Source: Gammaproteobacteria bacterium
GTDB taxonomy: Bacteria > Pseudomonadota > Gammaproteobacteria > SZUA-152
Direction of reading: 5' to 3'
Length of the DNA stretch: 44,173 nucleotides
NCBI GenBank assembly: GCA_011051685.1
Contig: DRKQ01000099.1
Coordinates: 1-44,173 of the forward strand
Of the stretch, positions 1 through 44,173 are shown one piece after another. How positions within the stretch are numbered: position 1 is the stretch's first letter; every line of letters begins with the position of its first letter. The notes under the pieces were generated by a model, which did no database searches, was not told the DNA's origin, and saw only the letters and a program-made list of their open reading frames with translations. The position numbers and the translations under genes are program-made.

Positions 1-263
1 ACTACGCCAAAGGTGCGGTGATTCACGGGCTGGACGACGCCGAAGATTCCGACACGGCGAAGATCTTCCACGCCGGCACCGCCGAACAGGACAGCCAGAT
101 CGTCACCAATGGCGGCCGCGTGCTCTGCGCCGTGGGCCTGGGCGACACAGTGAGCGAAGCCCAGCAATGCGCCTACGCGCTGGCCGAACAGATCCATTGG
201 GACGGCATGTTCTACCGCCGCGATATCGGCTACCGGGCCATTGCCCGGGAAGAACCGAAATAA
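1..263 (+). CDS. purD: Phosphoribosylamine-glycine ligase, C-terminal fragment
   Basis: The reading frame is open from the left edge and ends at the TAA at 261-263, so only the last 86 or so residues are visible. The visible part contains the GARS C-domain pattern 'AKGAVIHGLDDAE', then 'TNGGRVLCAVGLGDT' and a final helix with 'FYRRDIGYRA', all typical of the PurD C-terminus. PurD makes glycinamide ribonucleotide in de novo purine synthesis in the cytoplasm. Another purine gene, purE, lies about 320 bases downstream in the same direction, separated by repeat-rich DNA, so the two may or may not share a transcript. The ATP-grasp domain lies outside the window. Confidence 0.93.
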   Translation, partial: YAKGAVIHGLDDAEDSDTAKIFHAGTAEQDSQIVTNGGRVLCAVGLGDTVSEAQQCAYALAEQIHWDGMFYRRDIGYRAIAREEPK

Positions 264-581
264 TCCCCGTAGGGTGGGCACGTTGTTGGTGCCCACGCGT
301 TATCTGGTCACTCCGCGTGGGCAGGAAAAACATGCCCACCCTACGATTTTTACTATCGTGCCATTGCCCAGGAACAGCGTTGTTAACGCAAAGGACGCAA
401 AGGCGCAGAGAACGCAAAGAGTACCGCTCTGGCAGGACACGGCGGACGTCGCGCTTCGGTAACAATATTCAGTAACAGAGCGCTCTTTCCGAATCAAAAA
501 ATCTCCGCGTCCTTTGCGTCTCTGCGCCCTTTGCGTTACAAACACCCAATTCCAAATAACCGACAAGACAGGTAATCCACT
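264..581. repeat. Gene-free interval with two nested palindromic repeat units
   Basis: No gene is supported here. The first unit has CGTAGGGTGGGCA at 268-280 and its exact reverse complement at 333-345, with a smaller GTGGGCAC/GTGCCCAC pairing inside. The second has a GCAAAG-rich arm at about 383-420 (ACGCAAAGGACGCAAAGGCG) and an imperfect inverted copy at about 506-537. The CGTAGGGTGGGC word recurs at 39617-39627. Such units are known as dispersed intergenic repeats in many proteobacteria. They could fold as hairpins between purD and purE, but no T-tract follows them. Confidence 0.75.
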
Positions 582-1088
582 ATGACCACACCCTTCGTCG
601 CCATCCTCATGGGCTCCGATTCCGACCTGCCGGTGATGCAGGCCACCCTCGACACCCTCGATCAGCTGCAAATCCCCTACGAGGTCAAGATCACCTCTGC
701 GCATCGCACGCCGGACGCCACCCACCACTACGTGACCGATGCCGACCGCCGCGGTTGCGCCGTGTTCATCGGCGCCGCCGGTCTGGCCGCCCACCTCTCC
801 GGCGTGGTGGCCTCGCTGACCATCAAACCGGTGATCGGCGTGCCCATGGACGGCGGCCCTCTGAAGGGTCAGGACGCCCTGCTGTCCACGGTGATGATGC
901 CCGGCGGCATCCCCGTGGCCACCGTGGCCATCGGCAAGGCCGGGGCAAAAAATGCCGCCTATCTGGCGGCGCAAATCCTCGCGCTGAGTGACGAGGAACT
1001 GGCGGAACGGGTCAGGACCGAACGCGCCGCCAACGCCCGCGCGGTGATCGCCAAAGACGCCGAGCTGCAACAAAAGCTCGGCAAGTAA
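582..1088 (+). CDS. purE: N5-carboxyaminoimidazole ribonucleotide mutase
   Basis: This 168-residue protein is the usual length for class I PurE. It opens with the PurE phosphate-binding signature 'ILMGSDSDLPVM' (residues 8-19), followed by 'SAHRTPD' and 'FIGAAGLAAHLSGVVA', and later 'GVPMDGGPLKGQDALLST' and 'PGGIPVATVAIG'. PurE rearranges N5-CAIR to CAIR in purine synthesis; the PurK partner is not in the window. The ATG at 582 is preceded by a weak ACAGG about 8 bases upstream. A 434-codon open frame on the other strand across this gene is a composition shadow. Confidence 0.97.
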   Translation: MTTPFVAILMGSDSDLPVMQATLDTLDQLQIPYEVKITSAHRTPDATHHYVTDADRRGCAVFIGAAGLAAHLSGVVASLTIKPVIGVPMDGGPLKGQDALLSTVMMPGGIPVATVAIGKAGAKNAAYLAAQILALSDEELAERVRTERAANARAVIAKDAELQQKLGK

Positions 1089-1121
1089 ACACCCACTCAC
1101 GTCTATCGCTACGCCACCGCC

Positions 1122-1685
1122 ATGAACCGCTGGCAGCTCAGCCAGGCCGCCCGCATCATCCATAGCGGCGGCGTCATCGCCTATCCCACCGAGGCCGTGT
1201 TCGGCCTGGGCTGCGACCCGCTGAATCCCGAGGCCGTGGCCCACCTGCTGGCGCTCAAGCAGCGCCCCATGAACAAGGGGCTGATCCTCATCGCCGCCGA
1301 CCTGGCCCAGCTCAGCCCCTTCATCGCGCCGCTCAGCGCCGAGGACGAGGCACAACTGGCCACCACCTGGCCCGGCCCCCACACCTGGCTGGTGCCCGTC
1401 CGGGCCGACACCCCCCGCTGGCTGCGCGGCCGGCACGAGACCATCGCCGTGCGCGTCACCGCCCACCCCATCGCCGCCGCCCTGTGTCGCGCCGCGGGAC
1501 AGGCCCTGGTCTCCACCAGCGCCAACCCCGCCGGCAGCCCCCCTGCCATCACGCCCATGCAAGTTCGCCGCTATTTTCCCGACACACTGGACGCCCTCCT
1601 CCACGGCCCGCTCGGTGCCGAGACCGGCCCCACACCCATCCGCGACCTGACCACAAAAAAACTTATTCGTCCCGCCTCTTCATAA
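1122..1685 (+). CDS. tsaC: Threonylcarbamoyl-AMP synthase
   Basis: This 187-residue YrdC/Sua5-fold protein matches the length of the short bacterial TsaC. Visible family blocks are 'GGVIAYPTEAVFGLGCDP' near residue 17, 'LALKQRPMNKGLILIA' near 44, 'TWPGPHTWLVP' near 86, 'ETIAVRVTAHP' and 'LVSTSANPAGSPP' near 130. TsaC makes threonylcarbamoyl-AMP from Thr, bicarbonate and ATP for the t6A modification of ANN-decoding tRNAs. It lies 33 bases after purE and is probably co-transcribed with it. It lacks the C-terminal domain of longer Sua5 proteins. Confidence 0.95.
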   Translation: MNRWQLSQAARIIHSGGVIAYPTEAVFGLGCDPLNPEAVAHLLALKQRPMNKGLILIAADLAQLSPFIAPLSAEDEAQLATTWPGPHTWLVPVRADTPRWLRGRHETIAVRVTAHPIAAALCRAAGQALVSTSANPAGSPPAITPMQVRRYFPDTLDALLHGPLGAETGPTPIRDLTTKKLIRPASS

Positions 1686-1706
1686 ATTATTTTAATGGTA
1701 TCCCAA

Positions 1707-1744
1707 AGTGAATACTTGACTATTTCACTCTGGATCAATATATT
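1707..1744 (+). promoter_or_regulatory. Promoter of the 1795 gene with overlapping palindrome
   Basis: A near-consensus promoter is seen: TTGACT at 1716-1721, a 17-base spacer and TATATT at 1739-1744. An inverted repeat AGTGAA (1707-1712) / TTCACT (1724-1729) brackets the -35 element, and a further TTTCACT lies at 1749-1755. This arrangement would suit a dimeric repressor or activator. Its identity is not known. Confidence 0.6.
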
Positions 1745-1794
1745 AGCTTTCACTTAATTACTAATGTTTAACCCTTCAGAAGAGGAGAAAGATC

Positions 1795-2244
1795 ATGTCC
1801 GGATTCATCCCCAATTTCCCCCACGACGGCGTGGTCACTGTCAACCGCGTCATTCTCAAAGACGGCTATACCGTGGACGACCTGCAGGAACGCGTCGCCC
1901 TGCTGTGTGAAAACGTCAAGACCTACCACTCCGACACCGGCTTCGTCGGCGGCCTGGTGGCGCTCAACAGCGGCAACATCTCCAACGAAGGCAGCACCAT
2001 CGGTCAGGCGGTGGAGAGTCCGCTGAAGGGCAAGGAGGCGCTGATCATCACCTTCTGGCGTTCCTTCGAGGAACACGAAGCATCGCATCGCAGCGACACC
2101 TTCCAGCCGCTGTTCGAAAAGGTCATCGAGATCTGCGAAAACGGCAACGAGGAAATCGCCTACGACATGCTCTGGTCCGGCGCCGCCTACGACAAAGAGC
2201 AGGCCGAAGCCGCCAAGGCCGCCAAGGCCCTGCACGCGGCCTGA
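1795..2244 (+). CDS. Putative antibiotic-biosynthesis-monooxygenase-fold protein
   Basis: This 149-residue soluble protein has no signal peptide. The segment 'GKEALIITFWRSFEEHEASH' (about residues 77-96), followed by 'DTFQPLFEKV', resembles the ABM/dimeric alpha-beta-barrel signature, in which a beta strand ends in W and is followed by 'S.E...AH'. N-terminal strand residues 'VVTVNRVILKDG' fit the same fold. ABM proteins range from monooxygenases to heme-degrading enzymes, so no substrate can be given. The C-terminus is alanine- and lysine-rich. A strong site AGAGGAG precedes the ATG by 7 bases, and the gene has its own promoter at 1716-1744. It stands alone before the divergently functioning tetR island. 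Confidence 0.6.
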   Translation: MSGFIPNFPHDGVVTVNRVILKDGYTVDDLQERVALLCENVKTYHSDTGFVGGLVALNSGNISNEGSTIGQAVESPLKGKEALIITFWRSFEEHEASHRSDTFQPLFEKVIEICENGNEEIAYDMLWSGAAYDKEQAEAAKAAKALHAA

Positions 2245-2330
2245 GCCGGCCAACCCCCTTACCTCCGGGCCAGGGATGGCCACTTTACGCTTCCAACAGC
2301 GCCCTGTTTGCCCATCCCGCGAAACATCGG

Positions 2331-2359
2331 TTGACAAATGGACCGATCGGTCCTATTTT
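2331..2359 (+). promoter_or_regulatory. tetR promoter with operator in the spacer
   Basis: A consensus -35 TTGACA (2331-2336), a 17-base spacer (2337-2353) and a -10 TATTTT (2354-2359) are seen. The spacer holds the perfect 14-bp palindrome GGACCGATCGGTCC at 2340-2353. Bound repressor would block polymerase, so the TetR gene that follows is probably autorepressed. The expected transcription start, near 2366, coincides with the ATG at 2367. Confidence 0.8.
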
Positions 2360-2366
2360 GTCTTCC

Positions 2367-2954
2367 ATGAACGCGGGGCGCCCCAGAGAATTCGATACCG
2401 AGCAGGCACTGGAAGCCGCCATGCGCCAGTTCTGGCGTCGTGGCTACACCGCCACCTCCTTGCAGGATCTGCTCGATGCCATGCAGATATCCAAGAGCAG
2501 TTTCTATCAGACCTTCGACAGCAAGCACACGCTGTTCCAGCGCTGCATTGAACATTACCGCCACGGCCTGGAGAACGACATGCTCCAACACCTGCAACAA
2601 AGTCCCTCGGCCCGGCAATTTATCGAAGATACTTTTCACAGCATTGGCAACAGCAAACAACAGGACACCGCACAACACGGTTGCCTGATCATGAACACCG
2701 CCAGTGAATTTGCGCAAAGCGACCCGACCATTGCCGAGCTGGTGCGCAGCGGCACAAAAAAAATGCGCGCCGTGTTTCTGCGTGCAGTAAAACGCGGCCA
2801 ACAGGAGGGCGACATCCCCGCCGACAAAAACCCCGGCGCGCTGGCCAGCTACCTGGTGAGCAGCATGGGCGGACTACGCAACATGGCCAAGGCCGGGGCC
2901 GATGCCAAAACGCTGAAAGAGATCATAAAAATCACCCTCAGTAGCCTGGACTGA
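2367..2954 (+). CDS. TetR/AcrR family transcriptional regulator
   Basis: This 195-residue protein has an N-terminal TetR helix-turn-helix: 'GRPREFDTEQALEAAMRQFW' (residues 4-23), then 'GYTATSLQDLLDAMQISKSS' and 'FYQTFDSKHTLFQRCI'. The C-terminal part ('GCLIMNTASEFA', 'ASYLVSSMGGLRNMA') resembles the YcdC/AcrR-like ligand domain of regulators of quinone, electrophile or reductase stress genes. The ATG at 2367 is chosen because the domain starts there and the promoter lies immediately upstream. No Shine-Dalgarno fits, so the mRNA is probably leaderless. A second operator-like site at 2973-2986 suggests that it also controls the tautomerase-AhpD-MAPEG genes. Confidence 0.9.
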   Translation: MNAGRPREFDTEQALEAAMRQFWRRGYTATSLQDLLDAMQISKSSFYQTFDSKHTLFQRCIEHYRHGLENDMLQHLQQSPSARQFIEDTFHSIGNSKQQDTAQHGCLIMNTASEFAQSDPTIAELVRSGTKKMRAVFLRAVKRGQQEGDIPADKNPGALASYLVSSMGGLRNMAKAGADAKTLKEIIKITLSSLD

Positions 2955-2972
2955 TTTTTTTTACCCTATTTT

Positions 2973-2994
2973 GGACCATTTGGTTCAATATAAC
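2973..2994 (+). promoter_or_regulatory. Second TetR operator-like site ahead of the 3082 operon
   Basis: GGACCATTTGGTTC at 2973-2986 matches the autoregulatory palindrome GGACCGATCGGTCC in both half-sites except for one base. A -10-like TATAAC follows at 2989-2994, with no good -35. The position suggests repression of the downstream tautomerase, AhpD and MAPEG genes. This is inference from sequence similarity. Confidence 0.55.
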
Positions 2995-3081
2995 GTCGCC
3001 ACTCAGGGCGCCGCAACAGCAGCACTCAAACCAACATAACTACAAATGTAGTTATCAACACAACGACAAAGGAGAAATCTC

Positions 3082-3300
3082 ATGCCACTTGCACAAATCA
3101 AAGGGATCAGCGGCTTTTTATCCACCGAACAAAAACAGGAGATCATTCGTCGGGTCACCGATGCCATCGTCGCCGTAGAAGGCGAAGGTATGCGCCCGGT
3201 GACCTGGGTGATCGTCGAAGATGTCAACTCGGGGGAATGGGGTATCGCCGGACAACCCGTAACCACCGAGGCAGCCCGTGAAATGGCGGCACAACAATAA
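3082..3300 (+). CDS. 4-oxalocrotonate tautomerase family protein
   Basis: This 72-residue protein begins 'MPLAQIKGISGFLS', so the mature protein would expose Pro-1, the catalytic base of the tautomerase superfamily. 'EQKQEIIRRVTDAIVAVEG' and 'VTWVIVEDVNSGEWGIAGQP' fit the 4-OT beta-alpha-beta unit. The family ketonizes enols or processes small electrophiles; the substrate is unknown. An AGGAG site lies 7 bases before the ATG. It is the first gene after tetR and precedes an AhpD-like peroxidase, which suggests an electrophile or oxidant detoxification operon. Confidence 0.88.
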   Translation: MPLAQIKGISGFLSTEQKQEIIRRVTDAIVAVEGEGMRPVTWVIVEDVNSGEWGIAGQPVTTEAAREMAAQQ

Positions 3301-3397
3301 TCCACAAGCCGGCACTGCCCCGTTCCGTGTCGCCGACACGCACGGGGTGGCGCCATTCCGGACAGACCAGGACAAACCATAATCACAGGAGAAAAAC

Positions 3398-3956
3398 ATG
3401 TTATTCACCATACACGACAAAACCACTGCGCCTGCCGCAGCCGTGCCGGTCATGGAAGCCACCGAAAAGGCCTTTGGTTTTTTACCCAATCTTTACGGCG
3501 TGTTTGCCGAATCCCCCGCCGCCCTCGGCGCCTATGCGGCCGTCAATGAGGTGCTGCAACACTGTGCCCTGTCGCCCGTGGAACAGCAGGTAGTGGCATT
3601 GACTGTGAGCACCGAAAACCACTGCAGCTACTGTGTCGGCGCCCACTCGGCCATCGCCGGGATGGTGCACATGCCCGCCGAAACCCTGCTGCAACTGCGC
3701 CTGCAACAAACCCTGTCCGAGCCCCGTGACGAGGCGCTGCGCCAGTTCACCCTCGCCGTGTTGCAACACCGAGGTTGGGTGCCGGCGGAAAAACAGCAGG
3801 CCTTTCAGACCGCCGGCTTTTCGCAGCAGCACATGCTGGACACCCTGACCATCGTGGCGCTGAAGACCCTGAGCAATTACACCAACCACCTGGCCCACAC
3901 GCCGCTGGATGCACAATTTGCGGAGCTGGCCTGGCAGCCTCCGAAAGGGGAAAACC

Positions 3957-3964
<8 letters not shown>
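3398..3964 (+). CDS. AhpD-like carboxymuconolactone decarboxylase family protein
   Basis: This 188-residue protein has the redox motif 'ENHCSYCVGAHS' (CxxC with downstream His, about residues 70-81) of AhpD-type alkylhydroperoxidases. 'PNLYGVFAESPAAL' and 'LSPVEQQVVALTVS' are further family features. The CxxC pair and His would form the peroxidatic relay. It is encoded between a tautomerase and a MAPEG protein and overlaps the latter by 8 bases, implying translational coupling. AGGAG precedes the ATG. Its physiological peroxide or quinone substrate is not known. Confidence 0.88.
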
Positions 3965-6836
<2,872 letters not shown>

Positions 6837-6950
6837 ATCAGGCACTGCCGACCCAGGACAATAACCCAGTGAAACATTTGGATTTTCTGCGGGAAATGAT
6901 GCTTGCACGGCTGAGGCCGATTGGGTAGACTCAGGGCTGATTTTTTACCG

Positions 6951-6984
6951 ATCCTCCTGTGGGGGGAGGAAATCTGAGGAGGAT
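6951..6984 (+). promoter_or_regulatory. Alternative-pairing leader over a ribosome site
   Basis: ATCCTCCT at 6951-6958 can pair with AGGAGGAT at 6977-6984, which contains the ribosome site of the 34-residue peptide gene. The same TCCTCC (6952-6957) can instead pair with GGAGGA at 6965-6970, leaving the ribosome site free. The two hairpins are mutually exclusive. A weak promoter (TTGCAC 6903-6908, TAGACT 6926-6931) lies upstream. The switch role is inference. Confidence 0.45.
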
Positions 6985-6990
6985 TTTTAA

Positions 6991-7095
6991 ATGGCCATTA
7001 TCGTACCAATCACCGTATTCCTGTTCATCATCGTATCCAGCTTCATACTCGGCGGCATCGGTTGCGACGCTGCAGCAGACGCACGCAAAAAATAA
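6991..7095 (+). CDS. Single-helix membrane microprotein, 34 aa
   Basis: This short gene starts at an ATG preceded by an excellent GAGGAGG site and ends at the TAA at 7093-7095. The product is one hydrophobic helix ('IIVPITVFLFIIVSSFILGG', residues 3-22) followed by a short polar tail with one Cys and 'ADARKK'. A clear rho-independent terminator follows at 7127-7154. It lies just before the small oxidase-like gene at 7218 and resembles the other microproteins of the cluster (20383, 24784). It is probably a small subunit or assembly factor of the respiratory complex. Function unknown. Confidence 0.65.
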   Translation: MAIIVPITVFLFIIVSSFILGGIGCDAAADARKK

Positions 7096-7126
7096 CAACT
7101 ACCCGGGGTCTTGGCCCCGAGTGCAG

Positions 7127-7154
7127 AAAAGCCCGGTTCTTCCGGGCTTTTTTC
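7127..7154 (+). terminator. Rho-independent terminator after the 34-aa gene
   Basis: AAAAGCCCGG (7127-7136), loop TTCTT, and CCGGGCTTTT (7142-7151) continuing into a T-run to 7153. The stem and T-tract are well placed 31 bases after the microprotein stop codon. Confidence 0.85.
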
Positions 7155-7217
7155 TGCGCTGTCTGCAATCAACCCGCCGATATTCAAACTCTCCCAGACG
7201 CCGTTGCTGCCGCACCT

Positions 7218-7784
7218 ATGTCCACACAACCACCCACACCATCCACATCCAACGACAAGCCTGACCCACAGCGTGGTGATGATGCCTACCTCGTCAAATA
7301 CCTGGTGATGTCCTCCCTGTGCCTGTTCATTGGCACCGTGCACGGGGTATTGCAGGTAATCCGCCCGATCCGTGCCTGGCTGGACAGCATCGGCAGTCCC
7401 TACGGCGGCCCGGGTCATCTCATCGACCCTCTGGCTCACGCCCACATCAATGTGGTGGGCGGTGTTGTGGTGTTTCTCATGGGCGCGTCGTACTATCTGT
7501 TGCCAAGAATGGCGGGGGTCAGGCTGTACTCACAACGCCTGGTGCATCACAGCTTCTGGTGGACCAGCATCGGTATTGCGGGTTTTTACAGCACCCTGAT
7601 GACCTTCGGCATTCTCGAGGGCCGCGCCCTGCTGCAGGATGCCAATCTGGTGGACGGCATTCACCGCTTTTACGGGCCCACCATCGCCACGGTATCGACC
7701 ATCATGGGCATCGGTTTCTGGGTGTATTTTGCCAACATCTTCTTGACCTTCCGCAAGATGCGCCGGGAGAGGCCGGAGAGCTGA
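7218..7784 (+). CDS. Four-helix protein related to heme-copper oxidase subunit I
   Basis: This 188-residue protein has about four membrane helices after a polar N-terminus. Helix II carries 'DPLAHAHINVVGG' (H74, H76) and leads to 'ASYYLLPR', then 'LYSQRLVHHSFWW'. These positions align without gaps, offset by 11, to the four-helix protein at 22432-22968, and through it to helices I-IV of the subunit I at 18940-20346 (H64 is the low-spin heme ligand there). No CuB ligand helices follow, so it cannot be a complete oxidase. RefSeq-like annotators would probably call it cbb3-type oxidase subunit I. The start at 7218 is chosen because the frame upstream runs through the terminator. It could be a heme-binding accessory subunit. 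Function unknown. Confidence 0.7.
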   Translation: MSTQPPTPSTSNDKPDPQRGDDAYLVKYLVMSSLCLFIGTVHGVLQVIRPIRAWLDSIGSPYGGPGHLIDPLAHAHINVVGGVVVFLMGASYYLLPRMAGVRLYSQRLVHHSFWWTSIGIAGFYSTLMTFGILEGRALLQDANLVDGIHRFYGPTIATVSTIMGIGFWVYFANIFLTFRKMRRERPES

Positions 7785-7785
7785 G

Positions 7786-8292
7786 ATGATACTCGAATGC
7801 GGTTGCCCCGGTGAGTATCCCGACTGGCACGGGCAGGACGTAGACCTTGCCTTCCACACTGCACACGTATTACCCATCGCCAGCTTTCTGCACATGCCCC
7901 TGTCTTTTGAGACCTACCGGCAACGCCAGCAGGATGAGATCGAGCAACTGGAACTACACGAACGCTGGCCCGGCTTTGCCCTCACCCGCACCGGCTGGCT
8001 GCGCGGTAAGATGATTCGCCTGCTGGAAGACAAGGAGTCCCCTTCACGGCATTTTCAGCACCTGCCAATGGATTTTCAATTACAGGGCTTCCTGCACGAA
8101 GGCGGCATCGGCACCTTGCGCAAAAGTGTGCGCGAACAACAGATGCGCTTGCTGGACAACGGACGTATGCCTAAGGAGATGTATCTGGCCTATCTCACCT
8201 GCCCCAGGTGTAGCGAGGAACGTGGCGGTGAACGCATCCTCTTGTTACGCCGCTGGCGCAGCAGTGGACGCCTGGCCAAAAAGACTGGCTAA
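7786..8292 (+). CDS. Uncharacterised Cys/His-rich soluble protein
   Basis: I do not recognise this 168-residue protein. It has no signal peptide or membrane helix. The N-terminus has 'LECGCPGEYPDWHGQDVDLAFHTAHV', here given in parts: C5 and C7, then H15, H24 and H27. The C-terminal part has a 'CPRCSEERGG' knuckle, so metal binding is plausible. It begins 1 base after the stop of the 7218 gene, which implies co-translation, and its end overlaps the convergent lipoprotein gene at 8289 by 4 bases. Its coupling to an oxidase-like membrane protein suggests a role in assembly or metal handling; this is inference. Confidence 0.6.
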   Translation: MILECGCPGEYPDWHGQDVDLAFHTAHVLPIASFLHMPLSFETYRQRQQDEIEQLELHERWPGFALTRTGWLRGKMIRLLEDKESPSRHFQHLPMDFQLQGFLHEGGIGTLRKSVREQQMRLLDNGRMPKEMYLAYLTCPRCSEERGGERILLLRRWRSSGRLAKKTG

Positions 8293-8708
8293 CTGGAAGT
8301 TGCTGGTTTCTGATTCAAGGGGAAAACCAGAACTGTTTCATCCTTTTCATCCTTTGAACGGCGCACGTGCACATACAAGAATTGTGTGGCCGGATCATCC
8401 ACCCGCACGGCACGCCGGTACACGCCGGTAAAACCATCCTGAATCGCCTGCCGCCACTTGTCGTTCTTGTTTACCCGCAACATCACCACCAAACCCACAC
8501 CGGGCTTGTATTCATCACGACTGGCAATAACGATAAACTCGTTCATGCCCACGCGTGGCGGGCTGGGCCGGGTCTCAACCTTGAACCCCAGATCCTCCCA
8601 GTATTGCGGGCCAAGAATCACTGCCTGTTCATTGCCGCAACCGCTAAGCACCAGCAACAACATCGAGCCCAGTAAACTCGAGATGAGGCGTGACGGAATC
8701 ATATTCAT
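8289..8708 (-). CDS. Uncharacterised lipoprotein of the respiratory cluster
   Basis: This 139-residue protein has a lipoprotein signal peptide: a hydrophobic stretch ends in the lipobox 'LVLSGC' with Cys at residue 24. The mature domain is small and beta-rich by appearance ('FIVIASRDEYKPGVGLVVML', 'TQFLYVHVRRSKDEKDE'). No known motif was recognised. The ATG overlaps the stop of the upstream cytochrome c lipoprotein gene (8705-8708), so the two are translationally coupled. It is the last gene of the minus-strand cluster. Confidence 0.75.
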   Translation of the reverse strand: MNMIPSRLISSLLGSMLLLVLSGCGNEQAVILGPQYWEDLGFKVETRPSPPRVGMNEFIVIASRDEYKPGVGLVVMLRVNKNDKWRQAIQDGFTGVYRRAVRVDDPATQFLYVHVRRSKDEKDETVLVFPLNQKPATSS

Positions 8709-9022
8709 TTCTTTGGTTCCAGCTCTGCCGCATTGCGCTGCAGATAATCCAGAATATCGGCCAGCGTGCGATTATTCAGGGATGGCATGCCTTTGGCCTT
8801 CATGCGCATCTGCATGCGCTGTAACACCCCCGGCCAGACACGGGCAGCATGGGCAGTCGGTGCTGGCGCCACATGACAGAACGAACATTTCTCGAGGAAA
8901 AGTTTCGCCGCAGGAGAACCTGCCTCCGGGTATTCAATGTTCTCTGTGGATGTGTCACAGGCCGTTATCATCACCAGCAGACCAAGGCCACTAAGATTTC
9001 GCATCATTTGCACGGCCGTCAT
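8705..9022 (-). CDS. Monoheme cytochrome c lipoprotein
   Basis: About 105 residues. A signal with lipobox 'LVMITAC' is followed by a heme c motif 'CSFCH' near residue 46 and then 'MRMKAKGMPSLNNRTLADIL', where the Met of 'GMPSL' is the likely axial ligand. It is a small class I cytochrome c held at the membrane by lipid, suited to deliver electrons to or from the oxidase complex. ATG at 9022 is preferred because AAGGAG lies about 11 bases upstream; an upstream start at 9049 would add a basic tail. The start lies inside the end of the preceding gene. Confidence 0.82.
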   Translation of the reverse strand: MTAVQMMRNLSGLGLLVMITACDTSTENIEYPEAGSPAAKLFLEKCSFCHVAPAPTAHAARVWPGVLQRMQMRMKAKGMPSLNNRTLADILDYLQRNAAELEPKK

Positions 9023-9467
9023 TTTTTTTCTTCTCCTTGTCGTCCTCATCGGCAGCCTCTTTCCTTGTATCCGTGTCCAGACGACCCGCCACCTTGGAGC
9101 CGTAGAAATTCACCATAAAATACACGAAGGTGCCAAATACCGCGATATACAACAGTGCGGCGCCGAATCCCCAGTTGATCCATTCACGCTCGTAACCCGG
9201 GCGATCCCCCCAGAAGGGAAAACTCAGACCTACTGCCACCAGTACCACTGCGATAATGATCCCGAAAAACCAGCGTGGTACCGGTTGTTGTGATTCGGGT
9301 ATTTTTTCTACCAGTTCCCAGTCCTCCAAGCCCCGCTTGGCACGGCGTTCTTCGTCTGAGGCATAACCAAAATTATCCTCTGGCAACTCACCCCACTGCG
9401 TGTCCTTGATTTCTTCAGGTGGCGTCGGATCGGTATCGTCATTACTGACTTCATTTTCTTTGCTCAT
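8991..9467 (-). CDS. Two-helix membrane protein with FPFWGDRP motif
   Basis: This 158-residue protein has an acidic soluble N-terminus of about 70 residues, helix 1 near 78-100 ending in 'FPFWGDRPGYE', helix 2 near 108-134, and a highly charged Lys/Asp/Glu C-terminal tail. The helix and motif are shared with the 212-residue protein at 17313-17951 ('FPLWGQRP'), so the two look like paralogs. The lead-in 'VPRWFFG' is reminiscent of the CcoP N-terminal 'PLPRWW' region, but no heme motif is present. It sits directly after the CcoG-like gene. Probably a structural subunit of the oxidase complex. Confidence 0.7.
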   Translation of the reverse strand: MSKENEVSNDDTDPTPPEEIKDTQWGELPEDNFGYASDEERRAKRGLEDWELVEKIPESQQPVPRWFFGIIIAVVLVAVGLSFPFWGDRPGYEREWINWGFGAALLYIAVFGTFVYFMVNFYGSKVAGRLDTDTRKEAADEDDKEKKKNDGRANDAKS

Positions 9468-9485
9468 GGGACTGTTACCTTACGG

Positions 9486-10811
9486 TCATGAAACGCTGCT
9501 GGCAGTTGCTTGCTTGTTTTGTTCGACAAAATGCTGCACCCGATAAACATCGTGCCAGCCATCCGCTGCATTCACATGCACCAGGAATGAATGCAACCCC
9601 GGCGGCATGCTGGAATTGATATGCAGGTTAAGATCAATGCGTCCTGCTGTATCGAAATGTAGCGCCTTCGATGCAATGGAATAACTTTTCTCGGGCAAGC
9701 CCTCGATACGCAGACTGACATCGGCTGGTCGATAGAGTTTGTGCGATATGGCAATGCGATAGTCACGGATCGTCGAGCCATATTGCTGGTCGGCACGATA
9801 CACTGCCAGGTGATAGGGGTCATAGCTCATCAAACCCCAGATAAACATGCCCAGCCCCAGCAGGGAGAATGGCAGGGTCCAGCGCATGCGTTGGGAGATG
9901 GATGCCAGGTTGCGTTTTAATGTTGGCCCGGACGATGAACCGCGCGCGAAGGACAACAGGCCTGTTTCACCCTTTTTGGCCTGCAGGCGATTGCAGGCAT
10001 CGATGCATTCGCCGCAGTTGATGCAACTGTCGTACATATCGGTATTGCGTGGGTCCAGGCCGATGAAACAGGCGGTGCTGCAATAGTTGCATTTCTCGCA
10101 ATTCGCGGCACGCGCCTCATCATAGGCGATCTTCAGGGTTTGTTTGGTCTTGAAGCCATGTTGCCAGACGCGGTACACACACATGAAGCGGCACCAGAAA
10201 TGTCGAATGAAACTCACATCCACCAGGATCACCAGCACACAAATCACGTAGATGTAATGCAGCGAATCGGCAAGGCGTGGGTCCTCGCGCAGGGTCATGA
10301 AGGACCAGACTACATCGGGAGGGTAGAAATAAAACAATGGGATCAATGCCAGCACCATGGACATGGCAAGCAGGATCAAACTCAGCAACAACCAATTGAG
10401 AAAGCGGTTCTTGCTGGCCGCCACTTTCATTTTTTCTCCGGCCACGCTCATGTCGGCACGCTTGCCCAACAGGCGATACGTCCACTCGTTGGCCATTTCC
10501 GAAAGGGTGTTCTGCGGGCAGGCCCAACCACAAAAGGCGGTCCCCACGGTGGAATACAACATCACCATGCCACTGGCGAGCAGCATCCACAGGCCAAACA
10601 CCAGAAAGAAGTCCGCCCACCAGATCTGATGATCAAGCACCACGAAGGCGCCCGCCACCAGGTCAATGCGCAACAGTCCGCTCACTGGAATAATGATGGC
10701 CAGGGCGATCAGCGAAAACTGGGTCAGGCGCCGGCGCCAATGAAAGTTCAGACCGCCGGGAGTGGTGTCGATGCGAATGGGAATCTTGCTCAATGCGTCA
10801 TTACTGCTCAT
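9486..10811 (-). CDS. ccoG: CcoG/FixG-like membrane 4Fe-4S protein
   Basis: This 441-residue polytopic protein has CcoG architecture: helices near residues 30-60 and 68-90, the conserved 'GTAFCGWACPQNTLSE', two more helices and 'FWCRFMCVYRVW'. Two ferredoxin motifs follow, 'CEKCNYCSTAC' and 'CINCGECIDAC', then one helix and a C-terminal periplasmic Ig-like domain. CcoG is a cupric reductase that helps supply Cu(I) for the CuB site of cbb3 oxidases. Its presence implies that the subunit I of this cluster carries CuB. The usual partners CcoH, CcoI and CcoS are not in the window. Confidence 0.88.
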   Translation of the reverse strand: MSSNDALSKIPIRIDTTPGGLNFHWRRRLTQFSLIALAIIIPVSGLLRIDLVAGAFVVLDHQIWWADFFLVFGLWMLLASGMVMLYSTVGTAFCGWACPQNTLSEMANEWTYRLLGKRADMSVAGEKMKVAASKNRFLNWLLLSLILLAMSMVLALIPLFYFYPPDVVWSFMTLREDPRLADSLHYIYVICVLVILVDVSFIRHFWCRFMCVYRVWQHGFKTKQTLKIAYDEARAANCEKCNYCSTACFIGLDPRNTDMYDSCINCGECIDACNRLQAKKGETGLLSFARGSSSGPTLKRNLASISQRMRWTLPFSLLGLGMFIWGLMSYDPYHLAVYRADQQYGSTIRDYRIAISHKLYRPADVSLRIEGLPEKSYSIASKALHFDTAGRIDLNLHINSSMPPGLHSFLVHVNAADGWHDVYRVQHFVEQNKQATASSVS

Positions 10812-10886
10812 TGGCGTAGTCTATCATTTTGGGCCTGGCGAAGCATTGAACAGGGCCCTGCCCAACCACCGTTACTGAGGAAAACA

Positions 10887-13508
10887 CTAGGGTTTTTGTA
10901 AGACTGCATCCAGGGGACTTAAGGTCTCCAGCCGTTGACGATAGGCGGCGGCCTGCTCACGTTCTCCTGCCGTTTGCGCCAGGCGCCAGAGCCGCCGCAG
11001 GGCCTCAGTGTGATCAGGACGAATGCGCAGCACCGATTCCAGTAATTGGCGCTCCGTGAGCCCACGGGCCTCGGCCGCGGCGCTGTCCTGCAATACAGCG
11101 TCGGCCAGGGCGAAGCCCACCCAGCGATCATTGGGATTGGCCTGATAGGCCAGGGGCAGCAGGCGCTGACCCTCGCCTTGTTGCCCGCGCAACAGGGCGA
11201 GCCAGCTGCGATGGGCCAGCTCCGTGGCGATGTAGGCGCGTTCGAAGGCGTCGAAATCCTCTTGCGCCACTGCCAATTCACTGGCGGCCTGTTGCACCCG
11301 GGGTCGGATGGACTGCAACCAGGCCAACACCTTGGACATATCCAGCTCGCCGTTGTAACGCGCCCCTGGCAGACGGTATTCAATCACCGGTGCCCACTCG
11401 TCCTGCAGGGGCACATCCAGCGCAGGGATTTGCCCCCAGTAACGCCCCAGCCAGGTCCAGGGCCCTTCGCCACCGGTGGCGCCCGTGGCCTGCGCAGTGC
11501 CCAGGCGTTGCACATTGGCCAGCAGTTTGGCGCTGCTGACCTCGCCATCTCGCATACCCACCATGGCCAGGCGGAAGGCATCCACGAAGATTACTGCCTG
11601 GGGAAAGGCATCCCTGAAGGTGGCGAGTACCACTTTCAGGTTGGCTACGTCAAACTGGTTCAGTGCCAGCCATTGCACGAACAGCCCGCCCGGGGCCAGG
11701 CGCTGCCGGGCGCGCAGGAATTGCTGGCGGGACAACAAGGCGCTGCGGCCCACCAGGTCCGGGTGAAACAGGTCACCGATAATCACATCGTAGGCGGCCT
11801 TGTCGCTCATCAGGAAATGCCGGGCATCATCCCGCACCACGTGCAGTTGACGCGTGATGTCGCCATTCACCGGACGAAAGGCGCTCTGTGCGGCCAGGAT
11901 TGCCCCCCGGGACAATTCAACAGCGGTGCGCTGCAGATCGGGAAAGGCCAGGGAGGCCGAGGCGGAAATGCCCGTGCCCAGGCCCAGAAACAGTACTCGC
12001 TGCGGGTGGGGGTGAAGCAATAGGGGCAGGCGCACCTGGTTCTTCTGTACCACCACGGCGGTGGGCTCCGAGGAAGCATCCATGCGTCGCATGTCTGCCA
12101 GGAGCTGGCGTTGGCCATCGGCGCCCGCAACAACATGGGTGATGGAAATGGCGTCCTCATGTAGAGATAGGGTCTTGGCCCCGGCATAGGCCTTGGGCAA
12201 GAGACGGGAGACCGGCGGCATCTCCAGCACCGTGGTGCTCACCAGCCCCATGATGATCACCAGGGCCCAGGCAGGTCGAGAGGCCCAACCCCTGGCCAGC
12301 CCCAAACCCAAAACGAGCAACAACAGCGCTCCAAGAACGATGGTGGCATTGGTGCCCACCACTGGAATGAACACGAAGCCGGCCAGCAAGGTGCCCAGGG
12401 CAGCACCCAGGGAATTGGCGCCATACAACCACACGCCGCTTTGAAAACGATTACCCACGCGTTCCGCCAACAAGGGCAACCAGGCGCCGAGCACCAGGGT
12501 CACGGGCAGGGTCAAAAAGGCGATAGCCGAGCCCTGTAACCACAGCGCGGCAAACAGGGATGTGAAGTGTTCCTGTTCAATCCAGGCCGATAACACCGGC
12601 AGCCACCACAGGCTGAACAGGGCAAAGCCGCTGGCCACCACTGGCAGCACGGAAAACCAGTGTGGTTTGACCAGCACTCTCGCCAGCAGACTGCCAAAGC
12701 CGATACCCAGCAAAAACACGGCGAGAATGATCGCCAGTACATATTCGGTTCGCAACATCACCATGCCGAACAGACGCGTCCAGCCGATCTCCAGCAACAG
12801 GGCGCCGGCGCCGATACCGGCGTAGGCCAAGAGCCATTTAAGCGGCGGACGCTGCGGGGCAGGGGTGGGTGTCGTTTCCCGTTCAGAGCGTTCAAAACGC
12901 CAGGACAATAAAAACAGCATTCCCGCCATGACCAATCCCACGGCCGCCACCATACGCAGGGATGCCAGCCAGCCCAGATTGGGCAACAGCCACAGAGGCA
13001 ACAAGGCACCACAGGCACCACCCAGCGCATTGATGCCGTAAATGCTGCCCAGGGAAACCCTGGCCTCCTGCACAGCGGCAAGAATCAGCGGAAAACCGGC
13101 GCCCATGGCCATGGCGGGAATCATCAGCACCAGAGTGACCACCACAATCTGCAGCGCAATCCACCCGGTGTAGCCCGTACTGCCAGCGAGCACCGTGAGC
13201 TGGGCATCAATGGATTGAAACAACAAGGGCAACAACAGTGCAGTGATGGCCACAAATAACTCAATAAACGCAAACAGGCGCAGGGGATGCGAGGTAGCAC
13301 GGCTCCAGCGGGCACCGAGAAAACTACCGGCTCCCAGACCCGCCATGTAGGCCGTCACCGTGGCCACGACACCAAAGATACTCACCCCAAACTGTAGGGA
13401 GAGCATGCGTGTCCAGAGAATTTCATAACTCAGGCTGGCGGCCCCGGAGACCAGATAGATCACTACCAGAAACAGCCCCAGCCGTCTTAATGCGGGAACA
13501 CGATGCAT
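10887..13508 (-). CDS. Membrane protein fused to spermidine-synthase-like domain
   Basis: This 873-residue protein has two parts. Residues 1-420 form 12 or so membrane helices of an MFS-like type, including 'SGAASLSYEILWTRMLSLQF', the usual start of fused spermidine-synthase/MFS proteins. Residues 480-740 form a Rossmann methyltransferase/aminopropyltransferase fold with 'VLFLGLGTGISASASLAFP' and 'DVIIGDLFHPD'. A helical, TPR-like C-terminus follows. Such fusions are common in bacteria but the reaction is usually unknown; polyamine synthesis is not proven. It lies inside the respiratory cluster, between the ccoG-like gene and small membrane genes, in the same direction. Confidence 0.82.
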   Translation of the reverse strand: MHRVPALRRLGLFLVVIYLVSGAASLSYEILWTRMLSLQFGVSIFGVVATVTAYMAGLGAGSFLGARWSRATSHPLRLFAFIELFVAITALLLPLLFQSIDAQLTVLAGSTGYTGWIALQIVVVTLVLMIPAMAMGAGFPLILAAVQEARVSLGSIYGINALGGACGALLPLWLLPNLGWLASLRMVAAVGLVMAGMLFLLSWRFERSERETTPTPAPQRPPLKWLLAYAGIGAGALLLEIGWTRLFGMVMLRTEYVLAIILAVFLLGIGFGSLLARVLVKPHWFSVLPVVASGFALFSLWWLPVLSAWIEQEHFTSLFAALWLQGSAIAFLTLPVTLVLGAWLPLLAERVGNRFQSGVWLYGANSLGAALGTLLAGFVFIPVVGTNATIVLGALLLLVLGLGLARGWASRPAWALVIIMGLVSTTVLEMPPVSRLLPKAYAGAKTLSLHEDAISITHVVAGADGQRQLLADMRRMDASSEPTAVVVQKNQVRLPLLLHPHPQRVLFLGLGTGISASASLAFPDLQRTAVELSRGAILAAQSAFRPVNGDITRQLHVVRDDARHFLMSDKAAYDVIIGDLFHPDLVGRSALLSRQQFLRARQRLAPGGLFVQWLALNQFDVANLKVVLATFRDAFPQAVIFVDAFRLAMVGMRDGEVSSAKLLANVQRLGTAQATGATGGEGPWTWLGRYWGQIPALDVPLQDEWAPVIEYRLPGARYNGELDMSKVLAWLQSIRPRVQQAASELAVAQEDFDAFERAYIATELAHRSWLALLRGQQGEGQRLLPLAYQANPNDRWVGFALADAVLQDSAAAEARGLTERQLLESVLRIRPDHTEALRRLWRLAQTAGEREQAAAYRQRLETLSPLDAVLQKP

Positions 13509-13562
13509 GTCAGGCCGGAGGGCTATCGGAAGGAAAGAGGACGGGAAACGAACAGCAACCCA

Positions 13563-13937
13563 TCAAAAAGGATAAAACCAGACAATACCCACCACCGCGT
13601 GCCCCAGGGCCAGGGTTAGGCTGAGTCCGGCGCACACCATATGTGGCACAAACACCGGCTTGCCATACACGCCCATGGCAACGCCCAGCGCCACGGTGGC
13701 AATAATCAACAACAACAGCGGCACGCCCATGACAAACATCACCAAACGCTTGGTGTCATCTTCGATGCTTACAATTTCGCTTTTCTCTGATTTGTCGGTA
13801 GTGAAGGCCTGGATCACTCCCGCGCTGCCCTGCTCGCCGGAAGAACCCGCGCTGGTCTGTTCTGCCTGGGCGACAAATGGCAACATCAAACACAGCACAA
13901 GCCAGACAATATTCACCCAGTTACTCATGTTCTGCAT
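13563..13937 (-). CDS. Small membrane protein with signal peptide
   Basis: This 124-residue protein has a signal peptide ending near 'PFVAQAEQ' (about residue 26), a polar Ser/Gly-rich segment, and then two helices ('MFVMGVPLLLLIIATVALGV' and one near the C-terminus containing 'LALGHAVVGIVWF'). No family was recognised. It overlaps the upstream 74-residue gene by 17 bases, so the two are coupled. Both look like accessory subunits of the cluster. Confidence 0.65.
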   Translation of the reverse strand: MQNMSNWVNIVWLVLCLMLPFVAQAEQTSAGSSGEQGSAGVIQAFTTDKSEKSEIVSIEDDTKRLVMFVMGVPLLLLIIATVALGVAMGVYGKPVFVPHMVCAGLSLTLALGHAVVGIVWFYPF

Positions 13938-14145
13938 CTTTCGCCTCTGGTTTCTTCATCGCAAAATACCAATAAAGAACCGCCATCAGAATAAACGGAA
14001 AGAGAATAATAAACAGCAGGAAAATAAAAATGGACCATGGCGTCTCAATGGTCACATGAGCATAGCGATAACTGTCCACCGCGAATACTGAACAGCTTGT
14101 TGCCAGCATTATCAAAAACACCAAGCATTGGGAAAATCTTTTCAC
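13921..14145 (-). CDS. Small single-helix membrane protein, 74 aa
   Basis: The N-terminus is a signal peptide ('FLIMLATSCSVFAVD'), followed by a short periplasmic segment and one long helix ('IFIFLLFIILFPFILMAVLY') with a charged tail 'KKPEAKDAEHE'. No known domain. It lies between the formylglycine-fold gene and the 124-residue membrane gene, with overlap or short gaps on both sides. Role inferred only from context: a small subunit or assembly partner. Confidence 0.65.
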   Translation of the reverse strand: MKRFSQCLVFLIMLATSCSVFAVDSYRYAHVTIETPWSIFIFLLFIILFPFILMAVLYWYFAMKKPEAKDAEHE

Positions 14146-14163
14146 AAGTCGATACTCGCTTTT

Positions 14164-15246
14164 CTATTGCTGCGCAGCCTTTTCAGTGTGGCTCTTGTCA
14201 GACGACACAGCACAACGGAAGCCAAAAAAGTCCGAGGCATAATAGGGCATTGAAAAATTACGATGATAGGTGGAGGTGGAAAAGGGATCGCTCTTCCACG
14301 AACCTCCGCGGCGCACCTTATAGACGCCTTCCATAGGCACCAAGTCGGCCACTTTCAGCCCACGATCCTCAGGGGTTAGTGCCTGGACCTTCTTGGGCTG
14401 GAAGGTATCAGCAGGTGCCGTAGAACCTTCGTATGGCCGAAAATCACTGGCTGTCCATTCACTTACATTACCCGCCATGTCAAACACACCATAGGGACTA
14501 ACACCGTTCTTGTAGGTTGTCACAATATTACTGGCACCGGTGTTGTAATAGGTATTGAGTCGTGTGGCATCCATCTTGTTTCCCCAGGGCCAACGCCGGC
14601 CATCGATGCCGCGCGCAGCCTTCTCCCACTCCGCCTCCGTGGGTAGACGTTTGCCTTCCCAGCGACAATAGTCTTCAGCGTCATACCATGTCACCATGGT
14701 TACAGGGTTAAGGATTTTTCCATCAGGGATCTGGCCATTAGCCCAGTCCAATGGCGGACGGTGCTTGGTTTCCATGACAAACTTGGCGTATTCAGCTTGT
14801 GTGACCGGATACTTGTCGATCTGATATTCAGGCAGAAACACGCGATGCTGTGGACGATTGTAATCGTCCGCCCGTGGCGAATCTGTTCCCATTAAAAATT
14901 CACCTGCCGGTATTGTCACTACTGCTTCAAGCTCTTTCCACTGCGCGGGAGTTAGCAGAGAATCCAACTCATTCCAGGCATAAACTTTTTGCGCCTTTGT
15001 CTGAGATTCATGATCACGATGGCGAGCAATATCCTCACCCGCGGCACGCAAATGATCCTTCATATCTGCAAGGTCATAGGTTGCCCGATCCCTCATATCC
15101 GCCATGCGGTTTGAACCCAACTTGACCACATGCAAAACACCAAATACTACGGCTGCGGCAATGCAGGTGATCACTGTGGCCGCCAGATAACGTTCACGCT
15201 TCTGGCGTTCCTCCGCTGTCAATTTGGCATGATACTGGGTCTGCAT
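14164..15246 (-). CDS. Membrane-anchored SUMF1/FGE-fold protein lacking catalytic Cys
   Basis: This 360-residue protein has one N-terminal helix (about residues 20-42), a linker, and a formylglycine-generating-enzyme (SUMF1) domain from about residue 109. The domain has 'PAGEFLMGTDSPRADD', 'YPVTQAEYAKFV', 'VTWYDAEDYCRWEGKRLPTE', 'AEWEKAARG', 'GVFDMAGNVSEWTASDF' and 'RRGGSWKSDPFST'. The cysteine pair that makes true FGE catalytic would follow the RGGSW block; here Ser and His occur instead. It is thus likely a structural or binding version of the fold, as in NirV-type proteins next to nitrite reductases. It is probably exported to the periplasmic face. Confidence 0.85.
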   Translation of the reverse strand: MQTQYHAKLTAEERQKRERYLAATVITCIAAAVVFGVLHVVKLGSNRMADMRDRATYDLADMKDHLRAAGEDIARHRDHESQTKAQKVYAWNELDSLLTPAQWKELEAVVTIPAGEFLMGTDSPRADDYNRPQHRVFLPEYQIDKYPVTQAEYAKFVMETKHRPPLDWANGQIPDGKILNPVTMVTWYDAEDYCRWEGKRLPTEAEWEKAARGIDGRRWPWGNKMDATRLNTYYNTGASNIVTTYKNGVSPYGVFDMAGNVSEWTASDFRPYEGSTAPADTFQPKKVQALTPEDRGLKVADLVPMEGVYKVRRGGSWKSDPFSTSTYHRNFSMPYYASDFFGFRCAVSSDKSHTEKAAQQ

Positions 15247-15249
15247 GAT

Positions 15250-15753
15250 TCAGCTCTTCTGTGCACCGGGCCCAGCCTTATCATCGGCATTTAGTGAACT
15301 CGTTTGCTTGTCCACGGCAGCGTCCCCATCGGATACATGGGCGGCTTTCTTCCAGCCATAAATACGCCTGTTCATGATTTCGCCCAGCACCCCACCGATC
15401 ATCGCAGACTCCATTGCCAGAATGACAAAAAAACCCCACCAGCCCAGCGGCATCAACTCGGCCCCATCGGGAAGCGGGTTATTCGAGTACACCGTTTGGT
15501 AGTAGGCGATGTAGCGCACTATGAGCGGTGGAAAAACCGCGATCCATTTCCCACCCAGTCCATAAATGTAAGAGACGGCTATCCCCACCAGCAAAGGGAG
15601 AATAAATAACTGCAAAAACCAGAAAATATTGAATGTTTTTAAACCCCAAAACAATTCAATACGAACGCCGAGCAGCCAATCCCCAAGAAAATTGAGCAGG
15701 CAGCCCGCAAGTAATGCAATGAAAAGCGTGAACCAGTTAATCCGCACCCTCAT
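15250..15753 (-). CDS. Uncharacterised four-helix membrane protein
   Basis: This 167-residue protein has about four hydrophobic helices (near residues 6-28, 45-66, 72-88 and 104-124) and a polar C-terminal tail of 35 residues. Arginine-containing 'PPLIVRYIAYYQT' lies in the third helix. No family was recognised. Its ATG overlaps the stop of the cytochrome c gene upstream (ATGA-type), and the FGE-fold gene follows after 3 bases. The tight packing places it in the same operon and suggests a complex subunit. Confidence 0.68.
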   Translation of the reverse strand: MRVRINWFTLFIALLAGCLLNFLGDWLLGVRIELFWGLKTFNIFWFLQLFILPLLVGIAVSYIYGLGGKWIAVFPPLIVRYIAYYQTVYSNNPLPDGAELMPLGWWGFFVILAMESAMIGGVLGEIMNRRIYGWKKAAHVSDGDAAVDKQTSSLNADDKAGPGAQKS

Positions 15754-16238
15754 TGTCGATAATCCTTGCCGGTGAGTTTTTCATACGCTGTTTTGCGAGC
15801 CTCATCTAGATACCAATCTTCAACTTTCAAACTGGCAATATACTTGGCAAGCTTGCGGCGATCAGCTTCGGGGATCTTTGCAAAAGAAGGCATACGAAAG
15901 CGCGGCTTGAGGCGAGAAGGAAGTATTGCCTGGGGGTTCTCTGAGGAGAAATAGCTGTACAACCACTCTTCATCACGCATGGAGCCCATGCCATCCAGAG
16001 AAGGCGCAGGAACGGCTTGCATGATGTTTCGCACACCCCATAAGGCATGACAGTCTCGACATTTGTATTTCCGGTATAGAACCGATGCCTCACGTGCCAG
16101 TTCTGGGCTGGCTGTGCTGTAAAATGGAATACCCGGATCTTTTTCCTTGTCCTGGGAGACCATCCAGGCTTTCACAGCCATAACCACCACGACAAAGGCC
16201 GTGATACCTAAAAGAATAGCCTTTTCGCCCTTACGCAT
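15750..16238 (-). CDS. Membrane-anchored monoheme cytochrome c
   Basis: This 162-residue protein has an N-terminal anchor after 'MRKGEK' (helix about residues 8-27), a heme motif 'CRDCH' near residue 60, then 'SLDGMGSMRDEEWLYSYF' and 'PRFRMPSFAKIPEADRRKLA', where the Met of 'RMPSF' is the likely sixth ligand. NorC and CcoO-type small cytochromes share this layout. It is a paralog of the cytochrome at 22972-23622, with the same anchor motif and SLDG(M/V)GS block. Probable role: electron entry to the heme-copper subunit I. Confidence 0.85.
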   Translation of the reverse strand: MRKGEKAILLGITAFVVVVMAVKAWMVSQDKEKDPGIPFYSTASPELAREASVLYRKYKCRDCHALWGVRNIMQAVPAPSLDGMGSMRDEEWLYSYFSSENPQAILPSRLKPRFRMPSFAKIPEADRRKLAKYIASLKVEDWYLDEARKTAYEKLTGKDYRQ

Positions 16239-16516
16239 TATGAACCGCTCTGCTTACGCTCCGCCTCTTTTGCCAGATATTCATCACGCAGCTCTTCTTG
16301 ATGTTTGTTGACCTTCATTGCCTTTTCGAATTCCTCAGGCGTCATCTTGTCTTTGTCGTTTTCATCGAAAACGACATATTTGATATCCTCGTCAAACTGA
16401 TCATTGTGCGCTGCCCAACGTACCCAGTAAATTGCGGTTAACACAATTGCGGCGCCGGCAATCAGCCAGAGATAAATCGTCCAGCCATCTTCAAATGAGT
16501 TAAAAAAATCCGCCAT
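16238..16516 (-). CDS. Small single-helix membrane protein with charged tail
   Basis: About 92 residues: one helix near residues 14-34 ('YLWLIAGAAIVLTAIYWVRW') and an acidic and basic cytoplasmic tail ('DENDKDKMTPEEFEKAMKV'). The second ATG (16516) is preferred over the one at 16522, because AGGAG lies 8 bases before it but only about 2 before the first. It overlaps the cytochrome gene by one base. CcoQ-like in layout, but with no recognisable sequence match. Function unknown. Confidence 0.65.
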   Translation of the reverse strand: MADFFNSFEDGWTIYLWLIAGAAIVLTAIYWVRWAAHNDQFDEDIKYVVFDENDKDKMTPEEFEKAMKVNKHQEELRDEYLAKEAERKQSGS

Positions 16517-16527
16517 CTTCATTTCTC

Positions 16528-16869
16528 CTAAAACAAATACCCATGAAGCATTTGCGCCGCACCAAACACGACCGCGGTAACTATGCCAAATAGAATCCAG
16601 ACAAAAAGGATTTTTTCACCTTTTTTCAGATTCGCCGTCTTCCCCTTCGTCATGAAAAGAAAAACAAAAACGGTAAATACAACAATCGATGCAATTAAAA
16701 AATAGAAAATACCAACACTAAATTCTTGTGACTTCATCCCTTCGATACTGGTATCAATACCGAATGGCCCACCTCCATCTTTCAGGGAGAGTTTCGGCAG
16801 ATGCAGAATCGCCACAGAAACAAGCTCATACACAAGATCAAGAAAATGTCGCACTGCGTCAGAAACCAT
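16528..16869 (-). CDS. Small two-helix membrane protein with KGEKILF motif
   Basis: About 113 residues from the ATG at 16869. An amphipathic N-terminus is followed by a helix ('FYFLIASIVVFTVFVFLF') and then 'LKKGEKILFVWILFGIVTAV', a second helix introduced by KKGEKILF. The same membrane-entry motif starts the anchors of the cytochromes at 15750 and 22972. An upstream frame extends to 17025, but runs through a strong hairpin and is not favoured. A start at the internal ATG of 'MKSQEF' is also possible. No family recognised. Confidence 0.55.
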   Translation of the reverse strand: MVSDAVRHFLDLVYELVSVAILHLPKLSLKDGGGPFGIDTSIEGMKSQEFSVGIFYFLIASIVVFTVFVFLFMTKGKTANLKKGEKILFVWILFGIVTAVVFGAAQMLHGYLF

Positions 16870-17012
16870 CTTTAAATAGCCTGCATGGGGGGATAGCAAA
16901 CGGTGCCAGGAATCTCCCGACAGACCCGCAATATTACCATGTCTGCCTACTTTGCAGCCAATAAATCTTGCACCAGGGGCATTTTCCAACCTGTCTTTTC
17001 TACCCCGAAAAG

Positions 17013-17045
17013 GACAAGGCCACACCGGATGGGTGTGGCCTTGTC
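17013..17045 (-). terminator. Strong hairpin inside the cluster (terminator or attenuator)
   Basis: GACAAGGCCACACC (17013-17026), loop GGAT, and GGTGTGGCCTTGTC (17032-17045), with 14 potential pairs. On the minus strand CTTTTC follows, a modest T-run. It lies between the 43-residue gene and the 16528 gene. It may end part of the transcripts and so lower expression of the genes beyond. The 17100-17165 stretch next to it holds repeated TATGGC/CCATAG words. Confidence 0.6.
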
Positions 17046-17152
17046 ACTAAACTTCTGCATACAGGAAACTACTGCATACAGGCTGCTATCGTATCAGGCA
17101 CTTCCTATGCCAACCATACCATAGCCAACCATAGCCTGTTAGCCATGGCCTA

Positions 17153-17284
17153 TCAGCCATAGTCGCCGATGTTTGGCTTGTCCTCATCCGTCTTATCCAC
17201 AAAAAAGCTGTAGATAAACGGTGCGGTATAAACCAGCAGAATCCATATGAGCATTGCCAAAGGGCCATTATCAAGATCAATCAT
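17153..17284 (-). CDS. Single-helix membrane microprotein, 43 aa
   Basis: The ATG at 17284 is preceded by GAGGAG with 6-base spacing. The product has one helix ('PLAMLIWILLVYTAPFIYSF', residues 8-27) and an acidic tail ending 'DKTDEDKPNIGDYG'. It follows the 212-residue membrane subunit by 28 bases. It resembles small stabilising subunits of oxidases (CcoQ/CtaH type) in size only. Function unknown. Confidence 0.68.
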   Translation of the reverse strand: MIDLDNGPLAMLIWILLVYTAPFIYSFFVDKTDEDKPNIGDYG

Positions 17285-17312
17285 TGCAATCTCCTCATTA
17301 TCTCTATTTGGC

Positions 17313-17951
17313 CTAGTGACCGTGGTGTGTGGGTTCCCAATCATAGGGAGGCAGCCGTTTCACCGCTATCACCACGCTTACGCAGAATACGACGATGAAA
17401 AAGATATCGATGGTATATCCCTTATCCCACCATGGCTGTACGCGCTCACGACGGATCTTTCCGGTGTTCGGATCGGTAATCCAATTACCTTCAAAGTTCG
17501 CAAGCACCAGCTTGTTACCAAGAACCGTATATTCGCGGAGATCGGCGTTCTGACGCTTCAGTTCGATTATCGCATCCTTGATCAGCCGTAAGTCATCCAT
17601 CTCCACAGGATGGCGTTCCTGTAGCGGCGCCCACTTGGAGCCTTCTGACTTCACCTTGTTGACGATATATTCCATCGCCTCTTTGTCACTCTTCCCCTGC
17701 ACTGCCGGAGAATCCATCAGCGCGATGTATTCTTCGTAGATTGCTGCATTGGGACGCTGCCCCCAGAGCGGAAAGGTAACAAGAAACGCCGTGATAATCG
17801 TCAAAATCAAAAGGCCAATGACAGGCACGGGCAGACGGTTGTTATCCTCCGTGATGCCACCGAGACTCTCTCCTTCCCAAACCTTTTTAGCCGCTTCATT
17901 CTGATCATCACTACTCAGGGTGTAAAGCGGGTTATCAAATTTCCAAGCCAT
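17313..17951 (-). CDS. Two-helix membrane subunit resembling heme-less CcoP N-terminus
   Basis: This 212-residue protein has 'SLGGITEDNNRLPVPVIGLL' (about residues 29-48), reminiscent of the CcoP start 'DGI.E.NNPLP.WW', and helix 1 ending in 'FPLWGQRP'. A soluble domain of about 110 residues follows, then a second helix near residues 178-198. No CxxCH is present. The FP.WG.RP element is shared with the 158-residue protein at 8991. Located directly after the CcoO-like gene, it occupies the place of CcoP in the cco order, and I infer a third core subunit without heme. Confidence 0.7.
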   Translation of the reverse strand: MAWKFDNPLYTLSSDDQNEAAKKVWEGESLGGITEDNNRLPVPVIGLLILTIITAFLVTFPLWGQRPNAAIYEEYIALMDSPAVQGKSDKEAMEYIVNKVKSEGSKWAPLQERHPVEMDDLRLIKDAIIELKRQNADLREYTVLGNKLVLANFEGNWITDPNTGKIRRERVQPWWDKGYTIDIFFIVVFCVSVVIAVKRLPPYDWEPTHHGH

Positions 17952-17962
17952 GTCTACTCCCC

Positions 17963-18913
17963 TTATTTCAAGTTCAGAACAAAGTCGATCAATGCGCGGG
18001 CTTCACTATCAGCCGCAGGTACCGGCACCTCGGGCGGATACACGGACTCACCATTGGTATAAGCCGTGTATTCGGCACGCCAACCGTCATAGTCGATAGT
18101 ATTGCCGTTGGCATCCTTTTCACCCCACAGATAATCGTAGCGTGGCATGATGGAATGCGACTGCACCAGACGTGGATTGAAGAAGTGCATCATCATCCAT
18201 TCACGCGATGAGTTGCGTGAACCCACGTGCGTCAAGTCAGGCGCCTTCCGGTCTGAACCAAATGCCGTGGGTGACTCGCCATTGAAGTCACCGAGCATAG
18301 GCGGAGCACCAAAGTACTGCCAATCCTGCGTTTGCTCTGGCAGCAGGGTGTGGCACCACCAGCAGCCCTCACGCACGAACATGATTTTACCTTTACCAAC
18401 GAGCAGACGCTGAGAATCGGCAGCTTTCGCCAAGGTAGCCTCCGGGGTCCAGCCACGAGTTGCCGTGGCATTTTCGATGAACGGAACCAACTCGCCATTC
18501 TCGACCTCTTCACGCACGATAAAGACAGCACCCTGCGCCTCTGAGGCCTCGTTGATGCGCCCTTTGGACTCGCTTGCAGCAGCAGGCAGTTTACCTAGAA
18601 TCCGCGGATGGCGAATGCCATTGGGAAACGGCACGTCCTTCTCGTAAACAAAGGCACGTGTCGACTCAATGGCTGCCCCTGTTTTCGGATCCTGGGTAAT
18701 TTGTACCGTGATTGGTTTCGCCCAGCCTTGCAGGAAGGGATCTTCATAACTGAAGCCCCCAACCCGGCCGAAGGACAGCTGACGATCCATTGCAATGGAT
18801 GTCGCGGATACATCCTGAATATCCACTGCCGGCATGTACAAGGTAATGAACATTGATGTACCGAACGCCAAACCGAACATTCGGGCACCAATTTTATACT
18901 CTCTAAAAGCCAT
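17963..18913 (-). CDS. CcoO-like monoheme cytochrome c subunit II
   Basis: This 316-residue protein has an N-terminal anchor (about residues 12-30) and a C-terminal heme domain. The heme motif 'REGCWWCHTLLPEQ' near residue 182, then 'DLTHVGSRNSSREW', 'HFFNPRLVQSHSIMPRYDYL' match CcoO blocks ('REGC..CH', 'PDLARVGGRYSD..H..HL.NPR', 'SKMPAYPWL'). The Met in 'SIMPRY' is the likely axial ligand. About 110 residues between anchor and heme domain have no CcoO counterpart. The gene starts 26 bases after subunit I. It would receive electrons from soluble cytochromes and pass them to the low-spin heme of subunit I. Confidence 0.88.
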   Translation of the reverse strand: MAFREYKIGARMFGLAFGTSMFITLYMPAVDIQDVSATSIAMDRQLSFGRVGGFSYEDPFLQGWAKPITVQITQDPKTGAAIESTRAFVYEKDVPFPNGIRHPRILGKLPAAASESKGRINEASEAQGAVFIVREEVENGELVPFIENATATRGWTPEATLAKAADSQRLLVGKGKIMFVREGCWWCHTLLPEQTQDWQYFGAPPMLGDFNGESPTAFGSDRKAPDLTHVGSRNSSREWMMMHFFNPRLVQSHSIMPRYDYLWGEKDANGNTIDYDGWRAEYTAYTNGESVYPPEVPVPAADSEARALIDFVLNLK

Positions 18914-18939
18914 GGTTTACTCCTCCCCTTATTGTTCTT

Positions 18940-20346
18940 TTAACGTTCGTAAGCAAGTTCGTGAGGCAGACGTCCAGCAGGAATTGCGGTTCCCACCCGA
19001 GCAGTCTTGTACATATTGTACAGCCACACACAGTTACCGAGGAACACCATGGTGCCGCCCACCCAACGGGCAATCATGTAGGGATGCTCGGCAATCACGA
19101 CGTCGATGTAAGGCACTTCGTAAATTTTACCTGCGCCCTGGATCAGACCAGCGATGGTCATGGATACCCAGTACGTGGTAAAGCCTACCAGCAACATCCA
19201 GAAGTGGAAGTTAGCCAGGCCCAGTGAATACAGTTTACGGCGCAGCAGTGTCTGCAGGCCATAGTACACGGCAGCCGCTTCCAGGAAGGTGGAGAAACCC
19301 AGCAACGCCAAGTGGGCATGGGCCACGATCCAGCCGGTTCCATGGATGTACCAGTTAATGGCACGGGTCTGCTGGAAACCACCCTGCATGTTTAGCGGGA
19401 TCGCCATCAACACACCGGTGATGGTGAACTTGATTTCGATGTTTTCCACGAACATGCGCCACTTGCCGGTCATGGTGAGCAGCAGGTTGGACACAAAGGC
19501 GATGGCCGGCACCAGGATCAACACACCTTCAACAGATGCGAAGGACTTCAGCCATTCAGGCAGGGGCGCGGACATCAGGTGATGAGCGGCCGGGGTGGAG
19601 TAGAACACCACCACAGACCAGAAATGCAAGTGACCGATGCGGTGCGAGTACAGCGGATTACCCGTTACCTTGGGCACCACATAGTAGGAGATGGCCGCTG
19701 CAACCGGCGTGATCCACAAGCCCAATACGTTATGGGCGAACCACCAGGTCAGATAGGCTTCAGTCAAACCAGTCAACTGGAAGAACTCGGGTGAATTACC
19801 CACCGAGAAAACGATGATAACCATGAATGTGGCTGCACCGAAGAACCAGTTAGTGGTGTAGATACCCTGTGTACGGCGCGTCTTGATAGTCATAAAGACG
19901 TTGACACAAAGCGGAGTCAACACGCCCAGGATCACAACCACATCGATAAAGAAGGGCATGTCGGAATACTCACGACCAGAACTCACTCCCAACCACAGCA
20001 GGAACAGCCCAAGTGACAGGCCGATATTCCAGATAAAGCAGTTCCAGACACCCAGCTTCTCAGACCACAACTTGGTATTACCCAAAGCCGGCGTGATGTA
20101 CATCATCGCCATGGCAAAGGCCATGGAGATCCAGCCGAGGATTACCGCCAGTACGTGCACCTGGCGCATATGTCCAAATGACAGGATCTCACTACCGGTG
20201 ACAAAATCCGGAAATGCGAGCTTGGCGGCATTGAAGGAACCCAAACCGGTTCCGATTACAAACCAAATGATAGACGAATAACCGAAGTAAACCGCGGCTG
20301 ATCCAGCCGGGATATCTTCCGCTTTCGCAAATAGGTATTTAAACAT
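18940..20346 (-). CDS. Heme-copper oxidoreductase subunit I, cbb3-related
   Basis: This 468-residue protein has 12 predicted helices. Ligands are present: low-spin heme His H64 ('RQVHVLAVILGW') and H345, high-spin heme H343 ('VAHAHLALLG'), and CuB H205 ('WWFAHN'), H255 and H256 ('TPAAHHL'). Y249 lies 44 residues after H205 and 6 before H255, exactly as the cross-linked tyrosine of CcoN. Where CcoN has Glu in 'STFEGPM', this protein has Q321 ('LNMQGGF'). The neighbours (CcoO-like, CcoG-like) confirm the cbb3 side of the superfamily. NorB is unlikely because the tyrosine is kept, but one of the newer NO reductase families or an unusual O2 reductase remains possible. The order (subunit I, then CcoO-like) is that of ccoNO. 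Confidence 0.9.
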   Translation of the reverse strand: MFKYLFAKAEDIPAGSAAVYFGYSSIIWFVIGTGLGSFNAAKLAFPDFVTGSEILSFGHMRQVHVLAVILGWISMAFAMAMMYITPALGNTKLWSEKLGVWNCFIWNIGLSLGLFLLWLGVSSGREYSDMPFFIDVVVILGVLTPLCVNVFMTIKTRRTQGIYTTNWFFGAATFMVIIVFSVGNSPEFFQLTGLTEAYLTWWFAHNVLGLWITPVAAAISYYVVPKVTGNPLYSHRIGHLHFWSVVVFYSTPAAHHLMSAPLPEWLKSFASVEGVLILVPAIAFVSNLLLTMTGKWRMFVENIEIKFTITGVLMAIPLNMQGGFQQTRAINWYIHGTGWIVAHAHLALLGFSTFLEAAAVYYGLQTLLRRKLYSLGLANFHFWMLLVGFTTYWVSMTIAGLIQGAGKIYEVPYIDVVIAEHPYMIARWVGGTMVFLGNCVWLYNMYKTARVGTAIPAGRLPHELAYER

Positions 20347-20382
20347 CTTTACCCTCCCAGGATATTTTTCGAATCAACCAAT

Positions 20383-20475
20383 TTACTTTCTGTCGCGTGG
20401 CATCAGCAGATACCAGCCAAACCACATACTAGCTGCCGCCAGCAGAATCCCCATTACTCCAGCAAAAGTTGCCAT
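20383..20475 (-). CDS. Single-helix membrane microprotein, 30 aa
   Basis: The ATG at 20475 follows GGGGAGGGG with about 6 bases spacing, and TAA is at 20383-20385. The product is one helix, 'ATFAGVMGILLAAASMWFGW', with the tail 'LLMPRDRK'. It lies 36 bases upstream of subunit I, where some cco operons have a small CcoQ-like or CcoM-like subunit. It is too short for most gene finders. The identical size and start-site style with the 24784 microprotein support its being real. Confidence 0.68.
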   Translation of the reverse strand: MATFAGVMGILLAAASMWFGWYLLMPRDRK

Positions 20476-20536
20476 ATCTACCCCTCCCCAAAACTCATTG
20501 AACCAAAATGTTTAGCAAATAGTCTGATTCGCCTGA

Positions 20537-20794
20537 TCAGGCTCTGGACTCGATTTCCAGGTGGCGTCCAACAGCAACCTTGAGGATTGCAAAGAAGGCA
20601 AGACCAAAGACGATCATTGACCAGTCGATGAATCCGGTGAACGTCGCCGGGTCGTAAGCCATGCTACCCCAACCACCCCAGTCGTCGAACTGGCCGCGGC
20701 CGAGAAAACACATGAGCGTAGCGCCAAACACACTACCGTTGCCCATTCCGGTCAACATTCCCCCAACGAGAGAAAGCATTAGCGGATTTTTCAT
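20537..20794 (-). CDS. Two-helix membrane protein, 85 aa
   Basis: The 85-residue protein has helices near residues 5-30 and 55-76, a Gly/Trp-rich loop ('GRGQFDDWGGWGSMAYD') and a charged end 'GRHLEIESRA'. A textbook AGGAGGTG site lies 5 to 6 bases upstream of the ATG, which indicates high expression. It is the first gene of the subunit I operon, about 60 bases before the 30-residue microprotein. No family recognised. Confidence 0.72.
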   Translation of the reverse strand: MKNPLMLSLVGGMLTGMGNGSVFGATLMCFLGRGQFDDWGGWGSMAYDPATFTGFIDWSMIVFGLAFFAILKVAVGRHLEIESRA

Positions 20795-21171
20795 CCCTTC
20801 ACCTCCTGATAACCAAACATTAATTTTTTATATTTAGGGTCTAACGGAGGCGCTGAATGCAACGGGTGCAGACACACGTTGGCGCTTCTCACCTCTTCAT
20901 TATGCGGGAAGTCCCCCCTCCCTAATGTTCGCCCGCAGTGACAGCCGGGGAATCATGGCAAGGGAGAGTGTCACATGTCATTACAGGGGTCAAGCCTTCG
21001 CCGGGAAAAAGCGCCTGAGTTTTTCAACCGACAAATTATTGACATTTTTCCTGTGAAATCAACTGAATACCTCAGTCAAACAGTCTGAAAAATGCAAGCT
21101 TCTGTCGCACAAGTATTTTCTGCTAAGCTGGGCCCACTTCAAACGATATTACATAAAAAAACCGCTAAAAA
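20795..21171. promoter_or_regulatory. Divergent gene-free interval with promoter for subunit I operon
   Basis: No gene is supported in this 377-base interval between minus-strand 20794 and plus-strand 21172. On the minus strand TTGATT (plus 21057-21062), a 16-base spacer and AATAAT (plus 21035-21040) form a likely promoter, giving a leader of about 230 bases. A small inverted repeat TGCGGG/CCCGCA lies within the leader near 20903-20938. No perfect FNR box (TTGAT-N4-ATCAA) was found. Confidence 0.5.
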
Positions 21172-21366
21172 ATGAAAGAAATTATTATTCTCGCCTCTGT
21201 TGCCGTCAGCTCTGTTTTTCTTCTGGGATATTCAATCCACATGCTCATCGGCGGTCTGGTGTCCCCCGCCACCGAGCAGTGGATTATCGCCATCGCCTGT
21301 CTGATCGGCGTGGGTGTACTCGCATTTATGGGATGGGATATCGTCCGTCAGCGACGTCATCGCTGA
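21172..21366 (+). CDS. Small two-helix membrane protein, 64 aa
   Basis: This plus-strand gene is divergent from the subunit I operon. The 64-residue product has two helices (about residues 4-28 and 36-56) joined by 'GGLVSPATEQW', and a basic C-terminus 'QRRHR'. No strong ribosome site is seen ('CGCTAAAAAATG'). No family recognised. Its place within the cluster suggests a link to the respiratory complex, but it may be independent. Confidence 0.5.
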   Translation: MKEIIILASVAVSSVFLLGYSIHMLIGGLVSPATEQWIIAIACLIGVGVLAFMGWDIVRQRRHR

Positions 21367-21465
21367 TACGGCCGAAGAATGTTTCTAATCGTTTCTTAGG
21401 AGGGCAGGTACAGAGGACCGCTGAAATTCTAGCAGGAGACGGAAACACCCGGCAGAACTGAGAAA

Positions 21466-21918
21466 TCAAGCAAACACTTTTAATGACGACGTTGCCTGGC
21501 CAAATCCCGCCTCATTTGCAAACTGTCCCTTATGGAACACATATTGGCGCTTGGCGCCCATCATATCCATCCCGGTAAGGCCGAAGGACTTGCCGGCGTG
21601 ATCCGCGAAAAAACGCACATTCTTGATCAATTCGACGCTTTCACCATTACGCATCCTCAAAACGACCCGTTGTTTGGAAACCTCCAGCGATACCGGCGAT
21701 TGAGGCAACAATAGCAACCTTCCCAATATGCGGTGAATGCCCTGGTAGAAAAAGAAACAAGCCAGAAAAAACAACAAGTACGCCAGCCCCTGATTGCCGT
21801 CATACCAGAACATGAAGGCGCCAGTGCCGAGACCCGCCACCGTGGGTACATACATCAGGGCATCCCAAGTGACGCCCTTGCGATCCTGCACCAATTCAAA
21901 TACCGCTGATTTTGCCAC
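21466..21918 (-). CDS. Uncharacterised two-helix membrane protein
   Basis: This 150-residue protein has two helices (about residues 22-38 and 45-66) in a hairpin, followed by a soluble beta-rich domain ('VSLEVSKQRVVLRMRNGESV', 'AKRQYVFHKGQFANEAGF') that resembles bacterial PH-like/YcxB-type modules in overall plan. It lies 6 bases after the redoxin gene and is the last gene of the operon that starts near 23622. Role unknown. Confidence 0.65.
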   Translation of the reverse strand: MAKSAVFELVQDRKGVTWDALMYVPTVAGLGTGAFMFWYDGNQGLAYLLFFLACFFFYQGIHRILGRLLLLPQSPVSLEVSKQRVVLRMRNGESVELIKNVRFFADHAGKSFGLTGMDMMGAKRQYVFHKGQFANEAGFGQATSSLKVFA

Positions 21919-21924
21919 GCCGCA

Positions 21925-22428
21925 TCAACCTGTTTTGCGCTCGTTGAGCAACCCGGCCACCGCTGCATCCACCTCACGATAGAGCATGCGCCCGGCCCGC
22001 TTGAGGCGAATCTTGTGCTTGCCGTCGATGATGTAGGTCCAGGGGTCGCCGATTACCTTGAAGGCGTTGAAGGCTTCGGGATTTTGATACTGATCCATGT
22101 GCAGGAACAGCACATCCTGATTCTCATACTTATCCATGACGCCCTTGAGCATCTGTAAATGCTTGTCACATTGCGTGCAATGCCCAGGCGTGGCGAAGGC
22201 CAGCACGATCACCTTGCCAGAGTCCAGGGCATCATCCAGGGAATACTGGTACATGCGCTTATCGGGATAGCGATAACTGGTAATCCTGCTTAAATCTCCG
22301 CCCACATCCTCGAGGGTCTTGGTGCGTAAACTTGGCACCTCCATCCCCACCTTGTAGCTGCCATCGTCAAAGATACAGCCCGACAGGGACACCACCAGCA
22401 ATGTCACTACTATCCGCCACATAATCAC
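21925..22428 (-). CDS. Thioredoxin-fold lipoprotein (SCO/TlpA-like)
   Basis: This 167-residue protein has a lipoprotein signal ending 'VSLSGC' (Cys near residue 18) and a redoxin domain with 'KVIVLAFATPGHCTQCDKHL', a CxxC motif (CTQC), followed by 'DVLFLHMDQYQNPEAFNAFK' and the cis-Pro-like 'GDPWTYIIDGKHKI'. SCO and TlpA proteins deliver copper or reduce cysteines and heme sites during oxidase assembly. The dense cytochrome cluster makes a role in copper or heme c insertion likely. It follows the four-helix oxidase-like gene by 3 bases. Confidence 0.82.
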   Translation of the reverse strand: MIMWRIVVTLLVVSLSGCIFDDGSYKVGMEVPSLRTKTLEDVGGDLSRITSYRYPDKRMYQYSLDDALDSGKVIVLAFATPGHCTQCDKHLQMLKGVMDKYENQDVLFLHMDQYQNPEAFNAFKVIGDPWTYIIDGKHKIRLKRAGRMLYREVDAAVAGLLNERKTG

Positions 22429-22431
22429 ACC

Positions 22432-22968
22432 TCAGTCCCGGTCCCGAGCCTGTCGCCACCCGGCGCAGGTGCGAAACAGGTTGTATGCCCAGATAAAATT
22501 CGCCAGTAACACCAGGGTGCCAAATATACCCATGGTGGCAAGAATAGGCTTCACCACGGCCTCAACCTGCTCCGGCGTACCGGTCTCACTGGTCAGCCCA
22601 CCCAGTATCCCTGCCGTGGTGAAAAACACCACCATGCCAATGAGACCAAAGTTATGTGTCCAGAAATGCCATTTCACCAACTTGAGACTGTAGATAGGCT
22701 TTTTCACCAAGCGTGGAATAATGTAGTAGACCGCCCCAAAAATAGCCATTTCCACCCACCCCAACAGATTCACATGGGTGTGAGCGCGGACAATCAGATT
22801 GCCATGCAGGCGATGATCCACGAAATGACGAAATTCGGAAATACCCCCCATCAGCGCCCCCCAGGAAAAACCGATGATACTGTAGATGATACACGCGTAA
22901 ATAAACCACAGGGTGTAACGAGTATATTCCGTATCATGCACCCACGGCTCTTGCTGACTGCTGTTCAC
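22432..22968 (-). CDS. Four-helix protein matching oxidase subunit I helices I-IV
   Basis: This 178-residue protein has helices near 20-42, 58-84, 104-124 and 141-164. Helix II has 'VRAHTHVNLLGWVEMA' (H63, H65). Compared with the cluster's subunit I, H63/G70/W71/M74/P85/S94/K96/L97/W100/N106/G108/L109 match H64/G71/W72/M75/P86/S95/K97/L98/W101/N107/G109/L110 with no gap, so it is a free-standing homolog of helices I-IV, including the low-spin heme ligand. It lacks CuB and high-spin heme helices. It follows the cytochrome c gene by 3 bases, as NorB follows NorC. It may bind heme as an oligomer or act as an assembly subunit. Confidence 0.78.
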   Translation of the reverse strand: MNSSQQEPWVHDTEYTRYTLWFIYACIIYSIIGFSWGALMGGISEFRHFVDHRLHGNLIVRAHTHVNLLGWVEMAIFGAVYYIIPRLVKKPIYSLKLVKWHFWTHNFGLIGMVVFFTTAGILGGLTSETGTPEQVEAVVKPILATMGIFGTLVLLANFIWAYNLFRTCAGWRQARDRD

Positions 22969-22971
22969 TGA

Positions 22972-23622
22972 TTACTCCTGATGAGCCTTGTTGTTGGCCT
23001 GCTCGCTGGTTTTTTTGGAGGCAGGTGACTGCGTCCTGCCCTGTGAAGCACCTTCCGGCGCATCCTTGGTGCGTATATCCTGGTAGCGCTCCTTCCACTC
23101 CTTCGGCGCCCAGGCACCTACCATGTTATCAATAAAATCCGAGCGTCCTTCCGGCGGCATGGCTGCCGAAGATGAACCCTGCTCGGATTTCAATTCAGAG
23201 ATAAACACCGCAATGGCGTGACGGTCCTTTTCCGGCAACTGCGCCACATAGGCCGCCTCCTTGGGTGGAGCACCGTGATCGAAGGTCTTCGCCCCGTATG
23301 TTTTCTCTGGGTTGGCCAAAAAGTCGACCAACCACTCCAGACTGCGAACTGAGCCTACGCCATCCAGTGACAAACCCATATTGGTGCCATTTCGCAAGGC
23401 GCGATGACATGCTGTACAGCCGGATTTGCGGAAAAGTGCGGAGCCCACCTGTCCCTCCTCGGAAAAATCATAATGAGTCTTGTTCGCAAACATGGGTTCG
23501 GGACGCGAGGTGCGATACACCTCCAGGGCCGCATAGGCAACCACCGCAAGACCAATAAACACGGCAACGATTCCGAAAAGAATCTTTTCGCCGCTTTTTA
23601 ATATCTGCTTCTGATTTGACAT
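22972..23622 (-). CDS. Membrane-anchored monoheme cytochrome c, no clear Met ligand
   Basis: About 216 residues from the ATG at 23622, which has GGAAG upstream; the longer frame to 23697 has no better start. The N-terminus 'QILKSGEKILFGIVAVF' leads into one helix, then a heme motif 'CTACH' near residue 71 and 'SLDGVGSVRSLEWLVDFL'. Where its paralog at 15750 has 'RMPSF' the aligned residues are 'EAAYV', so the usual Met ligand is absent; a His lies nearby in 'FDHGAPP'. The C-terminus is a long polar tail rich in Ser, Lys and Gln. First gene of the 23622-21466 operon. Confidence 0.82.
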   Translation of the reverse strand: MSNQKQILKSGEKILFGIVAVFIGLAVVAYAALEVYRTSRPEPMFANKTHYDFSEEGQVGSALFRKSGCTACHRALRNGTNMGLSLDGVGSVRSLEWLVDFLANPEKTYGAKTFDHGAPPKEAAYVAQLPEKDRHAIAVFISELKSEQGSSSAAMPPEGRSDFIDNMVGAWAPKEWKERYQDIRTKDAPEGASQGRTQSPASKKTSEQANNKAHQE

Positions 23623-23722
23623 ATGACGTCTTCCAGCCCTTCCGGGAGGCGTGCTGCGATACAGGGATTGACGGAATAACTCGGCAGGCAAAACCACAGA
23701 CCGAAACCATCTTGGCCAGAGG

Positions 23723-23731
23723 ATTCTACCA
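23723..23731 (-). promoter_or_regulatory. Extended -10 promoter ahead of the 23622 operon
   Basis: On the minus strand the sequence TGGTAGAAT forms an extended -10 (TGn plus TAGAAT), about 100 bases before the cytochrome c ATG. No convincing -35 element was found, which such promoters may not need. It lies between the terminator at 23780-23809 and the gene. Confidence 0.4.
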
Positions 23732-23779
23732 GAAAACCGCAGAGAGGAGAAAACTGCATGAACACAAAAACAGCAGATA

Positions 23780-23809
23780 AAAAAAGGGCGGTGAAAACCG
23801 CCCTTTTTT
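23780..23809 (-). terminator. Bidirectional rho-independent terminator
   Basis: AAAAAAGGGCGGT, loop GAAA, ACCGCCCTTTTTT: a seven-pair GC-rich stem (86-92 with 97-103 of the 237xx-238xx stretch) flanked by A and T tracts on both sides. It ends the cytochrome c4-like gene on the minus strand and separates it from the 23622 operon. Confidence 0.88.
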
Positions 23810-23831
23810 CATACCCGTCGAGGATCAGACA

Positions 23832-24566
23832 TCATTCATGAGGGTAGTCATCCGGCACCCGGGAATTACCCATAGTGGTTCGCGGAGCAGACGTGAGATA
23901 GGTAGCCACATTGTGGATATCGTCATCGGTCATGTTTTTGGCCACGGCACGCATCTGACCCATGGGATCATTGGCACGGCTGCCATCACGCCATTTTTTC
24001 AGCTGATTGATCAGGTACACGTATTTCTGTCCACCGATCATGGGATACACCGGTGCGGCGCCTCGTCCGTTGAAACTATGACAGGAATAACAGGAAGGAA
24101 TACCGCGATCCGTGGCGCCATACATCACAATGGACTTGCCCAGGTGACGCACACCCACAGGATTTCCCAGCTCCTTCACCTGTTTCATATCGGAAGACAC
24201 CAATTCCTTGCTCAGGCTGGCGGCATAAGCCGCAACATCCCGACGATCCTCCGGGCTCAGCCCCTTGGCGTTGGTATTCATGATAAACATGGTGGTATCC
24301 ATGCGCTTGTCAGCGGCAAAATCTTCCAGCTGCTTTACCAGAAACACGTAGCCCTGTCCCGCCAAGCGGGGCGTGCCCATGGCGTCGTCACCCATGCCAT
24401 CCTGACCATGACAACTGTTACAGGCAGGTACATCGCCCTTGCCGTTCATGAAGATGTTTTTGCCGTTTTCGATATTACCGTGAATGCCGTGGCTCCCGCC
24501 CGAGGCAAACGCCGCAGATGCGGCGAACAGTGTCGCGACTGCTGATACTTTTGTTATGAGATGCAT
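23832..24566 (-). CDS. Diheme cytochrome c4-like protein
   Basis: About 244 residues with a cleavable signal peptide ('LFAASAAFASGG'). Two class I heme domains follow: 'CNSCHGQDGMGDDAMGTPRL' and 'CYSCHSFNGRGAAPVYPMIG', each ending in a 'GQ.Y(V)L..QL' block ('GQGYVFLVKQLEDF', 'GQKYVYLINQLKKW') that is characteristic of cytochrome c4. The ATG at 24566 is favoured because a GGAGGGAG site lies 7 bases before it. c4 proteins ferry electrons from the bc1 complex to terminal oxidases, including cbb3, so it is a natural donor to the reductase encoded next to it. Own terminator downstream. Confidence 0.92.
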   Translation of the reverse strand: MHLITKVSAVATLFAASAAFASGGSHGIHGNIENGKNIFMNGKGDVPACNSCHGQDGMGDDAMGTPRLAGQGYVFLVKQLEDFAADKRMDTTMFIMNTNAKGLSPEDRRDVAAYAASLSKELVSSDMKQVKELGNPVGVRHLGKSIVMYGATDRGIPSCYSCHSFNGRGAAPVYPMIGGQKYVYLINQLKKWRDGSRANDPMGQMRAVAKNMTDDDIHNVATYLTSAPRTTMGNSRVPDDYPHE

Positions 24567-24783
24567 AAGAACACTCCCTCCCAACCTAATTTGTTAATTC
24601 GTAATAAGCAATATGATTCTTGTTTTGCCCGGCTTGCGCCTTTGTTCTATCCCCAACCTGCTCTGGCCTGCTAATCGCTGGGCTTGCCTACTACCCACTC
24701 AGCCGTTTCCTGCAAATCCCGTCATCACATACCCCTGTTCACAAACAAACTGCGGCCAGGGCCACGCAAACGATTGGAATAAA

Positions 24784-24876
24784 TCAGCTGCCTCTTTTCA
24801 TCATCATCCCGGCGACAGCGAAAGACACGATAGTTACCACGATATAGACAAGTCCAATAGTTGCATCAATACCCAT
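24784..24876 (-). CDS. Single-helix membrane microprotein, 30 aa
   Basis: The ATG at 24876 is preceded by GGGAGGGGAGTAAC and the gene ends at the TGA at 24784-24786. The product is 'MGIDATIGLVYIVVTIVSF' followed by 'AVAGMMMKRGS': one helix and a short basic tail. It mirrors the 30-residue gene at 20383. It is probably a small subunit belonging to the same complex, at the outer edge of the cluster. Confidence 0.62.
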   Translation of the reverse strand: MGIDATIGLVYIVVTIVSFAVAGMMMKRGS

Positions 24877-25229
24877 GTTACTCCCCTCCCAAATGACTAC
24901 ACAAAAACAGAGTTTCGGAATTCCGGCCATGTATATAACACGGTTTCCCGCAGCCGGACAAGCAAACGGCGGCCAGTATATATCACGTTTCCCACAACTT
25001 ACCAGCGCCAGGACACCCAAATTTAACCAAGCATTTTATTAGGTTATGGCGCCGGTGCCGCAACCTAAACCGGCAAACAGTCACTCATTTTCCCTGCGCC
25101 GCCCCCGTTCCGGGTTTGACCTCCATTCATTGCCACAACATACTTGAGGCCAAAGCAGCCACCACCGTGGGTCGCCCTCAAGAGCCCACGGTCTGCCAAC
25201 ACCCTGAAAATAATCGAGTTAGTCATACT
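24877..25229. promoter_or_regulatory. Divergent gene-free interval with a 26-base direct repeat
   Basis: No gene is supported. Two similar blocks occur in direct orientation: GGCCATGTATATAACACGG plus TTTCCCGCA at 24925-24952 and GGCCAGTATATATCACG plus TTTCCCACA at 24971-24996, about 46 bases apart. Each holds a TATATA core and a TTTCCC end. They lie upstream of the minus-strand microprotein and the plus-strand channel gene and could be tandem regulator sites or paired promoters. The remainder shows no clear signal. Confidence 0.5.
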
Positions 25230-26207
25230 ATGGTACAACGAGGATACCGGGCTCTGGTCCTGTGGATTGCATGGGCTGCAGCCGCCATCGTCATCTATCT
25301 GGGGCTCTACCAGGACACAGAAGTCTTCGCCTTTGTGCAGAACGACCCCAGCCGCATCACCTGGGCAATCATCTCGCTGTTCGCCCTGGGGGTGATTACC
25401 AGCTTCGTGCTCACCATCCTGCTCACCTTCGAATCCATCAAGGTGGACGAACTGGAAGCCATCGCCAAGCGCGACGGCTGGCTGGGCATCGAACAGGCCA
25501 ATAAAAAGGGCTGTGTGGCAGAGTTTTTCCGCTCCCTGCGCACCATCGTGGAAAACAACGGGGAACTGAACATCGAGGCCCTGGTGGACGTGGAATTCTC
25601 CATTTATCAGCGCTTCGCCCACGCCCTGGAGATCATCGGCAACCTGCTGATCACCCTGGGTCTCATCGGCACCGTGGCTGGCCTGACCCTGACGCTGACC
25701 GGCCTCACTTCCTCCCTGGACGCCCTGGGCCAGGATCAGGCCCAGCTGCTCGCCGGTCTACGCGGCGCCATGAGCGGCATGGGCACGGCATTTTACACCA
25801 CCCTGCTGGGTGCGGTACTGGGGGGCGTGTTGTTGCGCATCTTCGCCCACATCGATGAAAACGGCGTGGAAAGCCTGGAAGACAGCCTCACCCGCACCTG
25901 CCTGGTGTATTGCTCCTCGGATCTGAAGCCCTCCCTGGAACGGGATCTGCACCTCATCAACGCCGAGATCGACACCATGCGCCGCAATATCGAGGGACTG
26001 CACACCCTGCTGGTCAACACTCGTGAAGCCATGCGTGAATTCGCCACCGAGGTAAAACACCCTGGCCAGGACATGGAAATCGACAAACTGCGGGAGATGG
26101 TGCGCCTGCGCCAAGCCCATATCAAAACCCTGGCGCTGGAGATCAAGCTGCGTCAGGCCGAACGCGGCATCATCGGCTACCTGTTCGGGGCCAAGAACAA
26201 AAAATAG
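25230..26207 (+). CDS. MotA/TolQ/ExbB-family proton-channel protein
   Basis: About 325 residues from ATG 25230; a longer frame starts at 25116 but the extra residues are polar and unlike the family. Helices lie near 7-27, 41-66, 129-152 and 175-197. The third has 'LITLGLIGTVAGLTLTLTGL' and the fourth 'GMGTAFYTTLLGAVLGGVLL', the paired ExbB/TolQ-type signatures that form the ion path. A cytoplasmic tail of about 115 residues after helix 4 looks helical and may form a coiled coil ('LREMVRLRQAHIKTLALEIK'). It precedes a MotB-like/VWA gene by 9 bases. It is not a flagellar or Ton protein by context. Confidence 0.85.
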   Translation: MVQRGYRALVLWIAWAAAAIVIYLGLYQDTEVFAFVQNDPSRITWAIISLFALGVITSFVLTILLTFESIKVDELEAIAKRDGWLGIEQANKKGCVAEFFRSLRTIVENNGELNIEALVDVEFSIYQRFAHALEIIGNLLITLGLIGTVAGLTLTLTGLTSSLDALGQDQAQLLAGLRGAMSGMGTAFYTTLLGAVLGGVLLRIFAHIDENGVESLEDSLTRTCLVYCSSDLKPSLERDLHLINAEIDTMRRNIEGLHTLLVNTREAMREFATEVKHPGQDMEIDKLREMVRLRQAHIKTLALEIKLRQAERGIIGYLFGAKNKK

Positions 26208-26216
26208 CCGTCAACC

Positions 26217-26999
26217 ATGCGCAGAAAACGCCGCTCAAATCCACCCAATATCTACGAGATGTTCTCCGACATCGCCCTGCTGATGCTCGCCACCTTCATT
26301 TTCCTGCTGGTCACCATCCTCATCACCGCGCGCATGGCCGAGCAATACCAGGCGCCCCGGCTCAAGGACGCCATCAAACACCTGCAGGCTGACCTCGACC
26401 GGGCCCAGGCCGAGCGCGAACGCCTGATGGCCAGCATGGACGCCATGGCCAGCCTCACCACCAACGAACAAATGGAAAAGGCACTGGCCGCTTCCGGCAT
26501 GGCCCAGGGGAAAAATCGCAAGGATTTCGATGTCTTCGTCAAAGGCCTGCGTGACCTGCCAGGCGACAGCCTGCACCTGCTCATCGATGCCACCGGCTCC
26601 ATGCACGGAGTGAGCGAATTCCTGGTACCCATACTGCGCATCATCATCATTCGCTCTGGCAAAAAACTCGATGCCCTCACCTGGTTCTCCGACGGCAAGG
26701 CTGACACCTACCGCGGCACCATGGGTGAAATCTTCGACCGGCTCATCGAAGGCGCCCCCTTCGTCGGTGCCAACGAGACCATCGGTCACGCCTTCAAATA
26801 CGCTGCCGAACATGCACCGGCCCCCGGCGCCTACCTGCTCATCGGTGACGAGCCCCCCGCAGACCGCATCCATTACTTCAACATTCCCAGCCCGGTATTC
26901 ACCCTGCCCCTGGGACGAGACAATCCCGACACCACCTGGCACTACAAAAAACTGGCGGAAGAAACCGGTGGCAAAATGCTGCACCTGGAATTGAAATAG
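26217..26999 (+). CDS. MotB/ExbD-like stalk fused to von Willebrand A domain
   Basis: This 260-residue protein has one N-terminal helix, 'MFSDIALLMLATFIFLLVTI' (about residues 15-34), with the Asp that MotB and ExbD use to carry protons. A coiled coil (about 45-85) follows, then a VWA domain from about 115. Its MIDAS residues are visible: 'LIDATGSM' (DxTxS form), 'GANETIGHAF' for the Thr, and 'LIGDEPP' for the Asp. The topology places the VWA domain in the periplasm. It is encoded just after the MotA-like gene, so the two should form a stator complex that drives or gates the VWA domain. I know no named system of this build. Confidence 0.82.
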   Translation: MRRKRRSNPPNIYEMFSDIALLMLATFIFLLVTILITARMAEQYQAPRLKDAIKHLQADLDRAQAERERLMASMDAMASLTTNEQMEKALAASGMAQGKNRKDFDVFVKGLRDLPGDSLHLLIDATGSMHGVSEFLVPILRIIIIRSGKKLDALTWFSDGKADTYRGTMGEIFDRLIEGAPFVGANETIGHAFKYAAEHAPAPGAYLLIGDEPPADRIHYFNIPSPVFTLPLGRDNPDTTWHYKKLAEETGGKMLHLELK

Positions 27000-27093
27000 A
27001 CACCAAACAGACCCTGCACCATGAAAGTGGATCAGCACACAATCAGATCCTCGAGCCAACACCCATAGAGTAAAAAAACGCTCGGATGGTTGT

Positions 27094-27507
27094 CTATTTA
27101 TAGGCTTCCGGTTCCTTGATGGCAGAGATAATCTTACCGCTCATCAACACCGCAAGGTAATGCCGGTGACCGTGCCCCTCGGCGCTCTTCATTTGCACCA
27201 GATAATACCAGCGATGTTGTTTTTCATGATGCCAGATCGGCTTCAGCGCAATTTCGTGGACAGTGTCTTCGGCCAACCTGGGCATGCCGGCGCGGTACTT
27301 CTCAATGGCCTTAATGAGATTCTCGATACTCAGGGGTGGTGCACCCTCCCCCGGCAGCCAGGCCGGCGATTGTTCGATATCGCTTTCGGCAACATACATC
27401 ACGATCTTCCCCTCATCAAAGGGCTCGATAATGGTCAGGGGAAAGGGTTCAGCGAACGCCGCCTGCAGGGAGAACATCAGCATGCCGATAAAAATTTTAT
27501 AGGCCAT
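27094..27507 (-). CDS. Small periplasmic protein of unknown function
   Basis: About 137 residues from the ATG at 27507, which follows AGGA with 8-base spacing; the frame is open to 27630 but the leader there is not signal-like. A signal peptide ('IFIGMLMFSLQAAFAEP') is followed by a compact domain with 'LPGEGAPPLSIENLIKAIEK' and 'EIALKPIWHHEKQHRWYYLV', a His-rich stretch. The tail 'HYLAVLMSGKIISAIKEPEA' suggests a beta sheet. It is convergent with the channel/VWA operon. No family assigned. Confidence 0.7.
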   Translation of the reverse strand: MAYKIFIGMLMFSLQAAFAEPFPLTIIEPFDEGKIVMYVAESDIEQSPAWLPGEGAPPLSIENLIKAIEKYRAGMPRLAEDTVHEIALKPIWHHEKQHRWYYLVQMKSAEGHGHRHYLAVLMSGKIISAIKEPEAYK

Positions 27508-27726
27508 TAAAGTATTCCTGATAAGCAACGGTTCATGGCATGGTTTCACGCATGAAGATGGTACCGATGATGATGAAGACAAAACGCAGACGACGGATAG
27601 TACTGCCTGCACCGGCTTATTGTCTATCACACCCTCGCCCTATTCACCGGGAGGGTATTCGTAGGCTATGCTGCTTAGCTTGTTCTTTCCCTGCACATTG
27701 ACGAACTTCATTCCTAGAGAAACGGT

Positions 27727-29451
27727 ATGACACTGGCACGATTTTTTCCCTTTTTACAGTGGTTCAAACTGGTCACCCCCGCTACCCTGAAGGCGGACAG
27801 CATCGCCGGATTCACCGGCGCCATCATCGTCCTGCCGCAGGGCGTCGCCTTTGCCTCCATCGCCGGCCTGCCGCCGGAATATGGTTTATACACCGCGATG
27901 GTGACACCCATTATCGCCGCCTTGTTCGGCTCGTCCTATCACTTGATTTCCGGCCCCACCACCGCCATTTCCATCGTGGTATTTTCCGCCGTCAGTCATC
28001 ATGCCGACCCCGGCACGCCGGAATTCATTCAATTGGCGCTCACACTGACCTTTCTCGCTGGCGCCTACCAATTGGGTTTCGGTCTGGCCAAACTGGGCGT
28101 ACTGGTAAATTTCGTCTCACACACAGTGATTATCGGCTTTACTGCCGGTGCATCCATCCTCATCGCCACCAGCCAGATGAAGCATGTTCTGGGTATCCCC
28201 ATCCCCAAGGGTGAATCTTTTTTCCATACCTGGGTCGATGTCTGGAACGGTGTAGACAGCGTTAATCTGTACATTTTTACAGTGGCCGCCGGCACCCTGC
28301 TGATCGCCGTGCTGACAAAAAAACTGGCGCCAAAAATTCCCTACCTGCTGGTGGGCCTGGTGGCCGGAAGCATCATCGCAATCTTGCTCAATGGCGAGTC
28401 ACATGGTGTCGAGCTGGTGGGTGAAATACCCGCCCATCTGCCGCCCCTGTCAATGCCGGATTTTTCCTTCCCCACCATTCAAATGCTCGCCCCCGAGGCC
28501 TTTGCCGTTGCCCTGCTGGGTCTGATCGAAGCGGTCTCCATCAGCCGCGCCATAGCAACAAAATCAAACCAGCGCATCAATTCCAACCAGGAATTCATCG
28601 GTCAGGGCCTGTCCAACATGGTCGGCAGTTTCTTTTCCAGTTATGCCGGCTCGGGTTCGTTCACCCGCTCGGGCATTAATTATGCGGCAGGCGCAAAAAC
28701 CCCCATGTCGGCCATCTTTGCGGCGATCTTTTTGATGCTTACGGTACTGCTCATTGCCCCTCTCACGGCCTATCTGCCGGTGGCGGCCATGGGCGGGGTG
28801 ATTCTCATTGTGGCCTATAACCTGATCGATTTTCATCACATCAAGAATGTGTTGAAGAACAGCAAATCTGAAACCGCCGTGCTGCTAGTGACCTTTTTCT
28901 CTACCCTGCTCCTGGAACTGGAGTTTGCGATTTACCTCGGCGTGTTGCTGTCACTCGTGCTGTTTCTTGCCCGCACATCAAACCCGGAAATCCCCACCCT
29001 GAGCGTCGATGTCGATGACCCCAAGCGCCCTCTCATCAATATCAACAAGAAGCCCCTCAACCAGTGCCCGCAGCTGAAGATCATCCGCATTGACATGTCG
29101 ATTTATTTTGGCTCACTGAACCATATCCAGGAAACCATTCACAACATCGTCGAGAATCAAAATATCTCGCACATCCTCATCGATGCCAGCGGCATCAACT
29201 TTATCGATCTCAGCGGCGCGGAAATGCTCATCAACGAAGGCAAACGTCTGCAAAAGCTCGGCGGCGGCCTGTACTTCACCGGCCTGAAATCCAGGGTGTA
29301 TGAATTCGTCGCCAAGACCTACTTCGTCAAAGAAATCGGCAACGACCATTTCTTCGACAGCAGGAACGAAGCAATTCACGGGATTTACCAAAAGCTGGAC
29401 AAGGATATCTGTGAAACCTGCACGGCGCGCATCTTCAAGGAGTGCGAATAA
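27727..29451 (+). CDS. SulP-family anion transporter with STAS domain
   Basis: This 574-residue protein has the SulP start 'DSIAGFTGAIIVLPQGVAFA' and 'GLPPEYGLYTAMVTPIIAAL', followed by 10 or more helices, 'TKSNQRINSNQEFIGQGLSN' and 'SGSFTRSGINYAAGA', and a C-terminal STAS domain from about 440 with 'LIDASGINFIDLSGAEML'. SulP transporters move sulfate, bicarbonate or other anions. Substrate cannot be assigned; sulfate or bicarbonate would both suit an autotroph. The C-terminus ends in a Cys-containing 'CETCTARIFKECE' not usual in the family. No partner gene nearby. Confidence 0.92.
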   Translation: MTLARFFPFLQWFKLVTPATLKADSIAGFTGAIIVLPQGVAFASIAGLPPEYGLYTAMVTPIIAALFGSSYHLISGPTTAISIVVFSAVSHHADPGTPEFIQLALTLTFLAGAYQLGFGLAKLGVLVNFVSHTVIIGFTAGASILIATSQMKHVLGIPIPKGESFFHTWVDVWNGVDSVNLYIFTVAAGTLLIAVLTKKLAPKIPYLLVGLVAGSIIAILLNGESHGVELVGEIPAHLPPLSMPDFSFPTIQMLAPEAFAVALLGLIEAVSISRAIATKSNQRINSNQEFIGQGLSNMVGSFFSSYAGSGSFTRSGINYAAGAKTPMSAIFAAIFLMLTVLLIAPLTAYLPVAAMGGVILIVAYNLIDFHHIKNVLKNSKSETAVLLVTFFSTLLLELEFAIYLGVLLSLVLFLARTSNPEIPTLSVDVDDPKRPLININKKPLNQCPQLKIIRIDMSIYFGSLNHIQETIHNIVENQNISHILIDASGINFIDLSGAEMLINEGKRLQKLGGGLYFTGLKSRVYEFVAKTYFVKEIGNDHFFDSRNEAIHGIYQKLDKDICETCTARIFKECE

Positions 29452-29620
29452 CCGCCGGCAAATTTTCGCAACGAAACCTGTCTCAACTCCCCTCCGCAAA
29501 TGACCCGGGTCGTGGGGGCAGACAGGCCCGGCGGCGGGCCACCCGCTGGTGACTCTGATCTCCGGTCATCCCCCGGCCATTTCCCGCCCTCCCCCAGATC
29601 ATGTAAAATTACCGGCTTTG

Positions 29621-29642
29621 CAGCGCCTCGCCGCAGGCGCTG
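29621..29642 (+). repeat. Small GC-rich hairpin upstream of the 29665 gene
   Basis: CAGCGCCT (29621-29628) and AGGCGCTG (29635-29642) form an 8-bp stem with a 6-base loop, 22 bases before the ATG. It could be a leader structure or the end of a weak terminator for the SulP gene. Nothing else was seen in this 213-base gap. Confidence 0.35.
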
Positions 29643-29664
29643 CCGAGTTACAGAGTAAAGACCG

Positions 29665-31182
29665 ATGTCCAAATCCTTGCTGGAAAAAATCCCGTCCAAA
29701 GCCTGGGCCTACCTGCTGTTACTCGCCTGGGGCGGCGCCATTCTCGGCTTCGGCCTAATCAACCTCACCCCCTTCGGGCTGGATGAGGGGGCCGCCATGG
29801 CGTTACTGCTCAACTGGTCGGTGGTGGATCAGGTAGTCAATCCGGTGACCACCTATGGCGGACCGGATTTCCGCGCCCTGTTGTTCATCCCCCTGGGCCT
29901 GTACTGGTCCGGCAGCATCCTCGCCGCCAAAGTGTTTTCGCTCATCGTCACCTTTGGTGCGGCCATGCTGCTCTATCGCTGGGCCCGCCAGCGTGACCCG
30001 CAATACGGTGACGAAACGGCGCTCATCGCCACCGGCCTGCTGCTCATTGCTCCCGGGGTCATCGGCCTGGCGGACCACATGGATGTCGGCCCCTATCTCA
30101 TCGCTGCCTTCGGCCTGGGCTGGATACTGGACCGCAAATACCGCGCCTCGGAGCACGTTATCAGCAGCCTGTACTTTATCCAGCTGCTGCTGGTGGCCAT
30201 CGCCGTCACCCTGCACCCCATGGGCCTGGCCTATCCCCTGGCCCTGGCCTGGAGCTGGTACAAAACCCCCAAATCACCCCGTCAGAGAAACCAGGTATGG
30301 ATCGGCATCGGCATCGCCACCGGCATCATTCTCGCCATGCAGACCGGCTGGATCGCCCTGCAATGGATGAGTAATCCCTTCCTGTCACTGAGTCTCATGT
30401 TGCAGGGCCTGGGGGCCACCCTGGTAAAGGACATCAGCCCCATCCCCGGTATCATCGCCGCCGCCGTCTTGGCCCTGATCCTGCTCAAGCAGGCCCGCAC
30501 CCTGCTTGCCGACCTGTTCGGCACCAGCCTGCTGCTTGGCCTGCTCATCGGCCTGTTGGTGGCCGATGTCAACTGGGCCTTTGTCGCCCTGGTGCTCATT
30601 CTCTACTGCGGAACCCCCCTGTTGATCCGCGCCAATGTGATGTTGGGCAAACACACGGGCTTCGTCGGCCAGCGGGGCCTGGTGATGGCCGCCCTGCTGG
30701 TTACCGCCACCCTGTTCATGCAGGGTGACAAGGCCCATGCCCTGCGCATCGAAAGCGGCCTGCTATCGCCCAGCGATGAGCTGATCCAGGCCCTGATCCC
30801 CGAGGCAACGGATCCTGACAAACACTTCCTCGCCGCCAGCCAGTGGCCCGCCCGCACCATGCTGGTGGTGCGGGCTGATGTCCTGCCCCTGCCGCCGGCG
30901 GCCAAAAACGGTGAGCAGCAACTGGCCATGATGAAAGGCCTCACCCACATCATCTTCAATCACAACGATCCGGATAACAGCCAGCTGGCGCGCAACTTCC
31001 GCGAGATCACCAGCGCCACCATCACCCTGGCGCGGCAGCCCGGCGGGGTGATCCTCAAACTGCGTGATGCGCCAAAGGAAAGCCTGCACGCCCCCAAACC
31101 CGCCAAACCCCTGGACAATGACACCCCCGAGGTGAGTGCATCATCAGCAAAAGAACCATCGACAAAAGAACAATCACCATAA
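29665..31182 (+). CDS. Polytopic membrane protein, possible GT-C glycosyltransferase
   Basis: The 505-residue protein has about 10 to 12 helices in its first 350 residues and a soluble C-terminal domain with a Pro/Ser/Lys-rich tail. An acidic residue early after the first helix ('LTPFGLDEGAAM') and the overall plan resemble the GT-C/ArnT-like dolichyl-mannosyltransferase superfamily, where an Asp in the first periplasmic loop is catalytic. The match is weak. The C-terminal domain has no known motif. The downstream apaG has its own promoter-like element near 31203, so the two need not be linked. Confidence 0.6.
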   Translation: MSKSLLEKIPSKAWAYLLLLAWGGAILGFGLINLTPFGLDEGAAMALLLNWSVVDQVVNPVTTYGGPDFRALLFIPLGLYWSGSILAAKVFSLIVTFGAAMLLYRWARQRDPQYGDETALIATGLLLIAPGVIGLADHMDVGPYLIAAFGLGWILDRKYRASEHVISSLYFIQLLLVAIAVTLHPMGLAYPLALAWSWYKTPKSPRQRNQVWIGIGIATGIILAMQTGWIALQWMSNPFLSLSLMLQGLGATLVKDISPIPGIIAAAVLALILLKQARTLLADLFGTSLLLGLLIGLLVADVNWAFVALVLILYCGTPLLIRANVMLGKHTGFVGQRGLVMAALLVTATLFMQGDKAHALRIESGLLSPSDELIQALIPEATDPDKHFLAASQWPARTMLVVRADVLPLPPAAKNGEQQLAMMKGLTHIIFNHNDPDNSQLARNFREITSATITLARQPGGVILKLRDAPKESLHAPKPAKPLDNDTPEVSASSAKEPSTKEQSP

Positions 31183-31202
31183 ATTGTTGTCGTAAATAGG
31201 CG

Positions 31203-31240
31203 TATAATGCGCAGCATCAACAACCGCCCTTCCGGCGGTT
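31203..31240 (+). promoter_or_regulatory. TATAAT promoter and hairpin before apaG
   Basis: A perfect -10 TATAAT lies at 31203-31208, without a good -35. It is followed by AACCGCC (31222-31228), loop CTTCC, GGCGGTT (31234-31240) and TT. The hairpin may be the end of the preceding transcript or a leader element of apaG. Confidence 0.45.
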
Positions 31241-31261
31241 TTCGCCACGAGAAATCAGCAC

Positions 31262-31654
31262 ATGAGTCAAGCTAAAGAAACCGGACAGGCCCGCATCGAA
31301 GTAGGCGTGAAAACCAATTATCTGGCTGAGCAATCCTCGCCGGAAGACGAGCGCTACGTGTTCGCTTACAACATCACCATCCACAATGCTGGCAAGGTGG
31401 CCGCCAAACTCATGACCCGTCACTGGATCATCACCGATGCCAATGGCAACGTACAGGAAGTGCATGGCGAAGGTGTGGTGGGCGAGAAGCCCTACCTGCG
31501 CCCCGGAGAAAGTTTTGAATACACCAGCGGCACTGTGCTGGAGACCCCGGTGGGCAGCATGCGCGGCAGCTATCAAATGGTCACCGACAATGGCCAGGCC
31601 TTTGACGCCGACATTCCCGCCTTCACCCTGGCCCTGCCGCACACACTGCACTAA
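31262..31654 (+). CDS. apaG: ApaG protein
   Basis: This 130-residue protein has the ApaG fold (FnIII-like) features: 'EERYVFAYNITIHN'-type start (here 'DERYVFAYNITIHNAGKVAA'), 'LMTRHWIITDANGNVQEVHG', 'GVVGEKPYLRPGESFEYTSG' and 'GSMRGSYQMVTDNGQAFDAD'. ApaG is conserved next to apaH and ksgA in many gammaproteobacteria; those genes are not here. Its exact cellular role, linked to Co2+/Mg2+ resistance, remains vague. Confidence 0.95.
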   Translation: MSQAKETGQARIEVGVKTNYLAEQSSPEDERYVFAYNITIHNAGKVAAKLMTRHWIITDANGNVQEVHGEGVVGEKPYLRPGESFEYTSGTVLETPVGSMRGSYQMVTDNGQAFDADIPAFTLALPHTLH

Positions 31655-31718
31655 GTTTAATGTCTTTGATAGGGGATTTGTAAATCCCACGCCTTTAGGC
31701 GGCATCGTTGCTTTTACA

Positions 31719-31888
31719 CCCTCTCCCCTTGAGGGGAGAGGGACGGGGTGAGGGGTGAGCATGCTCCGAGGTTGAAACTTGAACCCTCACCCTAACCCTC
31801 TCCCAGTCTTGGGAGAGGGGACAATCGGTAGCATGGCCGATCAATCCGGCTTTTAGCCGTAACACCAAGTCACCGGCTTTAGCCGGTG
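31719..31888. repeat. Palindromic repeat cluster in the apaG-cls gap
   Basis: No gene is supported in 31655-32002. It holds CCCTCTCCCC/GGGGAGAGGG (31719-31728/31733-31742), GGGTGAGGG near 31746 pairing with CCCTCACCC near 31783, CCCTCTCCCA/TGGGAGAGGG (31796-31805/31810-31819) and a hairpin CACCGGCT/AGCCGGTG (31871-31888). The first three nest into one larger inverted structure. Such CCCTCTCCC palindromes are dispersed intergenic elements in many proteobacteria. Confidence 0.75.
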
Positions 31889-32002
31889 GAGTATTCACGT
31901 TTCTAGGAGCTTAAGTTTGTAGGAACCAGGAAAAAACAGCGGGGGAGTTTCGAGTCCAGGGACACCCGCCACTCGACACTTACACCCCGGATGCATGCCC
32001 CG

Positions 32003-33190
32003 TCACTTTCTCTTCCGCCGCAGGCGCACGCTGAGGGTATCCAGCCACTGGGCGACATTTCCCCAGAACCATTCGCTCACACGCCAATAAGATGGACGCC
32101 GCTGCCAATCCTGAATATGGCACTCCTTGCTCTGCGCCATATCCTCCATAAACAATGCCCGCACCCGCAGTGCGAATTCTTCCGCCAGCACTTCCTGATT
32201 GGCCTCCAGGTTCCAACGCAGGTTCCAGCGATCCGCATTACAGGAACCCAGCGATACCCAGTCATCACACAACATCACCTTGGCATGCACGAAGCGCGGC
32301 TGATATTCATAAATACGCACACCAGCACGTAACAGCGAATAGTAAAAGCGATGACCGGCATAACGCACAGCAGGGTGGTCCGTCTTCGGGCCAGGCAAGA
32401 CCAGGCGCACATCCACTCCGTGGCGCGCCGCATTGCGCAAGGCGCGCAACAAGCTTCGCGGAGGCACGAAATAAGCTGTCATCATCCACACCCGCTCAGT
32501 GGCATGGCGAGCATGCTTGACAAATGAGCGCTGAATGCCGGCGGCGCCAAAATAACGCCCACCGCTCACCCGCCCCTTCTGATGGAAAGCATCGGCCGGC
32601 ACCATCTGTTTATCGCTCAGTAATTGCATTTCTGGCGGCTTTACCTCTGGCAGCGATTGTCGCGCCCAGTAATGCCAGTTGGCCTGAAAAATAATCTGCC
32701 AGTCCCTGAGCACGGGGCCTTGTGCCTGCACCGCCACATCGTGCCAGAAATCTTCAGGGCAGCTGAGCGGATCAAATTCATCGGTCAAACCCACACCGCT
32801 GACGAAGGCCACCCTGCCATCCACCACCAGCAATTTACGATGGTCGCGAAACAGGCTGCGGCGCAAGCGGCCATAATGCAACGGATTGTACATTGCCAGA
32901 AACATCCCGGCCTGACGCATGCGCTGGCGGTCTTGTTCCGACAATCCCCGGGAGCCGAAATCATCAAACAATAAGTAGACATTCACGCCGCGCTGCACAG
33001 CGGCGGCAAAGGCTTCTATAAAACGATCCAGCAAACGACCCGACTCCACCAGATACATCTCCAGTAGTATCTGGCTGTTCGCTTCCGCAATCTTTTCCAG
33101 CATGGCGGGAAAAATCTCTCCTCCATTCACCAATAACCGGAAGCGGTTGTTCTCCCGCCAGGGGAAGCGTCGCCGAAATACCCGTGCCAT
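32003..33190 (-). CDS. Phospholipase D-type cardiolipin synthase-like protein
   Basis: This 395-residue protein has two HKD (HxKx4D) motifs: 'DHRKLLVVDGRVAFVSG' in the first half and 'VHAKVMLCDDWVSLGSCNAD' in the second, with 'NLEANQEVLAEEF' near the end, as in ClsB-type enzymes. Length and absence of N-terminal membrane helices fit ClsB rather than ClsA. These enzymes make cardiolipin from phosphatidylglycerol or phosphatidylethanolamine at the membrane. The first motif's N-terminal lead 'ENNRFRLLVNGGEIFPAMLE' is typical. It is separated from rnd by 15 bases. Confidence 0.9.
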   Translation of the reverse strand: MARVFRRRFPWRENNRFRLLVNGGEIFPAMLEKIAEANSQILLEMYLVESGRLLDRFIEAFAAAVQRGVNVYLLFDDFGSRGLSEQDRQRMRQAGMFLAMYNPLHYGRLRRSLFRDHRKLLVVDGRVAFVSGVGLTDEFDPLSCPEDFWHDVAVQAQGPVLRDWQIIFQANWHYWARQSLPEVKPPEMQLLSDKQMVPADAFHQKGRVSGGRYFGAAGIQRSFVKHARHATERVWMMTAYFVPPRSLLRALRNAARHGVDVRLVLPGPKTDHPAVRYAGHRFYYSLLRAGVRIYEYQPRFVHAKVMLCDDWVSLGSCNADRWNLRWNLEANQEVLAEEFALRVRALFMEDMAQSKECHIQDWQRRPSYWRVSEWFWGNVAQWLDTLSVRLRRKRK

Positions 33191-33205
33191 CAGGACCTGC
33201 GCCCG

Positions 33206-34378
33206 TTAGCCATCCACAACACCGCCACTGACCTCTACCCTCCCTTGAACCACCCGCAACACCTTTTCTCCTGCCAGCACCGCCTGCAGGTCGTGACCCA
33301 CCAGCTCAGCGCGCCAGCCATGCAGCACCGGCAGGTCAGTATCCCCCGCCACCAGGGCCTCTACCTGTTTGCGGCCGGCCAGCAACGCGGGACTGACATC
33401 ATGCGCAAGGCCTCGCAGGCGCAACACGGCCATGAGCATATCCACCACCGCCTCCTGCTCGGGATTCAGGCGCCGACCCTGGGGTTTTTGCGGCCAACCG
33501 GCAGGATCCGAGGCCCGCGCCTCGGCAATTACCTGCAGCAGGGCCTCGCCGTGGCGCTTGAGCAGGCGCTCCTCGATGCCGCGGATCTTCGCCAGGCCGC
33601 TCAATTGGTCTGGCGCCCGGCGGGCGATGTCCACCATCACCTCGTCCTTGAGAATCCAGCGCCGCGGCCGGTTGCTGGCCTGGGCCCGTTCCTCGCGCCA
33701 CACCGCCAGGCCGCGCAGGATGGCCAATTGCGCCGAGGAGAGTTTCTGCGCCCCACGCACCCGCTTCCACAGACTGGCCGGGGCGGGGGCATAGGTGCTG
33801 CGGTCACTCATTTCGTCGAAGTCCGCCTGTAGCCATTCCAAACGTCCCTTCTCACCAAGGATCTCCACCTGCCGATGGTAGACGGTGAACAGGTAGCGCA
33901 CATCATCGGCAGCGTAGTCGATCTGCTCGGCATCCAACGGCCGCTGGCTCCAGTCGGTGCGCGTGGCGCCCTTGTCCAGGGTCACGCCCAGCATCTTCTG
34001 CACCAGATTGGCATAACCCACCTGCTCACCGAAGCCCATCAGGGTGGCGGCGATCTGGGTGTCGAACAAAGGCCGCGGCACATCACCGCGCAGGTCGAAA
34101 AAGATCTCCATGTCCTGCCGCGCACTGTGCATCACCTTGGTCACCTGCGGGTCGTAGATGATCTCCAGCAACGGTTCGAGATCCACAGCCAATGGATCGA
34201 CGCAGGCAAGCACCCCCTCGGCGGCCACCTGCAACAGGCATAACTGGGCGTAGTAGGTCTTTTCGCGCAGGAATTCAGTATCCAGGGCCAGCACCGGCTG
34301 GCCGCGTAATTGCTCACACAGCGTGGCGAGTCCTTTTTCCGTGTCAATAAACTGGGTTTTTTCCGGGAGATCAGCCAT
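33206..34378 (-). CDS. rnd: Ribonuclease D
   Basis: This 390-residue protein has the DEDD exonuclease motifs 'VLALDTEFLREKTYYAQLCL' (Exo I, D and E), 'HSARQDMEIFFDL' (Exo II) and 'QIDYAADDVRYLFTVY' (Exo III with catalytic Tyr further on), followed by two HRDC domains ('WREERAQASNRPRRWILKDE'). RNase D trims 3' ends of tRNA and other stable RNA. The ATG at 34378 is favoured over 34414, since the family starts at 'TQFIDTE'. The C-terminal 90 residues are slightly longer than in E. coli. Confidence 0.93.
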   Translation of the reverse strand: MADLPEKTQFIDTEKGLATLCEQLRGQPVLALDTEFLREKTYYAQLCLLQVAAEGVLACVDPLAVDLEPLLEIIYDPQVTKVMHSARQDMEIFFDLRGDVPRPLFDTQIAATLMGFGEQVGYANLVQKMLGVTLDKGATRTDWSQRPLDAEQIDYAADDVRYLFTVYHRQVEILGEKGRLEWLQADFDEMSDRSTYAPAPASLWKRVRGAQKLSSAQLAILRGLAVWREERAQASNRPRRWILKDEVMVDIARRAPDQLSGLAKIRGIEERLLKRHGEALLQVIAEARASDPAGWPQKPQGRRLNPEQEAVVDMLMAVLRLRGLAHDVSPALLAGRKQVEALVAGDTDLPVLHGWRAELVGHDLQAVLAGEKVLRVVQGRVEVSGGVVDG

Positions 34379-34525
34379 GGTGTGGGGCCTCTGTTTGGCA
34401 GCGCGGCGTTGCAACGCGTACCGGCAAAAAGTAAAAACGTCGCGCGACTACCGATAAGCACACCGCTCGCGTTATGATGGCGTTCATTATTTCATGCCCG
34501 GCCCTAACTTGATACGACCAACACC

Positions 34526-35044
34526 ATGAGCGCACTGCTGAATCTGATTTTAGACATCATGCGCCTGCGCGCCGGCCCCCAGGATCTGCCCTTTTCACGG
34601 CTGCTGATGCTGCTCAGCGTCGGCACCTATCTGCTGGTGGGTCTGGGTGTGGCCATGCAAGACCAGAGCATCGGCCTGGCCCTGCTCTCCGCCGGAGTGG
34701 ACACCGTCTTACTGGTGGGCCTGGCCTGGCTCGCCCTGTGGATCCGCAATTACAAGGGCCGCCTGGTGCAGACCGTCACTGCCTTCGCCACCACCGGTAC
34801 CCTGTTCGAACTCATGGGCTGGCCTCTTGTGGCCTATCTGCATAGTCTCGGCGCCAACGAGTCCAGCCCCCTGTCACTGTTGCTGCTGGCGCTCATCGTC
34901 TGGAACATTGGCGTTATCGGCCACATTCTGCGTCACGCCATTGACGTCCCCCTATGGGTGGGCACCGGCGTGGCACTGCTGTATATCTACACCTCCATCC
35001 GCGTCATGGTGGCGCTGCAAATCGCCAGCACGGCCACGGGTTGA
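34526..35044 (+). CDS. Polytopic membrane protein of unknown function
   Basis: This 172-residue protein has about four to five helices (near 24-44, 50-70, 90-110, 118-135, 148-166), the last ending in 'RVMVALQIAS'. The N-terminal cytosolic 'ILDIMRLRAGPQDLPFSRL' precedes the first helix. The plan resembles Yip1-type small membrane proteins. It is separated by 11 bases from mpl, so the two are likely co-transcribed. No function proposed. Confidence 0.7.
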   Translation: MSALLNLILDIMRLRAGPQDLPFSRLLMLLSVGTYLLVGLGVAMQDQSIGLALLSAGVDTVLLVGLAWLALWIRNYKGRLVQTVTAFATTGTLFELMGWPLVAYLHSLGANESSPLSLLLLALIVWNIGVIGHILRHAIDVPLWVGTGVALLYIYTSIRVMVALQIASTATG

Positions 35045-35055
35045 GAAAGCCGCCG

Positions 35056-36438
35056 ATGCACATCCACATCCTCGGTATCTGCGGCACCTTCATGGGCGGC
35101 ATCGCGCTGCTGGCGCGGGAGCTGGGCTTTGAGGTCAGCGGTGCAGACGAAAACGTCTACCCCCCCATGAGCACCCAACTTGCCGATGCCGGCATCGCGC
35201 TCACCGAGGGCTGGGAGCCCGCGCAGCTCGAAGCAACCCCCGATCTGGTGGTCATCGGCAACGCGATGTCGCGCGGCAACCCCGCGGTGGAATACGTGCT
35301 GGAGCGCAACCTGCCCTACACCTCCGGCCCCGCCTTTCTCGCCGATTACCTGCTGAAAGACCGCTGGGTACTGGCGGTGGCCGGCACCCACGGCAAGACC
35401 ACCACCGCCGCCATGCTGGCGTGGATCCTGGAAGACGCCGGGCTGACGCCGGGCTTTTTGATCGGCGGCGTGCCGCGCAATTTCGGTCTCTCGGCGCGCG
35501 CCGGCAACGCACCCTTCTTCGTGGTGGAGGCGGACGAATACGACACCGCATTTTTCGACAAGCGTTCCAAGTTCGTCCACTACCGGCCGCGCACGGTGAT
35601 CCTCAACAACCTGGAATACGACCATGCCGACATCTTTCCCGACATCGCGGCCATCGAGCGCCAGTTCCACCACTTGGTGCGCACCGTGCCGGGCAACGGG
35701 CTGATCATCGCCCCCGGGGCCGATGCACACATTCAACAGGTACTGGCCATGGGCCGCTGGACACCGCTGGAGTCCATCGACGCCCAGGCCGGCGGCACAG
35801 GCTGGCACGCAAAGCTCATCAACAAAGACGGCAGTGTCTTCGAGGTGTTTTTCGCCGGCCAGTCACAGGGCACGGTGCACTGGGATTCCCTGGGCCAGCA
35901 CAACGTCAACAATGCCCTGGCCGCCATCGCCGCGGCGCGCCACGCCGGGGTGCCCACAAAACATGCCATCGAGGCGCTGGGAAAATTTCAGAGCCCGAAA
36001 CGGCGCATGGAGATCCGCGGCGAGATCGGCGGCGTCACCGTGTACGACGACTTTGCCCATCACCCCACCGCCATCCAGACCACCCTCGCCGGTCTGCGGG
36101 CCAAGGTGGGCGAGGCGCGCATCATCGCCGTGCTGGAACCCCGTTCCAACACCATGCGCCTGGGCATTCACCAGGACACCCTGGGGCCCTCGCTGGCCGC
36201 GGCCGATACGGTGCTGCTCTACCAGCCCGCCGGGCTGGACTGGAATCTCGAGCAGGTCACCGCAGCACTGGACACGTCGCAGGTATTCGAGGACATCGAT
36301 ACCCTGGCCGCACATATCGCGCAGATGGCGCGCAGTGGCGACCACGTGCTGATTATGAGCAATGGGGCGTTTGGGAACCTACACGAAAAACTGCTAGCCT
36401 CTTTGAGAGGCAGAGAAAAGATAAAAGGGGAAAGATGA
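35056..36438 (+). CDS. mpl: UDP-MurNAc:L-Ala-D-Glu-meso-DAP ligase
   Basis: This 460-residue Mur ligase has the Mpl opening 'HILGICGTFMGGIALLAREL', the P-loop 'VAGTHGKTTTAAMLAWILED', 'VEADEYDTAFFDKRSKFVHY', 'LNNLEYDHADIFPD' and 'TVYDDFAHHPTAIQTTLAGL'. Mpl reuses the murein tripeptide in cell wall recycling. The start at 35056 is set by 'MHIHILGICG'. The last 9 codons ('GREKIKGER' area) lie in the left arm of a large inverted repeat (36411-36492), which also supplies the stop codon, so the natural C-terminus may have been altered by repeat insertion. Confidence 0.96.
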   Translation: MHIHILGICGTFMGGIALLARELGFEVSGADENVYPPMSTQLADAGIALTEGWEPAQLEATPDLVVIGNAMSRGNPAVEYVLERNLPYTSGPAFLADYLLKDRWVLAVAGTHGKTTTAAMLAWILEDAGLTPGFLIGGVPRNFGLSARAGNAPFFVVEADEYDTAFFDKRSKFVHYRPRTVILNNLEYDHADIFPDIAAIERQFHHLVRTVPGNGLIIAPGADAHIQQVLAMGRWTPLESIDAQAGGTGWHAKLINKDGSVFEVFFAGQSQGTVHWDSLGQHNVNNALAAIAAARHAGVPTKHAIEALGKFQSPKRRMEIRGEIGGVTVYDDFAHHPTAIQTTLAGLRAKVGEARIIAVLEPRSNTMRLGIHQDTLGPSLAAADTVLLYQPAGLDWNLEQVTAALDTSQVFEDIDTLAAHIAQMARSGDHVLIMSNGAFGNLHEKLLASLRGREKIKGER

Positions 36439-36492
36439 AAGTAAATTCATCCACGGTTTTTCTTTTATCTTTCCCCTTTTATCTTTTCTCTG
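36411..36492. repeat. Long inverted repeat overlapping mpl end
   Basis: A perfect 26-bp arm starting CAGAGAAAAGATAAAAGG at 36411-36436 is matched by its reverse complement at 36467-36492, separated by 30 bases; the pairing extends inward by 5 more bases with one G-T wobble. The AT-rich arms contrast with the GC-rich surroundings. The left arm lies in the last codons of mpl. The hairpin could end transcription or mark a small palindromic mobile unit. Confidence 0.88.
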
Positions 36493-36523
36493 ACATGCTA
36501 AAACCCACAGCGCCACGCACTCA

Positions 36524-37156
36524 ATGAAAAAAATGAATACTGAAGAAGTAACGTCGATAACACTTGCCCTCACCGGCGCCTCCGGCGCGCAATACGGATT
36601 ACGATTGCTGGGCTGTCTGCTGGATGCCGGCGCCCAGGTCAGCCTGATGATCTCGCAACCGGCGCAGGTGGTGATCGCCACGGAGACCGACGTAGACCTG
36701 CCGGGGCGCGCCGAGGAACAGCAGATTTTCCTCAGTGAGTATTTCGACGCCGCTGAAAATCAGCTGCAGGTATTCGGCCGCGAGCAGTGGATGTCACCCC
36801 TGGCCAGCGGCTCCAACACCGCCCGCGCCATGGTGGTCTGCCCCTGTTCCTCGGCCACCCTGTCCGCCATCGCCCAGGGCGCCAGCCGCGACCTCATCGA
36901 GCGCGCCGCCGACGTGATGCTCAAGGAACGTCGCCAGCTGATTCTGCTGCACCGCGAGATGCCGGTGTCCAGCATCCACCTGGAAAACATGCTCAAGTTG
37001 TCCCGCGAGGGCGTCGTTATCATGCCCGCCAGCCCGGGCTTTTATCACCGCCCCCAGGACCTGGATGAACTGATAGACTTCGTGGTGGCGCGCATCCTGG
37101 ATCACCTGCGCATCGAACACACGCTGCTACCACGTTGGGGCGAACACCACACATGA
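36524..37156 (+). CDS. ubiX: Flavin prenyltransferase
   Basis: The 210-residue protein has the UbiX pattern '[20 protein letters not shown]' (FMN site), '[20 protein letters not shown]', '[20 protein letters not shown]' and '[20 protein letters not shown]', then '[20 protein letters not shown]'. UbiX makes prenylated FMN, the cofactor of UbiD decarboxylases in ubiquinone synthesis; UbiD is not in the window. ATG 36524 has no Shine-Dalgarno; an internal ATG at 36533 would omit 3 residues. The gene end overlaps the next ORF as ATGA. Confidence 0.95.
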
Positions 37157-37740
37157 GTACTCTCACCATTCCCCTGTTCCCGCTGCATGCCGTATTGTTT
37201 CCCGGCGGCACCCTGCCGCTGCGCATCTTCGAGCCGCGCTACCTGGACATGATCAGCGACTGCATGAAACAGGACCGGGGCTTCGGTGTCTGTCTGATCC
37301 GCGAAGGCTCGGAAGTGGGCAAGGCCGCCGACACCTACGAGATCGGCACCCTCAGCAACATCTGCTATTTCAACCAGCAGGCCGACGGTCTGCTGGGCAT
37401 CACCGCCCACGGCCAGCAACGCTTTCGCATCCTCTCCCAGGAGATCCAGGCCAACCAGCTGACCCTGGCCGAGGTCAGCCTGCTGGACAATGAGCCCGCC
37501 TGTCCCCTGCCAAAACAATTCACCACCGCCGCGGACACCCTGCGCGCGCAACTGGAACAACTGGGCTATCCCTTCATCAAGATGGAAAAACACTACGACG
37601 ACGCCAGCTGGGTGAGCAGCCGGCTGGCGGAACTGCTGCCCATCCGCCTGGAACAGAAACAATACTTCCTGCAGCTGGACGATCCGCTGCAGCGGCTGGA
37701 AAGGTTGATGGCGCTGCTGGACGATATGGACATCAGCTGA
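37153..37740 (+). CDS. Lon N-terminal-domain protein
   Basis: About 195 residues starting '[20 protein letters not shown]', followed by '[20 protein letters not shown]' and '[14 protein letters not shown]', which are signatures of the Lon substrate-binding (LON) domain without the ATPase and protease parts. Such free-standing LON proteins are common in proteobacteria, with no defined role. The start ATG at 37153 overlaps the ubiX stop. Confidence 0.9.
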
Positions 37741-37764
37741 CCGACGCCATCAAACCAATAACAA

Positions 37765-37791
37765 AGGCGGACGCGCCATGCGCGCCCGCCT
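37765..37791. terminator. GC-rich hairpin between convergent genes
   Basis: AGGCGGACGCGC (37765-37776), loop CAT, GCGCGCCCGCCT (37780-37791): 12 base positions with one mismatch. No T-tract. It sits between the convergent LON-domain gene and the binding-protein gene, so it can serve both. Confidence 0.55.
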
Positions 37792-37815
37792 GAAACAACA
37801 ACTCAGCCGACAACT

Positions 37816-39300
37816 TCAGTCGTTTTTCAACCAGTCATCACAGGAACCGTCACCCATGCGATCCGTGGCCACGGACACACCGGCCACCGGCCTGGCGTAA
37901 CACTTACCACCCTCCAATTGCGCATCGCTCAGCCCCGTGAAACCACCGGCAGTGTACACCGCCTGACCTTCGGGACTGCGCAAAAACTCGATGAACTGAC
38001 GACCACGTTTCTCATTCTCCGAGGTGGCCAACAAGGCCAGGGAATAAATCTTGTCTGCATTCACCCCGTTGGTATTGGGAATACCCAGATTCCCGATGGT
38101 GGAACCCGACATGCCGGTCACCGCCGTATTGCCTGCGTTAATCTGGAAAGCCAACTCGGTAATCCATACAAAGCCCACGTCCACTGGCACAAAACCCGGC
38201 TGATTGGTTATCCCGTTAGGCGTTTCCACATGATGCACCCGTGACTCGTGGGTGTTGAACTTGTTGAGCACTGCGTATTCACAAAACACCAGGTCTGCCG
38301 CCGTGCCGCAGCCATTGTCCACCAGATCATGGGAGCTGTGGTTTTCACCCGCATCCCCACTCAGCAGCCGTGCCGCACTGGGTGAATCAGGGTGCGGCGT
38401 GGCCACCGCCTGCAGGGCAAGCTCCAGCCACTCCGCGGCCGTGTGCGTTTCGACACCGGCAGTGTAGGAGTCATCGCCGAAATGGTATTCCATGGAAATC
38501 ATGGTACCTGCCTCGGTATGGCCGTTGATATAGGCATCCACCTTCTTCATATAGCCGTTGGCGGCATTGTGTATGCCTTCATTGATGTGATCCAGGGATG
38601 AGGCCCCGATGTCGCCGGATAACAGATCCATGGCAATATCGAACTGGGTTTCGAAATCCGCATCCATCAATTCCGGATAATCGGTAGTACCGATAGCCAT
38701 GTCGCCCACATTGCCCGTACCATTGGCAGCGGACACCATCAGATCCAGACGGTTGGCGATGTAGGGCACCGCCTCATCGATAAACCCATTGTTGGCCAGG
38801 TCCTGCATCAGGTTGTAATTGGTGGAAGCGAACACATCGAAGTCGACTTGCAGATTCCCCGGCAAAAAATTGCGTTCCTCGTCATTGCCCAGCAACATGC
38901 AGCCAGATTTGATCTGCTTGCGAATCTGTCCCGGTGGAATCAACTCGATGAAATAGCGATTGGCATTGTCATTGAGATCTGCCAGGGTAAAGCCATTGGC
39001 ATCATTGGCGCGATGTGCCGGTTCCGTACCATCACCCTTACCGATGTACACATTGAAGGCGCGCATGACATGATCAAAAACCACCCATTGATTACCCGCC
39101 ATACCCAGGTTCAATTTTGAGCGATCAGGATTGCCATGAAATTCCGTGGCGCGATCAGCGGGTAAAAAGGCGCAGGTGCCTTGCAGGGTATAACTGTTAT
39201 TTTTGTCATCATGGGCAAACGCCGCACCACAGGCAAACAACAATGCGCCGCCCAACAAACCGAATCTGAAGGATTGATACCGTGTTTTATCTACATCCAT
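37816..39300 (-). CDS. Orphan periplasmic substrate-binding protein
   Basis: About 494 residues from ATG 39300, preceded by GGAG with 6-base spacing; the frame is open to 39354 but the later start has the signal peptide near its N-terminus ('FGLLGGALLFACGAAFAHD'). The C-terminal 'GRQFIEFLRSPEGQAVYTAG' followed by 'GFTGLSD' is the classic end of molybdate- or phosphate-type type 2 binding proteins. The protein is much longer than ModA or PstS (near 250-350), with an inserted or extended N-terminal half, and several Cys. No ABC permease or ATPase is nearby. Ligand unknown. Confidence 0.75.
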   Translation of the reverse strand: MDVDKTRYQSFRFGLLGGALLFACGAAFAHDDKNNSYTLQGTCAFLPADRATEFHGNPDRSKLNLGMAGNQWVVFDHVMRAFNVYIGKGDGTEPAHRANDANGFTLADLNDNANRYFIELIPPGQIRKQIKSGCMLLGNDEERNFLPGNLQVDFDVFASTNYNLMQDLANNGFIDEAVPYIANRLDLMVSAANGTGNVGDMAIGTTDYPELMDADFETQFDIAMDLLSGDIGASSLDHINEGIHNAANGYMKKVDAYINGHTEAGTMISMEYHFGDDSYTAGVETHTAAEWLELALQAVATPHPDSPSAARLLSGDAGENHSSHDLVDNGCGTAADLVFCEYAVLNKFNTHESRVHHVETPNGITNQPGFVPVDVGFVWITELAFQINAGNTAVTGMSGSTIGNLGIPNTNGVNADKIYSLALLATSENEKRGRQFIEFLRSPEGQAVYTAGGFTGLSDAQLEGGKCYARPVAGVSVATDRMGDGSCDDWLKND

Positions 39301-39629
39301 TTGAAACTCCCTTTTTATCCATTTGTCGTTAATAACAATACGCGGATTTTTCATTAATCCGCTCCTGTGATTACCTTGTGCTGAAGTCGCACTACAACAG
39401 ATAAACGAGAGTAGTAGAGCATTTCACTCAACTACCGTCAAAGGGGTAACAATCGCAAGTTACTGTTTTTAAAAAGTGAATTGGTTAATGAATGGGCAGG
39501 TTGCTTGCGTAATAAGCAGATTTTGAAATAAACCAAGGAGTGAATGCGTTCTCGAAGCGCACGAGGCTATCTGGGCGTATCGCGGGAAAAAATATGCCCT
39601 ACATTCGCCCCAGCACGTAGGGTGGGCAC
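39301..39629. repeat. Gene-free interval with a copy of the CGTAGGGTGGGC word
   Basis: No gene is supported in this 329-base gap. TGCCCTAC at 39595-39602 and GTAGGGTGGGCA at 39617-39628 form an imperfect hairpin that abuts the tyrS stop, and carry the same word as 268-280. No clear promoter for the binding-protein gene was found, although the stretch is AT-rich near 39440-39540. Confidence 0.55.
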
Positions 39630-40829
39630 TCAGACCAGTGTCACCCGTGCAAAGCGCCGCTTGCCCACCTGATAAACATGCCGCGTTCCGGCGGCGATCG
39701 TCAGCTTGCCGTCTTCGATGCGCTCGCCGTCGATGCGCACCGCGCCCTGCTTGATCATGCGCAGGGCCTCGGAGGTGCTTTTCACCAACCCCGCCTGTTG
39801 CAACAAATTTGCAATCGCAAGCCTACCGTCCGGCGCGGTTAATTCAAGCTCCGGCATGTCATCCGGCATGGCGCCTTTCTGAAAGCGGGCGATGAAGGAT
39901 GCTTTGGCCTTATCGGCGGCAGCCTTATCGTGGAAACGGCTGATGATCTCCTCGCATAACAGGAATTTGATGTCCCGCGGATTGGCGCCGTCCGCCACCT
40001 GTTTTTTAAAATCCTCGATCTCACTCATGGGGCGGAAACTGAGTAACTCGAAGTAGCGCCACATGAGTTCATCGGAAATGGACATCAGCTTGCCGAACAT
40101 CTCCTCCGCCGGTTCGTCGATGCCGATGTAGTTGCCCAGGGACTTGGACATCTTCTGCACCCCGTCCAGCCCCTCCAGCAGCGGCATGGTGAGCACCACC
40201 TGCTGCTCCTGGCCGTAGTGTTTTTGCAGCTCGCGGCCCACCAGCAGGTTGAACTTCTGGTCGGTGCCGCCCAGCTCCACGTCGGCGCGCATGGCCACCG
40301 AGTCGTAACCCTGGATCAGTGGATACAAAAATTCGTGAATGGCGATGGGCTGGCCGGATTTATAGCGCTTGGAAAAATCGTCGCGCTCCAGCATGCGCGC
40401 CACGGTGTGCTTGGCGGCCAGCTGAATGAGTTCGGCGGTGGACATCTCGTTCATCCAGCTGGAGTTGAACATCACCAGGGTCTTTTCCGGGTCGAGGATC
40501 TTGAAGATCTGCTGCTCGTAGGTGCGGGCATTTTCGATCACCGCGTCGCGGGTCAGCGGCGGGCGGGTGGTGTTCTTGCCGGTGGGGTCGCCGATCATGC
40601 CGGTGAAATCACCGATCAGGAACAGCACTTCGTGACCCAGATCCTGAAACTGGCGCAGCTTGTTGATGAGCACGGTGTGGCCCAGGTGCAGGTCCGGCGC
40701 GGTGGGATCGAAGCCGGCCTTGACACGCAGCGGCGTGCCGCGGGCCAGCTTGGTCTTGAGCTCTTCCTCGACGAGAATCTCCTCGGCACCGCGCTTGATC
40801 TGTTCCAGGGCCTGGTTTACTGCTGACAT
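39630..40829 (-). CDS. tyrS: Tyrosyl-tRNA synthetase
   Basis: This 399-residue protein is a class I synthetase with the HIGH-like '[20 protein letters not shown]' and KMSKS as '[14 protein letters not shown]'. Other blocks are '[20 protein letters not shown]' and '[19 protein letters not shown]', and a C-terminal S4 RNA-binding domain with '[17 protein letters not shown]'. It is the TyrZ-like form of about 400 residues. It charges tRNA-Tyr. The stop codon coincides with the edge of an intergenic repeat (39617-39628). Confidence 0.97.
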
Positions 40830-41063
40830 CGTGCTGTTTTCCCGCGTTTTTTCATATTCATGGCAAAGTGGGCGGGGATTATACCGTATCTGGCCCGCCG
40901 CGCTGACCTGGGGGAGGGTTTCCGCCTGGGTTGCGCATCAATTCATCGCGGTCTGCCCATGCCCGTGTTCCACTATATTCCTGATTTTTCTCACTAAAGC
41001 CTGTGCCCTGGCTGCCGATACTGCTTGCAGACCTGTTGATTCACCCAAGGAAAAGAACCACTT

Positions 41064-41429
41064 ATGGCCGTCCCCGTCACCGTCGTCGACGATTCCAAAA
41101 TTTCCCGCAAAATGGTCATTCGGGCCCTGCCGAAAGAATGGGACATCGAGATCACCCAGGCCGAGAACGGTGAGGAAGCACTGGCCGCCTATCGCGACGG
41201 CAAGGCCGAAGTGATGTTCCTCGATCTCACCATGCCGGTAATGGATGGCTACCAGGTACTGGAACAGCTACAAAAAGAGCAACTCAATACCTTCGTGGTG
41301 GTGATCTCGGCGGACATCCAGCCCGAGGCCCAGGTGCGAGTGAAAAAACTAGGTGCCATGGCCTTCATCAAAAAACCCGTGAAAACTTCGGATATCGAAA
41401 ATGTATTACGCGAGTACGGCCTCGTCTAA
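41064..41429 (+). CDS. Single-domain response regulator
   Basis: This 121-residue receiver has the acidic pair 'VTVVDDSKISRKMV' near the start, phospho-acceptor Asp in 'VMFLDLTMPVMDGYQVL' (about residue 52), Thr/Ser at 'VVVISADIQPEAQ' and the conserved Lys in 'AFIKKPV'. There is no output domain. It is followed by a CheC-like gene and a PAS-diguanylate cyclase, which suggests a three-gene signalling unit. AAGGAA precedes the ATG. The kinase that phosphorylates it is not in the window. Confidence 0.93.
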   Translation: MAVPVTVVDDSKISRKMVIRALPKEWDIEITQAENGEEALAAYRDGKAEVMFLDLTMPVMDGYQVLEQLQKEQLNTFVVVISADIQPEAQVRVKKLGAMAFIKKPVKTSDIENVLREYGLV

Positions 41430-41451
41430 GGCAGGCACCCTATCCCCCACC

Positions 41452-42066
41452 ATGAATATGCAACCCTACACCGAAGACCAGAACGACGCCCTGCAGGAAG
41501 TGGTGAATATCGCCATGGGCCAGGCGGGGGATTCACTGGCGCGCATCCTCGGCAATTTCGTGGCGCTGTCCGTGCCGCGCATCCGACTGGTCACCGTGAA
41601 GGACGTGATCAAGACCGTCACCGAGATGGTGGATGCCAAGGCGGAGATCTCCGCCGTCCGCCAAGCCTTCGCCAATTCCCTGCGTGGCGAAGCCATCGTG
41701 GTGTTTGCCCAGGCCGGCGCCGATGATCTGGCCGATCTCATGGGTTATGACACTGAACTGGATCAGTCCGCTGAACAGGAGTTGCTGCTGGAAGTGGGTA
41801 ATCTGTTGGTGGGTGCGGTAATCAATGGCATCTCCGACACCCTGGAGACCGACCTCAGTTTCTCCGCTCCCTCACTGATGGCCGAACGCACTCCCCTGGA
41901 ACGGGTGCTGGTACCGGAACAGTTGTCCTGGACCCATGCCCTGCTAATGGAAGTGAACTTCACCGTGGAAGGCCGCGACTTCAAATGTCATCTGTTGATG
42001 TTCATGACTGAAGAGGCCATCGACACCCTGCGCGGCATCCTCGACGAATTTCTGGAAGGCATCTGA
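41452..42066 (+). CDS. CheC-family phosphatase
   Basis: About 204 residues. CheC proteins have two E-x2-N active-site repeats; here 'LQEVVNIAMGQAGDSLARIL' (near residue 17) and 'LLLEVGNLLVGAVINGIS' (near residue 115) both keep E and N, so a catalytic, CheY-P-dephosphorylating protein is expected. It starts 22 bases after the receiver gene and likely dephosphorylates that receiver. The longer frame from 41401 overlaps the receiver and is not used. No chemotaxis genes are nearby. Confidence 0.88.
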   Translation: MNMQPYTEDQNDALQEVVNIAMGQAGDSLARILGNFVALSVPRIRLVTVKDVIKTVTEMVDAKAEISAVRQAFANSLRGEAIVVFAQAGADDLADLMGYDTELDQSAEQELLLEVGNLLVGAVINGISDTLETDLSFSAPSLMAERTPLERVLVPEQLSWTHALLMEVNFTVEGRDFKCHLLMFMTEEAIDTLRGILDEFLEGI

Positions 42067-42090
42067 CGCCTTTCCCAGCCAGTCCGCTAC

Positions 42091-43038
42091 ATGCCCGATA
42101 CCGATCAGCTCCTCAATTTCATTGTCGACCGCGCCAATGTCGGCATCTTCGTCATCAATCGCGAACGTGAGATTGTGCTATGGAACCAGTTCATGGAGAT
42201 CCACAGCGAACGCAAGGCGGACACCGTGGTGGGCCGGAACCTGTTCGAGGCCTTCCCCGAGCTGCCGCAGAAATGGCTGGACCGCAAGATCGAAAACCTG
42301 CTGATCCTGAAGAATTTCTCCTTCACCTCCTGGGAACAGCGCCCCTACCTGTTCAAATTCGCCCACAACCGCCCGGTCACTGGTGGTGTGGACTGCATGC
42401 GTCAGGATTGTACCCTGATGCCGGTGAAAGACGGGGACGGCGAGGTGCAGTACGTGTGCTTCACCCTGTTCGACGCCACCGACACCAGCATCTACCAGTC
42501 CAGGCTGGAGGAAACCACTGCCCAGTTGCGTGAGCTAAGCAACAAGGACGGCCTCACCCAACTGTTCAACCGCCGCTACGTGGAAGAGGCCCTGGAAACG
42601 GAATTTGCCCGCGCACGGCGCTACGACCACAAGCTTTCGGTGATTCTCACCGACATCGACTTTTTCAAGAAGGTCAACGATATCCATGGCCACCTGGCCG
42701 GTGATGAAGTATTACGCGAGGTATCACGGCGACTCACCGAGGCGCTACGGGGCAGCGACATCCTCGGCCGCTATGGGGGAGAGGAATTCCTCATTATCCT
42801 GCCGGAGACCGACGTACAAGGCGCACTCGTGCTTGCCGAGCGCCTGCGTGAGATCATTGCGGCAGAGCCCATCGAGGCGGATGGGAAATCACTGACCGTC
42901 AACATCAGCCTTGGGCTGACAGAGCTGCGCGATACCACCGCCGCCTATGCCCAACTCATCGCCGAAGCGGACGTGGGGTTGTACCAATCCAAGGAAAACG
43001 GCCGTAACTGCACCACCTTGTTCCGGCCCGACACATAG
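42091..43038 (+). CDS. PAS-GGDEF diguanylate cyclase
   Basis: The 315-residue protein has an N-terminal PAS domain (about residues 8-125; 'ANVGIFVINREREIVLWNQF') and a GGDEF domain with 'DGLTQLFNRRYVEEAL', 'LTDIDFFKKVNDIHGHLAGD' and the active-site 'GRYGGEEFLIILPE'. An RxxD I-site ('RGSD') lies 5 residues before GGEEF, so product inhibition by c-di-GMP is expected. It makes c-di-GMP from GTP. A Cys-containing PAS loop ('CMRQDC') could bind a ligand. Third gene of the receiver-CheC operon, 24 bases after the CheC stop. Confidence 0.95.
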   Translation: MPDTDQLLNFIVDRANVGIFVINREREIVLWNQFMEIHSERKADTVVGRNLFEAFPELPQKWLDRKIENLLILKNFSFTSWEQRPYLFKFAHNRPVTGGVDCMRQDCTLMPVKDGDGEVQYVCFTLFDATDTSIYQSRLEETTAQLRELSNKDGLTQLFNRRYVEEALETEFARARRYDHKLSVILTDIDFFKKVNDIHGHLAGDEVLREVSRRLTEALRGSDILGRYGGEEFLIILPETDVQGALVLAERLREIIAAEPIEADGKSLTVNISLGLTELRDTTAAYAQLIAEADVGLYQSKENGRNCTTLFRPDT

Positions 43039-43071
43039 TGCCCCTATTCCAATCTGTAGCTCACTCTAAAT

Positions 43072-43102
43072 GCAACAGGGGGCTCCGTGAGCCCCCTGTT
43101 GC
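43072..43102. terminator. Hairpin between convergent genes
   Basis: GCAACAGGGGGCTC (43072-43085), loop CGT, GAGCCCCCTGTTGC (43089-43102): a perfect 14-bp stem, but no T-tract. It lies 34 bases after the diguanylate cyclase stop and about 24 before the subtilase stop, so it can serve both convergent transcripts. Confidence 0.75.
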
Positions 43103-43125
43103 GTGGATGACCACAGACCAAAAAA

Positions 43126-44173
43126 CTATCGTCCACGACCCATCATACCGCCACCATGTCGCCCGCCATGCCGGCGACCACCGCCTGCGGCGGCCGTCAC
43201 CGTAATGCTGCCACTGACACCCGTAGCACCATTGGCATCACGGGCGGTCACGGTCACACTGCCCGCGGCAAGACCGGTGAGCACACCATTGCCATCAATA
43301 CTGGCAACCGCAGAATTGCTCACCTGCCAGGTGTACGGCGCCCGCCCACCGGTGGCGCTAAAACTCAGGGTTGAACCCACCGCCACACTGCCACTGGTCG
43401 GCGTAACCACAATCGTCACTGGCGGCGGCGCCGTCACCGTGATCGGCCCGGAATTGACAAAGGCCCCCGCGCTATCGGTGACCGTAATAGTGGTTGCACC
43501 GGCCGCTTGCGCCGTCAACACACCGGTATTGGAATCAATGCTGGCCACCCCGGGGCTGTTGCTGGTCCAAGTATAAGGTGCGGCGCCTCCACTGGCCGTG
43601 AAGGTGAGTGACTCACCCACACGCAATTGCGCACTGTTCGGCGAGATGAGAATAACCGTCGTCGCGCTCACACTCACCGTGGCCGAGTTGCTGCGTACCC
43701 CGTTGGCATCAGTGGCATTCACACTGGTGGAGCCAAGACCCAGCCCGGTGAATACGCCATTGGCACTGATGCTGCCAATGGTGGGATTGGCCACCGACCA
43801 CACATACGGCGCACTACCACCAGTGGCGGTGAATTGCACATTGCCACCCAAGACCACACTGGTGTTGCCCGGCGTAACACTGACCACTGCCGGTGGCGGC
43901 GGTGGCGGCGGCGTTGCACCACCACCCAGCGCCTTGAAGGCATTCAGCCGGCCACCGGTGACGGTGCGCCCGGCCAGGTCAGCAACCGGATCGACATTAT
44001 CCAGCAAGGCCGCGCGCAACGCAGGGATGCCGATGCCCGGGTTGCTGGCGATCACCAGCGCCGCAACACCTGTCACATGCGGCGCCGCCATGGAGGTGCC
44101 GTTAAAGCTGGCATAAGCATTGCCAGGCACGGTGCTCAGGATGCGCACCCCCGGCGCCCCCAGGTCCACACTG
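43126..44173 (-). CDS. Subtilisin-family protease with Ig-like repeats, N-terminus outside window
   Basis: The frame is open to the right edge, so the start, propeptide and the Asp and His catalytic blocks lie outside. Visible are the Ser-block 'FNGTSMAAPHVTGVAALVIA' and 'GGRLNAFKALGG', then a proline linker (PPPPPP) and three repeats of about 75-80 residues with 'LTFTASGGAAPYTW'/'GVL' and 'TITVTD' features of BIG2/cadherin-like Ig domains. The C-terminus is a glycine, arginine and histidine tail ('GGGRRHGGRHGGG', then 'MMGRGR'). It is a secreted or surface peptidase. At least 348 residues are visible. Confidence 0.93.
   Translation of the reverse strand, partial: SVDLGAPGVRILSTVPGNAYASFNGTSMAAPHVTGVAALVIASNPGIGIPALRAALLDNVDPVADLAGRTVTGGRLNAFKALGGGATPPPPPPPAVVSVTPGNTSVVLGGNVQFTATGGSAPYVWSVANPTIGSISANGVFTGLGLGSTSVNATDANGVRSNSATVSVSATTVILISPNSAQLRVGESLTFTASGGAAPYTWTSNSPGVASIDSNTGVLTAQAAGATTITVTDSAGAFVNSGPITVTAPPPVTIVVTPTSGSVAVGSTLSFSATGGRAPYTWQVSNSAVASIDGNGVLTGLAAGSVTVTARDANGATGVSGSITVTAAAGGGRRHGGRHGGGMMGRGR

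Follow-up and report, generated by a model that had tools for sequence, protein, structure and literature searches.

The window, by which we mean the whole 44,173-nucleotide stretch of gammaproteobacterial DNA analysed here, encodes what we consider, with a probability of about 0.72, to be the catalytic subunit of a 'distal' C-family (cbb3-like) O2 reductase that naturally carries the Glu-to-Gln change of the E383Q mutant, with a raised heme b3 potential and rerouted proton uptake. Judged from the aligned proteins, the Gln in question, Gln321, is neither a chance event nor a quirk of a single gene: it is genuine, runs through a whole clade and marks an active-site variant within an oxidase branch that is already known. 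The distal enzyme would keep heme b, heme b3, CuB and a cross-linkable Tyr, would reduce O2 with electrons from cytochrome c, and would act as a terminal oxidase in proteobacteria that oxidise iron or nitrite, where it is encoded in a cluster of many subunits.

The gene occupies 18940..20346 on the minus strand and was assigned by profile and structure-chain alignment. Its 468-residue product matches the COX1 profile with 254.6 bits, and its core aligns in full with CcoN of P. stutzeri (3mk7, E = 9.6e-60). Identity to canonical CcoN is 27–33%, and the score against the ccoN equivalog TIGR00780 (NCBIfam), at 218 bits, falls under the cut-off of 583. The coordinates and residues given in a preliminary description of this DNA, which left out the strand, hold up when checked against the codons: H64, H205, H255, H256, H343, H345 and Y249 are all found at the numbers it gave, with Y249 44 residues after H205 and 6 before H255. 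The three CuB His, the His of hemes b and b3 and the helix VII Tyr-II that define a C-type heme-copper oxygen reductase are all present, including the C-family catalytic tyrosine Tyr249 (19600..19602, minus) and His343 (19318..19320, minus), by homology the proximal ligand of heme b3. The helix block does read LNMQGGF, and codon 321 (CAG, 19384..19386, minus) places a Gln opposite Glu323 of P. stutzeri CcoN without a gap, as well as opposite Glu in five of five CcoN chains with printed alignments. The 22 residues that separate it from the heme b3 His (321/343) are the same in the alignment for P. stutzeri (E323/H345) and R. capsulatus (E380/H402). An AlphaFold2 model, whose input was 37 clade members that are all 79–88% identical, has a mean pLDDT of 57 and drops below 50 at residues 184–283 and 316–347, which surround the active site.

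To place this residue among its relatives, we drew homologues from 57 near genomes, a named genome collection, 22 named genomes (searched for every COX1 domain) and 397 phylum genomes. The metal ligands and the Tyr are invariant across all 147 distinct CcoN-like proteins aligned, and column 321 holds either Gln (124 proteins) or Glu (23) and no third residue. Canonical CcoN has Glu in 23 of 23. Most Gln-type proteins (117) form a tight clade with 71–100% identity (median pairwise identity 81%), and the other 7 are distant CcoN-like proteins (roughly 26–33%), partly fused to CcoS. The clade members spell their Gln as CAG (73) or CAA (44), both one base from Glu, and its invariance despite this therefore points to selection. 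The second genomic copy and the 117 relatives exclude an error of sequencing or assembly, and scans of viral contigs for more diverse CcoN gave no match. Glu-type CcoN make up one side of a single branch of the tree (SH-aLRT 100%); the branches leading to the outgroup are very long, so that the tree favours neither Gln nor Glu as the older state. The distant proteins (L030, L036, L178–L182) represent a second Gln-type set, some with an N-terminal CcoS-like fusion, in which Val replaces the K-channel Ser and Gly or Ala replaces H243; five of the seven have a Glu four residues past the Gln.

Named carriers of Gln-type CcoN are Gallionella, Sideroxydans, Ferrovum, Candidatus Nitrotoga and vent gammaproteobacteria, together with Gallionellaceae, Chromatiaceae and Thiotrichaceae MAGs; two families from outside the window's class (f74 and f94), probably Zetaproteobacteria by our own naming, carry it as well. 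The genome of the window holds a second Gln-type ccoN with its own ccoO on another contig (L002, G000:C213, 1450–2856), which is 93% identical in protein and 83% in nucleotide sequence; 175 codons differ synonymously and 31 are changed, and Gln is kept in both copies. A canonical ccoNO (contig C153) and a bd oxidase are also found in this genome. In Nitrotoga, the Gln-type CcoN is the only full-length COX1 in eight of eight genomes, accompanied by two half-COX1 proteins; cytochrome bd is absent from seven of these, one of which has AOX, and six of the eight lack any further oxidase of the heme-copper, bd or AOX kind. Several near-complete f74/f94 genomes likewise have the Gln-type CcoN as their only full heme-copper oxidase. 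A separate protein of the window's genome (458 aa, L006, G000:C98:2849-6399, 1432–2808, plus) belongs to the COX1 family and has the heme His without the CuB His-His pair; encoded next to a ferredoxin/MvhD-like gene, it resembles neither an oxidase nor an ordinary NorB.

The gene sits in a cluster of roughly 18 genes whose order is nearly constant over the 60 loci compared: a diheme cytochrome c, a monoheme cytochrome c, a half-COX1 protein, a thioredoxin-like protein and membrane proteins lead up to CcoN and CcoO, which are followed by small membrane proteins, a cytochrome c, an FGE-domain protein, an 873-aa spermidine-synthase-like protein and CcoG. In the window, the upstream part, all on the minus strand, comprises the diheme cytochrome c, a candidate electron donor (23832..24584, 51/60 loci), a membrane-anchored monoheme cytochrome c (22972..23697, from profile and locus comparison), half-COX1 protein A (22432..22968, 178 aa, matched by profile), which corresponds roughly to the C-terminal third of CcoN including the HxH heme motif, a putative thioredoxin-like protein that is possibly copper-chaperone-like, as read by eye (21925..22428, 50/60 loci), a 150-aa membrane protein (21466..21918, 50/60 loci) and, immediately upstream of ccoN, an 85-aa membrane protein (20537..20794, 59/60 loci). 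Beside CcoN lies a CcoO/FixO-like monoheme cytochrome c subunit of 316 aa with a long N-terminal insertion (17963..18913, minus), supported by PF02433 (1.1e-17) and by matches to cbb3 subunit II chains. Further along the same strand are a conserved membrane protein of 212 aa (17313..17951, 60/60 loci), a small two-helix membrane protein of 69 aa from its likeliest start (16528..16737, 60/60), a 94-aa membrane protein (16238..16522, 59/60), a membrane-anchored monoheme cytochrome c identified by profile (15750..16238, 59/60), a 167-aa membrane protein (15250..15753, 55/60), a membrane-anchored protein with an FGE-sulfatase (SUMF1-like) domain, also from a profile match (14164..15246, 55/60), the 873-aa protein, putatively spermidine-synthase-like as read by eye (10887..13508, 53/60), and a CcoG-like oxidase accessory protein found by profile (9486..10811, 49/60). 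A second small COX1-like protein, half-COX1 B, was found by the COX1 search on the plus strand (7062..7784); like protein A, it spans no more than the C-terminal third of CcoN, HxH heme motif included. Both half-COX1 proteins accompany Gln-type CcoN in nearly all of the 22 named genomes and in most f74/f94 genomes, and are possibly heme-carrying subunits or assembly factors. No CcoP-type gene was found among the neighbours searched; the diheme cytochrome matches ccoP weakly (33 bits, where the cut-off is 180). At the far end of the window, the C-terminal part of a subtilase-like protein with repeated Ig-like domains (43126–44169, minus) runs to the end of the contig.

Passages in papers on iron oxidisers (PMC7029218, PMC8788666, PMC10734462) distinguish proximal from distal cbb3 oxidases, after Ducluzeau, Ouchane and Nitschke 2008. 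S. lithotrophicus has both and transcribes its distal ccoNO about threefold more (PMC8788666), and both forms occur in Zetaproteobacteria (PMC7029218). As a Sideroxydans genome in our set (G070) has one cluster of each type, Glu and Gln, this two-cluster pattern and the taxonomy make the Gln-type clade very probably the distal cbb3 of Ducluzeau 2008. The 'authentic' cbb3 oxidases of Muntyan 2015, in the passage of PMC5492636 that cites it, have a mandatory active-centre Glu, which we read as the Glu of the Q321 column, where 124 of 124 Gln-type proteins depart from it; this exception may have been partly noticed before. Within the open-access literature searched, we found no report of a Glu-to-Gln or a K-channel Ser-to-Ala change in distal cbb3.

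In canonical cbb3, a hydrogen bond from the carboxylate (E323; E383 in R. sphaeroides) lends the proximal His imidazolate character and keeps the potential of heme b3 very low. Rauhamaki et al. (J Biol Chem 2009) reportedly saw a blue shift and a more axial EPR signal after replacing Glu383 by Gln in the cbb3 of R. sphaeroides, and are said to have inferred a hydrogen bond between Glu383 and the proximal ligand His405, which likewise lies 22 residues further along. A link between this bond and the low heme b3 potential was reportedly drawn by Sharma et al. (BBA 2010). We take the Q321 column to be that of Glu383, which would lie proximal to heme b3 and be bonded to its His ligand. If so, the whole clade would be a natural E383Q with its primary effect on heme b3, and the site would be a heme-tuning rather than a proton-channel residue, so that the first effect expected by analogy concerns heme b3 potential and O2 affinity and not proton delivery. 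A neutral Gln321 would raise the midpoint potential of heme b3, make its ferric EPR signal more axial and change the affinity for O2 and NO, with a better fit to high-potential donors (Fe(II), nitrite) as a plausible benefit; as Gln, too, is a hydrogen-bond acceptor, the shift might be small. An altered active-site chemistry, as proposed in the preliminary description, is plausible in this light, with Q321 22 residues before the heme b3 His, the spacing that Glu and His are said to have in R. sphaeroides. The idea of a role specific to Fe(II) is weakened by S. lithotrophicus ES-1, in which distal ccoNO goes up on thiosulfate and not on Fe(II)-citrate (PMC8788666).

Residues of the canonical proton path differ at other positions. 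The C-type K channel is defined by a Ser together with Tyr-II and a further Tyr (Sousa 2011 scheme, PMC3084760). Where all 23 canonical proteins have this Ser (the position of A-type T351, S283 of P. stutzeri), the clade has Ala in 117 of 117 (Ala281, 19504..19506, minus) and the distant Gln-type proteins have Val in 7 of 7; the Tyr (the position of A-type S291) is retained as Y221 in 124 of 124. Gly238 (19633..19635, minus) replaces Ser240 of P. stutzeri, again in 117 of 117. The main clade keeps T213, Y221, H241 and Y249, the first three corresponding to T215, Y223 and H243 of P. stutzeri, as well as the periplasmic-cavity acids E126 and D129, and R61, and has new, (nearly) invariant residues at H235, H239, S244, E273 and E356. 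From the alignment, Glu273 (19528..19530, minus) in helix VIII is invariant (117/117) where canonical CcoN is hydrophobic, and Glu356 (19279..19281, minus), which lies in helix X and 13 residues past the heme b3 ligand, is clade-specific and equally invariant (117/117). The loss of the K-channel Ser and S240 and the gain of polar and acidic residues therefore suggest that proton uptake is probably rerouted in the clade: it may bypass the lost S283 and S240 while T213, Y221, H241 and Y249 stay in place and H235, H239, S244, E273 and E356 are added. Proton pumping is possibly reduced. The earlier proposal that proton delivery differs is thus likely to hold, but by way of the lost Ser residues and the new polar residues of helix VII, and not through the Gln to which it had been ascribed.

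Nitrotoga respires O2 with nitrite (PMC6050957), and since six of its genomes have no other known terminal oxidase and the NOR motifs are absent, we infer that the Gln-type enzyme is an O2 reductase. It could instead reduce mainly NO, or another substrate that is not O2, with the loss of the Glu and the K-channel Ser marking a non-pumping enzyme that takes its protons from the periplasm; S283 and S240 are indeed gone, E126, D129 and R61 are retained as in cbb3 and cNOR (PMC3431322), and NO reduction is a side reaction of cbb3 enzymes (PMC8780969). Yet the catalytic Tyr is present in 124 of 124, and the cNOR/qNOR motifs H-X-(Arom)-X-E and H-H-X-(Arom)-(Arom)-X17-E (Sousa et al., PMC3084760) are here HNVLG, the His of which is H205, and HHLMS, with the Glu missing. 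Nor does the Glu that the preliminary description had placed in the matching region of NorB align there, as the Q321 column holds Trp in cNorB and Phe in qNOR; the second active-site Glu of NorB is in helix VIII at the column of I277, where the clade has no Glu, and E273, four residues (one turn) away, was rejected as its exact equivalent because of this offset. Separate cNOR, qNOR and eNOR-like genes also coexist with the Gln enzyme elsewhere, and a main role in NO reduction would leave the six Nitrotoga genomes without a known terminal oxidase. We therefore reject a NOR identity on motifs and genome distribution, and regard NO as the main substrate as highly improbable; the earlier hint at NO-reducing families falls with the missing motifs, the retained Tyr and the dependence of Nitrotoga on this enzyme.

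Even for an O2 reductase, the Gln might carry no functional weight. A carboxylate unique to the clade could stand in for Glu323 and leave the active site as in canonical enzymes, for which Glu273 and Glu356 are candidates, as both are invariant in 117 of 117 and missing from canonical CcoN; E273 also lies one helical turn above the NorB helix VIII Glu column, and five of the seven distant Gln-type proteins have a Glu four positions past the Gln. However, at 13 residues from the heme b3 His, E356 is too distant along the helix for a bond, and the other Gln lineages lack E273, which makes such a substitute quite improbable. Alternatively, the two Gln groups and the Glu type could merely be old cbb3 branches, with Gln ancestral and of no special function: several deep lineages carry Gln, a single branch sets off the Glu type, and the NorB column holds neither. 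We find this unlikely, as Gln is invariant in 124 proteins although a single base change gives Glu, and is thus maintained by selection, and as the tree, with its long branches, does not place the root.

A distal O2 reductase with a tuned heme b3 and rerouted proton uptake thus remains our preferred reading. We only tentatively extend it to a widespread subtype that gave up the Glu–His–heme b3 relay and the K-channel Ser, raised its potential and rerouted (perhaps reduced) its pumping through a helix VII His/Ser path and the acids of helices VIII and X in adapting to electron donors of high potential, which may be the case but is a good deal more speculative. Estimates of energy yield and O2 affinity in iron oxidisers and Ca. 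Nitrotoga assume a canonical cbb3 (the Nitrotoga genome paper, for example, takes its 'cbb3' to be a canonical high-affinity proton pump; PMC6050957), and the residues that underlie these properties in the textbook enzyme differ systematically in the Gln type. The chemistry and proton handling of the textbook enzyme are not simply transferable to the Gln-type clade, which, as a natural counterpart of a classical point mutant, makes the roles of the proximal Glu and the K-channel Ser comparable across natural enzymes.

Among known systems, canonical ('proximal') CcoN (P. stutzeri 3mk7/5djq; R. capsulatus 6xkw) shares with the Gln type its fold family, six His, helix VII Tyr, T215, Y223, H243, the Ca2+/periplasmic acids and a CcoO/FixO-like partner; at 27–33% identity, the Gln type differs from the P. 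stutzeri protein in Gln for Glu323, Ala for Ser283 and Gly for Ser240, and its cluster, unlike the canonical one, has several monoheme cytochromes, two half-COX1 proteins and an FGE-domain protein, with no CcoP match among the neighbours searched. The distal cbb3 of Sideroxydans, Gallionellaceae and Zetaproteobacteria has the same organisms in common with it, a second cluster beside the canonical one and a differing subunit composition, with no known difference between the two. NorB of cNOR and qNOR has a homologous 12-helix core but, unlike Gln-type CcoN, lacks the helix VII Tyr and has FeB and two active-site Glu, neither at the Q321 column. The CcoS-fused CcoN-like proteins (L030, L036, L178–L181; other gammaproteobacteria) likewise have Gln, with Val for the K-channel Ser, and differ in their identity of roughly 26–33%, a retained S240, a lost H243, the N-terminal CcoS-like fusion of some and the Glu that most of them, unlike the main clade, have four residues past the Gln. 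The E383Q mutant of R. sphaeroides cbb3 reportedly carries the identical substitution, equally far from the heme b3 ligand, but was engineered into a canonical enzyme whose K channel is intact, whereas the K channel of the Gln clade is altered.

Follow-up and report, generated by a model that had tools for sequence, protein, structure and literature searches.

A free-standing four-helix repeat of the heme-copper oxidase fold encoded with a cbb3-like oxidase, probably of the distal type

Subunit I of the heme-copper oxidases has long been known to possess pseudo-threefold structural symmetry. Related systems are described in the accessible parts of three papers, namely a highly expressed "complex IV-2" together with Cyc1 in Ca. 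Tenderia electrophaga, in a region syntenic with Mariprofundus ferrooxydans (PMC5371394), "proximal" and "distal" forms of the cbb3 oxidase in Zetaproteobacteria (PMC7029218), and a cyc1 homolog inside the cbb3 gene cluster of Sideroxydans ES-1 (PMC8788666). The window, by which is meant the whole stretch of 44,173 nucleotides that was analysed, carries a Cyc1-type cytochrome c4 and a cbb3-like oxidase, as does the complex IV-2 locus so far as the accessible text describes it. The locus matches those of Mariprofundus PV-1 (L057) and of a Ca. Tenderia contig (L038), and is very likely of the same type as the Cyc1-associated cbb3 locus in the accessible parts of PMC5371394 and the distal cbb3 of PMC7029218; the catalytic subunit is likely to be the "distal" form of the zetaproteobacterial literature. 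A free-standing four-helix protein, here called HCO4, is encoded in the same locus. A free-standing oxidase repeat is not mentioned in the accessible parts of PMC5371394, PMC7029218 and PMC8788666, and no description of one was found in the open literature, a body of work outside which most subscription journals lie. The genes concerned are as follows.

7218-7784, plus strand: HCOb (name used here), 188 aa, a divergent free-standing repeat with an invariant H74-x-H76-x-N78
14164-15246, minus strand: membrane-anchored formylglycine-generating-enzyme-like (FGE-like) protein (3.2e-54), at the end of the oxidase cluster
15750-16238, minus strand: cytcB, the other monoheme cytochrome c with a membrane anchor, sharing about 30% identity with cytcA
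16238-16522, minus strand: small one-helix protein with a weak match to FixS (cbb3 maturation; 0.0087, below the cut-off)
17313-17951, minus strand: CcoP-like membrane protein without CxxCH (FixP_N, 0.004)
17963-18913, minus strand: CcoO-like monoheme subunit (FixO, 1.1e-17)
18940-20346, minus strand: CcoN-like catalytic subunit I, 468 aa, built of three four-helix repeats, each about 140 residues long
20537-20794, minus strand: 85-aa two-helix membrane protein, conserved upstream of CcoN
21466-21918, minus strand: 150-aa membrane protein with no assigned function, next in the module
21925-22428, minus strand: thioredoxin-like CxxC lipoprotein, following HCO4 after 3 nt
22432-22968, minus strand: HCO4, 178 aa, a free-standing four-helix repeat of the heme-copper oxidase fold with an invariant H63-x-H65-x-N67
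22972-23697, minus strand: cytcA, a monoheme cytochrome c with a membrane anchor, 3 nt upstream of HCO4
23832-24584, minus strand: diheme cytochrome c4-like protein, named as Cyc1 type by comparison with PMC5371394 and PMC7029218

The HCO4 reading frame is real and runs from 22968 to 22432 on the minus strand, with a GTG start and 178 codons. An earlier note on this DNA had claimed that residues 50-110 match the CcoN-like protein without gaps at an offset of 1, and this holds, with 19 identities in 61 positions (L54, H63, L69, G70, W71, M74, A75, A79, Y82, I83, P85, L87, S94, K96, L97, W100, N106, G108 and L109) where only twelve had been counted; 2000 shuffles of the segment, each taken at the best of all offsets, gave at most 16. 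The same segment matches CcoN residues 330-390 (helices IX-XII) better, with 21 identities, ungapped, at offset 280, and matches more weakly, again ungapped, at offset 140 (from residue 190, helices V-VIII). When HCO4 and CcoN were compared in BLOSUM62 windows, peaks were obtained at offsets 280, 1 and 140 with scores of 105, 75 and 55 against a shuffled maximum of 46, and canonical cbb3 CcoN gave the same pattern at offsets 290, 150 and 5. A profile of 60 HCO4 orthologs matched the thirds of CcoN with E values of 3e-15 (helices IX-XII), 2.3e-7 (I-IV) and 9e-7 (V-VIII) and respective scores of 95, 49 and 45, column-shuffled controls reaching no more than 25; for helices I-IV the score was 48.9, against at most 21.0 for column-shuffled controls and 14.3 for the reversed profile. 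Profile comparison of the CcoN thirds with each other yielded only 0.028, 0.035 and 1e-4. A profile search of the PDB with HCO4 matched all three repeats of the 3mk7 CcoN, and NorB at helices I-IV, and Pfam COX1 (PF00115) matches HCO4 at 9.7e-18 (64.7 bits, cut-off 34.8), the family being matched by 60 of 60 orthologs. On this sequence evidence the homology of HCO4 to subunit I can be regarded as certain, and, since both the ungapped and the profile matches extend to all three thirds of CcoN, HCO4 is to be seen as a single free-standing repeat of a three-repeat fold.

In sequence terms HCO4 is closest to helices IX-XII, which are preferred by Pfam, NCBIfam, the PDB sequence search and the profile comparison alike. 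As the closest match, helices I-IV must consequently be abandoned, as must the description "a quarter of subunit I", four helices of 12 being one third. The comparison with the parts of subunit I that had been proposed as a check gave a significant match to every third, and neither cytochrome b561 nor NarI, which had been named as families that might fit better, is among the Pfam hits at E<=1. Pfam returned only COX1 and a sub-threshold match to DUF2871 (PF11070), a short family of unknown function; 35 of the 60 orthologs match it at E<=0.001, and in HCO4 the match spans most of the length of the family. The DUF2871 score of HCO4 is 23.8 bits with a gathering cut-off of 27.4, seven matches in relatives are likewise below it, and DUF2871 was rejected as the family of HCO4 on account of this score; in a search of 349 Pseudomonadota genomes, which was run without a responding positive control, no DUF2871 member over the threshold was found. 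Two unannotated high-coverage matches, considered as free-standing copies on plasmids, proved to be full CcoN. NorB and qNOR resemble HCO4 in Foldseek and profile matches (4xyd, 3o0r), best at helices I-IV, but are full 12-helix enzymes whose similarity to it is much weaker than that of CcoN.

The threefold repetition is also apparent within CcoN, which when compared with itself in BLOSUM62 windows shows a peak at lag 140 (score 56, shuffled maximum 39). The protein keeps H64, H205, Y249, H255/H256 and H343/H345, of which, going by established cbb3 structures, H64 and H345 ligate heme b, H343 heme b3, and H205 and H255/H256 CuB; the Tyr sits six residues before the His-His pair as in canonical cbb3, a spacing that fits a working oxygen reductase. 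Helix II reads VHVH in some distal CcoN proteins (L021 and L181), so that an HxH pair occurs there in repeat 1 too and not only in repeat 3, and a 461-aa COX1-like protein (L180, G000:C98:4349-5563) is seemingly without the His-His CuB pair.

HCO4 is encoded in addition to this complete CcoN (cbb3 subunit I; PF00115; PDB 3mk7, 6xkw, 9g6b), with which it has in common the fold, the three ungapped repeat matches, the H-x-H motif of helix X and a P-x-Y-S-x-x-L-x-x-x-H-F-W motif. It differs in having four helices and not 12, being at 178 aa too short for a catalytic subunit I, and in the absence of the helix-VII His-His pair and the active-site Tyr. In ungapped register the CcoN residues opposite H63 are H64 of helix II and H343, the first His of helix X, and those opposite H65 are H205 of helix VI and H345, the second His of helix X; the heme ligand positions of helices II and X are thus present. 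At offset 140 the two CuB histidines of CcoN (255/256) are matched by F115/F116 and its active-site Tyr (249) by L109, so that HCO4 lacks a CuB site, as had been claimed earlier. All 60 orthologs have H63, H65 and N67 without exception, and so do the divergent forms reading GHGHLN (GHGH). The loop at 86-99 and the C-terminus carry positive charges, a sign that these ends are cytoplasmic, which would place H63 and H65 on the periplasmic side at the end of helix 2.

In the oxidase two repeats ligate the low-spin heme, position 63 being supplied by repeat 1 and position 65 by repeat 3. Because the two positions are drawn from different repeats, the one or two b hemes expected for the His pair of HCO4 would probably lie across an interface, and, as HCO4 and HCOb each own both positions, hemes could be held in this way in an HCO4-HCO4 homodimer, between HCO4 and HCOb, or between HCO4 and CcoN, all of which are candidate interfaces. 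The reading towards which we lean is that HCO4 is an obligate membrane partner of the adjacent distal-type cbb3 oxidase, most likely a b-type cytochrome subunit. It might be argued that HCO4 keeps the fold merely as a scaffold and is a structural subunit devoid of heme; its heme binding is a prediction, and small subunits without heme do occur in solved cbb3 structures. However, both ligand-position His are invariant across Gammaproteobacteria and Zetaproteobacteria, and in HCOb as well, and such a role is considered very improbable.

Structure prediction points in the same direction as the sequence comparisons. An AlphaFold2 model of HCO4 made from a 60-row alignment (pLDDT 83, pTM 0.76) has four long helices, with confidence lowest around residues 45-65, beside the His pair. 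Foldseek searches with the model returned cbb3 CcoN chains first (prob 1.00, E 0.007 to 0.04), followed by NorB and qNOR, and VIA-align superposed it on 6xkw_n (CcoN) with a Z of 11.0 and an rmsd of 2.6 over 153 residues. Unrelated four-helix bundles, designed helical bundles and FAT domains reach an equal VIA-align Z (about 11), and because generic helical bundles score as well as CcoN this match is to be taken as supportive; it is the sequence evidence that is decisive.

HCOb lies about 15 kb from HCO4 on the opposite strand and has the HxHxN motif in common with it, invariant in HCOb also. In BLOSUM62 windows HCOb gives peaks against CcoN at offsets 269, 129 and -10, with scores of 78, 48 and 28, the last within the shuffle range. 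In a tree built from all the repeats, repeats 1, 2 and 3 each form a clade that takes in both canonical and distal CcoN; HCOb joins repeat 3 of the distal form (92/77, not starred), and HCO4 is placed at the central node with a near-zero stem. Trees of helices IX-XII put HCO4 near the C-family oxidases with weak support (80/76), its place not being resolved in another sampling, and AU tests rejected no placement of HCO4 (p 0.17-0.47), those derived from repeat 3 and those older than the triplication included. The "ancestral-like unit" of the heme-copper fold suggested in the earlier note is in keeping with the central node, but is not singled out by the AU tests. A stronger form of the idea, in which HCO4 (with HCOb) would be the preserved single four-helix unit from which subunit I arose by triplication, and its oligomers would still form a heme core like that of a primitive oxidase, we regard as improbable. 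At the other extreme HCO4 could be a functionless fragment of the neighbouring CcoN left by a recent duplication, for which the ungapped identity of about 31-34% between the two might be cited. The distal CcoN form a clade that excludes HCO4, and intact, conserved HCO4 genes are present in dozens of genomes from two classes; a recent origin from the adjacent gene is ruled out by these observations and the fragment is scarcely credible.

An important consideration in establishing the role of HCO4 is how closely its distribution follows that of the oxidase. Among 274 gammaproteobacterial genomes HCO4 was found in 24 (the genome of the window included), HCOb in 25 and this type of CcoN in 23, and the three sets agree except for G088, G203 and G047. 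HCO4 without CcoN was met with in G088 and G203, both of them fragmented assemblies. In G047 (L181:494-2715) the distal CcoN is divergent, at 60% identity, and is accompanied by several cytochromes c and, immediately upstream, by an HCOb-type repeat; an HCO4 ortholog was not found in this genome, which possibly represents a simpler form of the system with one free-standing repeat. In 20 genomes picked for having HCO4, belonging to families whose assignment to the Zetaproteobacteria was made from named loci, CcoN was present in 20 and HCOb in 19, in one of these 19 as fragments only. HCO4 thus co-occurs with distal CcoN, and, since the genes are kept together in genomes even when unlinked, as in G033 and G181, where the HCO4 module, CcoN and HCOb are on different contigs and all three are retained, a functional tie between HCO4 and the oxidase is indicated. 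The co-occurrence is in part the inheritance of one gene cluster and fits a subunit and an assembly factor equally well. The "extra heme or assembly subunit" proposed earlier is supported to the extent of a tight link to one type of oxidase, a link that does not discriminate between the two roles.

HCO4 and its neighbours form a compact block, the genes from cytcA through that of the 150-aa protein being spaced by 3 to 6 nt in the window. In 80 loci from Gamma- and Zetaproteobacteria a cytochrome c gene is upstream of HCO4 in 80 and the thioredoxin-like gene downstream in 80, with the 150-aa protein in 79, and the full order cytc4-cytcA-HCO4-Trx-150aa occurs in all 20 loci of a separate sample of Gammaproteobacteria genomes. 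The c4 gene adjoins the cytcA-HCO4 module in gammaproteobacterial loci and is farther away or beyond reach in many zetaproteobacterial ones. The oxidase genes are usually 2-6 kb downstream of the module, and the genome of the window contains a second copy of the locus (C213). The genes at 25116-26999 (plus strand), for a MotA/TolQ/ExbB-like protein and a following membrane protein, are divergent beside the Cyc1 gene and are seen in only some gammaproteobacterial loci. FixP_N-like membrane proteins without any CxxCH are encoded at both 17313-17951 and 8991-9467 (minus strand), and cytcA and cytcB, at the two ends of the oxidase cluster, are paralogous; it is possible that CcoP has lost its hemes and been replaced by the two anchored cytochromes c. 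The integrity of the block bears on a further proposal, that HCO4 and cytcA, possibly with HCOb, make up a separate b-c module outside the oxidase, transferring electrons between periplasmic cytochrome c and quinone in uphill flow. The order cytc4-cytcA-HCO4-Trx-150aa does stay intact where CcoN is on another contig (G033, G181) and where CcoN is on the other side of the block (L042, L204). However, HCO4 was met with in the absence of this oxidase only in the two fragmented assemblies, and according to the accessible parts of PMC7029218 and PMC5371394 such organisms carry other quinone-linked complexes, bc1 and ACIII, so that a separate module is thought unlikely to be the answer.

The main rival to a cytochrome subunit is an assembly factor, in which HCO4, acting together with the thioredoxin-like lipoprotein, would mimic a repeat and bind nascent CcoN, or would deliver heme b or copper, while remaining outside the mature enzyme. 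The CxxC lipoprotein encoded directly downstream in 80/80 loci speaks for such a role, as do the FGE-like and weakly FixS-like proteins with which the cluster ends on its far side, and the three genes show that the cluster includes assembly functions; the FGE-like protein comes last in most of the loci that extend so far. Conservation argues the other way. It is quoted here from the 20 loci of the 274-genome gammaproteobacterial sample because the set of 80 was picked by similarity to HCO4, which inflates its identity. Median identities to the window were 80% for CcoN, 72% for HCO4, 60% for the thioredoxin-like protein, 59% for CcoO, 58% for Cyc1, 54% for cytcA and 51% for the 150-aa protein, so that HCO4 comes close to the catalytic subunit in conservation and the presumed assembly genes fall well short of it. 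In addition, HCO4 is encoded right behind a membrane cytochrome c, and to our knowledge none of the established cbb3 assembly proteins CcoA, CcoG, CcoH, CcoI and CcoS is an oxidase repeat. An assembly factor is accordingly rated as a genuine contender, though not a probable one. If HCO4 is a cytochrome subunit, it would be a putative heme-b-bearing partner of the cytochrome c with the membrane anchor, located in the oxidase or next to it; the diheme Cyc1-like carrier would feed the anchored cytochrome c, and the heme of HCO4 would pass electrons between that cytochrome and the oxidase or the quinone pool.

The path of electrons from Cyc1 to oxygen in iron- and electrode-oxidising bacteria is still a sketch, and with HCO4 and HCOb two conserved but uncharacterised proteins are now linked to the oxidase of these organisms. 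For the family as a whole, the ungapped alignment of one free-standing protein with each of the three repeats of subunit I, and profile matches to them that are better than those they give with each other, make the origin of the fold by triplication testable at the level of sequence.
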